From positions 1-64,000 of the forward strand of contig FWWN02000681.1 in NCBI GenBank assembly GCA_900175165.2: a stretch of 64,000 bases of DNA, written 5' to 3'. A program made the position numbers and the translations under genes. Source of the DNA: Rhizomucor pusillus. Taxonomy: Eukaryota; Mucoromycota; Mucoromycetes; Mucorales; Lichtheimiaceae. Below are positions 1 to 64,000 of this stretch, in pieces. A model generated the notes under the pieces. It was not told the DNA's origin, ran no database searches, and saw nothing but the letters and a program-made list of their open reading frames with translations. Within the stretch, counting starts at the first letter, position 1. Every line of letters starts with the position of its first letter.

Positions 1-82
1 CTTCGCGCAGAATTACCCAAAAATTCGTCACACTCTCAATGTATCAGGATATTCAGATATATTTTCCGCCGCCTGCTTGGAG

Positions 83-1944
83 ATGTCGACCGCTTACACA
101 AATTATATAACAGAAAACCTGCAGAAAATTGTCGAAATCTAGAATCTTTATACCGGTACTTTGCGCTATTCTACAAAGCTATCTGGAAAAGAAAGTGCTT
201 ACACGATCCTGATAGAATCTCCTATCCAAACAGCAGGCAAGGCGTATTACTAATGAATACTTGTACGGAGTAGTTGCTGGTGGCGAGCCAGCACTCTCGA
301 CCTTCTGGAAGAAGCACCATTGGAAGTTGTCATCATTATGCAAGAAATCAAAGATTTTTTTAATGCCCTTGGCCCCACAGCCTTGGAGCATAAAAAATAT
401 ATCAGCAAATCCCGGTCTATTCATCCCCGTACTATATGCAATACTTCAAGAATTCGAGTGAGAGCATGAAGTAGCATCGAAGATGGGTACCAAGACCGCA
501 ACAAAGTTGTTTGCTTTAACTCCAAGACCCAATTTCCAATGGCGGTTCATTACCATCAATGAAAAAGCCCTTCGTGCACTCACTGGCATCCGCAGCGAAC
601 ATGCATTTGGAGAAATTTTCGACTTGACGAAATACCGCTTCTTAACGTAGGTTTTCGGGACATATCATTTACACAACCTATTTATGCTCCTGGTTTATAG
701 GAATAACGATGCAATGTTTACAAACCAAATTTCAACGGATGGTTATGCGGTGCATTTCCAGTTGGTGCGAGCGTCAAAGAAGGAGAGTATAGACTTGAAG
801 CTGGAGGCCTTCAGCATGTCAGAAATGGAAGAATATTTTTCAGTATGCTCTATCGACCCAGGCCGGAAGCATGTTTTTACAGCCTCTTATGGTTACGGAG
901 AAGATGAACACGAAACCAGGCGAGTGAGCAGGAAAGAGTATAGCGCCTTTATTGGATCAAAGAATAGAACAAGAGCATTGCAAAAGATCAAGAAAGCGAA
1001 TGGCATCGAGAAATTGAATCAAGATTTCCGACTTGCAAGACTGCCACCGTCAATATTTATAATGAATATGTTGCATATACTTTTCAGCACATGGATATAT
1101 TATTTGCAATTTATTCAAGTCAACATGCTAAAACAAGATTTCAAAATCTGCGAGGAAGACAAAGAGCTCAAGAAGAATTAGCGAACATCATCATTAATGG
1201 TGGAAAAAATACAATGCTGAAAAACGAAAAAAAAACCAGATCAAAAAACCGCAAAAAAAAGAAAAAAATATCGACAAAAACGAAAAAAATACAAGCAATA
1301 CAAACATTGTGGAAGGTAGAGACTATTGGACATCATTTTTTCATATGTATTTTAATGAATTCATCACAATTTATAGGATACCATGCAAGCCAATATCCGC
1401 GGTCCGTAGCACCTTGCTTGAAGAAAACAGACCTCACAAAGAGAAGAAATGGCAAAGAGTAAAAGGAGTCTCAACAGCAAAGGACAAAATACCGCTGATT
1501 GCGATTGGAGACGGTATGTTCGGAAAAGATGGAGTTAAAATCGAAGGACATGCAAGCGGAATTGTCGGCATCCTATACAGAATGCTTAAACGGCGCGAGG
1601 CGCGAGGAGAGGCAGTTATTGTGACCATTGACGAGTACCGTACCTCTCAAGTAAGGAACGACTAGCAAGTTACTAGTGACGAAAGCTAATATCAACCGAC
1701 CTAGGTTTGTCATTCCTGTTTGGCGAGGAGCCTCCGCAATGTTACTACGGAGGATAACATCTCTCACCATGGCATCCTTGACTGTCAAAACTGCGGCATA
1801 CTGTGGAACAGAGATGTAAATGCCTCTAATAATATGTATTATATCGCTTCAAGAGTCTGGCAAGGACTTGCCCGCCCGGAACCATTTGTCAGACCAACTT
1901 CAAATCAACCCACAACTGCGAATGTGGGACCCGAAAGGGTTTAG
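83..1944 (+). pseudogene. Fanzor-type (TnpB-like) RuvC nuclease gene, decayed
   Basis: This is a transposon-type RNA-guided nuclease gene of the eukaryotic Fanzor family. What is seen: RuvC-I motif SIDPGRKHVFTA (Asp codon 855-857), RuvC-II TIDEYRTS (Glu codon 1633-1635), a zinc ribbon CHSC (1708-1719) and CQNC (1783-1794), then WNRDVNASNN with the RuvC-III Asp at 1813-1815. Two introns of 54 nt fit, 647-700 and 1651-1704 (GTAAGG...CCTAG), the second joining TSQ to VCHSC in frame. The N-terminal part starts near ATG 83 but carries an early TAG (about 138), frame changes before 260 and a TGA at 459-461. Two further frameshifts lie near 1014-1020 and in the A-run at 1203-1208, each fixed by one missing base. 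The catalytic residues survive but the reading frame does not, so it is called a pseudogene. No terminal repeats were recognised. Family membership is confident; exact breaks could partly be sequencing error in A-runs. Confidence 0.82.
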
Positions 1945-3780
1945 GTTTTTACGGTAAGCCTTGCAGTTCATCCTGGATTCTGAATATTATTGAGGTACTA
2001 ATATTGAGACTGCTTCTCTTTAGATGACTCGGTAGGTAAAGAGGATACAAGCCTATAATACCTGGGTTTTTTACTGATTGGCCCGGTTCGCATTGTTTGG
2101 AGCAACTGCACTACATGGCAAATTTGAACCAATATGGTAAGTTTTCCGTCGTCCTTAGATCGACAAGAATATTTATTATTTTGGTTCAAAGGTTTAAATT
2201 TGTCTTGATTGTCGTGCAATTTGATGCTCCAAATGCCAACTGTTTTTAAATAAGCAGTATACGACAGGAAATATCCCGTTAAACCTATTAATGACTCAAT
2301 CTTTATCATGTCATAAGATTCGACTACCCCTTCAGTGCAAACATCTTCCTATACTTGACATTGTTTTGTTTGTATCTGACAGCAACGTTCTAAAAATGTA
2401 TGCAGCAGCATTTCATGCGGAGATCACTCCTTTGCAGGCTGGTACACTATGGGATATCTAATCATCAATTCCACATGTACGATGCATCCTTTTCCCGTTA
2501 CATTTAACTGAATGCTCTGTAACAACCTTTACATGTAAAAGAAATGAGAACCCACGTGACTTTTCTTTTTTGCTGTGAAATCTTTTTTCAACTGCCGCCC
2601 CAAAACCTATAGAAGAGGAGTATCTGCCTCTTGATCTCTTCGTTTTCTTTTCCTTATCCTCGACGCTATATGCCCCCGTGGGTTGTACCCTGCCGGATCT
2701 TGGGAGGACCAGTTGGGGTACCTCTGCTATACATGCCCAACGGAAGCTAACAGGTGTCAGTCCCAAGACGAGTCCTCAGTAGCGTAGCAGCAAGAGCCTT
2801 CGGGCAGTAAGTCTGAGTGGGGAGCTCGATCCTGCGCAGCCTGGCGTTTTTTCATTCCTCCCCTGATCTGGGTGCGTAGCTCTGGCGTGTCAACGGTCGT
2901 TTGTTTGATGGCTTCGCTAGAGGCCTCTTTCACTCCTTTCCGGGTTGGGTGGCCTATGGCGTAAATCCCTTCAGAAGTCAACTAGAATTTTAAAAACAAA
3001 ATGAAGTAACAGAGCAGTGACCATTGCAATAAAGTCTTTCAAGGTCGCTGTCTCTTGATTTGCGCAGCGATCAGCTGCCAATCGTTAGGATCTCGGCTGG
3101 AAATGGCCAGAGATCACATGCAAAGTCGCTGTTAAATGAAGCATCTTGATCATAGTCTCTGTTGATAATGTAACGCGTAAAAATGCGTAAAAGCTCTTGA
3201 GAGGCTGTTAGCACAAGCATCCTTATTACCACGAATGTTTCGTCGTTCCTGAAAGTTCTTGGACTACAGTTATTAGTTTGCGTGTTCTTTGAAACCATAA
3301 TATCGTACCGGTCCCACAAAAGGAAGTTCTTGTAACAGAATGCTCACGAAATTGGGTTTGGTGAGGTTTATTATTTACTCATGCTCTTCCTCTGAAGTCC
3401 AGGCAAGAAGAGTTGTATGTTTGATTTTGTGGACTGAATCAAGAAAAGACAAACCCAAAGTTCGAGCCAGTTATATTCCTCGTCTTGTCCTATGGTATGT
3501 GTATGTACATGGTCCTCATTAGAAATATGAATCAGAAAAAAGGATTCTAAATATCCTAGGCCTGGCGGCGAATTCTGCGAGGAGTAGAAAGACAAAGATG
3601 TCCAGTGCATAATGCTTTTGCACTTTGGTCGTTTAATAGCTATTTGAAGAGAAATACTCGTCGCAGTGGATGAGATACGATGAGCAATGATGAAATGTTT
3701 TTGAGGGTGTACCTGATTTTTGGTTATCTATCTCAGCTAGAGATCTGAAATTTTATCATCATCTTTTGATAAGACTAATA
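1945..3780. other. gene-poor stretch after the Fanzor relic
   Basis: No gene is convincing here. The first 500 bases are where the right end of the Fanzor element and any guide-RNA scaffold would be expected. About 2640-2985 is more GC-rich than its surroundings and is open on the minus strand for 74 codons (2757-2981) and 102 codons (2458-2766), with coding-like composition but no motif I know; it could be debris of another repeat. The last few hundred bases should contain the HIS3 promoter, in which I saw no clear TATA or Gcn4-type site. Confidence 0.4.
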
Positions 3781-4559
3781 ATGGCAGAAGCTAGAAAAGC
3801 AGAAATTAGCCGAAAGACCAACGAAACAGACATTCGAGTCGCTATTTACTTGGATTCAAAGTTCGATCAAAACATCAATGTCGACACCGGCATCGGTTTC
3901 CTTGATCACGTACGTCCCCTCGCAACCATGTTAAAGAATTAGACAGCGATCTCAATTGATTGTCAGATGTATCATGCGCTCGCAAAACACAGCGGCTGGT
4001 CCTTGACCTTGTCGTGCAGAGGCGATTTGCACATTGACGATCACCACACTGCCGAGGATACCGGTATCGCACTTGGTATGGCGTTTAAGCAAGCTCTCGG
4101 TACGCCAAAGGGTATTCGTCGCTTCGGTTCCGCCTTCTGCCCCTTGGATGAGGTATAGCAAACACTTTCAAATGGTTGAAAGTACCTTGCTAAAAGCTAT
4201 TGACTGCACTTAGGCTCTTGCACGTTCCGTCGTTGATATTTCCGGTCGTCCCTTCGCCGATATTGAGCTCAACTTGAAGCGGGAGAAGATTGGTGAATTG
4301 TCAACAGAAATGATTCCCCACGTCCTGCAATCTTTCGCATTTGCAGCTGGTATTACGCTTCACGTGGATGTCCTGAAGGGCAAAAACGACCACCACAAGC
4401 AAGTATCCAACAGAGCTGGCCATCAATTACTGTGGGCTGAAACTGACATTCCATATTTATAGAGCGGAAGCCGCCTTCAAATCTTTGGCTGTTGCTATCA
4501 AGCAAGCTACTGATTTCACTGGCACAAACGACGTGCCGAGTACAAAGGGTGTCCTATAA
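3781..4559 (+). CDS. HIS3: imidazoleglycerol-phosphate dehydratase
   Basis: This enzyme dehydrates imidazole glycerol phosphate to imidazole acetol phosphate in histidine synthesis. The exons are 3781-3909, 3967-4152, 4214-4398 and 4463-4559, giving 198 residues, a normal length for a stand-alone IGPD. Family marks include [18 protein letters not shown] at the first splice junction, the metal-binding [13 protein letters not shown], and the second metal motif KNDHHKAEAAFK near the C-terminus. The third intron (4399-4462) begins GCAAGT rather than GT. Only the GC donor keeps the frame that joins HHK to AEAAFK, so this is a GC-AG intron. The start is the first ATG, directly giving the conserved N-terminal sequence. 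It stands alone, not fused to another His enzyme. No regulatory site was recognised upstream. Confidence 0.96.
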
Positions 4560-4880
4560 AAGAAAGAGATTATATATACATACATCCATTGCATATCAAA
4601 ATAACATAAATAGTTACTATAATGCTTTCGTGTTACAGAGGATTGTAGAATGTATTGTCGAGAAAATGGTTTATCCATATTTTTACCTATATTCATATTT
4701 TTTTATCCATATTCGTTGGTTCAACCGTGTTTTTTTATCATTATACACTTTCAATTTGGCCGGCACTTCTTACATATCTTTGGTGGCTATATGGCAAGGT
4801 TCGCTTATTATTGACAGAGTTCAGTTGAACAGGAATAAGACATTGTCTGTCTAGAAAGATGAAGGAGAAACGATAGTGCT
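4560..4880. other. HIS3 3' flank and upstream spacer of the ceramide synthase
   Basis: About 320 bases of AT-rich sequence. It presumably holds the HIS3 3' UTR and the promoter of the next gene. No open frame, repeat or clear signal was seen. Confidence 0.4.
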
Positions 4881-6375
4881 ATGCGATCCCTGAGCCGCCA
4901 CGGACGAAATTTTTCGAGAGCGACCCGAAAAAGAGCTCTTCTTACTCCTCTCTTTTCCCGCTCTGTCAGCTGAGATGACTCACCCCAACCCAAATGCCCG
5001 AGGGAAACAGGTGCAGACAAAGCTACAGAAAGTAGTAACGGCGCCTCCGTCCAATCGACACTTGTCAGAGCGCATTCTTGAATTCGAGATAGGTTAGGAA
5101 CGAGAGCAGGACGCCGTGAGCGACAACTACGCGTCACTGACAACGAACGCGTTGTAGAGATAACTGGCGTCCTATGCTGCGTCGTTCTCGCGGGATATTG
5201 GGCAGGCTCCCCCTTGGCCAAGAAATGTCTATTTATCTCATATCAGATGGGACCTGACGCCTACAGCAAAGGGGTCGACGATGCTTACTTTGTTGGCTTC
5301 TGGATAGTTGCATTCACATTTTTACGCGCCGCTGTAATGAAGTATTTATTCCACCCACTCGCAAAAACGCTTGGAATCGAGCCGTTTGGTAAACGACAAC
5401 GATTCGCCGAACAAGGCTTCATGTTCGCGTACTATGCGATATATTGGAACCTCGGCATGGTAGGAGCTTTCTTATTCACATATATTCAATGTTACATGCA
5501 TGTTCAACCCTTTCTCTGTAGTATATCATGTACCAGTGTCCCCATTGGTTCGACACTTCGCAGTTTTGGATCGATTATCCGCACATTATCATGAAATGCA
5601 GCATGAAATACTATTACTTGACACAAATGGCCTTTTGGTTCCAACAGCTCTATTGCATCCAGACAGAAAAGCGGAGAAAGGACCATTATGCCATGTTTTC
5701 CCATCATATCATAACTATCACTCTTCTCGTCTCTAGTTACTATACTAACTTTACGCGAATCGGCAATGCTGTACTTTGCTCTATGGATTTGACCGACCTT
5801 TTGTTATCCGTAAGCCCGCGGCAAAGCTCGGATCAGCTTTACCGGAAACAGCTAACATTCGGAAAAACTGTTAGTTGGCGAAGATCTTAAAATATATCGG
5901 TTTGTCAACGCTCTGTGACATTACGTTTGCTCTCTTCGCTATCGCATGGCCAATTACTCGACATGGCTTCTTCACCATCATTATCTGGGCGACAGCAGGT
6001 ATTTGTTTGCCTCAATCGGCTTCAGCTCAATGCAACCGTTGTTCACATATTCTCTAGTTGAACCATCCAAGTACTTGGATATGCAATGGGAACCGGAACT
6101 AGGAAAATATTTTACACCGCTTACTCAAAAGATGTACCTGGTCCTATTCCTTTTGCTGGATGTTATCATGATCTACTGGTTCAGTATGATTGTTAGAGTT
6201 GTCATTCGCGTAATACAAGGAAAAGGTGCAGAAGATACAAGAAGTGACGATGAGGACGACGAGGAAGAGTAAGTCAAGATTGTTGCTTTTTCCCCCTTGC
6301 TAGCGCTGACATTGCATTGCGTCCAATAGAATTCAAACTGTAGATAAAAAGAAGTTGAATGGCAAGCAAGAGTAA
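4881..6375 (+). CDS. LAG1: ceramide synthase (LAG1/LAC1, TLC domain)
   Basis: A multi-span ER membrane enzyme that N-acylates sphingoid bases. The supported exons run to 5459, then 5522-5809, 5875-5998, 6058-6268 and 6330-6375. The Lag1 motif region is clear: HHIITITLLVSSYYTNF followed by GNAVLCSMDLTDLLL, then LAKILKYIG after the splice. A hydrophobic segment at about 5143-5200 is the first membrane span, and the C-terminus is acidic and ends DKKKLNGKQE. The 5' end is unresolved. Frame 0 is open from ATG 4881 apart from TGA codons at 4971 and about 5088; the second is probably inside a phase-1 intron near 5034-5096 (GTAACG...GGTTAG), while the first has no clean intron. ATG 5247 is the next in-frame start but would lose the first span. 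Identity is firm; the N-terminus is not. Confidence 0.9.
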
Positions 6376-6551
6376 TCTCTTGCCTCATTCCCTTGTAGAA
6401 TATCTAACACCCTTAAATCTTCAAGTAAAATGATACAACGGGCAATCGATCGATCCCAATATTTTTTCATGTGTGGCACTATTTCATTCACGTATAGGTA
6501 CATTCGTTGCAGAAAGAAAAAAAAAAGGATGATACAAGAGTTCTCTTTGAA

Positions 6552-8142
6552 TTACAGTTTGAATTTACGGTCCTCCTCGACGACTTGTTCTGGAGGCTTT
6601 CGATGGTGGTCGAGACCGGCAGCGGCGTCAGTTGGAGCAGTTTGAGTCCGCGTCGGGCGCAGATTGGCAGCCTCTTCCTCAGCCCATGCTTCACCTCGGC
6701 GAATACTGCCAGTAATATCATTTTTTGCACGCTGAGCACTGTGCTCTGCTTTGCTCTTTCCATAACCCATCTTTTCACTCAACCACTCGGAGCCTTCTCT
6801 TGCTTGTGCTTGAGCTTCGTGTCCAAAGTTCTCTACGCCTTCTGCCACATCATGGACTTCCGAGCGAACGTCATTTTTCAATTCTTGCCAAGTAGATCGC
6901 AGCACTCCAGCGTTTCGTTCCATATCATGTTTAGCTTCATCCAGAGTAGCAGCTGTCTTATCCTGCGCACTGTAAAGATTAGACTTGGCACGCTCCTTGT
7001 CGGCATATAATCGATCTGAAACTTGGTCCGCCTTTTGTTCGGCATCCCGCTTGGCTTGATCCCAAGTGCTGCTGGCTTGATGCTTCAATCGCTCAGCTTG
7101 CTCTTCCGCCTTTCCAGCAACTCCTTCTGCTTCACGCTTCGCTTGGTTCCATCCAGATTCTAGCCGCTCCTTTGCATCGTAGACGGCTCCCTTTAGTCTA
7201 TCTGCACCAGCCTGGGCACGCTGCGTAGCATCATCGACTGTGCTTTGAGCGCTGCCTTTTGTTCTATCCCATCCAGAAGCAAGCTGGTCTTTTGCCTGCT
7301 CTGTAGCACCTTTTGCACGTTCAGTCTCTGCAGTCGCCTTGTTCTTTAAATCCTCGGCGCTCTGCGAAGTCCTGTGCAGGACGTCCGATTTTACTTCCTG
7401 CCACTTGCCGATAGCTTCATCTTTAAGCTCCTTTGCTTCCTGAGGAAGATTCTCAACACGCTGCTTCGCCTCTGTATATTTTGCATGGGCTTCGGGGTTC
7501 GACCACGAGTGTGCTTGAGCCATTATGCCATCATTGGATGGTTTGGCTGCACCTTCCATGACACGCTCAGGTGGACGGTGGCCGCTTTTCAAGTGATGCT
7601 GCGCGCGGAAATCGTCCGCTTCGGCACGCACTTCGCTGATTTCTTCTTTGAGTTTATCTCGTGCATGCTCTGCTTTATCCACGAGTCGTTTGGAATACTC
7701 GCGCGTCTCGTCCTTGATGTGCGTAGCATATGCCTGTCCAGCATTTAATCCGCTCTCAGCTGTGGCCTTTGTATCTTGAGCAGCGCGTCCCAACTCACTC
7801 GCCGATCGCTGCAGATGCGTCTTGGCCGACGCAGCGTGGTCGTCATAGTCGCTGTGTCGATTCGGTAGTTTGTGAGCAGTTTCGTTTTCTAGCTTGCCAT
7901 AGTAAAATTCTGCAGGAAAAAATGGAATAAGAGGAACAAAAGAATATACACCGCGCAATCAAGCTTTTTTTTTTGTACTTGCCTCGATCATCTGCAGCAC
8001 GTTTGTAGTAGGCATAGCCTGTAATGCCCAAGACTGCTGCTGCTGCCAGACCGAGCATGTTGCCTCCTTTTCTACCGCCGTTGCTAGCTGCGGCAGATGC
8101 GAAGGATCTTCGTGGATACTGGAAAGGCATAGGTCGTGGCAT
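6552..8142 (-). CDS. LEA-like amphipathic helical repeat protein with mitochondrial-type N-terminus
   Basis: The exons are 8142-7983 and 7909-6552, encoding 505 residues. The first exon gives a basic, Arg/Ser/Ala-rich leader followed by a hydrophobic stretch (MLGLAAAAVLGITGYAYYK), as expected for a mitochondrial presequence plus one membrane span. The rest is almost entirely charged and alanine-rich helix with recurring W-x-x-x-K units (GWDRTK, GWNQAK, TWDQAK, TWQELK). This is typical of group-3 late-embryogenesis-abundant or apolipoprotein-like proteins and reminiscent of fungal MSC1-type proteins. The intron (7910-7982) has a GCAAGT donor; the GT three bases further in would break the frame, so it is GC-AG. 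A role in membrane or organelle protection during drying or stress is inference from the repeat type only. Confidence 0.82.
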
Positions 8143-8958
8143 GGTGGTCTTCGTTTGTTTGCTTAGTTAGTGGAAGGTATGTAAGAAAGAAAAGATACTT
8201 GGAGCAATGTTCCATGCAGAAACATGGTACGATATATCCATGGGTTTGGGGGCTGGAGCCATGACATCATTTGAAAAGGTGACAATCTCGATCAACTCCA
8301 TGGCAAGCGGTTATTAAATCACGAAGCTCTTTGGTATCGAGGGTCCGTGCGCTTGAAATTTGCCATCTTTGTATGGTGAATCACTTATATTATCCTACAG
8401 AGTAAATGTTAAAATGTTTTTTAAATTAGGTCTAGTCTGCAATGCGTACAAAAATTCATATTCATTGTTTTCGTTGTCCCAGTTGATGCTGGATGCAACA
8501 TTCGAGACTTTACACTGGATACTGCCAGGCATCTGTGCAACGTGTATATCAAAGCTTCAAAGCGTTTCAATCCACAGGATTGTTTCACTATGCATATATT
8601 GAAACTCAATAATGTAAATAAATCACCGTCAAATTGTTGACACATTGCAATGCAACCCGTAAACAAAAGGGCTTAGACATCAACAAACATTGTAGTTAGT
8701 TAATAGCAATCTAATTATGATTGCTGATATACTAGGCGGTGGCGAATGAGTATTTTCTTTATTTGAAACCGCAACAATGTGCCTAGTTCATGTATAGGAT
8801 GTATCTACTGTAGGCGAGGATAGAGAAGGGATGATTAAAGGTATAATACAAATTAAAAAAATCCATATTATATGGAAAGGATGATGGAGAAAATGGATAA
8901 AAGATAGAGAGGGAAAAAAAGAGAGGGAGAGAGGGAGAGAGAGACAGATTTTGACAGC
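8143..8958. other. spacer between LEA-like gene and glutamine synthetase 3' end
   Basis: About 800 bases holding the upstream region of the LEA-like gene and the 3' flank of the glutamine synthetase gene. No gene is visible. The right end has a purine-rich GA tract. Confidence 0.5.
8905..8945. repeat. GA-rich simple repeat
   Basis: An uninterrupted purine run of GAGAGG and GAGA units just beyond the glutamine synthetase stop codon, on the side of its 3' UTR (pyrimidine-rich in the mRNA). Confidence 0.7.
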
Positions 8959-10101
8959 TTAGTTGTCTGGCAAGAAAGTAGACTCGACAATGATGGCAGT
9001 AACACGGTAGGGGTCAATGTTGGATGCAGGGCGTCTGTCTTCAAGGTAACCCTTGCCTTCCTTGCCGACATGTCGAGGAATGCGGATGGAGGCGCCACGG
9101 TTAGCTACACCGTAGTTGAATGTGCCAATGTGACCCGTCTCATGCTTGCCAGTCAAGCGCTGGTCATTATCTTCGCCATAGACAGCAATGTGCTCCAAGT
9201 GACGTAAACTCATCTTTTGGATAGCCTTCTCGATGGCAGCGATACCACCCTCCTGGCGCATTTCCAATGTAGAGAAGTTGGTGTGGCAGCCAGCACCGTT
9301 CCAGTCGCCCTTGATAGGCTTGGGATGGATGGAGACAGCAACACCAAAGTCTTCAGCGACGCGCTCTAAAAGGTAACGAGCAGCCCAAAGATGGTCGCCA
9401 GACTCGATGCCTTCGCATGGACCGACTTGGAACTCAAACTGACCGGGAGCAACTTCTGCGTTTACACCAGAGATCTTGATGCCTGCGTACAAGCAGGCAC
9501 GATAGTGAGCTTCAACAATGTCACGGCCAAAGATCTTGCCGGCACCGACACCGCAGTAGTATTTGCCCTATTCGCCACGTAAGGAATTAATCAACATTTG
9601 TTTCGAACAAGAGACGAAGCCAACAGATATATACTTTACCTGGGGCTCGGGGAAACCGCGCTTAGGCCAGCCATAGGGCTTCTCGGTCTCGCAGTCAAAC
9701 AGCATGTACTCCTGCTCGATACCGAACCAAGGATGGCTGTCAGCGTGCGCGTCCATGATCTTCTTGCAAGCATGACGGAAGTTAGTCCTGTGAGGAGTGC
9801 CATCAGGGTTGTAGGTTTCGCAGAGGACGAACTTGTTGTCGCCGCCGCGGAAGGGATCAGCAAAAAGCGCCACGGGCTGGATCAGCACATCAGAATCGTG
9901 GCCCTCAGCTTGTCCGGTGGAAGAACCATCAAAGTTCCATTCGGGAAGGTCAGCAGCAGTCTGAGGAACCTTGGATACAGTCTTGGTCTTGCTTCTCAGT
10001 TGGTTAAAGCCATCAATCCAGACATACTCGATTTGGACTGAACCCTTTTGGTCGAGGGCCATGTACTTTTCAAGAACTTTGGCGTTGGACACAACGGACA
10101 T
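8959..10101 (-). CDS. GLN1: glutamine synthetase (type II)
   Basis: ATP-dependent ligation of ammonia to glutamate; a cytosolic oligomer in fungi. The exons are 10101-9640 and 9567-8959 with one 72-nt GT-AG intron, encoding 356 residues, the usual eukaryotic GSII length. Hallmarks include [30 protein letters not shown], the active-site stretch [20 protein letters not shown] and the C-terminal [10 protein letters not shown]. The start is the ATG that gives the typical short N-terminus before the first beta-grasp segment. Upstream there is a TATA box and, farther out, clustered GATA sites that fit nitrogen control. Nothing in the coding region looks damaged. Confidence 0.98.
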
Positions 10102-10184
10102 GGTTGAAATGGCAAAGCTGAGTGAACTGTGGAGAGAAAGAGATGTAAAGAGGACAAGAATTAAAACACGATACCAAGCGGTTC

Positions 10185-10194
10185 CCTTTTATAT
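10185..10194 (-). promoter_or_regulatory. TATA box of glutamine synthetase
   Basis: TATAAAAGGG on the minus strand, about 85 bases upstream of the glutamine synthetase ATG; position and sequence fit a core promoter. Confidence 0.6.
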
Positions 10195-10460
10195 TGTTTG
10201 AATGGGAGGATTGATGATCAAAAAATATCTTTGATCCCCAGCATTGCCATAACTGGTAGCTCCTTTATCGCAAAAAAACTTTAAACGAGTCCCTATCAAC
10301 CTCCTACTTTGTCGTGCTTGATTCCGTTTTCGCCCTTCTGTAACAAACAATCACACTCGCGTATGCTTTCCTACAGCGCATTCATGTTGCAAAATCCGCC
10401 TAGCGGTGTTCAGCGCTGTAAATAAGCTTTCAAGTTCGGAGAATGGGTGATGGAAGTGCC

Positions 10461-10495
10461 ATTATCACATGCGGTGCAGGTCGCCTTATCTTATC
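10461..10495 (-). promoter_or_regulatory. cluster of GATA-factor sites upstream of glutamine synthetase
   Basis: On the minus strand this segment contains GATAAT (10461-10466) and two adjoining GATAAG hexamers (10485-10490 and 10490-10495), 360-395 bases upstream of the ATG. HGATAR sites are the targets of AreA/NIT2-type nitrogen regulators in fungi, which are known to control glutamine synthetase genes. Binding here is inferred. Confidence 0.45.
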
Positions 10496-10695
10496 TATAC
10501 GCGTGCACCCCCACTTTTACCCGCATGTTTTCGTCTGCGGGTGTGCATGCACCAACTAAAGCTTCAGTTCATGACAAATGCCTTTCGAGGCTGTTTGATG
10601 TAAGAAAGCTCTGTGGAAAATTTTTGTCTCTTTAGTACTGAGAGATTTATCCGTGTCAAATATGCTCATCGGTAAGAAACGGGAGACGTCGCATT

Positions 10696-11263
10696 TCACA
10701 GGGTAAATTTCTCAGAGGTATTCTTGTCATGGTCGCTTTGGTACAAGAATGCATTGGCTACGCTTATAGGAATATCATGCAGCTCCGGCATCCAATCTTC
10801 TGGCCTATCCACGTCAGACTCTATACTCATGACATTTGCGTATTCGTCTAAATTTTCAGTTTAGCCATGACGTAGGAAAGGTACCGTTATTATATTTTCG
10901 TCTCTGTCCTACCTGTTATACACATATACGAATCAAGTGGTGCCGTGTTCATCAAATTGATACTCATGAATGAAATGAAGATAAACCAGACTAGAGTGAC
11001 CAACCACGTTGGAATAGCAAGTGCCCAATATCTGCTTATAACATTAGACAACTGGAGCGCACACAAAACGCTTTCCCGACTTACCGTTTTGGGTAATATG
11101 TGATACCGAGATTGTGCAGGATTTCATCGGGAACATATGCCCAAATCAAATAGATCCCAAATGCAACAAACGATGCTAGATACATGACAAATCCATAGTA
11201 TTCATATATGGGTGTTTTGTTTGTAGTTGCTACAGGTGGTGCCCGTTCTACAGTGGCTGTCAT
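10696..11263 (-). CDS. GPI19: GPI-GlcNAc transferase subunit P (PIG-P/Gpi19)
   Basis: A small ER membrane subunit of the complex that adds GlcNAc to phosphatidylinositol, the first step of GPI anchor synthesis. The exons are 11263-11085, 11031-10913 and 10847-10696, giving 149 residues. Two membrane spans are visible (YYGFVMYLASFVAFGIYLIW and ALAIPTWLVTLVWFIFISF). The PIG-P signature runs across the first splice junction (LGITYYPKR then YWALAIPTW), followed by APLDSYMCIT and, in exon 3, DEYA and ELHDIPISVAN. The ATG lies only 30 bases downstream of the stop codon of the gene on the same strand at 11294-11843. A longer fused protein is conceivable but no in-phase splice joins the two. Confidence 0.92.
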
Positions 11264-11293
11264 GGCGGGTGTTCTGTAGAGGCGTCAGCTCCG

Positions 11294-11843
11294 TCAGTCT
11301 CTCTCTACCCATTGAAAACATTCATTCCATAAAGCTACTTGCTCTGAAAATGATCGTGGCCGATGTCCCTTTTTAGACTTTTCCTGAAGTTCAGAAGATG
11401 CTGGTTGAGGAGCGGTGTGATGTACGCTGTTGCTGAGCCTGGCAGCGGATACTGATCTTGAGCGACCGTACTTTGTTGTGAGGAAACTGCTGAAAGAGTT
11501 ACGCCGTCGCATCGTGCTAGATACACCAAGCAACAGTTAGTCAAGTCTGTCACGCAGATTCGGCTCTTTACTATTGCAACACTTGCACTGCACGCGGTGT
11601 ATCCGTTTCTTCCGTCGAGGAATGATGACTAGACGCAAGCTGCATTCGCAACGATGAAAGCTCGGCGCGCTTCTTTGATAGACTAGCCGTTGCTGACAGT
11701 GCATAGTTGACTAAGGCAGGAAGAGACGGCGTTGATCTTGATGTTGACAAGGAAGCATGTCCGTTACGACTATCCGATTCTGTTCCATCCTGCTGTGTGA
11801 GCTTGACCGGCTTTCTGAAACGTAACTTTTTGGAAACATCCAT
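11294..11843 (-). CDS. hypothetical Ser/Arg-rich protein
   Basis: Unrecognised. Two exons, 11843-11572 and 11516-11294, are joined by a 55-nt intron with GTAAAG donor, CTAAC branch and CTAG acceptor, giving 164 residues. The protein is basic and rich in serine, with arginine-serine stretches such as RSRSVSAARLSNS and RPRSFSEQVALWNE, and is probably disordered with phosphorylation-type motifs. It ends 30 bases before the PIG-P start codon. It may be a separate gene with an extremely short spacer or a 5' part of a PIG-P transcript. The upstream ATG at about 11903 is in frame but gives an odd hydrophobic leader, so MDVSKK was preferred. Confidence 0.55.
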
Positions 11844-12114
11844 TTGAAATGCGAAATTTGCCCTGACATATACGCAGGAGTATATAAATGCTGAAAAGAT
11901 CACTGCTGGTAAAGCTTGGTAAGAATCAATGCTTCATCGAAACTATCCATAGGTGGGCACGTAATAGAAGAAGGAGCTTTTCAAAGGGACGCCTTCATAG
12001 GTATCTGTCCTGCAATCGCATCGAATTTACAACTGGAAAAGCAACAATAAATCTGTACAAAATTCGCAATTGTGGAGAACTACAAACAGCTATTACGCGA
12101 TATAAAAAGTACAA

Positions 12115-12398
12115 CTATACGATATAGCACTCCAGCTTCCCGTCAGCAATTGAGCTGAGCATTTTTGCGACCTTCTCCATTTGGTCCTTGGTAAGAGGCT
12201 TCCCTTGCCATTCAACTTGATGGGTTTCGGTTTGCACTGCTTTGTCCGGTGCATAGAAATAGTTCCTTCTGGGCGCAGCCTGGGTTATAGGCGTGCGATT
12301 AGCGTAAATGACGGGCTTTTCATAGCATATAGTGTGAAAGCTGAATGAACTGAACGATATGAGTTTTGGACCATATATTTGTACCTTGCGTGAAACAT
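12115..12398 (-). CDS. hypothetical small protein (79 aa)
   Basis: Unrecognised. A 14-nt first exon (12398-12385) and a second exon (12340-12115) are joined by a 44-nt intron (donor GTACAA, acceptor TTCAG), which gives a 79-residue protein ending KLECYIV. The second exon is well formed, with RRNYFYAPDKAV and a predicted short helix LTKDQMEKVAKMLSSIADG. An unspliced reading from an ATG at 12432 gives 105 residues and is the alternative. Function cannot be assigned. Confidence 0.45.
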
Positions 12399-12741
12399 TG
12401 TTGCACATCACCAGCCGTTCCGTCACTGACACTACTGCTTTGGCTGTAGGACATTTAATCTCCCTGGTTCACTTTGCAGTTAATTGATACATATGCTGGC
12501 TCAAAAGCAGCTATCATTGCAAATACCAAGCAGCAAAAGAAGCAAGGCTGTACATACGACACGAACCAAAAAAAAAAAAAATTTGAGAAATGCAGGTAAT
12601 CAAATGCAGTGCATTTTTGTGTCCTGCGGCGGATGCACAGGGCTCTCGCCTGTTGTTTCACAAGCCCACCATTCTCTTTCACCCTTCCCCCCACTCTTTT
12701 CACTTTTCTTTTTCATTTGCACTGCACTTGTATAAAAAGCT
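12399..12741. other. divergent spacer before the tandem-PH gene
   Basis: Upstream regions of the small minus-strand gene and of the plus-strand PH gene. It contains an A12-13 run near 12570, pyrimidine-rich tracts at 12675-12715, and TATAAAAAG at 12731-12739. That TATA lies only 3 bases before ATG 12742, so either it is not used or transcription starts downstream and the ATG at 12885 is used. Confidence 0.45.
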
Positions 12742-14604
12742 ATGGCTACTCCACCGCAACCGCAGCCACAACCACAACCGCAATCCATACTCAAGTCTAG
12801 TGTAAGCTTGATATTTTTGTGTGATCAGTGAACAGCGACACTCAGCGCTCAACGTAGCCTAATGCGCGATCTGCTCCATCTGAAATGTCGGTTTCCCTGG
12901 GCAAAGCAGCTCGAATCGTGCTGAGCGAGGACGAAGAGGACGACAACCACCAAGATGCACCTAACAAAAACACGTCCGACGGGGAGGATGAAGACGCTGT
13001 CGGTGTTCCTCTGTCTGATCAAGCACTCGAGCTTCTCCACTCCGAGAAAGCGCTCAAGTCTGGCTATTTGCTAAAAAAGGGCGAAAAGCGACGGGTAGGT
13101 CTTTTTCCAAAATGGAAAAGGAAAGTGACCAACCCAATTATTGATTAATTTATTGCTAGACCTGGAAGAAACGGTGGTTTGTCTTGAGAACAACAAAGCT
13201 CGCCATGTATAAGGACAGCAAGGTAATACAAAGGAACGTTGGAGTGGAGCTGAGAACTCGGTGCTAAGCAAAGTTCTTGGCCTTAGGAATACAAACTCTT
13301 ACGGATCATAGATCTGCACGAAATTCACAGCGTCGTCCACGTCACATCAAAAGACAAATACAAGTACATGTTTGCCATCAGTACTCCCAAACGCATGTAT
13401 TACCTGCAGGCAGAGAACCAAACGGATATGGCATCGTGGATTGAAGCAATTGAACGTGCCAAGGCCGAGCAGCTTTTGTATGATGCCGATGATGACACAA
13501 GCTCTATTGGACGTGATCAAGCATATGCTAGTGACGTGACCCAGCCAGCGTACGGCGCAGCTTATCAACATCTTCATCAGCGTAGACGGTCATCTGGAGG
13601 CGATGTTGGCGTACGTAGACTATCTGGGGGAGTATCGTTGGAACGACGACAATCCGGCATTGGAGGGCACACACACGTGTCTCCTGTCGACATTCCAAGG
13701 CCTAATATGCGGCCAGAACCAAGTCATTTGAGCATAAGCGCCCACACTGCAGGAAGCGGAGAACATGGCTTGAGTTCCTATTCAACTGGGCACACGTATC
13801 CAATGTCTCCTATATCAACACAGCATGCACAAATGCATCTAGCTGAAGGACTCGCAAGCTCAGAAGATGAAGACGACCCCAGCATCGCTGACGAACTTGC
13901 CAATGCGCGGTTTGAAGAGGATAGGAACCGTACCATCTTGGATGGATATTTGCTCAAATTAGGAAGGAACAAGGTATGGCAGATGTCATGCCAGAATACA
14001 TACGTCTTCTGCTGACTCATGTTTTGCTTTCCTATTCACTACTCACGGCAGGGCTGGAAAAAGAGATTTTTTGTACTACGAACCGATTCTCTTTCATACT
14101 ATGAGGATAGTCGGGTATGTATAGATGCAGCCGAGTTTGTATCCTTGATCATCTGATAACAATAAATTCGATCTATAGGAGTACAAGGTGCGACGCATTA
14201 TACCGTTGACCAGTATTATTGACTCGCTGGAAATTGAACCGATGAGCCGAAACAAGACATATTGCTTCAAAATCATCATCCCCAAGCGTAGCTATGTGCT
14301 ATGTGCTAGTTCTCAACGGGAAATGGATTCATGGCTGGATGCCTTGGCTGTGACAGTGAGGAGAGCAAAGAAAGGAGAAGCTGCCGAACTGGCATCTGCC
14401 GTCAGTCCATCACAACATTACGGTGCTGCTGGCAAGCAACAGAGTCAACTGCAGCGTCTTGCTACAGGTTCTTCTGCTGACTCTATAGAAAATACGAGCC
14501 ACATCTCTGGCGTCAGTGGAGCCGGCGCAGTTGGCGGCGCAGGAGGAGCACTTCCAGGTCGACAGCAGCAGTCGCACATCCGAAAGCTCGCTCGAGCCAC
14601 GTAG
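12742..14604 (+). CDS. tandem PH-domain protein
   Basis: Exons 12742-12801, 12858-13094, 13160-13222, 13287-13973, 14052-14114 and 14179-14604 encode 511 residues. The first exon encodes a Pro-Gln repeat and is joined in phase to the rest; ATG 12885 is the alternative start if the TATA at 12731 is real. Two pleckstrin-homology domains are seen. The first begins SGYLLKKGEKRR, then TWKKRWFVLRTTKLAMYKD, and ends ASWIEAIERA. The second begins DGYLLKLGRNK, then GWKKRFFVLRTDSLSYYED, and ends MDSWLDALAV. A long Ser-rich, acidic linker separates them. PH domains bind phosphoinositides, so a membrane-linked adaptor role is likely, but I cannot name an orthologue. Both PH domains are cut at identical positions by introns, each leaving a 63-nt middle exon. 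Confidence 0.88.
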
Positions 14605-15017
14605 ATGGCTACGATGTGACAACAACTCGATACCACAACTCCTAGCGAAAAAGAAACTGTCTATTTCCTATACAGTTAACCTACCAAGATAACATTTAAT
14701 ACTTGAGTTGTTTTTTACCTCTCTCTTTATTCCTCTTTGTACAGAAACATCTACAATATACTGCAAAAATATAACTGTTAACCGTTGAATGCATTGCCTG
14801 TGAAGTCGCAGCAAATAGTATTGCAGACTGCGTTTCGGACTTGCTGCAGAGGTTACCACGTATGAGATGCCTGATTCGCGGGCTCCGTGCAACGTTCAAA
14901 GCTTGACTTGGTCCACCAACCCAAATACGTAAGAGCATCTTTCCGGCCAACTCGATTTGATTTATCTTACCATCTCGGTTCAAGCGACATCTATAACAGA
15001 CAGCTTGGGATAGCAGT
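14605..15017. other. spacer between PH gene and SEC31
   Basis: About 410 bases holding the PH-gene 3' flank and SEC31 promoter. No open frame or known element was recognised. Confidence 0.5.
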
Positions 15018-18000
15018 ATGGCCAAGAAGCTGAACGAAATTCACCGGACAGCAACGTTTGCCTGGAGCCCAGGGCAGCAGCTGCCCCTCATCGCGGCTGG
15101 CACTGCCTCGGGTACCTTGGATGATTCTTTTTCGAACGCGTCCGAATTGGAACTGTTTCAACTGGACCTGAGAAACTCGACTGCCAACGAGGGTCTCTCA
15201 CCTGTTGGTAAGGTCAGCACCAACGCTAGGTAGGAATGTCCCTGGAGGTCCCCATCTCGCGTCATACTAAGTTATGTCTGTAGATTCAACACTCTCGGAT
15301 GGGGCTACGCAAATGCTGAAAAGCCTCACGGTATTATTGCCGGCGGCATGGAAACCGGCGAGCTGGAACTCTGGAACCCGGCCGCTATACTTGAGAAGAA
15401 AAGGTACATTTTCAGACATAGGCTGTCTATTCCTGGGAACAATACACGCTGAACAGCCGTTTTACATAGTCCTGAAGAAGCACTGATTTTGCGAAACTCG
15501 ACTCACACTGGTCCGCTACGTGGACTCGATTTCAACAAGATCCAGCCAAACCTTTTGGCGTCAGCTGGTGCTAATGGCGAAGTAAGTTAGCATAGATCGC
15601 CCTGTTCGGGATCAATACTTGATACTTATATGTATCGTTTAATGACAGGTATACGTCTGGGATCTCACTAACCCAGGAAAGCCATATTCTCCTGGTCAAA
15701 GATCCAGCAAGCTAGACGATATCACCAGCGCTGCCTGGAACTGTCAAGTCCAGCATATCTTGGCAACATCATCTGCTAATGGTTACACCGTCGTGTGGGA
15801 TTTGAGAAATCGAAAGGAGATCATGACGCTTGCTGGTCAAGGGATCGGCGGAATGGCAGGCGGTAGACGTGGCATAGGCGCCATTGCCTGGCATCCAGAT
15901 GTTGTACGTATCTGCATAAATTTCCATATTTCTTTGCGCACACTAATCGACGATGGAATCGTAGGCTACTCAAATCGTAACTGCATCTGAAGATGATAAT
16001 AACCCAGTTATCACACTTTGGGATCTTCGACACGCACATTCGCCTGAGAAGACACTTGCCGGCCACTCGAAGGGTGTGATGGGTGTCTCGTGGTGCCAGC
16101 AAGATTCTGATCTCTTGCTTTCTTGTGGCAAAGACTGCAAGACGCTTTGCTGGAACCCACGTAGCGGAGAGCTTCTCGGCGAAGTTTCGCAATCTACCAA
16201 CTGGACATTCGACGTCGACTGGTGCCCTAAAAATCCAGATTTGCTTGCTTGTGCATCATTTGATGGAAAGGTAAGTATCTTCTCGCATTTCTATTTCTCT
16301 ATCTATGGTTACCAACGCAAATGAATGACAGATCAATGTATATTCTATTCAAGGAGCTGGCTCGCACAGCGCTAGCACCACGGCTGCCGAAACAACTCCC
16401 GCTTATGCAGACGATCCCTTCTCAGCCGCTATTATGGCTGCACAGCCTCCTAGCCAGTCTTTTGCTTTGAAGCAGCCGCCCAAATGGCTGAGACGCCCTG
16501 TTGGAGCATCATTCGCCTTCGGCGGCAAGTTGGTATCATTCAATAACAAAGGCGGTCAAGCAGCTGCTCAAGTCGCCGCCAATATGCCACCAGGTGCTGC
16601 TCCGGCACCCCAGACGATTCCCCGTAAAGTTACTGTCGTCACAGTTGTCGTTGATCCCGAAATAGTGAAACGCTCGAACGAATTGGAAAGTGCTATCGAT
16701 CAACAGGCTCTGGAGAAGCTTATTGAAGAACGACGCCAGCAGTGTGCCAACGCAAAGGATGCCGATAATTTGCAAAACTGGGAAGTGCTCAGAACGCTTT
16801 TCGCTGAAAATGCCAGAGAACAATTGATGCAGCATTTGGGCTTCCGCAAAGAAGAAGCGACTGGTACAGAGCCCTCGGCCGCGAAAGAGAATGTGACTGT
16901 AACGACTGCTACTGCTGAGGCTACTGTTGAAGAGCAAAGCCAAAAGGAGGCACCTGCCGCGGAAAGTGAACAGGCTCCTGTGGAACCTGTCACTAACGGC
17001 GCCGTTGAGCAAGAGACAGCTACGGCAACAGAATCGACAACCCCTTCAGCTGCGGTCTCAGCAATCCCCGAGGAATCTCTTGAATTGTATCCCGAGGGCA
17101 GCTCAGAGACTGACAAGTCGATTACAAAAGCTATTGTCATGGGCGATTTTGAAACTGCTGTTCAGCTCTCTCTTTCATCTGATCGTTTATCCGATGCTCT
17201 TCTTCTTGCCATCTGTGGCGGAAGTGATCTTTTGGCACGTACGCAAAAGCAGTACTTTGAAAGGCAAGCCAAGAAGACTTCGTACCTGCGCTTATTGCAA
17301 AGTATCGTCGATCAGGATTTGAATGCTGTCGTGCGAAATACAGCATTGGAAGAATGGACATCGGTGGTTGTCATGTTATGCACATTTGCTCGCACAGAAG
17401 ACTTTGGTCCTTTGTGTGAGACACTTGGTGACAGACTGCAAGATGCATGGAATTCTGCAGTCAAGGATAGACAAGCAGATAAAGCAAACGAGCTTCGACG
17501 AAATGCGACTCTCTGCTATTTGGCTGCCGGCAACATGGAGAAAGTGGCAAACATTTGGATTATCGAGCAAGAAGAAGGCAAATCCAAGGAAGACAAAGAT
17601 GAATTATATGCTATCAGCTTGCAAAACCTCATCGAGAAGGTTACGGTGTTTAGGAAAGCAATCGAATTTGTGGACCCTGGTCTCAGCGGAGAGCATCAAG
17701 AGTCGTATCAATTGGCCCGTCTGTATGATAAATACTGTGAATATGCAGAGCTGATGGCTACCCAGGGAAAGTTGGATGTTGCACGCAGATACCTCGAACT
17801 TACTCCAAGCAATTACCGAGAGTCTGCCGCCGATCGCTTGTCGGATGTTCGCCAAAGAGTTTATATTGCTAGTGGACACGGTGGTGAGCTGAAAGCTCCC
17901 GAGTTCCCAATTGCATCCTCTGCTCCTGCTGCTGAGCCAGCGGCCCCCGCAGCTCCCGCAGCTACTGCCTTCCAACAAACAGGCTACACCCCTGAGCCAG

Positions 18001-19334
18001 CTACGTTTCAACAGCATGGCTACAGCCAGCAGTATACTCCCATGGCACCAAATGCATACGAGCCTGCTCCTGCAGCGGCCCCAGCCCCAGCCCCTGTACC
18101 CGCAGTACCTACTATACCGCAACCTACACAGCAATATGGATACGACAGGCAATATATGCCTTCGGGTGCCACTATTCCCCAGCCACCCCAGCCTTATGGA
18201 TATGATGCTCAATACGGTGCGCCACCTATGGGCGCTGCAGCAGCGCCGCCCCCGCCACCTCCCAAAGGCAGAGGTTCTGGCACATCCAGCCCAGCAGTGT
18301 CTCACAGAGCAGCTGCCACCACAGGTGCTTGGAACGATCCTCCAAACATTGCCAATCCAAACGTGACCAAGAGCCCTGCGGCTGCACCTGTTGCACCTAG
18401 AAGAGTAACTTCGCCTTTCCCTAATATGCCTGCACCTAGCACCTTTGCTCCGGCACCACCTCAACCATTTATGCAGCAGAATGTGGCTCAACCTCCTCCG
18501 CCGCCACCCATGAATGCAGTCCCGCCTCCACCTATGATGAGGCAACAGCAGCAGCAACAGGTACCTCCTCCACCGCCTGCAGCGCAGCAGCCACCCCCAC
18601 CGCCGATGGGATACGTTCCTCAGCAACCGCAACAGATGCCTCAGCCGACAGGATACTCACCGCAACAGCAGCAAGTTCCGCCACAACCGGTGAATGCACC
18701 TCCACCTCCTGGAGGACATGCATCTCCAAGAGCAAGTCCTGCACCACCTCGAGTGGCCTCGCCAGCTCCTGCAAAGCCAGCTGTGCCTCCAGCAGCACCT
18801 GAAAAGAAGCGCCACCGTAAGTTGCGAAGATGCTGATTATTAGCAACAATACTCACGGATATCACTTTACAGCCAAGGATGATAGAAGTCATATTCCACC
18901 TGAACACCGCCCTATCCATCAAATCCTAGTCAATGAATTACAACAGGCGAAGCAAAGATCTCCGGTAAGCACGCCAGTTGGTTTCTAGCTCGACCAATAC
19001 TGACCTGCTCATAACTATGCAGCCTGCACAAAAGAAAATTTTGGATGACACAGAGCGCCGTTTCAATACGCTTTTTGATCAATTAAACAATGGTGAAGTA
19101 TCGGAAGGTGTCGCTCAGGCTATGTTGTCACTTGTCCAAGGTCAGTGGAAGATAATGTATGGATTTGCATATGTCCCTATCCGCTAACATGAGATGTTTA
19201 CAGCTCTGCAAAAGCGTGACTACGACACTGCTCAGAGAATACATGTCGATCTTGTCACTACACGTTACGAAGAATGTGGATCCTGGTTGATGGGCGTTAA
19301 GCGACTTATTGATAATGCAAAAGCAACTGCCTAA
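15018..19334 (+). CDS. SEC31: COPII coat outer-shell protein Sec31
   Basis: With Sec13, this forms the outer cage of COPII vesicles leaving the ER. Nine exons: 15018-15229, 15284-15403, 15470-15581, 15649-15903, 15965-16270, 16332-18816, 18873-18964, 19023-19140, 19204-19334; 1276 residues, normal for Sec31. The N-terminus MAKKLNEIHRTATFAWSP starts a seven-blade WD40 propeller (VYVWDLTNP, YTVVWDLRNR, ITLWDLRHAH, CWNPRSGELL, LACASFDGKINVYS). Then come the insertion blade (PPKWLRRPVGASFAFGGKL), the alpha-solenoid ACE1 region (about 390-640), a long Pro/Gln/Ala-rich segment with PPPPPP runs expected to touch Sec23, and a C-terminal helical domain ending LMGVKRLIDNAKATA. The long exon 16332-18816 creates large antisense open frames that are not genes. 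Confidence 0.97.
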
Positions 19335-19803
19335 AAAAGACAAGAGATTGATAATAAATCGTACATTTGCCATTATATATGACTAAAGAAAATCGAACGT
19401 TTGACTTGAATTCTAAACAACCAGTTCTGGATAACTAGTTTTGAGTTTCTCTATCTCCTTTGAGGAAACATGGAAACATTGGACTAAGGAAATGCCCGTG
19501 CAAGAATTAGCAGGGACGATGCGCCTTTAATAGCTTTGTCCCAGTAGGATATCAGAATACTTAGCATCCACTGGTTGCAGCAGGTAGTTCGTTTTCCCGC
19601 TGGGATTTGGATTGTTCATCATTCATCAATCCAGAACCTCGCTTTGGTCGATCGTAGCTGGCTATGTTTGTCAAAAATGTTTTGACCAAACTCAGCTCTG
19701 AAACAAGCGCCCAATCTAGTTTTTTCTTCCTGGTTGCCCTGGAAGAAAACAATTCCTTTTTTCTTCTTCCTGTTTTATTGGCTTCTACTTGGCATAAGAA
19801 GGC
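19335..19803. other. spacer after SEC31
   Basis: About 470 bases with no convincing gene. A 63-codon minus-strand frame (19561-19752) has no recognisable motif. Any missing signal-peptide exon of the next gene would have to lie here, but none was seen. Confidence 0.4.
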
Positions 19804-21212
19804 ATGGATATATTAGGAGGACAGCAAGGCGGCAGCAACGACAATCAAGGGTCTGCCAGGGGCAATTCGCATGATAGTCAGGCACAACAGACAGACCAGT
19901 ATGTTTGTACTCCCACAGCTTGTATAACCAATATGCCAACTAACATTGCGCACAGAACGCAGCAAACAGAACAAGCGCAGCAAACACAGCAGCAAACGGA
20001 TGCCGGTCAGGATAATACACCAACCGCTACTCAAGGTGACTCGAACGGTGCCCAGCAATCATCGGTCGTAAGTGTCCTGTTTTCCACGTGTGTACTGAAT
20101 CTTCTTTGTTTAACAAGGAAACGTTGTGAATTCTAGCCTACCGATAGCAATACGAGCGCAGAGAGCAACGGCGCAAATTCTACACCAACGCCTTCAGCTG
20201 ATGGCAACGATAGCAACGGTAGCAGCAACAACACGTCAGCTAACAATACACCCTCAGCGTCGTCTCAGGACAATGCAGCGACGGCTACATCACAAGCTGA
20301 GCCTAGTCCGACGTCAAGCCAGGAGCAGCAGCAGCAGCCATCTTCTTCTAATTCTCCTGCGCCTACTCCTACAAGCAGCCGTAGCAACAATAGAAGCAAA
20401 GGCGGCAACAGCGCTACTGTTTCAGCTACAGCTGATGCATCTTCGTCTGCTCTCAGCTCTACCAGCGCTACATCTTCTACAGGAACTCCGAGCATCAGCT
20501 CCTCTGCCGATTCATCATCTTCAACAAACACGGGTGCCATCGCAGGAGGCGTTGTTGGAGGCGTTGTTGGAGCTATCGTGATCGGTAAGACCCAAGTCGA
20601 GACTTTCTGGCTCGATCGCAATGTGTAACCATCTAATTTCCGTTGGCAGCTGCCATTGTGATGTTTTTCATTCGGAGACATCGCCGTCGGCAACGCCGGG
20701 GCGATGATGTCGATTCTGTGTCACAATACTATCAAGGATACGATGGCAACGACTGGGGACAGCCTGCAATGGCCCAGCAGCAACAGCAGCAGGCAAACAT
20801 TGTTGGCCGATCACCTACGCATCGCGCCAGCCCAACCGAGTACCAGTTCGATGACGGTCGCCCGCTGGATGCAGCTAACGCTGCCGCGGCTGCTGTCACC
20901 TCGCCAGTGTCTGCTTACAACTACGGTGGAGATTACGGCTACAAACCAGACGACTATTACTATTACCCGCCGCAGCTCGCTGAAGGTGCTTACAAGTACT
21001 ACGTGCCTGAAGGCGGTTATTACTATGACCCATACCATCATGCAACTGAACCTTCTAGCCCAACTTCGCCCACGACTGCTACCTCATATTCACAACCTCA
21101 CGATTACCCAGCAGCCGGTTGCACTGCTGTCTCGTCGAGTGCTACTGAGCTCCATAACAACAGCGCTGGCGCCGTTTATGAAAAGCCCGATACCAAGGAT
21201 GATCGGCCTTAA
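19804..21212 (+). CDS. Ser/Thr-rich single-span membrane protein with Tyr-rich tail
   Basis: Exons 19804-19898, 19956-20067, 20137-20584 and 20650-21212 give 405 residues. The first half is a low-complexity Gln/Ser/Thr/Asn region of the kind found O-glycosylated on fungal cell surfaces. It is followed by one clean membrane span that crosses the last splice junction (AGGVVGGVVGAIVI then AAIVMFF) and a basic stop-transfer segment RRHRRRQRRG. The tail has a QQQQQQ run and a Tyr-rich section (DYYYYPP, GGYYYDPYHH). The layout resembles wall-stress sensors or Skg6/Axl2-type proteins, but no WSC domain or N-terminal signal peptide is visible, so topology is uncertain. The first intron is 57 nt and open, so its retention would keep the frame. 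Confidence 0.75.
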
Positions 21213-21434
21213 TACAGAGAAGTTCTTGTATTAGAAAGTCATACATGAAGCATTTACCTAATTATGATAATACAACAATAAAAACCACGAAAAATGCATT
21301 CATATCAACTAGTCTATCCGTCGAGTTGGCATTCAAATTTGGCAACAGCGTGGTAATTTATTAATGACGGCACAGCTTAAATACTGATATCAATAGAAGA
21401 GATGTACAAGAAACATAATCAAGGTTATCCGACA

Positions 21435-21680
21435 TTAAACGCATTTGGTGATCCGGCTTTGGCCTCGGCAGCAAGCATCGAAACTGAGCAGCCTCTGCCC
21501 CATACATTGGGATCCGGTGAAGGTGCCCATACCAGCCGCACAGCAAGTAGGAGTGATGTTGAGATCGTCTGCGTGTGTGTCTCTTACAGCACAGGTGCAA
21601 TGAAGTGTGAGTTGAGCCTGGGCGTATTGGATGCCGGCAAGGCAAAAGGCGGTTGCGAGCAAAAAGATATTTCTGAGCAT
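21435..21680 (-). CDS. small secreted cysteine-rich protein
   Basis: A single-exon frame of 81 residues starting MLRNIFLLATAFCLAGIQYA, a textbook signal peptide with likely cleavage after AQA. The mature part is about 57 residues with eight cysteines in the order C-x-C, CC, C, CC, C. The pattern resembles but does not equal that of hydrophobins, and the family is not recognised. The upstream in-frame ATG (21779) would put 33 extra residues before the signal peptide and overlap the TATA box, so it was rejected. A TATAAATA lies about 70 bases upstream of the chosen ATG. A role as a surface protein or effector is inference only. Confidence 0.7.
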   Translation of the reverse strand: MLRNIFLLATAFCLAGIQYAQAQLTLHCTCAVRDTHADDLNITPTCCAAGMGTFTGSQCMGQRLLSFDACCRGQSRITKCV

Positions 21681-21748
21681 TAGTGTATTACGTATGATCC
21701 GCAGACAAAATGTATAAAGCAATGCGAAAAGGTTTGGCTCGTCCCTAG

Positions 21749-21756
21749 TATTTATA
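21749..21756 (-). promoter_or_regulatory. TATA box of the Cys-rich secreted protein gene
   Basis: TATAAATA on the minus strand, about 70 bases upstream of ATG 21680; spacing suits a core promoter and supports the shorter start. Confidence 0.5.
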
Positions 21757-21780
21757 GGATTTTTTAAACATTCGTCCACA

Positions 21781-22541
21781 TTCTCGGTTGCCGAGATATT
21801 TTCCCATTCTTATGAGAATTAAGACTAGGAGAGCCTGTTCCAAACCGAGCAGCTATCAATGCTGCGACACTTTTGCTAACGCTTCTTCCACATGAGCCAA
21901 TTTGCATACTATGCTATACACATCAATATCTTTTGAGCTTGACTGCATCGTCCTAAGCAACATCAGACGTTACTGTGTATTGTTCGACAAAATGAGAATA
22001 TATGTCCAAGATGGCAAATTTTATATATCCCATCCGCCGACAATATGCCGTAGAATTATGCATCGTCAAGCCCTGTCCATATATAAAGTCGTGGGAGAAG
22101 GATCAAAGCTACCCTCATCTATGAGGGTAGCCAGTCGTTACGGTAGCGAGATATAGTAGAGGCAAGCCAGCAGATTTCATTCTTGGTATGTACCTGTCGA
22201 AACATCTGCTACGCAACAGGACATAATCCATGCGTTCAGTTACTTTACTATCAAGGCTGCATGATCCTGACTGAGCATTCATGCCAGTGCTATGGCATCA
22301 GTTCTGACATGTCTAAACATAACTCTTACTGAGATCTGGTACTGTATTCAGACAATGCGAATACGACGGATTGTCATTGCTGTTCGCTGCACCGCAGCCT
22401 GTCACATGACCATTAACTTTTTTCTTGTATTCAAACAATTGAGAGCTGATGTATTACTAACTACTGCAAGCACGATTTCAAAATTGTTCTGCTGATAATG
22501 ATGCCACTGAAATATGCGGGTATATCTGGGGTTCTTGTTTC
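21781..22541. other. intergenic stretch
   Basis: About 760 bases without a convincing gene. Short frames at 21902 and 22292 on the plus strand lack coding character. It contains a near-perfect palindrome at 22108-22131. Confidence 0.5.
22108..22131. repeat. perfect inverted repeat (hairpin)
   Basis: GCTACCCTCAT and ATGAGGGTAGC face each other across a 2-base gap, an 11-bp perfect stem. There is no T-run after it. It could be a structured RNA element, a protein-binding palindrome or chance. Confidence 0.6.
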
Positions 22542-24072
22542 CTAGCAATTACTGGCCTTTTCAAGCTGATTTTTGATATCCTTTGCAAGCTGCTTATGAA
22601 GAGGGGATGTCGGATGGAGATCATCTGGTATAAGAAGAAAAAAGTAGAGTCAATGAGTTCCTTTTTTAAGTTTATGTAATTTCATTATGTACATACTTAT
22701 CCAAAAGTAGCTATTATATTCCCAATGCGCAGGATTAGAGAAGCACAAGCGACGATGCATCAGCAATACGTACACGTAATAACTTGACGGAGAAGCACTT
22801 ACTGCTCTGGAGGCAAGCAGCCGTAGCTTTTATAGTTCGTGTCAATATCCGGCTTTGCATTGTCAGCACAATAATCAGTAACGTTCTTGTATCCTAGCTG
22901 CTCTGGATGGTCTAGAAAATAGTTGAAGTATTTGTACGAGTCTACGAAAACGACGGTGGCGTCCGAATGTCCAGCCAGAAATGCGTCAATAAATGTTGAA
23001 AGGTGAGTATTAAAAGCGGAAACACGTCGTTTCCAGAGAGCTGGTTTCTTCAGTCCACGTGGGGAGCGTTCAAGAGGAGGAACGTTGAAAAACATGAAAG
23101 TTCGCAGCCCATGGCTATACAAATCATCCTAAACATCGCGAAAATTGCTTGTTAGCGCATGGCTAGTTAGTATTGGGTTACTTTCTACTTGCCACGATAT
23201 GCAGATAGCTCTCCATGACTTGTGTGAACAAGGAGTCAATTTCTGGCTGTGTAACGTTATTGCCAATGATCGTGTCAGAAAAGGTTAAGTTCGTGCTGGG
23301 CATATGAATCCAAACCAACCTCCTTTCGGGTCATAGATCGAGCAACATCGTTGATCCTGTACAGGTATGACGATATCTTATCAGTATTCCAAATTTCCTC
23401 AGCTCCAAGGTGAGTCTGGTGTACTTGCCCGAACCAGGTGGATACTAAAGCAGTAGACGTCTGCCATTCTACAGCCAACTTTATATATTTCTTCCAATTT
23501 TGCTCTGCTTCCACGAAATCCCACATAAAATCCAGTTTAGGCTTGATTAGGGAGGCGTTTACTGGACCTCCGCTGTATGCGAGATCATACAGTTGCGGTC
23601 TACAGTCTTGTGGCAAGCCTTCATAGCAATCTGTCAGGTACTCAATGTAGTTTGGTCCATGCGCTCTAGTCTGAACATCTTTCAGTAAGTACGTCGGGTA
23701 TTTACCCTATGATCAGCTAATCTTCTTACTGCGTTTAGTCTAATAGGATTGTTCTTGAAAGTATCAGGAGAATCAAACTCATCCCATGTATGATCTGAGC
23801 CCTTTTCTCCAAGTATCAGAGTGAATGAATCACCAAATGCAAACCTGAGATCGTATATTATAAGTAAAGTTGCTTGATTTATCCAATAGCATATCGAGCA
23901 CTCACACCGTTGATGTCTTGTCCCAACAAAAGTTGCCTCGAGCGAGGAGTTCGATCGACGTATCTGCAGTCCCGGATGAAGGTTCAGACGTTTCCAAAGG
24001 GGATGCCATCGATAAATAGCTGTGGTATAATATCGTAGCGACTGGGACAAGTTTTAAAATTGAACCTGCCAT
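22542..24072 (-). CDS. secreted SGNH/GDSL-type esterase (CE16-like)
   Basis: Eight exons: 24072-23906, 23844-23730, 23670-23429, 23356-23320, 23246-23193, 23128-22803, 22710-22697 and 22624-22542, 345 residues. A signal peptide is visible (MAGSILKLVPVATILYHS...). SGNH blocks are all present: FAFGDSFT (catalytic Ser about 62), LAYSGGPVNAS, FGINDVARSM and, after the last splice, the catalytic Asp-His pair in NDLHPTSPLH. Spacing matches fungal carbohydrate acetylesterases of family CE16, so secreted deacetylation of plant or wall polysaccharide is likely. Two donors appear to be GC: at 23428 (only GCAAGT restores FGIND) and probably at 23192 (a weak GTGGCA is the alternative). One exon is only 14 nt and encodes part of YFWIND. 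Confidence 0.9.
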
Positions 24073-24699
24073 GGGGGACAATAGATTTCTGGAAGAGAAG
24101 TAAAACGAAGAGTAGAAACCCAGGAACGCCGAACGCTGTATTTTAATGGTTTGCAGATCCTTGCATTCATTTCCGATTGGGTAAAGGCGATTCTTCCACT
24201 TTTTCTGATTTGTACCTGTAATCAGTTTCTCTCTGTTTGCAAGCCTAACAGTCCATGTAGCTGAATATTGGCTTTGGAAGTATAGCCGCGCTCACAGCAC
24301 GTTATTTATACATTGTTTAAGAATTTTGTGTGTGTGAGAAAATCTATAATTTGAGACAACAAATCACTCTAGCTGGTAGATCCAAATATTCCGTATCTGG
24401 ATTAGTCTATGTAAGGGCGATCATTTAGTGATGGTTCTCAAGTCCAAAGGATCATATCCGTCGTTACACTTGGTTTACACCCCGGCTCCTACGACTATAG
24501 CAAAAGGAGATAAATGCATATTCTTCATTGGCTGTTGTAAATGATTTAATTTCAGCATCATAATGGTGTTGCCACGACCCGTTGAACCAAGCGGCGTTTA
24601 TTAGCTGCAATAAGCTTAGTCGTTCTTGAGTCTAGTATGTCATGTATCACTGAATAACGTTTTTGTGCTGTATACAAGATAAAGACGTATTTATCGGTT
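24073..24699. other. spacer between esterase promoter and glycogenin 3' end
   Basis: About 630 bases; no gene or clear element seen. Confidence 0.5.
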
Positions 24700-26422
24700 T
24701 TACTGGTCGTATTTGAGTGCACCGTACTTGAAGGAAGTTGCCTCTGCGACTGTGCCTGGTCGAAAAGATGTCGAATATGCACCATTTTTAGGGCTATATT
24801 TCAAATCTGGAAGTCTGTAGCTGTCGTAAGAAAAAGATTGTAACGTATCGTTAAATCTCTTTCCAGCGTGAAGACTTCCGCTGCGTTTCCCCGAATTGTT
24901 TTTCGAATACGCACGTGATCCTTCCAAGCAGGGATCGACGTGGCGCGCAGGCTGGGAAAAATTTGTTAATCTGCATCACAGTGCATCAGATACGGTCGAT
25001 TGTTGGCTTACCATGGAAACCGAATCGGTAGCACTATCCTCTTTCGATTTTCCCTCTGCAATCACGTGTTTTATACTATCGCTTGTGTTTGAAAGATATG
25101 AACGTTCACAAGTCCACTCAACGCTGGACTTTGTTGTACTCGCAGTGATTTCCGATTGGTCTTTGTAACGTGGTGTTTTGATATTATTCCCAGAAACAGC
25201 CAGTGTATGCTCTTCTTGGACTCGATACCTGCTGTTGGGCTTCGATGATATGTCGGCTTGATTTGAAAGCATGTCCATCGCGTACGACTTTGTAAAGGAG
25301 GAAAACGGGCCTGAGAGTTTGTGAAGCTTCTGCTGTACCTTCTCCATATGTCGGTGAATATCCGGTATGTCCCACGCAGCTTTTCGTTGAGCATCAATTG
25401 TCGGTAATAATGACTTGTTATGATTCAACAAGTTATGAGGAGCTGATATTTGACTAGATGCGAAGCAAAGTTCGCTGGGTCCTATCTACAGCAAACTACA
25501 ATGAATCTCATTTACAAGAATCCGTTGAAATAAGATAGACCCACCTTTCCGTAATGTTTATTCCATGTATCCCACCACATTTCAACATATTCTGCATGCC
25601 CTCCACGATAAAAGGATGTTCCATCCGTAAATCGCTGCAGGGACCATGGCTTGTCTCGTCCAACGAAATGTACGATGGATATTTCATGACGGAATTCGAT
25701 GTAAGCAGGTACATAACTTTTTGTTTACGTTAAATAAGGAATTATCGATCAAGAATACATTTCAGCATTATTTGTACCTGTACGATGCGGATGGTGTCGT
25801 ATTGAAAGTAAAAGGGATTCTGTGTTGGTTTGTCTCTGGCCAAGATGAGAAATAGCTGTTTAGCAGGCCCTGATCGCCGCCTGATCGAAAACCATGATTA
25901 ATCCAACGATATCTCCACAGTAATCTTTCATTATTTTATGTGGTTACCATCAAAAGAGCCCTTTGTATTTGCAAGATCAATAAGATCTTGGTATATCGTC
26001 CTTGATGGTTGTGCAACAAAGACTCCAGAGTTGAAACAGTCTGGCCAGCCAGCGTCTGGGGCAGCTGAGAATGCTGGTCGGCTGAAGAGAATATCTACAT
26101 TTTTGACTGGGAGAATGTCGGCGTCAAGAAACACAACTTTGGAGTACTGTGATAGGTTCCAGACTTGGATCTTTGTAAATGTAATATCGAGCTCTGGTCT
26201 TCCAAGTAACCTGAGGTTATCGTGATTCCGGCTTCTTATAGTATCGACCTTCACAACCGAGTCAAAGACTTTGGAGAGCAAATGTAGAGTGCGATCGGAA
26301 ATTTCAGAAGCGACGACGCATACGATCGCACGAGTAGTGCCGAGATCGCGTAACCGATGAGCAAGTACCAGCGCTCCTGGAGCATAAGTATCGGTTGCCA
26401 GCAGAGTAACATAGGCCTCCAT
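24700..26422 (-). CDS. GLG1: glycogenin glucosyltransferase (GT8)
   Basis: A self-glucosylating primer enzyme for glycogen synthesis. Exons 26422-25948, 25880-25778, 25716-25545, 25485-25012 and 24951-24700 encode 491 residues. The GT8 domain fills the first 250 residues: start AYVTLLATDTYAPGALVLAH, the manganese-binding DxD in VVFLDADILPV, FNSGVFVAQPS, then FDGGDQGLLNSYF across the first splice and ISIVHFVGRDKPW. The remaining 240 residues are Ser/Lys-rich and without known domain; in other glycogenins the C-terminal tail carries the glycogen synthase-binding site. The start is the first ATG that gives the family N-terminus. Confidence 0.94.
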
Positions 26423-27547
26423 GCTCAAAATGCATGTTCTTGAGGATAAAGTTAGAGAAATTGTCTTGTGGACTTTGCCAGGTTGCGGGAAGAATCAATC
26501 AACGATCCTGGCCTGGGCGCACGTAGCACAATCGATTGATAAGAGACTTTTTCCTCTCATTGTACATCCTACCATGCTCTCGTCTTGACATCATCACGAA
26601 ATCTCCATATTCGATGTGCTACGATTAAATAAAGCATTTTGGACCAGGCGTTCCATGTTCTTGTCTGCATGGATATTCCAAAGTCGTTTCGTAATATGTG
26701 ATATGCGGTCGAAGAAATGAGTGTGCTTATTATTCATGAGTTGCCAGTAGGAAGGATGACCGCATTCAATGAAAAGAATATACAAAGGATGGTTTTGAAC
26801 AATGAAGATGCAAACTTATGCCGTTGTTGGATATTCCAAGTATGGAAATGGGATGCTGGTAAAAGTCAAGTGCAAGATCCAGCATCATGAGATGTTTGCG
26901 CACTGCGTTTGTGTTGTAAACATTATACGCATCTCTTTGCTCCGAACATTGGTATATATATGTATGTATGTGTATGCATACAAACTTCTATACTGTCTCT
27001 CCACGACAGACGATATATGTTATCATATAGATACATATACGCGTACAGCATTTTGTTTCTAGGGAAACTCCTTGGCGCCGATTTGCACTTTGATACAGAT
27101 GAAGAAATAGACTTACATGTATTCGATTAAAAGAATGGAACGTGCAATATCATCAGCGGAGATAATTATGCTAATATCATATATGTATCATCTTTATCAG
27201 TAACATGATGAGTGGATCAGACATTTCCTAATACTACTCCCTACAGACATTTGTATCCAAATACTGTATGTGGTGGTGGACAAGCTGCTGCTTTATGCTT
27301 GAGCAAAGGTACGACCAAGTCTAGACATTAATATAAACTATCTATATAGTGTGCTAAAGCAGACAAGCTATATCCTCGTGCTAACGTTAAGTGAAATATC
27401 GAGTGAGAGAAGAGGACGACTATCGTGAAGGTCGTTGCCCCTCCCAAGCACTTATAACAGAGCCAGTAGCGGGGCCTGAAATCTCCCCATTGCGTGAGCT
27501 GCTGAGGGGATCTGAACAAAAAGCCTACTTGACTTCACGAAGGTTCG
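26423..27547. other. intergenic stretch
   Basis: About 1.1 kb, AT-rich, with short TATG/TATA-type simple runs near 26950-26980 and 27015-27045. Small frames exist on both strands but none has coding character or a known motif. Confidence 0.5.
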
Positions 27548-30080
27548 ATGTCACTCATTGAGACGACGAAAAAGGAGGGTACACCTGTCTCTGGAGTGCA
27601 GACGATCTCTGGTACGCTGTGATGAAGGAGCTTCTAACTTATAGCACATACACTGACGTACATTACTTCTTTCTGCTATGTAAGGCCACGGACTAGCTGC
27701 AAGCAATCTGCCTAAAAGACCTTGGAACACCTACAATATAACGTCATTAAACAAAGGGTCGGTCGATTCCACTCAGAATACAACAAGAGTTATCCGATCG
27801 CCGAAATCCAGGACAAAAACGTTAGGAACATCAGCCGAAGCTTCCGCACCAAAAGCCAAGACACAATCTTCAAGTTCGTCTAACGCAATGGACCCGGCAA
27901 TTCTTGCTTCGTCAAAACCAGAGACAAAGGGAAAGGAGCAGGAAGGTTTACAGGAGTTTTTGTCAATGCTGGCAGCAAAACAAAATCGATGGACTGAAGA
28001 CCATGCTTCAGATGATAATATCGACAGCCGTATTGACAGTCTAATTGAGATGATGAAGGCTCACCATATATCCGAACCGAGCAACCCGATACCCGCGAAC
28101 GGAAATCGACAAAGTAGTCAATCAGCTCCAACTTCGATGCCCCTTACGGTACCTACATTCGACTTTACATTTGACAGTAAAAATTTTATGAATGGAAAGA
28201 TGAAGCCCAGGATTTCCAAAGGCTCATCGGCTTCAAACGAGGAGACAGCTCGACCATCGATGCCAAATCAACCGATCAGTGTAGACACACGATCTGCTTC
28301 GTCAAACAAGCCCACTAAATCTACAAAGTCCACGCAAAAAACGTCAACAATGCCAACGTCTGACTTTCAGTTCTCATTCAATGCTGCAACTCCCTTTCGA
28401 GACAATGCCAACTTTACGACACCTAATATCGCGCGACCGCCGGCAGCCCAACACGATGGCTTTTCAGCACCGCGGCTACTGCGACGAATGTCAGATGTGC
28501 AAAGTATGTATACTCCACACCCAATGCATCAAGCGTTGTATCATATCCCAACATTGGAAGAGTCTGCAAAACCCATCGCCAAAAGTGCGCGCACAGATCT
28601 AGAACAGGAGAGCTATGGCAGCGACGAAGCAGACAATAACGAAAAACAAACAGCAATTCCATCTTCTGACGGTGATAAAACAACACACAATGAACATCGC
28701 AGAATCCTGCCGCTTCCAAAACCGAGGTCGAAAAGGAAAGCAGGCAAACATGTGCAATCTGCTGCGGCGACGTACATGGCAAGTTTCTCTTCCGGCGATG
28801 CAGCGGATACATCAGCTTCAGCATCAAGACAGATATCAGCGTTTGCCCCTTTCTTGTCGCAGATCTCGACGACAAAAGAAACTAGACAGCAACAAACTGT
28901 TGCAAAGTCCTCAAATACCGCATTACCCGATGGCGATTGGGGAATTAGTCAGCTTTCGCTGTCAAACGATACCCTATCCTTGGGCAACACTAGTACGCTG
29001 GCTGCTTTTGGAAATAAGAATACCCTGCTGGAACATGAGATCCACTACGCAGGTGAATCCAGCGATGCAAGTTACCGCGACAATGCCAAAAAGATGAAGC
29101 GCAGTGCAGGGGGAGACGGCCGAACTAGTTCAGCTTATACGGCGGATGTCATTGTCAGGAGAAGAGATAGGAAATGGAGAACAATCACAGAGGACAGAAA
29201 CCTGCTGGCATCAGTTGAGGTATCAGGCTCTCGATTCCCGGAAAGATCTTTCCACTTTGCGATGGATGCACGGACTCGTGAGAAGTTAAAGCAACTACCA
29301 AAGATGGAAGACTTGCCTCGGTCTGCACCTGTATTGAACCTGTCAAGTATTCTTCGGCAAACGTTGTCCAGTCTTCAGAATCGACAACCGCCTGCAATAT
29401 CAACGGGGCGGCATGTACAACAGAGGAAGGGCGATCTATTCGGGACTACGAATCCAGCTTTACGGAATGAATCTTCTCTTCCTACAGGCAATGGAACCAA
29501 GGTAATTGAATTACAAACTAGTTGTAAGTAGAGAAAAATGGACGCTGACATGGATGCATAGAAGAAAGGCAAAATCGCTTCAGTGGCAGGCGAGAGTACT
29601 GCAGCGTCCAGGGCGGATAGGCCAGGAACAACTGCAGGTAATGCTGCGCCTGCCAATGTGCAAGCTGGTAGACGGACCAAAAAGTCAAATAGGAAGAAGA
29701 AAGGCGAAGACGACTCCGGACAATCAAACAATGTCTCAAGCTCTGACATTGCGGTTGTGCGGAGTCCTGATCCTGATGAATGGATATGTGTGTTCTGTCA
29801 ATATGAGATCTTCTGTCGAGGACTGGAGGCTGCACGACGCAAAGGAGGTTATTACCGAAGACGACGGGAAAGAGCGAGACGACTCCGTGAAGCTGAAGCA
29901 AGAAGGGCGGGAGAGCCGCTTTCGGGTGTTGCAAGCGATGCTGAGGACGATAGAACGGCGGACGACCACCAGCCATTTCTAGCACCCGGCGCACCGAATA
30001 TGGGAACGATTCCAAGCATGGGACCACCGCTGGCGGATCAGCAACAAAGGCCACTGCGCAGAGGCAATAGGGCAGCGTAG
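27548..30080 (+). CDS. conserved-looking nuclear-type protein with C-terminal Cys motif
   Basis: Exons 27548-27611, 27685-29501 and 29562-30080 give 799 residues. Most of it is Ser/Thr/Gln-rich and probably disordered, with basic clusters (PKPRSKRKAGK, RRTKKSNRKKKG) that look like nuclear localisation signals. The only ordered-looking part is at about residues 690-735, DEWICVFCQYEIFCRGLEAA followed by an Arg-rich helix (YYRRRRERARRLREAEARR), a short zinc-like WxCxFCxYxxxxxG pattern that I believe recurs in uncharacterised fungal proteins. The start ATG gives an exon ending in a GTACGC donor; the joined frame reads ISGHGLAASNLPKRPW. Function unknown. Confidence 0.75.
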
Positions 30081-31213
30081 CATTTGTATCAATATGTTTG
30101 AACAGAGCTTCTGATATATCCTTCGACGTCAAGTGCTTGGACTTTTAAGTTTGTGCTTCTCCTGGTCTTGTCTGAATAGTTACTCCGTCTCCTCCTAATC
30201 TTAGCGAGCGAGTCCGCCGACGGGAAGTACAGTTATCTGCACATGCTCGTGGATCCCGCGCAAAAAAAGAAGCTGTGCTTGCTCCGGTACTAAGCAGTCT
30301 TCACTCACCGTCTTGTACAGTTATTTTGTGAGAAGAACCACTGTTCGTCATATACGTTACGTTCGGTTTTATGCTATACCATGTAACCAACCTCACATGA
30401 GATGCTGTTAACAATGATATTTACATATCCTATCGATAAAACTCATTTGCCGAGAGAGCAGCTGTGTAATCTATGTGTAAGCTTGGTGAATCTCTCTGCG
30501 CAACATTCTACTTTTGGACATGGTTGCATACAGTAGACCTGCATAATATTTTCTCGATGTATGCAAGCTGCGCATCGACGTACTTGGTTTGGATCCATTC
30601 ATGCGTATACAGTGGAGACCGAGACACATATGTACACGACGAAGAAGATAGGAAGCTGTGCCAGTTGAGGCTGCATTTTCGATTGTCATCCAATCGATGC
30701 TTATGTAGGTCAACTTTTTAACTGGTATCTGTATCTGGCACGATAGACGCAGAAATCACCTACGACATCTCGCTCACAGAAGGACCTCACGCACAGACCG
30801 AGGTAATTTCCGTTCAGTGCTAATTATAGACTAAATGGGATTACTGTTTACTGCTTTCCATGTTTCGATGCAATTATCTCGTCTATATACATTATTATTG
30901 CAAGGACGGGAGGCGGAAGAAACCGAACTCACTCGCGCATAGAATGCCACAGAAGAAACAGAACAGCGTAACCTTTTATCAAACCAAGTCTTCAGGTTCA
31001 AGATTACCAATTACGGTTGCGCGAGAGCTCTTGCACTGCAAGCACCAATTAAACTGAGATGCTGTGGAATTAAAGAAGCCTCTGGAAAAGGAATGTGGTA
31101 CATGCTCCATATAGACTTTTGTGACACCATCAGCACCGCGCACGGCTATAAAATTTGCAAGGTTCCTTGGCCGACATCTCTTCCTTCGTTTTCATTCTCT
31201 CGAGCAATTACAA
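30081..31213. other. intergenic stretch with KRE9-like promoter at its end
   Basis: About 1.1 kb without a convincing gene. Small frames on both strands at 30470-30720 look random. Close to the right end lies TATAAAA at 31147-31153. Confidence 0.5.
31147..31153 (+). promoter_or_regulatory. TATA box of KRE9/KNH-like gene
   Basis: TATAAAA 61 bases upstream of ATG 31214, at suitable core promoter distance for a short 5' UTR. Confidence 0.55.
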
Positions 31214-31943
31214 ATGACTCATTCTTGGCTTGCCATTGCAGCGCTTGCTCTCGTATCATCTGCAACCTCAGTCCTCGGACAGCAGCAGTCTGAAGACCAT
31301 CAGTTCAACATTACCTCACCCATTACCAACGGCGTCTATGTCGCCGGTCAGACGCTTCCTTGCACTTATCGTCTTGATGACAGCACCCCTGGTAAGGCAG
31401 TTGCTCTTCTCCTCATTTCATGGTCTATTTCCTTTTTTTCTAACTAGACAATGAAATTTTATACAGACAGTCTGCAACTTAACATTTACCTCGCCGCTCA
31501 AGCTGGTACTACAACCAACTTTACGGAGACCGCCATTGCGGTGAACGCCGACGTTTCCAAGGACACATCCTCCGCGCAGACCGAGAATAACCAGACGTTC
31601 TACCTGCATAACTATAACTACCTTATTCCAACAACCACCCCAGCTGGATCATACCAGGTATGCCAAAATCAGTTCAATGGACATAAAGCAATATATTAAG
31701 CTGGCTGTCGTTTCTCAGGTTGTCTTCAATCCAACCAACACGAACGTAAACACTACCATCCCTATCACTATCCGCGCTGCTGTCGCTTCCTCGTCTTCCA
31801 CGGCGCCCTCGGGAACTAGCTCTGGCTCAAAGCCTTCGCTGACATCTTTGACTCAGGATAGCGCGGCAGGCAATGTCAAAGCATTGTCCGTTGTCGCTGT
31901 CTCTGTGACCATTGCTGCCGCTATCGGCTCCTCTCTATTCTAA
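31214..31943 (+). CDS. GPI-anchored KRE9/KNH-type cell-surface protein
   Basis: Exons 31214-31391, 31467-31657 and 31719-31943 give 197 residues. A signal peptide (MTHSWLAIAALALVSSATSV) is followed by the Kre9/Knh1 N-terminal fold motif, FNITSPITNGVYVAGQTLPC. The region after about residue 140 is Ser/Thr-rich, then a hydrophobic C-terminus (ALSVVAVSVTIAAAIGSSLF) with no tail after it, as for a GPI-addition signal. Family members are secreted or wall-linked and act in beta-glucan assembly; for this short one the role is inferred. The gene sits alone with a TATA box close upstream. Confidence 0.87.
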
Positions 31944-33702
31944 TACTTCTAAAATGTAACGGATGTAATTTCTCGAAACTACTGTATTTGTAGGACGTTT
32001 TCGCGTTATCTAAGTACATTATTTACGCGAGCCTGCAACTAGTTTTTCTCGCTGTAATAAAAAGAAGACTTAGGCACAGAGTTGGATAAGGAGTTTGGTT
32101 CCATTGCAAAAGCATCCCATTATTAAGTCGAATGCTTGTTACGCTGGATGCTTGCTCTCGTGGCGAGATACTTTTTACTTCCAAGGTCAATCAGCCAACT
32201 GTTGCTATGTAGCTCTCCATGCAAGCATTTACAGTCTAGTAGACACTGGATTATAAACATGCTTCTTTTATTACAAATGATCTTGCAAATACGCTAGAGT
32301 GCGATAAGCACCCAGAAATTCAAGTAGTATTCCTTCTGAATGTTCGGGGACTCTGTCCTTAGCCTCCTACGGACCTCGTTGCCATCTTGACAGCGTTGAT
32401 TTGTGCATCACTTAAGATCTCCTCGATCAATCCTTTCTTGCGTAACATACGTAGAAATACAAACGGACATGATGAATGTGCTATGCCAAGAAAATATTAT
32501 GCTCCGTTACGTTCGTATCGATGTACGCGTATCTGAATGTCTGAATTTTTCCATTGCTGTTCTTCAATATTGCATGTTGTCAGGAGGAATAGAGTTCAAC
32601 GTTTGCATGTCATTCTTGGCAGGATGATATTCAAACTGAGAAGGAGGAGTTCTTTTTCATCCTTCTCCTCAACGGAACTGCAACGTTTGCAAATGAACGG
32701 TGCGGAAACATAGAACATGGTAGAACATAAAAGGTCAAACAGGGAAGTCCCCTCGATCGACCATCATGATCGTGTGACTTTCTCAAAAAAAAAAAAACCT
32801 TGACATTTTTACGATTGATTATGCAAATACACCTTTTGGGAAGTTACAAGAGATTCGCACTATTTTTAACAGTAGGCGGGTCCTTTGTGCGATAAAAATG
32901 AGACCTACTTTGCAGACTCGCGCTTTGCGCACATTCGACAGAGGCAGAAGCTCTATTACAGCCAAAAACTATATCAGGAACTAGCAAGAGGCATCGGAAA
33001 GCATTGCGTGTTTGTGGGAAGGACGTACAGTTTGCAAAGTGTACATTTATCCATCAATGGCTGCTTGCATACTACATACAGACTTACATACACACATACA
33101 TACATGAATGATTGTTCAGTTGGATACAAACAGTGTACTAAAAATCTTTCGTTTCTCCAATATCCTGCCTTCTTCGTTTCTTTCCGGTGCATCTTATTTG
33201 CTCCTTTTTGTATTGCTACGTACCTTTGTAATTTAACTTTGTCAATTCTTTTATATTATAAAGATATTAGTTCTGGAGCATAAGGGATATCGTGAATTCA
33301 TCATGTGTTCCTTGCAGAAGAACCTTACTCATATATGCGTTCGTAGAGCAGGTAGCAGGACTCGGCCATAATACACATATACAGAATTGATTATTAGTCC
33401 TTTCTTTACTTTTACAGTTGATATGAACCACGAACTTTGATGATTTCTATATTGTACTTTGGATTGGCAAGCTGGCAGTCCGCAAATCGCACAAAAGTCG
33501 ATGACTAAAATGCTGTTTATAAAAATTCAGTGCATTGCTGCTACAGAGTTGTTTAAGCATTATCCATACAAAATCGGATTGCTTTGCAATAGCTTTCTCT
33601 GACCTAGTGTTCAATCGTGTGACCGCGCCTTCGGGATTTCTGGATTTGGCGTCAACTTCCCATTCATCGTACGTCAGGGCTTTCGAGTTTTCTTGCAAAA
33701 TC
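31944..33702. other. long intergenic stretch
   Basis: About 1.76 kb with no convincing gene. A 132-codon plus frame at 32885-33283 is Tyr/Cys/Leu-rich and looks random. An imperfect inverted repeat (GAGAAGGAGGAG against CCTTCTCCTC) lies at about 32637-32672 and an A12 run near 32786. Confidence 0.5.
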
Positions 33703-35243
33703 ATGTCGAATATGGGGTCGCTTGAAGAAGTGGATATGGACATTTCTGAAGGCTCTGACATGGAAGTATCTGATGAAGAAAGACTAACGCAAATGCAGGT
33801 CCAAGCAAAATATAAACATTTTGGGACAACATCCGCAATTGCTCCAAGCGGCCATCGTGTTCTAGGTATGTCCTTTCGATCAAAGGCCTCATTTTGCAAT
33901 GGTTTCAATTCGCTTTCAACCTTATTAACCAGTTGGATTCAAAGACACAAGACAAGCTTACTTGGATGTATACAAGGGCGTCGAGCAATCGTATAATCTT
34001 AATAATGGCAGGCTGCAGCTGGATCCTGCTAGGAGAGAGAGTGAAGACCAGACCGAAACAGAATCGGTATCGAGCTACAAGACTGCAGAAACATCATTCA
34101 GCGATGATGAACCTGGTCTTATAACGCGTGATGATGAAAAAGAGCGCGAAAAATTGTTGCAAGAACTCGAGTCATACCAGAGGCAAATCAATGATTACGA
34201 AGAAATGTCACGGAGGCAACAAGAAGAGAAGAAAGCACTTGCCAAGAAATCTGCAGATATCAAGCTGGAAATATTGAACCTGCAAGTGCGAATGTCTATA
34301 CGACAGCGAGAAATCAAGAAACAGAATCAATTGCGGTTAAAGGCAGCAGAAAGAAGGAGAAAAGCGGAACAAAGAAAGTGGAAGACAGCTGAAGACGCAG
34401 AAAGATTGATTCTGCCTGGCAGCAAAGCCTACAAATCCATCGAAAAGCTTTTGTCCGAAGGCGCTGCTGCCGCCGGAGTTACGATTCCTTCAGATCAAGG
34501 CACAAAGGTGCCCAAAACAGTTGCCGAAACAACTCCACCGCAACCGGCAACTGAAAAAGCTACAGAACACCAAACAGAAGCTCCACTGAAAGCTAATACA
34601 ACACCGGCACCGGTCGAAATGCCGTCGAATATTCTAAAACGCGACAAAGGCAAAGAAAAAGTCATATTCACATATACGAATGTGCCAAATGAAGTGTTAA
34701 ATGCAACCATAGCAAACAAAACATCGTCTCCTTTATCTACTGCACAGGCTCCGAAAGCTCACGATACCTCTAACGTACATACCATGCAAGAGACATCCCC
34801 AGCAACAGAACCGGGACCCGGAACAGTAAGCACAGCATCGACTATGGAAAGGACAAGCATACATGTTGTAATCGTTCTTTCTATTTTCTTACCCAGGATA
34901 TTATTTTCGACGTTGCACCCATGAAAACTGCGACGCCTGAAAGAGTACCAAATTCACCGGTCTCTAAACCTGTGCAGCCAACGGCACCTCAAAAGGTAGG
35001 TTTACTACCGGGGCGTTGATGTCTCTTCTAATACTCTTAATATTTTCTCGTCTACGACTGAAGGGTGCATTCAAGCCATACAAGTCACCATTGGATTCTT
35101 TTGGATTAAGAAGCAGAAAAGCTGCCGTGCCGAATACTGAGGGTGCAACTCGGCAAATGTGCAAATATGAGACTTTGGGCGGCACTTGCAACGATGACAC
35201 TTGCAAAGCTTTACATTTTCGCGATTTTCAAGAAAGTAAATGA
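33703..35243 (+). CDS. coiled-coil protein with C-terminal Red1/ZFC3H1-type zinc finger
   Basis: Exons 33703-33865, 33933-34825, 34897-34995 and 35064-35243 give 444 residues. The N-terminus is acidic (EEVDMDISEGSDMEVSDEE). A long coiled coil (about 110-205) is very rich in Glu, Gln and Lys. The C-terminus has a compact CKYETLGGTCNDDTCKALHF finger, C-x8-C-x4-C-x3-H, which fits the putative zinc finger of Red1/ZFC3H1 proteins. In fission yeast and animals these scaffold the nuclear exosome adaptor (MTREC/PAXT) that removes unwanted RNA. The protein is shorter than those, so assignment is by the finger and layout only. The splice to LVGFKD and the ATG are supported by frame; an upstream in-frame ATG at 33535 is less likely. 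Confidence 0.78.
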
Positions 35244-35448
35244 ATGGCCGCTACGGTCCATGTAAGGTATCGTTTTCAGAGTTGATTGGTAGCTTTGTCA
35301 TTCTCGGGCAATTTCCATGCGCTCTGCAAACTTCTTTTTCACTATACTCTCCTCTCTACATATAACAGCTTAAGAATCAAACATTGCTGATGTAATTAAT
35401 AAACTCTCACTAAGTTTATATCATGGCATTTATTGTACAAATATGATT

Positions 35449-38119
35449 CTAGTAACCTTTCATTTCCTTGACGACCTGCCTCTCCCTATCTTTGCTCATT
35501 TCACCGTAACCAATGACACGCATCGAAAAGCTGCCACTACCACCAGTAAGGCTTCTCAATGCATTGGAATATCCCAACATTGAGCTTAGGGGCACGTGCG
35601 CCTTGACAACTTGTTTTGCCTTGTATCCTTCCACATCGCTGTTGGCGAGGAGCGAGTCTCGTGGTGCATAGATTTGGGTATCTTCGTTGACTTCAGGAGT
35701 TTCCTCATCTAGAGTTGAGGATTCTAAACCAATAACGTGTCCGCGTCGAGTGCCGCTCAAGTCGCTGACAACACTGCCAATATCACCTTCATTTACTTCT
35801 GCATGCACTTCCATCATTGGCTCCAATAAGCATGGACTTGCTTGTTTGACAGCATCCTGGACGGCTTTGGAAACACAAGCAGAGATTGCACCAACAGTCG
35901 TATCGGTACCAAAGGTATTCAGGCCATGGACTCTAACTTTCAATTTTGTAAGCGGAAATCCGAGAATAGCGCCGCGTGCTAATCCAGATAGCATTCCCGT
36001 GTGAATGGCTCGCCGGATGTCTTCCTTGCTGAGCTGTGCAGCTTCTTCAGATGATGCCTCATTCTCTACCTGAGTTTGCTTATTCTCCAAGTCTATGCGC
36101 AGGAGGTTGCCACTCTCAGGTGCATACTCTTCGACACCGTCCACTTCTTCACTTATTGGAGAAATATCGACCTGACACTTGGCCCGCAGACGACGTCCCA
36201 TAACTTCCTTGTCATAATCGGACACAGCTGATGCTTCCTGCTGGCATGTTTCCCGATAGCTGATCCGAATTTGGCTCATTTCCGCCTTGCATTTGAATTC
36301 GTTAATGAGCCTATCCTTGACGATCTCCAAATGGAGCTCGCCCATTCCACTAATAAGCGTCTGACCGCTATCCTCGTCCGTCCATACTCTAAGTGATGGG
36401 TCTTCTCTGGTCAAATTTGCCAATGCTTCTTCAATAGCAGGTTCCTCAGAGACTGAGACTGGTTCGATAGCTGTGAAGAAAGCAGGGCTAGGGATTTCGA
36501 TGTTGCCGAGCTGAAGAGACGATTTGATGGCTGCATTGTCATTGGACTGCACAAGCGTATCCCCAGTCCGAGTATCTTTCAGTCCCACGATAACGCCAAT
36601 GTTGCCTGCGGTAATCGAAGGGATTTCCTCAACGTCTTTGGCATACATTTGCAACAATTTGTTTACACGCTCTTTACGACCAGTCGTTGTGTTAAACAAA
36701 GTTGCTCGCGTGTTGATTTTTCCTTAAAAAACAACCATCGTTAAACCAAAAGCGCAGGAAATAGCTAGGAATATTAAACGCACCAGAGTATATCTTGACA
36801 AACACTAATGGTCCTCTCTTAGCATCGTGTGTCACCTTGAATGCCAAAGCACACAATTTGCCGTTTTCAGCGAGAGGTACAAGAGCTCTGTCTTTACCGT
36901 TGACCGTCGCGATGGCCGCAGGACGGTCTAAAGGACTGGGCAAATAGTCGATAACAGCGTCTAGCAATGGCTGCACGCCTAGGTTTTTGAAGGCGGCACC
37001 GCATAGGATAGGAATTGCTTTGTTTGCAAGCGTTACTCTTCGCAGGGATGCTTTCAAAGCATCTGCGCTGACTCGCATGTGATCACCATCAGCTTCGTCG
37101 AAGAATATCTCGACAATACCGTCGTCTAGCTCTGCTAACGATTCCACAAGAGCCGTACGTCCCTTGATTGCTTCCTCTTTGATAGCAATGTTCTGATAAG
37201 AGTCGTCCAATGGAATCCTAGTCATGGCTGCACCGTCTACGCCATCCCATCTAATTTCTTCCATGGTCAAAAGGTCTACGACTCCGCATATGCCCTTGTT
37301 TTTGCTATCTTGCATTTCCTCTGACAACATCACAGGAATCTGAACGACCAATGGACGAGAGCGCAGTTTCTTCCAAATCTCCTTCACTGTCCGGCCGTAT
37401 GCTGCTCCTGTACGATCCATCTTGTTGACAAAAGCAATACGCGGAACATTGTACCGGTCTGCTTGCCTCCAGACAGTTTCTGTTTGGGCTTCAACTCCAG
37501 CAACTCCATCCAATATGGTGACAGCACCGTCCAGTACTCGTACAGCTCTTTCGACTTCTATCGTAAAATCCACGTGTCCCGGTGTATCAATCAGATTAAA
37601 GCGATGGCCTTTCCATCCAAAGGTGATGGCTGCGCTGTTGATGGTAATTCCACGCTCACGTTCTGCCTTAAGATAATCCATAACAGTGTCTCCGTCGTCG
37701 ATGTCTGCAGATTTCATGAACGTTTAATATCGATTACTTCTCTTCAAGCTGCATTGTAATTCACCTCCTATCCGCTTTGTGACTCCCGCATAGTAAAGCA
37801 TACGCTCGGTCGTTGTCGTCTTGCCTGGTCACAAATATCTATTAGAAAATCTGGACATTATTTGTACCGTGAAAGAGAATATATACCTGCATCAATGTGC
37901 GCAATAATTCCAATGTTTCGTGTCTTTGGTAACGAGAAATCTTTGGCGCCTGTCAAAATGTCAGCAACGATCGCGTTTGACAGGCATGCAGCGCAAAGGG
38001 TACATGTCCCTTAATATATACATACTCGTCGCAAGACTTCTAGCGCAACGGAGCTGCCCGAGATATCGGGTCGCAGTCCAGGAACGGCTCCCTTGGCGTT
38101 GTAAAAGACACAATAGCAT
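35449..38119 (-). CDS. MEF2: mitochondrial elongation factor G2 (ribosome-recycling GTPase)
   Basis: A translational GTPase acting with mitochondrial recycling factor to split ribosomes. Exons 38119-38026, 37949-37887, 37824-37765, 37704-36784 and 36722-35449 give 803 residues. Exon 1 encodes an Arg/Leu-rich mitochondrial presequence (MLLCLLQRQGSRSWTATRY). The GTPase motifs are G1 AHIDAGKTTTTERM, G2 ERGITINSAA, G3 DTPGHVDF and G4 FVNKMDRTG. IGDIDDGDTVMDYL and the domain II start FKVTHDAKRGPLVFVKIYSG favour the EF-G2/GFM2 branch over MEF1. Domains III-V follow, ending RQVVKEMKGY. It shares a 139-bp bidirectional promoter with CDC45. Branch assignment is from memory of family differences; the EF-G identity is certain. 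Confidence 0.93.
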
Positions 38120-38205
38120 TAAAAGACATGTCAATTATGGGAACGCCCGTGACTGGTGTGGTGTCGCGGTTCGTTCAAATCCTGGAGGCGCGTAGACTTC
38201 TGGGA

Positions 38206-38211
38206 ACGCGT
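38206..38211. promoter_or_regulatory. MluI cell-cycle box (ACGCGT) upstream of CDC45
   Basis: A perfect ACGCGT palindrome lies 48 bases upstream of the CDC45 ATG in the 139-bp gap between MEF2 and CDC45. In yeasts this box binds MBF and drives G1/S expression of replication genes. Function here is inferred from sequence and position. Confidence 0.5.
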
Positions 38212-38258
38212 CGCTTGCTACCTCAGCCTGTGCGAAAACTTGAATAGGGATACCCCCG

Positions 38259-40653
38259 ATGGTTCGCATTATCGAGTCGCACTATGAAAGGGTCTATGAA
38301 ACTATAAAGCAGGATTCGGTCAATGGCAACTGCATGCTCTTTGTTGCGTCCGATGTGGATGCGATCTGTGCTTGTAAAATATTTCAGGTACGCGCAAATC
38401 GAGTTTTATATGCTTGCGTCGATGCGGGAACTTTCTGACAATATGCATTCAGGCTCTCCTTAAGAGCGATCTCATTCCTCATAAGCTCGTGCCAGTGTCC
38501 GGATACAATGACCTGGAAAGAGCTAATGCAGAATTAGTAGCAAATGACCCAGAGGTACATTATGGAAACCATGTTAGCTTCAGAGTTTCACTGCTCACTA
38601 ATATCCTTTCATGCATCTATAGCTTCGCTCAATAGTAATGATCAATTGCGGCGGCCCGGTCGACGTTATCGAGCTGTTTGGAGACAGACCCGATCTGAAA
38701 GTGTACATAATCGACAGTCATCGACCGTTCCACCTTGTCAACTGTGTGGAAGAGAACACCAATGTCTGCGTGTTAATCGAAGAATCAGAAGAGGACCGCC
38801 TAGCCGAATGTGTTGATGCTTTCAAATACGAAATGGTAGAAATGATTCCATCAGTTCCGTCAGAAACCAGAAATTAAAGTCACGTCGCGCGATTCCACAT
38901 TAGAGACGGGCGTTAAATGGGGAAGATAGCTCAGAGGAAGACAGCCTGGACGAGGACGATGATGTCGAAGATGTGGATGGAAACCCATCGTTATCATCAC
39001 GGAAACGGAAACACATGGAAACTGGAGTATGTAGAATTTACTTGCTCAAGCATCCCCGCTGATCAAAATTCCCTTTTTTAGCTTTCTCGGAGAGAGAGAC
39101 GACGGAAACGTCTGAGGCAGCAAAGAATGCTGAATGACTATTACGAGGCAGGTTCCTACTATCAGAACTCCGTGGCTGGTCAGGTGTACACTTTGGCGAA
39201 CCAGCTTGCTAAAGCTAATAATGATTTATTATGGTAAATGGTCAGAAATATTTTTCTAAAGCATCAGCTGAATAATCCGGAAAAGGCTCGCGATCATCGG
39301 TATCACGACACAATATGTTTTCGAACGTATAAACACAGATAAATACATGCAATACGTGCAAGTGCTCAACGACGATGTTGCACGATTTAATGTATTACGA
39401 GATGACGGATCACAAAAAACAGGCGACAGCTTTATACAGACGGAGGATGAATACAGATTTATGCTATTTCGACATTGGAGTTTATACGATAGTATGTATC
39501 ACTCAGGATATGTAGCCAGCAAACTTAGCGTATGGAGAGACTTTGGACGCAGGCGTCTGAATAATATGTTCGCCAAAATGGGGTAAGACGCGGACATCCC
39601 CTGAAAATATGCACCGCACGTGTTTAAAATTAATGTCTCGCGCTTAGGTTCTCCCTTCAACAGTGCCAACAAGTATATACCCATATGGACCTAGAACTAA
39701 AGGCTATGTTGCACAAAAAAATCGAAACGGTGGCTCCGTTATATGGATTGACAGACATTTGCTATCCAAGCTTTGCACGGACATACGGCTGGAAATATCG
39801 CTTTTCAGCAAGCGATGTCGTATACTCCCTGGCTACACTGCTTGAAACAAGTCCCAGCGCGGCAACGCGATTAGGAGAAAATGTAAACTGGAACCAGGAT
39901 GAGGACTGGGATGCATTAGACAACGAATCCGGTGATACTGGAGATGGGATTGCAAGTGTTCGCCACAAGTGGTGGATGCGTAATTTTTATACTACATACG
40001 ATGCAATCAATAGGTACAATCACAATCGCACAGCTCGATCATGGTGACGGTATCCTAATGACGCGAAAATAGCGTGGATGATGTACAGCGAGGTGTGGCA
40101 CTATGCATGAAAATCCAAAGGGCAGTGGTGCGCCAGGGAACTGCCATTTTGGATAAAAAGAGTGCAAAGCCTGTAAAAGGTTATCGAAGTGTAATCCTCA
40201 CCGATGGTCCAGACTTGCAACTCTTTCAGCATCCATTAACGTTATCAAAACTTGCCTTATTTCTAACTGATGTATACAGAGTATGTATTGATGAGAGCTA
40301 TGAAGGAGATCGACTTGAATAACAAGTTATTAGGAACATGCAACTCGGAATATGCCACTTGTAATATCCTCTCTGGATGAGGAGCACGACTCCTATCTGG
40401 TTGTCGCTTCAACGGCTGCCCCGATTTTTGGTGATATTCGGAAAAAGTAAGTAGGAAGAAAGAAGGGTGGTTAAGGTTTTTACTGCTTTTTCTCATCCTC
40501 ATCTCCGTTCACAGTCCCTTTGGAGCCGCATTCAAGAGGGCGGCAGAAAAGACCCACGCACGCATCTCACTCGATAGTTTCGAAACATATGTCCTCCAGA
40601 TTCACAAAAACGATCTTCAAAAGTTTCTGGAAACACTCTTCATCTCTTCCTAG
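38259..40653 (+). CDS. CDC45: DNA replication initiation factor Cdc45
   Basis: A component of the CMG helicase with Mcm2-7 and GINS. Ten exons: 38259-38387, 38453-38554, 38623-38835, 38904-39026, 39082-39233, 39286-39582, 39648-40013, 40073-40280, 40334-40446 and 40515-40653; 613 residues. Recognised parts include the N-terminal DHH-like segment (MLFVASDVDAICACKIFQ, VMINCGGPVDVIELF, YIIDSHRPFHLVN), an acidic insert (EDSSEEDSLDEDDDVED), the conserved FGRRRLNNMFAKMGFSLQQC, YGWKYRFSASDVVYSL and C-terminal NPFGAAFKRAAEKT. The intron inside the acidic region (38836-38903) skips a stop and rejoins in phase at RRALNGEDSS. The start ATG is the first after the shared promoter. Confidence 0.96.
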
Positions 40654-40815
40654 CACAGCATATTAAATCATTGTTTGCATTTCCTTTTCCTTTCTTTTTC
40701 TTGTCTTACTTTTCTTCTCTTGGTAACTTTGTCGCTGATCAAAGACTTGGTGTCACACAAGTGCGGGACCTCCCCGCACTGCTCCAAATCCTTGGCTTTC
40801 ACCTTTCCTCACGGA

Positions 40816-43800
40816 ATGACAGCCAACGTAGGCGCTGCAACACCTCCATCGCCGTCTCCAAAGCATACACTGCACAGCACCCCACAAATATCATCGCCTA
40901 CTACTCCAACTCACGCCGATCTGTCCAAGAAGGGTTACAGTCTAGACGACGTTCGGGGGTGGAATGAGGCCAAGGTTACGGAATGGCTGTCCCAATTGAA
41001 CTTGAGCCGCCACAGGGGCAAGTTCCTAGGCAAGTGAACGCTTTGGAAGCGCATGCTCCTGTACGAAACATAACAAGTGTGTCTATTAGAACACAATATA
41101 ACCGGCGCGATCTTGCTCGATCTTGATAACGATGCCCTGAAAGCAATGGATATTAAAACTGTCGGCGAACGAGTGAAGATCCTAGTAGCAGTTCGCTCTC
41201 TTCGCCAAGAATGCTACTCGGCTCTCACAACAGCTGCACGAATCAAGGTAACTATTAATTGCTAGATGTTTCTTCCAGAACGTGTTTTAATAATTTGCCT
41301 TGTGTTTTTGCCTCAGTGTGGTATGTTGGAAGGAGGAAGGAATGGATTTGGACCGGATTTTCGATCATTAAACCAGTCAAACGTGTCCCTTGCAACAACA
41401 TTCATGCCAACAGCTCCTTACGATGCCTCTTCGTTCAAACATGAAGGGTACAATGTCACTAGCCCCCATCCGGACAAATCCTCAAAGTCGTCGGAAACGA
41501 AAAGCTTACTTAGCCGCTCTAACTCCTTTTCCCGGTTCTTGGGTCGATCAGACTCGAAAAAGTCGCTTCGGTCCGGTGGAAACAATGCCCCTGATACTCC
41601 TCCCATGCCTCCCAGTCCTAAGAAAGTGCAAAAGGTAATTCAGGAATCATCATTTACAAAGTACAGCTCCTGATCATTTTGTAGCGAAAATCTTTGGAAG
41701 GCGGAATTATGTCCATGGAGAAAGTAAAGCAGGTAATACGTAACCATATATCATTATCTATGTCTTTATTTACATCCTTGCGCTGGTAGACCTGCGTCAA
41801 AGTTTTCGGTGAAGAGGGGCAAACACGAATTGTCAACGTGCATAATAGTACAGATGCAAAGGCCATTATGGCCAAGGTGTTACACAAATTCGGGATTGAC
41901 GAAAGCAGTGCAGATCGATATTGCATATTCGTTGGCTCGAGTACAACAGGAGAAGGTGAAGTGTGAATATCGGCGATCTCCGTGAATTATGTACTGAACT
42001 GGCAATTATTCTTAGCCCGAGCACTCTCGGACACCGAGCTAGTTGAGATATGTCGCTCAACCGATCGGCCAGAGAAAGAACGTCTTATCTTGAGAAAACG
42101 GCATCTTTATCCTACGCACGAAGAATTTAAGCGAAAAGGCAACCAAAATGCTCGCCGTCAGAGACAGCAACTATATGGCAACTCCAACTTTGACCTCGAG
42201 GGCAGCACCATCAGTAATAGTACTTTCGTTGATTGTGGCAGAAACGGCGGCCTTCCGGACAGACAGCGGACATTAGATATCATTACCGGTTCTTCATCTA
42301 GTATATCTGCAAACAACAGACCTTCAGGACACGCACCGGTTCGCCGATTTTTCGGCGAGAGACCGCCATCCGAAGTCATTTCCTCTAATCTCCCATCCTT
42401 TTTCCCTAATCACAAACGTGAAGTCCTGGAGACAGCCGGTATAAATGCCAAGCGTCTATCGATGACGCGCAGTGCCTCCATCACGCGACGAGAATCGCGA
42501 TACGCTTTCCGAAACAGCGTTTTGCCCGAACTTGTTTCCTCGCTAGGAATCGATCTCGGCAAGTTCCTGGAGGAGGAAGATGATGACGATGACAACAACG
42601 CTGAAGGAGACGAATCACAAACTGCCGTTGCTGATCTTGACGATACAGCTAGCAAGTACTCTACGGCCGAAGGCAGCATAAAATCCGGAAGCTGCGGCTC
42701 GCCAGACACAGCAGAAATGCCGCCGCAGCAGCAATTGAGCAGACGATCATCAAGTCTTCCTCAAGTAAATAATATCACAGAGTCTACTGATAAGGTGAGC
42801 CTCCAGAATGAAAAGCCAGCGGCAGAATCCAAAGCACCTTCCAGTCCAACAGGTAACGTAGGATAAAATGTTCAGAAACATCATTTGACTCTAATCTGCC
42901 TTGTTCTACAAGATAAAACACCCGTGGCATGGATGAAAGGTTCCTTGATTGGCCGAGGCACGTTTGGTGATGTGTATCTCGGAATGAACCCGATAAATGG
43001 CGAATTGATGGCGGTAAAGCAAGTCGAGCTGCCTGTTGAAAACTCTGCTACGGAGGACCGAAAACGCTCAATGGTAAGCCATTGTGATTCCAGATCAAGG
43101 TAGCTTCTGCTAACCTGTATGCAATCTAGGTGGAAGCGATGCAAAGAGAGATTGCATTACTGAAAGAACTACAGCATGAAAATATTGTACAATACTTGGG
43201 TTCGTACAAGGTGCATTGCGTTATTTCTCGAGAATCTCTCTGATTAGACAAAATTGCAGGGTCCCAGACAGACGTTGCCCACTTTAGCATATTTTTGGAA
43301 TATGTTCCCGGCGGCTCGGTTGCTGGTCTTTTAGCCAGTTATGGCGCTTTCCAGGAACCGCTCGTGCAGAGCTTTGTGAGGCAAATCCTCAAGGGACTTA
43401 ATTATTTGCATAGCAAGGATATAGTCCATCGTGATATCAAGGGTGCAAATGTCCTCGGTTTGTAGACGTAATTTATCGACGATTCATTGATATCCTATTA
43501 ACATTTGGTTAGTGGACAACAAGGGTGGTGTCAAGATCTCAGACTTTGGAATTTCCAAAAAGATCGAAGAAGGTAAGCAAAGAATATACATCTAAATTTC
43601 CTTTCGAGAAAAAAACCATTTCTGTACAAACTGTAGATATCATGCAAGTCGCCGCTTCCTCCCATCGACCTAGTTTGCAAGGATCCATCTTCTGGTAACT
43701 TCTTGGACTGAGCCTGTAGCAAATGAAACATACATCTAACTTGAAGACTGTATAGGATGGCACCAGAGGTTGTGAAGCAGACGCATTATACCCGTAAAGC

Positions 43801-44167
43801 CGATGTATGGTCTCTGGGTTGCATGGTGGTCGAAATGTTTACTGGCGATCATCCGTTCCCAGAATTCTCGCAAATGCAAGCCATATTTAAGGTAATACTT
43901 TGGAAGCTATATATGCGCATCGCGAGGTTCTCAATCTTTTGTGGTACAGATCGGAAGCTACACGGCTCCAAATATCCCTGAACATATCAGCGAAGATGCA
44001 AAAGACTTTTTGCGATGTACCTTCAAGCTGTAAGTAGAAATTGGATGACCCGGAACACTGCATACAATGCCAATGAATGAATTTCCTGTTTTGCCAGGAA
44101 TCACGAAGAGCGTCCAACAGCCAAGGAGTTACTTGAGCACCCGTTCTCAGCGCAACCAGCTGCGTAA
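40816..44167 (+). CDS. STE11: MAPKKK of the Ste11 type
   Basis: Top kinase of a MAPK module (mating, filamentation or osmotic response in fungi). Fourteen exons: 40816-41029, 41090-41247, 41317-41634, 41685-41732, 41790-41955, 42016-42852, 42913-43073, 43130-43199, 43260-43457, 43513-43572, 43637-43694, 43756-43891, 43950-44029, 44098-44167; 857 residues. Order: SAM domain (about 45-110, [29 protein letters not shown]), an RA-like domain (about 250-320, [15 protein letters not shown]), a disordered Ser-rich linker, then the kinase domain (from about 581) with G-loop [16 protein letters not shown] lysine about 616, [18 protein letters not shown] and WMAPEVV. The first intron uses a GCAAGT donor; the nearby GT would break the frame. 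An in-frame upstream ATG (40675) gives a hydrophobic leader and was rejected. Confidence 0.95.
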
Positions 44168-44348
44168 AAGAAGTTAGGACACTTTGGTCAACTAAGCACA
44201 TCCGCTGCTTCTCCTTTGTACATTTGTCATCTATATATAAACATGACGGCTAGCCAGTTGGTCGTAATAATGAGGGTTTATTTTAAAAATGCGGTAGATG
44301 TTCCAGCACAAGGTCGTTGTACAACTTTCAATTAAACAAAAACGTCGT

Positions 44349-45525
44349 CTAAGCAGTGGTGGCGCCCAAGGAAGGGAAAGCAGCATCGTCCTGGATGTTG
44401 ATGGCAGGGGCGTTGTTGCGGGAACGGTTGTTGCCGCGGTTGCCACGGCGTTCACCACGGAAACCACCGCGCTGACCGCCACGGTTGCCACGGCCACGGA
44501 AGCCGCTGCGGGCGGGTTCTTGGAAGCGTTGCTCAATTTCAATGACAACCTTCTCCTTGCGCTGCTTCTCGGTCTTCTTGGCAGGCTTGGATTCCTACAC
44601 AGACCTGTCAGTCTAGTTCTTCCACTTATCCCTACATTATCCGTGTTCTACCTTGACAGCGAAGTATTCAGGCTCCTCCTGCTTGGTGAAGGCGACAGCA
44701 TCCTTCCACTTGCTGTCGTCAGTACCTTCGTTGGCCTTGCGAGCTTCAGGGAGCGAGACCTTGAGGGACTTGTTGGCCTTCTCAGCCAAGTATTCGTCCA
44801 AAGTCTTTACTTGCTCCTCAGGCTCAGCAGCTTCCTTGACGGGCTCCTCAGCACCAGCGGGGTCCTTGGGGGAGGTAGTGTCGTTGGCACTGCATATGTG
44901 ATGGTTGTTGTCGTTAGCTCTTGTCGCCTAGCAACGGGGGTATCCCGGTCGTTGCCCGTTACGCCCGCATTGTCTTTATCCCTTTTCTCCACACTTACGC
45001 CTCAGCTTCGGCAGTTTCGGGGTGGCCCCAACCCTGCTTCTCCTTCTTTTCGTTGTCGCTGTGCGTTCACGTGTTTGAGTAATAGCGCAAAATAAAAAGG
45101 TACACAAAGCGTGCTACTCACACAAGGCCAGTGCCGCTGTGGCGGTCAAACTGGCGACCACGTTGAGGACGACCGTTCTGCTGGCGACCGTTGCGACGAC
45201 CACCACGAGCACCGCCGCGGGAAGCTAAGCATTTTCAATGGCGGAATTAGCAAATGTCGAAATTTAAAAATGCTTCGTCTCTTTCGATGCCGCGAAATTC
45301 GATATGCCGCATTTTGGACAAGCTGAACATTCTCGGGCATATGCTGGACGAATTCTGAACAAACAAACGATATTTACCACCGTTGGCCTTAGGGCTGCCC
45401 TGCTTCTCGGCGGCGCGGGCCTTGTCGTTGGTCTTCTTCTCAGTCTTAGTGGGAGCGGGCTGACGGACGTCATCCTCCTCTCCGAGGACATCGAAGAGGT
45501 TCTTGGAGAAAGTGGAGTTGGACAT
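44349..45525 (-). CDS. STM1: Stm1/SERBP1-family ribosome-binding protein
   Basis: A basic RNA- and ribosome-binding factor; relatives clamp idle 80S ribosomes during starvation. Exons 45525-45378, 45224-45122, 45058-44999, 44889-44652 and 44594-44349 encode 264 residues. The N-terminus has the Stm1 motif (SKNLFDVLGEEDDV). The middle has the HABP4/PAI-RBP1 region (HSGTGLVDNEKKEKQGWG, then TLDEYLAEKANKS). The C-terminus is an RGG box (RGRGNRGGQRGGFRGERRG) ending in INIQDDAAFPSLGA. All splice sites are GT-AG with good frame. It converges with STE11, with 181 bases between stops. Confidence 0.92.
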
Positions 45526-45776
45526 GACTATAACGACCTTGGAACTGTCTGTTTGCGATGGATGGCCTCGCTATTGAGGATGGATGAAAAGTTCGCAAAG
45601 AGGGAAGGATTGATATGACAGGCTCCCTCTGCTGGTTTTGTCACAAATTTGAAGACCGCTTGGTTACTCATTTTGCTAGCTTGCCACGAAAAATGATCGA
45701 TATCTTATTATTGCAAGCTTTTTTCTTTTTTCTTTATTCTCTCTGTCGCATTACTATTAGTATAAGATAATAACAG

Positions 45777-47987
45777 CTACCACAGATATCGAAGGTTGAC
45801 GCCATCCTCCGAATATTTAGAAAACGATGCCCGCTCACATGCTGGACTTTGCGTCTCTGAAGCAATCGTCCGCATTGCCTTCAGCCAGCATCGGGTAGAC
45901 TCAACATTGTCAGTAAGCATGAACATTTTGGCTTCAAAGCTCTCGTTTTCGTCGAGGATCGTGGGCTCCTGGACTTTGGCATAATCTCGATTAAAGCGGA
46001 GCACGACACCCGTTTTCCGGCACAAGCATATCTTTTCAACGTCTTCGTCGCTTGGCTTGCTGGCTCCTACCAACGGTTGCAACGGTATACTTGCAATCAA
46101 CTTTTTGCTCTAGAAGAAGGAGAACAATCCATCGAACATTTAGATAACGATCGCATACGTGCTTGCATACAGCTATGTACCTTTTGGTCAAAATCATGAA
46201 GCCAAATTCTCTGGTTGCGAACAGCAGCCCAGTAACGAATCCATTTCTAGATTTGGATTTTAGACATCATCCTCTTACTGTTGCAGAAATCGTTGCTTAG
46301 CATACCGCAGGGGCCCCTGGCTTGCCTCTGACATGCACAGTAATGTAATCTCCCATTTGACAGTGTCGTACAGCAAAGTCCTTGTCGCATTCTGACAGTG
46401 AGGGCATGAATTCACATTTGGGGACATTTTCCTCTACTTCAAAATAAAGTTGCATTTTCAGTTCAGAGTTTGGAGGTCTGTTGCACAAAGGTTGCGTCAA
46501 TGTATACAGTTTGCTGGCTTGTGCTACAAAGGACTCCAGGTTCTCAGCACCTGTCAAATGTAAGTATCCTATGACAGGAAATCGAAATGGTTGAGGAACC
46601 ACTTTATCCTTAGCACAGGCACTTTGGATCCATGCAAAGCCTTTCTCGATGCTTGTCGTCTTCATGGCTCGCCCAGTCAAGACAAAGGTGAGGTCAAGCT
46701 GATCATCTTGCATATCACTGAGTAAACAAACAAGTAAGCGTTAGAAAAAGATATTATGCAAGGTCTTGCATTGGAACTAACATGTTGAATTCAATGTTGC
46801 TGGTATGATCTACACTTGCAATTTTTCCGAGCTTGTCCATCTTTCCTCTGAACATTTGTATCGTTACACCGTTCTTTTGAAGGTGCAGTTCATATTCGAA
46901 AGCTACCAGGAGTATCATTAATTATTACTGCAGCAAAACAGGTATAAATACAAGTTATACACACATACGTCGACAATTGCCTTGGTTGATTATCAGAGGA
47001 ACTACATGTTTTTATGTTCGTGGCACGTGAACATCCTTGCATATAATGTGCAGCTACTTTCACACTTCAATAAGCTTACCTTTGCAATGTAACGTCCGTG
47101 TCCTCTGAAAGTCCGTGCTCTTGATAACGCTAGCCACGATAAACTCTGGTGAGTACTATATATGTTATACTTTGGTGTCCTCTTCTTTACGTGGATGAAA
47201 ACCTGCTTTCTTGCTGATAAACTAAATGATTGGCAGTACTGTGATCGCCATGCATATTCAAATTGGAAGGTGTGCAACCGAAAAAGCTCGTGCTATCGGA
47301 TTCTGAATCTTGATCAGAGAATTCAGTTTGAGTCAAGGGACGGATCTTTGCGGCATGATTGATAATTTTGTTGAATGGCTGTCCCAACCAGGTTGCCACT
47401 CTGGAAATTCGATTAATCTTGGATTCCTTTGTATCCATGGCCTTTTCGTCCTCCACACTGTCTGTGGTTGCTTTACAGACCGGCATGGTAGCACTTCGCA
47501 CGGGTAGCGGAGGTAGCTCTTTGATAAATATTACATTGTCTGTCTGTTCATTCGATTCCAATTTGACCTGAACATGATTGCTGTGTTGCGACTTGTACCA
47601 TGTTTCCAAAGATGGCGCACACTGATTGGGAGTTGCGGGGGTGACAGGCATGGAGGATGAGTCGCTGGAAATGTTTGATCCCCGGGCAGCAACAGCAGTG
47701 TAATTGTTATCATCCGGCAAGAAGGACGACGTGCTTGGTATACTGGATAAGCTGGGTAGGACTTGAACTGGAGACAAGTCCCCGCTAACTTGGTAGGAAT
47801 GATCCACAGCTGCACCGTGGATATTCCACACGGCTTCGCAGCGCTTTAGGCCAGACTGATGTGAGGTTGCCTTATCGCTAGCATCAAAGTGGCCAACGCG
47901 GTTGCGGTTGAAGAGCCGTCGATATGATTGAGAGCACGAAATCCAGGAGAAGGATCGACGTACTTTGGAAGCGTTGTTTGCATCCAT
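45777..47987 (-). CDS. PH-domain protein with long disordered N-terminus
   Basis: Exons 47987-47203, 47129-47080, 46902-46782, 46717-46306, 46246-46181 and 46109-45777 encode 588 residues. The first 260 residues are Ser/Thr/Pro-rich with no domain. The middle (about 265-460) is ordered, with alternating hydrophobic segments (FEYELHLQKNGVTIQMF, LDLTFVLTGRAMKT, YITVHVRGKPGAPA) that may form a C2- or arrestin-like beta domain. A PH domain follows: KWIRYWAAVRNQRIWLHDFD, then SKKLIASIPL and, at its end, TRCWLKAMRTIASE. A membrane-recruited adaptor is likely; no orthologue was recognised. Confidence 0.8.
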
Positions 47988-48525
47988 TGTGTGGAAGAGA
48001 AAATATGCCGAAATCGCAAATGTACCTTGCAGGTATTAAAAAAGCATTGGGATATATTTCCGATCATGACATTCCAGCTGAATGTAGGCTAAACGTCCTT
48101 CTCATCTCGATTTCCCCACAGTATGTTAGTTACTGCGTTCGACTTTCAAAGCTGCAGAAAGATACAGCTGTGCTGTATATTGCGTACCCGAGTCTGTAAA
48201 CTTGTCAGTATTGTTTACCTAGCAAGTCTGCAGCTCGATTCCAAACAAATAAATAACAATAACAGGTACCTTGCACTGATATCAAATCTATGCAATCATT
48301 TATTGTTCAATAACGAAGGTTGCCAGCAACAAGGATGTTAATAATGCTACAAATTATATGTAGCATACGAGTGAAGCGCCGGGCACCACTTGATGAAATA
48401 GCGACGTTAGCGTTTGAATTCTTAATGTAGACATTCTGCAATGGATCTGCTGGTCGAACCCACGGTCGTGTACGGGGACCTTGGTGTTCGACAGGAATAA
48501 GATCGATAGGAGATTCGTCGGATAG
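47988..48525. other. spacer between PH gene and GH16 gene
   Basis: About 540 bases containing the promoter of the PH gene and the 3' flank of the GH16 gene. No gene seen. Confidence 0.45.
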
Positions 48526-49692
48526 TCAATCGATAATGTTGTTGTACTCTGGGTCGCATTCAATCTGGACGCTCTTGATATGCGAAGAAATTACATCATG
48601 TTGCGTCCACTGTAGATACGGTATCAACACCTTCGCTCCATAGTTTGGTTTCAGGTTTGCCAACTTACGTCAATAGGTCCACGCGACCATTGAGCTGTTC
48701 CTGATTCAATGCTACCATCCCAAAGACCGATCTGGATGCGTCTGCAAATACGTTCCATCAGTATATGCGCTGATAAGAGCTATCTGACGTAGTATATGCG
48801 CTACTTACGATGGCTCTGAAGGATACTTGCAGAGACCGCTTGCATCACAGGTATCTTTCTTCCAGGTGGTACGGACAACATTGCCATCGACAGACCATTC
48901 GATTCGCTCAGGATTCCTGGTGCCGTTGCAATCAAATTAGACACAGATGAGCATATTTCCGACTATTACAGCAGAGTCCTAACCAGTCGATGGAGTATGT
49001 ATGGTAATCATCAAACACGGCAGGTCCGCTTATTTCGTGGTATCCACCATTCACTGTGTACAAGATATTGTGACCATAGAAGTAGTTGCTTTGAACGTGG
49101 TTTGGATCACCTATCAACCAACGAACGTCAACAAACAAACAAACAAACAAACAAACAAATAGCAGTAAGAGGTTCATGCGCTCGTCCTTTTTGCTCACCT
49201 CCCAGTAGTTCAACATCAATTTCGTCGCCGCCATCTGCCAGCAGAATGACTGCAGTAATGGCGCCTCCCACCGGAGCTGACTTGAGTGTGGCGGAAAGTC
49301 GACCATAATGCATATAAGTAGAGGAGTTGAATGTTGGACCACGTCCTTCAAACTTGTTATATGGTAGATCTAAAATGTGTCCCTACTTACTATTGTTCTC
49401 TTGTTATGCATTAGATCATTTACTTACTGCTATTAGCATCATGCATTCTGATGTATTGAGTTGGAGGCACCAAATTCATTTGAATACCACCGTCGGTGAT
49501 GGTGTAAGTGTCCTGCGCCGTGTTCTCCGCAATCCAGCCAGCTGTAGATTGGGTAAAATCGGTATTGTAGTTACGGCAATCGGTTTTCTGGATCGATGGC
49601 TCTGCAGCCGCGCTCGTTTCGCCTGACGGTGCACCGTCCACAATTTGAACAATCGCAAGTGCACATACCACAAGCTTGACGAGGGCTTTCAT
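48526..49692 (-). CDS. secreted GH16 family glucanase/transglycosylase (CRH-like)
   Basis: Exons 49692-49428, 49369-49199, 49110-48984, 48916-48809, 48741-48669 and 48609-48526 give 275 residues. A signal peptide (MKALVKLVVCALAIVQIVDG) leads into a GH16 fold. The catalytic E-x-D-x-E motif is DEIDVELLGG, preceded by the substrate strand GRLSATLKSAPVGGAI. Later blocks are FDDYHTYSIDWN, RIEWSVDGNVVRTT and RIQIGLWDGS. The DEIDVE form is that of fungal wall transglycosylases of the Crh type, which link chitin to glucan; activity on another beta-glucan is possible. The frame ends soon after the fold, with no Ser-rich tail or GPI signal seen. An ATG three codons upstream (49701) is equally possible. 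Confidence 0.9.
49131..49160. repeat. (CAAA)n microsatellite in GH16 intron 2
   Basis: About seven tandem CAAA units, inside the second intron of the GH16 gene. Confidence 0.85.
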
Positions 49693-49900
49693 TGTTCCCA
49701 TTGACAATGTACAATATGGATGATAATATGTGGTAAATAAAAAACAAGGTGTCATTTTTGTGTTACAAGCAAAGTTTAGCCTTATATACTTGGCAGGGTC
49801 GTGTTCGCCGATATTTGTTTTTAGGGTCGTTTGAGGAAAAAGTTAACACCCGGGAAAAATTAGTATGTTTATTGAACTAGTAAACATACATTGGTATGCA

Positions 49901-51988
49901 TCATCTGGGAACAGCTGTAAAAAATGAAGTAATGCTCTTGCTGCCCGTCGCTGCTGCCAAAGATGACTTGCTGGTTTTCGGTTTTTTAGCAGACTTGCCC
50001 TACAAAGTATTATTAAAATATTTATAAAGATTCCAAATGATCTATTACGTACACTGCGATGCTGCTCCATTATTTTGATGGCCTTCTTAAGAGCTGTAGG
50101 AATGGGTGCATCCTTTAACTCATCAGCGTCGATCCATTTCGTGGTTTCAGAAAGGACACAGGTATCAGCTATTGACGTAGAAACCTGTATCCACTCCAGA
50201 TGATAAACTTTACGAATGTGAGAGAATAAATGAACGACGTTCCCTAGATCTTTGCGAATGATTGCACTCGGCTCATCGTTTTCGATTATTAATCCAAATT
50301 TCTCCTTTAGAAAGGATGACGCTCTTGCTTTGCGTTCTTCGTATGTAGAATCCTGATTTTCGAGCTCCATACATGGAAATTCCCAGAGACCTGCCAGTAA
50401 ACCTTTGGAAATAAATGATATCACTTTACATTTTTGTTCACCACACTCAACTGCTGCTGCTTGCTTACCAGTCTCAGGTCGCTTGGACAACAGAAACTTA
50501 GAGCCTTTCTCTCTTACACACTCAACTATATATGTTGCACAATCTATGAAAATAGATAGTTAAGCACGTATATTTGTTTCCAACTCGTGCTTCTCTACCT
50601 TCTTCTCGAGGTTTCTTCTTTTCGGGTTTAAATGGGTATCTATCATGATGATGAGCACTTATCAAACGTGCGAGTGCAATTAGCTGTACCTGGTAACAGT
50701 GTAGTCATCGTCGCTGAGTGGAGATTGTAGTTGTGGGCAATATTTACAAGCTGATGAAATTAGTTAATCTGTCAAACAGTTAACAAGGATATCCGCATTG
50801 TAGCTTACTGTGATCTACACTACGTCGCCGTTTCTTGCTATTGTTCACGAATTTTTCAGATTTCATTCGTAAATGCGTCTCCAGTTGCTTCACAGCATGG
50901 CAGTACTCTTTTACAGGGCATATATCACAGGAAGGTTTTTGAGGTGTGCATATACGAGCTCCCAGCTCCATCAGAGCTTGATTGAAGTCGCCAGGCTTTT
51001 CTTCGGAAACGATGCTCGTCGCAATATCCCTTTGATATAAAGAATGTGAGGAACATCCCTGTACTTTAGAAGGATGCATATACATACCAAAATAGCTGCA
51101 CAGTACTGGCCTTCTTTGGATCAGCACCTATAGCTCGCATGCGTGCAATAACTCGTATAACATTTCCATCTACGACAGGCGTCTTTTCATTGAATACTAT
51201 CGATGCAATCGCGCCTGCAGTATATCTCCCAACTCCTGGTATCTGCTGTTCCAAATCTTTTGCATTATTGGGTAATTGCCCTGAAAGCTCCTTCACAATC
51301 TTCTGAGCTCCTTCCCATAGTCTTCGAGCTCGAGAATAATATCCCAAACCAGCCCAGAGTGTATTGACTTGCTGTCGAGGTATTTTTGGTAAATGTAAAT
51401 TGCTAAGTCCATAAGTAAACAGCCGTACCTCTATATCAGCATTGGCAAGATCATGAATCGTCGGGAACACCTCCATCCATCGATTGTAATAATCGATAAC
51501 CGTAGCCACTTGTGTCTGATTAACTGTGTTTAAATAATGTAAACTTTGCATGCCTATTTTGTGAACCCCTGTACCTGTTGCAGCATGATTTCGCTAACCC
51601 AGACTGAGCCAATTACAGAGTCAGTCCATCAATAATGCAAGAAGATTCGACCCATTGTTATTATTCTACCTTCGTATGCGCGTTGACTTAGAGCCTAATT
51701 ATTGCGTTGTTAGCCACATGCTTCTCCATAAAGACGAAGGATGCTGCGCACCTCGCGATCGAGATCAGTTCTTGTTGGTTTCCTCCAAGGCATATTTGTT
51801 CGCTTGTCGCGATCATACCATGCCAGCAGCGCCGATTGGAAACCTTTTTTCTCTGTTTCTGCGAAGTCATGGTAAGAGGTGTCGTGACATAGCATTCCAC
51901 TTGAAACGCATTCTTCAACGTCAATGTTGCTGACTTCTGGCGCCATGTCGTGCTCGCAACTGACGGTCTGCTGGATATTCCGCTCCAT
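49901..51988 (-). CDS. MYH1: A/G-specific adenine DNA glycosylase (MutY)
   Basis: Removes adenine mispaired with 8-oxoguanine. Eleven exons: 51988-51752, 51694-51670, 51603-51575, 51515-51429, 51371-51088, 51029-50809, 50750-50690, 50639-50599, 50543-50469, 50402-50053 and 49999-49901; 502 residues. Family marks are [33 protein letters not shown] spread over four exons (two only 25 and 29 nt), the helix-hairpin-helix [13 protein letters not shown], the catalytic Asp in [13 protein letters not shown], and the iron-sulphur ligands [17 protein letters not shown] (C-x6-C-x2-C-x5-C). The NUDIX-like C-domain follows ([20 protein letters not shown]). The end [12 protein letters not shown] resembles a PCNA-binding box. 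The 5' ends of this gene and the UTP16-like gene are 56 bases apart. Confidence 0.95.
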
Positions 51989-52044
51989 TTTTGGTATTTC
52001 TGTGGCAAGCCACCAACAGGGAACATGCATTTGATCTTTCCATT

Positions 52045-52858
52045 ATGCCCAAAAAGATATTCCAGGAAGACGAGGAAATAGTAATCGAAGAAGACATCAA
52101 GCCAGCAGCTGCTCCAAAGGCTACGTCCGATTCCGAGGACGATTCTGATGATGAAGCGCCAGAAGCATTCACATCTAGCAGTGCAAAGGAAGCTGCTTTA
52201 ATGGAGGAGAAAGCACAGCGTGCAGCCGCTGCACAGTATGTGACAGGAGTATAGCAATGATTCACGCATCGCAAGACTCATGTGGATATACAGATTAGCA
52301 CAGCAAGAAAAAGACAAGAGACGGCGTCGCGATCAAATATTAAAGGAGCAAAAGCAGGATAGCAAACGACAGAGAAAGCAGGAACTTGAACGGAAACGTA
52401 AACGTGCAGAGGAACAGGAGAAGCCAGAAAATGACGAGGAACAGAGCGAGCAGCAGAATTCTGACGTAAACGGACAAACAGCGGATAACGATTCCGGCAA
52501 TCGACTTTTGCCGTCTGAACTGCTTGCGGAAGCATCAAAGGAGGAAGAAGCGAAGAAAAAACGAGTTCATCTGACAGCAGCAGACTTTGAACGGCTTGCA
52601 GCCGAGGAAGCGGCGGCCGAGGAAAAAGAGAAGCAGAAAAAGAAGAAGCAGAGGCTTGCCGGTGAAGGTCGCCAAGTTGGAGAATATACAGTTAAGGTCC
52701 TCAACAATAGACCACGAGCCGAGAGAGTAGAACGAAAGTTCCAAAGCTTTAGAGATGAAATTCTTGAACGTCAAGCAATACCACGTAGAGCTGCAATCAA
52801 TGTTGCAAGTGAATCACGGAAAGGCAAAGCTGGCTTCAAATTTCGACGCAATGACTAA
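52045..52858 (+). CDS. UTP16: Utp16/Bud21-like nucleolar protein
   Basis: Exons 52045-52235 and 52294-52858 encode 251 residues. It is a highly charged protein: an acidic N-terminus (EDEEIVIEEDIKP, SDSEDDSDDEAPEAF), then a long basic helical region (KEQKQDSKRQRKQELERKRK), the short conserved-looking LLPSELLAEAS, further Lys-rich helix and a C-terminus RKGKAGFKFRRND. This order matches Utp16/Bud21-type components of the small-subunit processome (U3 snoRNP) better than anything else I know, but low-complexity composition makes the call tentative. It is divergent from MutY and converges with RPN14, the stops being 31 bases apart. Confidence 0.65.
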
Positions 52859-52889
52859 TCCATCATACATGTATATCCATTTTGCATCC

Positions 52890-54819
52890 TCAGTAAATCT
52901 TTATGCTACCATCCCGTACACAGCATGCAAGTTTTTGTTGTCCGTTGCCTTGGGTGTTTGGTACAACTTTCACGTCATATATCGTCTCCAGCTCGTTTCC
53001 AGAATACTCGGCTGCGACAGCCAAACTTTCTGGCTTTTGAAGTACCTGCGCTAGTGCGTTGGTACGGTATAGACTGCCATCATCTACATGCATTCGTGAG
53101 CAATCCCTTTCCAAGTTAAGAAAATATTTGACGTACCTGATGAGACGAAAATTGCATTTTCACCGTTGTCGTCCAGTTTCAGTACCAGGCTGGTAATACC
53201 ATGCCCGGATCTTTGCCATTGTAAAATTGGCTCGCTAAACAGAAGTCAATTATACGTTCAAAATCCTTCAATCCACATGATTACCTTGTCTTATTCAACG
53301 TATACAATTTCACGACGCCTTTTGCGTTTCCAGCAACAATCAATTCATTTTCAGTATTGTATGCTAGCGCCGTAACAGGAACTCCATCGTCGTTTGATAT
53401 TGAGAATATCTTCTGCGCTTTAGCAATAGTTCCTCTCAAAACTTAACAGATCACGATACCTCTTGTTTCTTGCCAAGATGGACACCGCGCACACTTCCAT
53501 CATTCAGAGCAGTCAGTATCATTTTATCACCTGTTTCTACTTCACGCTCATCTGAAATATTGCTCAATCAATCAGTGTTATCCCACGTGCAGTAGCAACC
53601 AAGCTCTACCTAGAGTATCTACAGATGCTGGCTCGATATTGGCTGGCAGAGGTGCAAGCACGATTTTGTTTACTGGTACGTCGTATGCACAGACAGTGCA
53701 GATAGGCATGCCACTACCTAAAGGACTGATCAGCTGCAGTTCCATGGATTTTCAATTATATACATACCACAGTGCCATAAAATGATTTTTCCATCACGTG
53801 ATGATGCTAAGTAAATGATGAGTTCTTCGCGCTTCTAGAAAAATTGCAATCAAATCTACTTACAAATGACGTTTCTTCCACGAGAGATAATGTCGGTATC
53901 CGTGATAGCTAGAATAAATCTCATGAGCTTTCTTTCCAGATGACTCAATTACACATTGTTATACCAGATGTATGTCCCAGTAGAGTTACTGGATTACTAC
54001 CATCAATTGCAGACCAGATCTTCAGCTGGAAATCAGATGCTCCCGATAGCAGAACTATATATTATCGGAATAAGTTTCTCAGCTGTCAATGATTAAAATC
54101 GCTTCCAGAAACCTTGACTGCTTGGAAAATATTGAAGTGTTGTAATATCCCCAACATGTCCTTTGAGGACTAGCTAAAGTTATGGTTTAGCAAACCATGA
54201 TTTCCAGTGATCTTCCTTTATCAAAGGTACCTGTGTCTCGCCATCTCGTAAGCGACCGATGAATATTGATGATCCTTGTCCACATGCATACAATTCTCCA
54301 TTTGGGGATACATCCAATGCAGCTGCCTGGTAAGTAATTCAAAAATCTCAGTTGAAAATGTCACCGCAAAGAACATCTTTCATAACCTACAGCTTTCCCT
54401 TTAATCTTCACATATTCTGTCCGAGGACTAAACACAATCGCATTGTCGATATCGAGATCGCTGTAATGGATTTTGAAAGATCTCTGCATCATGTTAGAGC
54501 AAGCAGCCTCTTGAAGCAAGCCAAGTTTACCTACCGAATTTATCAATTGCACTGACAGGTTATCCTCTCCCTCGAGCGCTGCTGTGCGAAGTGAGGAACT
54601 CTTTTTAACTCTGACCGAGGTATGAAGGGACGAACAGCCTGAATAAAGGCAGCTTATGCACGTCAGTTCTTGCACTCATTCTGAATCAAAGGACGACTGA
54701 CCTGTCTTATATATGGACACCCAAAATTTGTCTTCTGGAAGCGCATTGCCTGCGACATCCCTGACTGCCTCATGCCAGTCAGGTTGGACGGAGATCTGTG
54801 GCAGGATCTTTAAAGTCAT
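52890..54819 (-). CDS. RPN14: WD40 proteasome assembly chaperone (Rpn14/PAAF1)
   Basis: Binds the Rpt ATPases during assembly of the 19S proteasome base. Thirteen exons: 54819-54702, 54638-54535, 54483-54391, 54326-54231, 54173-54113, 54054-53965, 53908-53864, 53806-53768, 53717-53610, 53551-53460, 53412-53285, 53234-53137 and 53083-52890; 421 residues. The PAAF1 pattern is clear: start QPDWHEAV, then VLKGHVGDITTLQYFPSSQ, VLLSGASDFQLKIWSA, GHTS, the signature DIISRGRNVISSSRDGKIIL, WHCGSG, and DEREVETGDKMIL. The C-terminal blade ends CCVRDGSIKIY. Several exons are 39-61 nt and only the spliced frame gives intact WD repeats. It shares an 81-bp gap with SRP68. Confidence 0.92.
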
Positions 54820-54900
54820 TTGTCGGAAGAGGTTGCAGGTTCTCGCAACTAAACTCGCCACTTTTCACTTGCAGCACTTCCGCACTTGAACATCTCGACC

Positions 54901-57063
54901 ATGGACGTCGACGATCCTGTCCAGGAACAACAATCCGCTTTGCCGCTATCAGCTCCAGGTAGTTTTCACAATATCTTGCGGAACACGATCAGTATTCTGA
55001 TGCAGCATTCATAGTCTGGGCGACAATCAATGATGCGCGTTTGACACATGGTCTCAGACATCAAGATTATCAACGCTACCGGTATGGAGTCTAGTGCTTC
55101 TGCAAACTTCATTGTATTTATACCTTTTCAATAGGGAGCATTGCACGCATCGTGTTCGTCGACTTCGTAAAACTTTGAACCTGACGCAGCCTAACAGCAA
55201 GAAACAGAACGTGCAGAAAGAATTACCAGAAAAGTTCAATGACCCACGCTATCTTTACCTTTGCGTATATGAAGTCGAACGTTCCTGGGCATACGCTATG
55301 GAGTTGAAACAGGAATCAACATCGACCATGAATATCCGGAAGAAGCATCATCTCATCAAGAGGTTGAAAAGGGCCAGCCAACACGCTGAAGCACTCTATC
55401 AGCTGTGCCAGAAGCAAGAAACGGACAACAAAACAAACTTGGAAATCAAGGTATGAGCAATATTTTCTCTGATAGATCTTTCTTTTTTGTGCTAATATTG
55501 ACATGCGTTTTTGTAAGGCATATTCGGCATTGATGAAAGGCTTCTGTCTGTTTGAACAGCAAGAATGGCAGCAAGCACTGGAGCACTTTGTCTCTGCCAG
55601 GTTTGAGTTTTCGATAAATGTTCGATGATATCTTAGATTATTAACTTTTGGGCAGAACTATCTACGATGGATTCGTAGCTTCGAGCAGCGAACCACAGGA
55701 CGAAGTGCTATATTCGTCGGCTGTTAACGACATAGATCCCAGCATTCGATTTTGCGCATACAAACTTCGTCTTGGTTCCGGAGGACAGCCGGATATCTCC
55801 AATGTGATCTCCAGCTTGAAGACTGATAATGCAGGAGAATTTGAGGAGATCGAGCGGCAATTGAGTGTACTTGACAAGGAAACTCGCAAGCAGAAGGCGA
55901 ATACTCTCGCGGAGACATCGTGGCGTGGCAGGAGACTTGTTGTCAGAAACGATGTTCTTGCTCAAGCTATTGTGAGAGCACAGGAATCATCAAACAAGGC
56001 CGATTCGAGCGCTTCGATTGAAATATTCGATCAGGTCTTGTCCGATTGGACAGATGCACGGAAGCTGCTCAGGAAAGCTATAAAACAAGAAAAGGAATTG
56101 CTGGCAAAGCTGGCCACATCAACGTTGCAAAAATCGCAAGAAGATTTGGATTGGCTTAATGCATTTGTGGCCTATAATCACGCCATGCGATATATCCAGC
56201 GCAATTTGAAGCTCGCAGATGGGCTTGGTAAACAAGGAGGAAAGCCACAAGAAATGATCAAATTGTATGACGGCATTCTGGAGGTATGTTTCTCTTACAG
56301 TGGGAAGATAACATATGCTTACGAATCCTGCAGAATATCGAGTCTCTGAGAGACATTGTTATATCCAAGGATGAGGAAGGAATCTTTGAGTGGGAACTGG
56401 ATGTCCTAGAGCAATTCTACCGCGGTTACAGGTGTGCAACTAGATATTGGAATCTTGATTGACTGATAGTTTGCTGAAATTCTATCTTTCTAGATGCCTG
56501 TATGTGGCAAAGGCGTACTCTGACTTACATCGAACTCCGGAAGCCGTTGCACTTTACCAGCTTGCGCAAACATATGCAGTACGAACGAAACAATTGATAC
56601 AAAGCGGTCAGTTCGACGAAAGCGCTGTTATAAAGATAACAGACGCCGATGTATCCGCTTTCGAGAATCAACTACGTGTTGGCTCTTTGAAAGCAAGAGC
56701 ATCTTGGTATCTCGCAAACGGCCAGCGTGAGCAGGACCTTTCAGAGCAAATGGAGGATTTGAAATTGGATTCCAAGGAAGTAGTAAGTTTATATACGGTG
56801 CCACAGCGAAGTGCAGGGATTGATTTTTTTTTTTTTGATGCGTTTAGGAGCCATTGATCAAGCGTCTGGATACTTATCCTGTAAACTTAACGAAGGATGG
56901 CTCGAAGGTGCCAAACTTGATCGACTTCCCTCCAACTTTCGAACCTGTTCCGTGCAAGCCGTTCTTTTATGATCTGGCTGCAAACCACATTCAATTTCCA
57001 AACGAATTATATGCCCGTGGAGGCATAATCCGGTGGTCTCTTCTCGAAGCTGTTTGGTTTTAG
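54901..57063 (+). CDS. SRP68: signal recognition particle subunit SRP68 (C-terminus frameshifted)
   Basis: A protein of the SRP that binds the 7SL RNA S-domain with SRP72. Exons 54901-54958, 55015-55081, 55135-55450, 55518-55600, 55656-56283, 56334-56431, 56494-56782 and 56848-57063; 584 residues. Seen are the N-terminal RNA-binding helices (HGLRHQDYQRYREHC, RRLRKTLNLTQ, RYLYLCVYEVERSWAYAMEL, KKHHLIKRLKRA), the TPR-like middle and the conserved end PVPCKPFFYDLAANHIQFPN. After ELYARGG the frame reads IIRWSLLEAVWF and stops at 57063. Shifting by one base at 57021-57029 gives SGGLFSKLFGFSK and stop at 57070, which matches the usual SRP68 C-terminus (human SGLTGYIKGIFGF). So one extra base is likely present, real or a sequencing error. 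Confidence 0.93.
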
Positions 57064-57272
57064 CAAATAAACTCAATTACTCTTATATTATAGACTCGCT
57101 CAGTTATATTTTGGCGCTGATATTCTTACTCATCCTAGTTTTATTACAGGTTGTTGGCTGTGCTGTATTACAAGTTTCCATCACTGCAAGTGTACAATTA
57201 TACAATTATCGATTATTCGATTTTCTTTTCGTCCGTGCTTCTTCCAAAGTTAAAGTACTGTTGCATTTTCCG

Positions 57273-59137
57273 TTAGCAAAAGTTGTTGGATGCTACTAGA
57301 GTGATATGTACCTTTTCGCGGAATAAGTAATGGCCTGGCGTCCGCTCAGCTTCTTTAGCACTGATTGCTATACCATCCTTCCACTCAGCAACCTTCTCCA
57401 TAGTAATCAATCGACGAGCCCATTGCCCAAAGTTTTGTTCGCTATTCGAGATAAGCTTCATACATGGGTGTTGGGGTACATCTGACGCGTCGTATCTTTT
57501 TCGACAATAACAGGTTAGTTTATACTTCTGTGCATTTGCTTTTTCATCCGCTTACTCTTCTGTTACTGTTGGAAGCCAGTACACCAAACGCCCTCCTAAT
57601 CTAAGATGGGTTGCTGAAAAGTTTAACAGGTCAACCAGCACTTCGGACATCTCGTAGGGTTTTGTCGGTGGGTAATAATCCTCTCGGCTATGTAGCCATG
57701 TAAGCAAGTACAAGCATTTCAGTCACATTTTTGTATCTTACGTATGCATTGGTTTGCCTTCATAGGTACGCGGAGATGGTGAAAAAGGCACTTTGGAATC
57801 TTCCTTTCTTCCCAGCCTTTTCGCACCAGCACGGACACCGTATGGCGCTAATACCTTCATCGTCAGCTTTTATAAATAACATATCCGATCATTTACCACT
57901 TACGATCTAAAGTTAAGTTATATTAGCAACAATAGCTCGCGTTGTTGACTTATTGGTTGAATATTCACCTGTTACGATAGCATCCAGCCATCCTTCCACT
58001 CGCCATGGATGATGGCATATATCAAAAACGAGTGAGTCCAGTACCTTGCCTTGCAACTGATATTGTTCTACGTTTGATTTCACGCTTGCGCCTTCTTTGC
58101 CTCGGATTTGGCGACCATCAATATCGGATCCCAGCGTGTATGCACCGAAATGGGCGCAAGTAAAGAGGAAACTTCCAGTGCCGACGAAAGGATCGTAAAC
58201 TAGTTTTCCAGGTGCAGCCTTGGCTTGATTGGCCATTATAAGGGAAAGCTCGGCATCCATAGATGTAGTACCCAGGTATTTCCGTTTCTTGAGATTGTAT
58301 TTTGATACAAGGTCTCGACTACCAGATGCAACCTTTTCGAAAAACTCGGATCAATGCCGACGTATTCATAGATCCAGAGATCAAGTGCTTACCACTCTTC
58401 CCATGTAAATCCACTCCCGCTGTGGTGTCTCCTTGCCCGGAGAACCAGCCTTGTAGTCTTCCAGGACAGTAAACTGGACATCCGGGTTTTTCATTTCGAT
58501 AGGACCCTTAAATCCCAAATATGCAAACGAGTTAATGACAGCCAACTGATCCTCTCTCTGCACGGTAGAGTTGAATGCCGCCACTTTGAATTTGAAGGAA
58601 ACTGTCATGTATTCTTCCTATTAGAGATTGTGTCAATTTCTCTTTCCAAAAATGATCCTTCTTTTGGTAATCACATACCCAACGTTGAGGGTTCTCCTTG
58701 ACCTTTTGATGGACAACATCATATGTCGGTCCTTCTCCCCATAGTTCATAGATTTTCCTAATAATGGCGCGTTAGGCTAAGCCATACCAGCGCTCGTGCA
58801 AGTAGATCGCCTCACTTGATCAAGATGGCCCGTTTGACAAGTTTGCGTGCATCAGCGTCAGACTCAAGCTCAACCTTGAGGAATGGTTTCTGGAAACCAA
58901 AGTTATTTCAAGTCGTCTAATAATTTGAAATGTGAGAGACGTACGTCTAGTCTATAGCCGTCTATGTTCGTATATTGAAATGGGACTTTTTCCAGATCGG
59001 CCAACGATTCAAACTCGGGCAGTCTGAACTCCTCATGAAACTAAAAGTGCCAAAGTACGCACGTTGAGTAATAGTATTATAAAAGTTTATTCGGTCATTG
59101 TGAGCACCTGTGCAAACTGGATCAAGTATGTCGGCAT
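57273..59137 (-). CDS. TRM11: tRNA (guanine10-N2)-methyltransferase catalytic subunit
   Basis: Methylates G10 of tRNAs with its partner Trm112. Exons: 59137-59108, 59040-58945, 58889-58816, 58757-58679, 58617-58393, 58332-57969, 57906-57904, 57847-57742, 57687-57556 and 57495-57273; 443 residues. The N-terminus MPTYLIQFAQFHEEFRLPEF and the THUMP-like middle lead to the Rossmann core: DAELSLIMANQA, VYDPFVGTGSFL, GSDIDGRQIRG. The catalytic DPPYGVRAGAKRL is complete only if a 3-nt exon ATC (57906-57904) is included; it has a good acceptor (TTAACTTTAG) and donor (GTAAGT). Skipping it gives TAPYG and loses the Asp. The stop 57273 may be replaced by a short extra exon. The ATG is 41 bases from the SND2 stop upstream on the same strand. 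Confidence 0.94.
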
Positions 59138-59178
59138 CGTTGGAAAGAATAAAAAGAAAACGGGGCACAAAAAACCCG

Positions 59179-59943
59179 CTAGCGTACGTATTTGACTTGC
59201 GCTCTGTTGCCTCGCTTTTCGAGCTTTGCTTGTCTCTTAGACTTGCTTCCTGAGGCTTCGGCACCCATACCTTGGCCTGCGTTGGCTGCCCTGAGATACT
59301 GCATTGCCATCGGTCCAATTTTGTATACTGCGTAAGCCGGTATCTAGTACACAAATAAGTGTTCATCTCCAGCCCACAATTGATTTTATAATTCTCATAC
59401 CACCAAGTATGTGTACCAAAACTTGGAGGATACAAAAGCTGTCATGCACTGCACAAACCAGGTGATATAAATAATATCAAACATGTAGCTAAAGCCATTC
59501 CGTAAGAATCGACATGAATGCAATGCTTTTCATATACAACAGATTCTTACGCTGTCAAGCCTTCCGCGTTCAAATCCTCTCCACTCGTAATAAGTGCTCC
59601 CGCAGCATCGTAACGGGGCCTGCCCGACTGCTCAAGTATACTGTACAAGAATAGAGATACACCCGAAGAGAGAATGTAAAGTACAAGTTGAGACGTATAG
59701 AATGTCTGCCAGTGATATATAATACGCCATGCAAAGTACAAAATCTATTTGAATTCGATTAGATCGTGTCACGGCCCAAATGGCGAACTGCTTGTCCTAA
59801 CATACATGTACAATCGCGAACCCTTTCCGCAAGTTTTCGAGAGTCCGAGTGTTTGCAGCAGCTACTTTCTTCGAGGAAGCGTTGGCCTAAGGCAGGATAT
59901 GTGTCAGCTTTGCCATAAGATGATGATTAGGGCGTCGTACCAT
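59179..59943 (-). CDS. SND2: SRP-independent ER targeting protein Snd2/TMEM208
   Basis: An ER membrane protein that helps tail-end and central-anchor proteins into the ER. Exons 59943-59941, 59886-59806, 59744-59551, 59488-59401 and 59343-59179 encode 176 residues, the usual length. Seen are N-terminal ANASSKKVAAANTRTLENL, membrane spans (GFAIVHILYFAWRIIYHW, LVLYILSSGVSLFLY, IIYITWFVQCMTAFVSSKFW), the conserved SGEDLNAEGLTAYMFD and the C-terminal PMAMQYLRAANAG with a basic tail. Exon 2 is preceded in frame by a stop directly at the splice site (TTAG), and no other ATG lies before the conserved part. So the start must come from the one-codon exon ATG with donor GTACGA. Confidence 0.92.
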
Positions 59944-60171
59944 GAGGATCTAGTGAAAGGAGAACGCGGATACTCAATTGATAACGAATGCCCAGGCTGG
60001 CTTGCAATTCCATGTAAGGCAGTGGTCGTGATACAGTTTATCAACACTTGGAAAGACATTTACCAAAATAGCATATTGCGGTTGGTGTTTAATGACCTGC
60101 AAAAGTTTGCATATATATCACTATACAGTTAGATACGTCAATAGCTTTATTATTTTCATCTGTGAAATTTC

Positions 60172-62199
60172 TCAAGTTAGAAAGTCCTTGTTTTCTGCTT
60201 CGAGCTTTTCATATTCGTGATCATTCAGAGGATCGTGCGAGAATCCACAGTTGTCGCCGTATTGACAGTTTCCTTTTAGATGGAAGTATTTACAGGGACC
60301 AGTCATCTCCCGCAAGCGTGCAAGCATCTCTGGAGTTAGCACGTCGTGGGAAAATGGGCAGCCATCACCAGATTTGCAGATTCCATCTATGTGGTAGAAG
60401 CGGCAAGGTTCCAGTTTCAAGTCCTACGCGCATAATTTCAATAACTAAAGCAGCTCAAATATAGTTGATAATTATACAATGACTTACGTGAGAAAATGGG
60501 CAATTTGCGCCCTTATAGCAGCTATTTGTCTTGAAATACTTGCATACAATCGGAAGCGCACTGCCCTCATGTCGGAAGGGGCAGTCATCACCTTTGTTGC
60601 AACGACCTTGTCTGTAAAATCTGCATACAATATTGGGTTTCTCCCGTTTCTCTTCAGCTTCCTTTTCTGCCTTCTTATGTTCCTTCTTGTTCTTCTTCAT
60701 ATTTGGCTGTCTTGTTCGCTTGTCCACTTGCCCTGGTACATTCTCCTTGAGAATTTCCATACCGACTATATTTGCTGATGTATCAGTACATTGTCCCATT
60801 ACAATCTCTCTGACTTCTTTTTAGAATAGGATAAAAACAAGGGACTTTACCTTGTTGTGCCACATATAATAGATCCTTTGGAGGAACATTGTTCGCCACA
60901 GGTGTCGTATGGCCAGTGCCAGACGTCCTATCTGGAATTCCAACGATTCCTGTCTTTGCTCGATCAGTCGTCGTTTTCTTCGGCTTCCTATCGTCAACTT
61001 TGACAGCATCGCTCGCTTTCCTTTTCAGCCCAGTGTGGGATGGACTTTTCGATGAAATGTTAGTTGCGTCTGCCGTGTGATCTGTAATGGTATATTGCTT
61101 AGAATGTCCCTGAGATGCCGAGACTGTATTCTGAGGAACGGTATTCACAACAGATTGGCACTGTGCTGAGATTGTCTCTTGAGGAATATTGTTTACAGTA
61201 GGCTGATGGTTTGCTGAGATTGTCTTTTGAGGAACAGTATTTGCAGTAGGTTGGTGCTCGAGTGGGCTTGGTAACTGCTGATCCGGACGCCTTTCCATTG
61301 TATCACCGTCAGAGGACTTCTTTACATTGTCAATATCAGGTGAAACCTGACTAGTTGTGTCGACAATTTTTGCAGATAGTGTCGGATTGATAAGTTGGGA
61401 CTGACCATTCTGGTAGGGTGCAAGCAGTGCATCGAAATCGAAATCAATCGCAGGCTGAAGATGCTGCTTCGAGGCAGATGTGTCGTCAGGCTTCGTTTGA
61501 TATACTGGTTCCCGCTTTTCCACGTTCTCAGAAGTAGGTATAGCTGGAGCTCGAGTGGGATTAGAAAGATCTGATTTATCTTTCGAAGAGGATCCAAGAC
61601 CGGGAGGGATTTCAGCCTGACGTTTCTGTTGATCGATAGACTTCTCCTTATTCTCATCCTCATGTTGAGCAGGCACTGTTTCCTCTCCTGGGACAGTGGA
61701 TATTGGTTGACTGGAAACAGCAGACTGCACGTGACGTTCTACGTGAGGTGCAAGGAGAGCATCAAAGTCAAGTTCGATCTTCTCAGACTGGCCGTATGGC
61801 TTCGAGACAGGAACGATCTTCGTGTCGTGTTCACCCAGTGCAGGCTTCTTCCCCAGATTGCCACTGGGTGCCTCGTCGTCGATCGTCTTCCTTTTGACAC
61901 CGATCTGGGTGGATGCTTTGTCGCTAGATTGGCTTGCAGCTTTGTTTGAGGTGTCGCTCTACCAAGGGATCAAGATCGACGCTTCAATGTCAAATGCAGG
62001 ATCTGGATCTTAATTTCTATTCACTTACTGCCATGTACGCGTCCAATAACTGATCGAAATCATTGTCATTCTGTGCTTGATCCGTTGGATCATCGTAATG
62101 CCTGAAACTCTTTCTATTTCCCCGCTTCCTTTTGTTATTTTGATTCTTCTTTTTCTTCTTTTGATTCTGTTTGTTTTGAGAACGTTTTACGTCTGGCAT
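60172..62199 (-). CDS. CCCH zinc-finger protein with four fingers
   Basis: Exons 62199-62029, 61958-60851, 60765-60488 and 60423-60172 give 602 residues. The N-terminus is very basic (KKKKKNQNNKRKRGNRK). A disordered middle contains three copies of a DFDxLL motif (about residues 47, 121 and 231) and a tandem repeat of three 16-residue units (NTVPQKTISA, NNIPQETISA, NTVPQNTVSA). The C-terminal 170 residues carry four CCCH fingers: CRFYRQGRCNKGDDCPFRH, CKYFKTNSCYKGANCPFSH, CRFYHIDGICKSGDGCPFSH and CKYFHLKGNCQYGDNCGFSH. Such finger arrays bind RNA and are common in mRNA 3'-end and decay factors; the layout also recalls animal ZC3H4/6/8. No specific orthologue is claimed. Confidence 0.88.
61125..61260 (-). 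repeat. degenerate 48-bp tandem repeat in the CCCH gene
   Basis: Three successive units of about 48 bases encode the 16-residue repeats of the disordered middle region. Units differ by several substitutions but keep length and frame. Confidence 0.65.
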
Positions 62200-62555
62200 G
62201 GTAAAAAGAAGAAAAAAGTCGTGAAAGAAAAGGTGGCCAGAAAAAATTGCTGTAAAGCTCGTTGAAATTTATGCGCACACGCAGCTCCGTCAAACTGTAG
62301 TGGCGTGGGTGCCTACAGTGGTAGCTTAGGGTTCATGAGATAATAAGGTAATAGGACTGAAACGGCCTGTCAAAAATGGTTACCCATAAACCAATATTGA
62401 GGAAACATTCAGAAAATTGCTATAGACTCCAAACAAAGAGTGCTTCCACAGAGGTTTGAACGGCCAATAATATTGGGGAAAAACGGGATTGAGTCCATTC
62501 CAAATTCGCGGGTTCTGTTTCAAACTTCCGCTTCAAGTTCATCAATGTACCTGAC
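62200..62555. other. divergent promoter region of CCCH gene and Lgl/SRO7 gene
   Basis: A 356-base gap between two divergent start codons. AT-rich, no known site recognised. Confidence 0.5.
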
Positions 62556-64000
62556 ATGACGATCTTTGACAAACTATCCGGATTTGCACATAAAGCCAAA
62601 GAAAATGCTACAGCACGCGCCATTCTAGCAAAGGACAAGCGTTTAGAAAATTCGCTGTCAGAGAAGCTGGATCCTGCTCACATAGGGTTATTGAAGGTTT
62701 ATCTCACAATACTCGAGCATAAACATCTCAGAAGACTAACGGCGATTTGGATCAGATGGCCACGTATGGACTTCCAAGTACGATATCTTGCATAGCTTTT
62801 GATCCCGTTGCAAGTTTGTTAGCTGTTGGTAAATTACCTCTGTAGCAATATGATGAAACGTTGCTTGCTAAGCTTAGGACTACAGCTGGAGGCTCCGAAT
62901 CAAATGCTTACATACGGATATTCGGCAGAGGTGTATCTGCCAATTTGTCTGTGCAAAACCATGCAAAAATCACACATATGCAATTCAAAATCGGATCTCC
63001 TGTGTTGATGACTGTCGATCGCAAGAACGTTATTACAACGTATGATCTCAGGACGAAGAAGCCACGAGGATCCATCTCAACTCCTTCCGCCATTACATGT
63101 TTGGAACATTGTGTTGGGACAGATTGGGTATACGTTGGATACGCAGATGGCAACGTAGATGTATTTGATATCGATCTTGGTGTATTTGCATCGTACGGCA
63201 TCCCTGATCTTATCCTGGACGAGATACAGAACGATCCAAAGACGCCCGTAATTAACAATGACGATCGTGCTGGAAGTCAAGTGATAGCTATTCAGATGCA
63301 TCCAACAGATCTCAATACTGTCCTGATTGGATATCCAGCAGCTGTATTCATGTGGTCTGTACGAGAGCAGACAGTCAAACGAATATTTGTGCTAGATCGG
63401 ACAAAATATCGCGGCAGACTAACCTGCTTTGCTTGGAATCCATGTGGAAACCGGTTTATGGCAGGATATAACGATGGATATATGCACATGTGGGACATCC
63501 GATCTGATCATAAGCCCATATTGTCTCGAAAAGTTTTCCAGGCGTGTCCAACGACCTCGCCTGCAGATGAACACGGAGAACCGATTTCACAGCTCATGTG
63601 GTACTTTGATGATGCAGCACGCAAATCTTTTCTTGCTATCGCAGGAGGTGCAAGTTTACCCGATATACACGGTATCCACATATTGGAATTCGCCATGGAT
63701 GGAGATGTCCGTGACGCAAGGAAGCAGACGATTTTGCCAACTCCGGTGGATATATCCAATTTCATCCTGCTAAGCAGCGGGCCATACTATTCTGGAAGCA
63801 AAGATCCACTAGGAGTGGCAATTATTGGCAGCGATGGTGCCTTACGAGCGTACGGAATCGACCACGGTTATCCAGAGCTTGAATTACCACCGGCATTGCA
63901 GTTCCTAGACCCGCCTTTTAGCAGTGCTTATCATTACACCAACATTACAGTAGATACCTTTCAACGTATGACCGCACCTGTCAACAATGGCGCCCCACCA
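62556..64000 (+). CDS. SRO7: lethal giant larvae/Sro7-type WD40 protein (partial, 3' end outside window)
   Basis: A t-SNARE-binding exocytosis factor of the Lgl/tomosyn/Sro7 family. Exon 1 is 62556-62696 (MTIFDKLSGFAHKAKENATA). Exon 2 begins at 62756 after a 59-nt intron with a GACTAAC branch (YGLPSTISCIAFDPVASLLA). The third exon is open from about 62879 to the window end. WD-type segments include YIRIFGRG, VYVGYADGNVDVFDIDLG, AIQMHPTDLNTVLIGYPAAV and FAWNPCGNRFMAGYNDGYMH, matching the twin-propeller N-half of Lgl. The junction at 62822-62878 is unsure. The expected VGTTAGG needs a noncanonical boundary or one base change; a GTTGGT donor (62826) with acceptor before 62873 is in frame but alters two residues. 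Confidence 0.88.

Follow-up and report, generated by a model that had tools for sequence, protein, structure and literature searches.

An exon of only three nucleotides, ATC, probably completes the DPPYG active-site motif of the tRNA (guanine-10-N2) methyltransferase gene TRM11 in the window, the whole 64,000-nucleotide stretch of DNA analyzed here. A 3-nt exon with this role is strongly supported by the sequence together with that of relatives, and we put the probability at roughly nine in ten that it is constitutive, that it arose from a second intron 3 nt upstream of an old donor, that the two introns are removed stepwise, and that the product is a normal enzyme with DPPYG. The exon lies in the context CTTTAG/ATC/GTAAGT, with canonical sites on both sides; splicing ATC in gives VTDPPYGVRAG, and skipping it gives VTAPYGVRAG with the reading frame kept. 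The initial annotation had proposed this exon and its flanking introns, and all of the letters and coordinates it gave were confirmed. Its claim that ATC completes the DPPY motif appears to be borne out by the inclusion product, with which the signature in relatives agrees. It had further held that skipping removes the catalytic Asp in frame; the frame is indeed kept, but Asp-Pro becomes Ala, which is not a mere deletion of Asp.

Identity and exon structure of the gene

On full-length similarity, domain and motif, the gene is assigned to TRM11, and its m2G10 activity with Trm112 is predicted. The closest relatives, from Syncephalastrum racemosum and Dichotomocladium elegans, are each 74% identical over 98% of the length, several of the listed homologues bear the name tRNA (guanine(10)-N(2))-methyltransferase, and the protein scores 41.5 bits against Pfam UPF0020 (PF01170), above the cut-off of 22.3. 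Against the prokaryotic methyltransferase model TIGR01177 of NCBIfam it reaches 71.1 bits, below the cut-off of 316.55, and it is thus related to that family only, not a member. The active-site motif DPPYG is present in the protein only with exon ATC. A protein search of the genome (24.45 Mb, 353 contigs; best candidates scored) returned eight matches, all of them exons of the TRM11 gene in the window, and found no second copy. A UPF0020 match on another contig of the assembly, C129, was considered as a second copy and rejected as a different methyltransferase gene. Rfam gave no match over the whole window.

Table 1. Coordinates of TRM11, its exons, the introns flanking the 3-nt exon, and two neighboring genes
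Feature	Position in window	Strand	Description
TRM11 gene	57213..59137	minus	11 exons joined = 445 aa without stop; homologues, Pfam UPF0020
TRM11 exon 1	59137-59108	minus	
TRM11 exon 2	59040-58945	minus	
TRM11 exon 3	58889-58816	minus	
TRM11 exon 4	58757-58679	minus	
TRM11 exon 5	58617-58393	minus	
TRM11 exon 6	57969..58332	minus	364 nt; contains DPFVGTGSF, end ..DAIVT
TRM11 intron 6	57907..57968	minus	62 nt, phase 1, GTGAAT...CTTTAG
TRM11 exon 7 (ATC)	57904..57906	minus	3 nt; gives AT of Asp290 codon and C of Pro291 codon
TRM11 intron 7	57848..57903	minus	56 nt, GTAAGT...TATTAG
TRM11 exon 8	57742..57847	minus	106 nt; opens CGCCATACGG
TRM11 exon 9	57687-57556	minus	
TRM11 exon 10	57495-57312	minus	
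TRM11 exon 11	57257-57213	minus	
SRP68-like gene	55648-56857	plus	seemingly tail to tail with TRM11
CCCH zinc-finger gene	60172-60799	minus	upstream of TRM11, same strand

Exon 6 closes with ..GTA ACA G, its final base being the G of the Asp codon, and exon 8 opens with CG CCA TAC GGT, the remainder of Pro291 followed by PYG. Introns 6 and 7 (62 and 56 nt) are within the usual length for this gene, whose remaining eight introns measure 54–67 nt. By eye, CTAAT at 57926-57922 in intron 6 and CTGAC at 57866-57862 in intron 7 resemble the branch-site consensus. In the neighborhood, the SRP68-like reading frame 55648-56349 matches Pfam PF16969 with 87 bits; in the CCCH zinc-finger gene, reading frame 60172-60420 matches several CCCH families, and reading frame 60455-60799 looks alike by eye.

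Splice paths to the motif and their occurrence by chance

The uniqueness of the splice path was assessed by enumerating all GT-AG paths across the region 58332-57742 with introns of at least 40 nt. Among 25,591 two-intron paths, 38 yield DPPYG, and only five of these are stop-free. All five use exon ATC with donor 57903, and none of the enumerated GT-AG paths reaches DPPYG stop-free by any other exon. Exon 6 remains intact in just one of the five, the path with donor 57968, and the other four trim it. None of the 437 single-intron GT-AG paths gives DPPYG. A wider enumeration, in which GC and AT donors and AC acceptors were added, introns of at least 30 nt were allowed and the first donor was placed in the last 290 nt, produced DPPYG in 46 of 83,811 two-intron paths (16 of the 46 stop-free). 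The middle exon of all 46 ends in ATC at donor 57903, and the reported path alone combines GT-AG ends on both sides with a stop-free frame. When looser motifs were admitted for single-intron paths (DAPYG, NPPYG, DPPF and others), one match appeared, which removes 147 nt of exon 6. The competing paths to DPPYG were accordingly rejected for their stops, their cuts into exon 6 or their non-GT-AG ends.

The pattern YAG-N3-GTRAGT occurs once in the window, both strands considered, and that occurrence is this exon. We also shuffled the 121-nt stretch 20,000 times with dinucleotides preserved, counting a signal only where its parts kept 30 nt or more from each end; YAG-N3-GTRAGT arose in a fraction of 0.0007 of the shuffles and YAG-AYC-GTRAGT in none. 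The bare arrangement AG-N3-GT is not rare, with 421 occurrences in the window and a fraction of 0.18 in the shuffles, and AG-AYC-GT is found in 0.006 of shuffles and 12 times in the window.

The junction in related fungi

We scored 8000 candidates in a homologue search and obtained 3269 homologues, the best 120 of which underlie all counts given for annotated proteins. Within this set the motif reads DPPYG in 102, TAPYG in 14 and otherwise in 4, and all 14 carry the exact skip product VTAPYG. The TAPYG proteins are from Dichotomocladium, Radiomyces, Cunninghamella, Halteromyces, Absidia, Apophysomyces, Lichtheimia, Endogone, Gongronella, Calcarisporiella, Hesseltinella, two Syncephalis and Thamnocephalis, and thus span three phyla, Mucoromycota, Calcarisporiellomycota and Zoopagomycota. 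This reading is specific to the loss of AYC in phase 1; had a different 3 nt been lost, TPPYG or T[DE]PYG would be expected, and neither is found among the 120 listed homologues. The four remaining motifs belong to Phycomyces, Basidiobolus meristosporus and the chytrids Rhizophlyctis and Fimicolochytrium, the two chytrids having other residues ahead of PPYG. The annotations P0013 and P0046, from Phycomyces (VTEAPYG) and Basidiobolus meristosporus (VTGSAHPPYG), are odd at the same junction. The Lichtheimia gene model must contain more than one fault, because it departs from the family just downstream (RAGEKTPNCH). In an alignment of the 120 listed homologues with the window protein, 146 columns are at least 90% conserved, and Asp290 is the column with recurring short gaps (14 of 120; two other conserved columns have 1 and 2); column 36 is gapped in 109 because the window protein carries one more residue there. 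By sequence, the archaeal structure 5e71 aligns TDPPYG at the same place (E 2e-4), and structures 6zxw and 6zxv have TDYPY at the motif position, with Asp kept. Gene-prediction error is the simpler reading of the 14 TAPYG entries, some of which could reflect real transcripts.

Genomic reading frames provide a view of the junction below the level of gene models. An ORF search with the exon-6 frame, extended as far as it stays open in intron 6, gave 330 matches, the best 120 of which were read, and a search with exons 8 and 9 joined as a protein query gave 15, none of them a Mucorales relative displaying ATC; the resulting 135 sequences were sorted together. The exon state of relatives is thus deduced from annotated proteins and ORF translations, and one species may be represented by more than one ORF. 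Most, 95 of the 135 (91 of the 120 in the exon-6 search), read DPPY unbroken and are mostly distant; a Funneliformis-like one among them, P0131, may be cDNA. Eight, comprising the window itself and seven relatives, read VTG[K/R/E] and then soon stop, 13 read V[TC]DR, 4 read V[TC]DV, and 15 read otherwise. Judged from the protein letters, VTGK corresponds to ACN G/GTAAR, with a donor ahead of ATC, and VTDRKF to GATC/GTAAGTTT, with a donor after ATC and no intron ahead. The V[TC]DR group comprises nine DRK frames, the rest being DRM, DRN, DRA and one ending at DR; by affinity it includes five Mortierella-like, two Umbelopsis-like, one Circinella-like and one Glomeromycota-like ORF, one Pneumocystis entry and three unplaced ones. 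The V[TC]DV frames (P0136, P0143, P0144 and P0173) read as if an intron lay directly after the Asp codon. In P0252 the frame crosses a one-intron form (VTDRAF...VTAPYG), P0242 and P0249 enter APYG from an intron, and P0127, 90% identical to an Umbelopsis-like protein, has 23 extra residues read through into APYGVRAG, which points to one intron of about 69 nt there. The motif seems to be a repeated site of introns.

The seven VTG relatives are nearest to Syncephalastrum (96%), Lichtheimia (92, 94 and 95%), Cunninghamella (87%) and Absidia (87%), while for the seventh, P0130, Halteromyces and Chlamydoabsidia are equally near at 87% each. Their nearest annotated proteins read TAPYG in Lichtheimia, Cunninghamella, Absidia and Halteromyces, and DPPYG in Chlamydoabsidia and Syncephalastrum. 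Strong but indirect evidence that the 3-nt exon may have been kept in relatives consists of 14 of 120 TAPYG proteins and 7 upstream-donor ORFs, drawn from proteins and translated ORFs. The Syncephalastrum case comes closest to evidence for inclusion: DPPYG stands in the annotated protein, yet a genomic ORF 96% identical to it runs into VTGRLYW and meets a stop shortly afterwards. A different segment of the gene should therefore encode the Asp, with the qualification that the annotated strain possibly differs from the contig in exon structure. When prokaryote and virus contig collections were scanned for the pattern using the protein of Syncephalastrum, 11 matches came from the former and 1 from the latter, none of them a relative.

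The direction of evolutionary change, as we infer it, runs from one intron to two. Intron 7 is probably old, because a donor after GATC is found in the 13 V[TC]DR ORFs of varied lineages; the intron ahead of ATC is confined to part of the tree. A FastTree phylogeny was built from 72 sequences, made up of the window protein, 19 ORFs and 52 of the 120 annotated proteins; support is low at several of its deep nodes. With the one-intron state at its root, the tree requires at least 2 changes if DNA-level states alone are used and at least 4 if the TAPYG annotations are included. It places the window in a Mucorales fungus close to Syncephalastraceae and Lichtheimiaceae. The node uniting Syncephalastrum with the group of the window is weakly supported (0.161), and the one Circinella-like ORF without intron 6, which lies in the sister group of the clade of the window (0.992 for the whole), implies that a loss or a second gain also happened. 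The intron 6 site, CAG/A, fits the classic proto-splice site. Tandem intron duplication was rejected as the origin: introns 6 and 7 are unlike beyond their ends, with a local score of 10 that was reached in 2000 of 2000 shuffles, and this dissimilarity leaves no trace of a tandem copy.

The UPF0020 methyltransferase on C129, presumably THUMPD-like, has a single intron, 55 nt long, at the position equivalent to intron 6 of TRM11, in phase 1 of the motif Asp codon (VVDIVIS/DWPWG; L001:1855-1990, about C129 42104-42239). This paralogue does not fit simply with intron 6 as the younger intron; either the tree greatly underestimates the age of intron 6, or introns were gained at one place twice, independently.

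Proposed mechanism, alternatives and known ultra-short exons

From these observations we infer how the transcript is actually spliced. An old fungal intron would have had its donor directly after GATC, that is, after the Asp codon and the first base of Pro, and a second intron inserted at CAG/A 3 nt upstream would have left ATC as a separate exon. Each short intron would be recognized as a unit (intron definition), a mode to which the normal intron lengths are suited. Removal would be stepwise, since the acceptor of intron 6 and the donor of intron 7 are 3 nt apart and could hardly be bound simultaneously. Intron 6 would most likely leave first, joining ATC to exon 6 with the strong GTAAGT donor remaining for intron 7, and GTAAGT after ATC may offset the poor exon side of this donor. 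The product would be a normal Trm11 with DPPYG. If both introns were instead skipped as one 121-nt intron, the in-frame VTAPYG form would result. This form is presumably dead, given that a signature in TRMT11, described as strongly conserved, is assumed to serve substrate coordination in the active site (PMC10415138) and that the DPPY (D/E-P-P-Y/F) motif is described as common to several methyltransferases (PMC11514484).

Constitutive inclusion of ATC is likelier than switched inclusion. The initial annotation had suggested that the exon could act as an on/off switch. In such a switch ATC would be alternatively spliced and the skip form, VTAPYG, would still bind Trm112 in an inactive state; we regard this as unlikely. 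Skipping does leave the frame intact, and some of the gene builds behind the 14 of 120 listed homologues with VTAPYG may have used transcripts. Some skipping could also be tolerable, because a yeast trm11 deletion grows like the wild type under laboratory conditions (PMC9957541). Growth of the double mutant lacking TRM11 and TRM1 is not wild-type-like (PMC9957541; PMC10415138). We found no direct support for a switch, given the flanking introns of usual length, the GTAAGT donor and the DPPYG of 102 of the 120 listed homologues; moreover, skipping requires a 121-nt intron, compared with 54–67 nt in the other eight, and failure of gene models at tiny exons is documented, all deposited transcripts but one being wrong at a 1-nt exon (PMC12940212).

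It is very improbable that the motif has been destroyed, with the donor shifted 3 nt upstream, ATC intronic and VTAPYG genuinely made. The 14 annotated TAPYG proteins would agree with such a loss, as would the possibility of removing the 121 nt as a single intron; against it, the 62-nt stretch alone is a complete GT-AG intron adjoining GTAAGT, Syncephalastrum has DPPYG in its annotated protein alongside a VTG genomic form, and an enzyme conserved elsewhere along its length is unlikely to have lost a conserved Asp in three phyla. A sequencing or assembly artefact in the window is scarcely credible: the window comes from a single assembly, but the same exon end, VTG followed by a donor, recurs in 7 other ORFs, and the TRM11 search found this locus only. 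A bolder proposal, in which the exon has been kept since before the split of Mucorales, Endogone, Calcarisporiella and Zoopagales and its skipping serves as an m2G10 off-switch that explains many VTAPYG builds, strikes us as a long shot; if true, it would amount to post-transcriptional control of tRNA m2G10 methylation.

With constitutive inclusion as the preferred reading, the TRM11 exon would be a new, phylogenetically broad case of a known phenomenon and of a recurrent annotation error. It presents the tiny-exon problem in a silent in-frame form: ordinary gene prediction tends to pass over the exon, and a missed exon leaves a complete-looking protein lacking the active-site Asp, and the database entries of 14 of the 120 listed Trm11 relatives have precisely this form. 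The arrangement suggests a simple route by which a 3-nt exon may arise, from a pair of introns separated by 3 nt, and the species with and without the upstream intron form a natural series on how the spliceosome handles an exon too small for two-sided binding.

Among the matches listed in searches of the open-licence literature, none dealt with TRM11 exons or with tiny exons of Mucorales. Two hits were set aside: PMC10744626, with exons of 399, 297 and about 300 nt, is a false match for a fungal 3-nt exon, and in the part of PMC4462047 (Mortierella) that matched, the word microexon denotes a mapping-program option. The case is not the first of its kind, since constitutive 1-nt exons have been published (Arabidopsis APC11 and Fusarium CYP621A); the earlier description of 3 nt as near the lower limit for spliceosomal exons is fair, with the correction that exons of 1 nt are on record.

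As described in PMC12940212, Fusarium CYP621A has a constitutive 1-nt exon, called the first for a fungal gene, with wrong gene models. Like the TRM11 exon, it is fungal, lies inside a conserved motif and separates two introns within an over-long apparent intron (139 nt, compared with 121 nt in TRM11), and it is missed by nearly all gene models. Skipping of that single nucleotide breaks the frame, whereas in TRM11 the 3 nt are in frame and the Asp is silently lost; the Fusarium exon is known with RNA reads, and the TRM11 exon from DNA and protein sequence, with a signature across several orders. Arabidopsis APC11 likewise pairs an ultra-short constitutive exon with a wrong deposited record, but it is a plant gene, its exon is 1 nt, and it was tested in vivo; before it, the smallest constitutive exon on record was 6 nt and the smallest alternative one 3 nt, according to PMC4674806. 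Many ultra-short exons are listed in a plant microexon database (PMC12409088). The 3-nt exon of Drosophila homothorax equals that of TRM11 in length, but it is alternatively spliced, with isoform-specific functions (PMC7392893), whereas constitutive use is likelier in TRM11. Compared with Trm11 itself, the tRNA m2G10 methyltransferase with partner Trm112, the window protein is a full-length relative in which only the exon arrangement is unusual.
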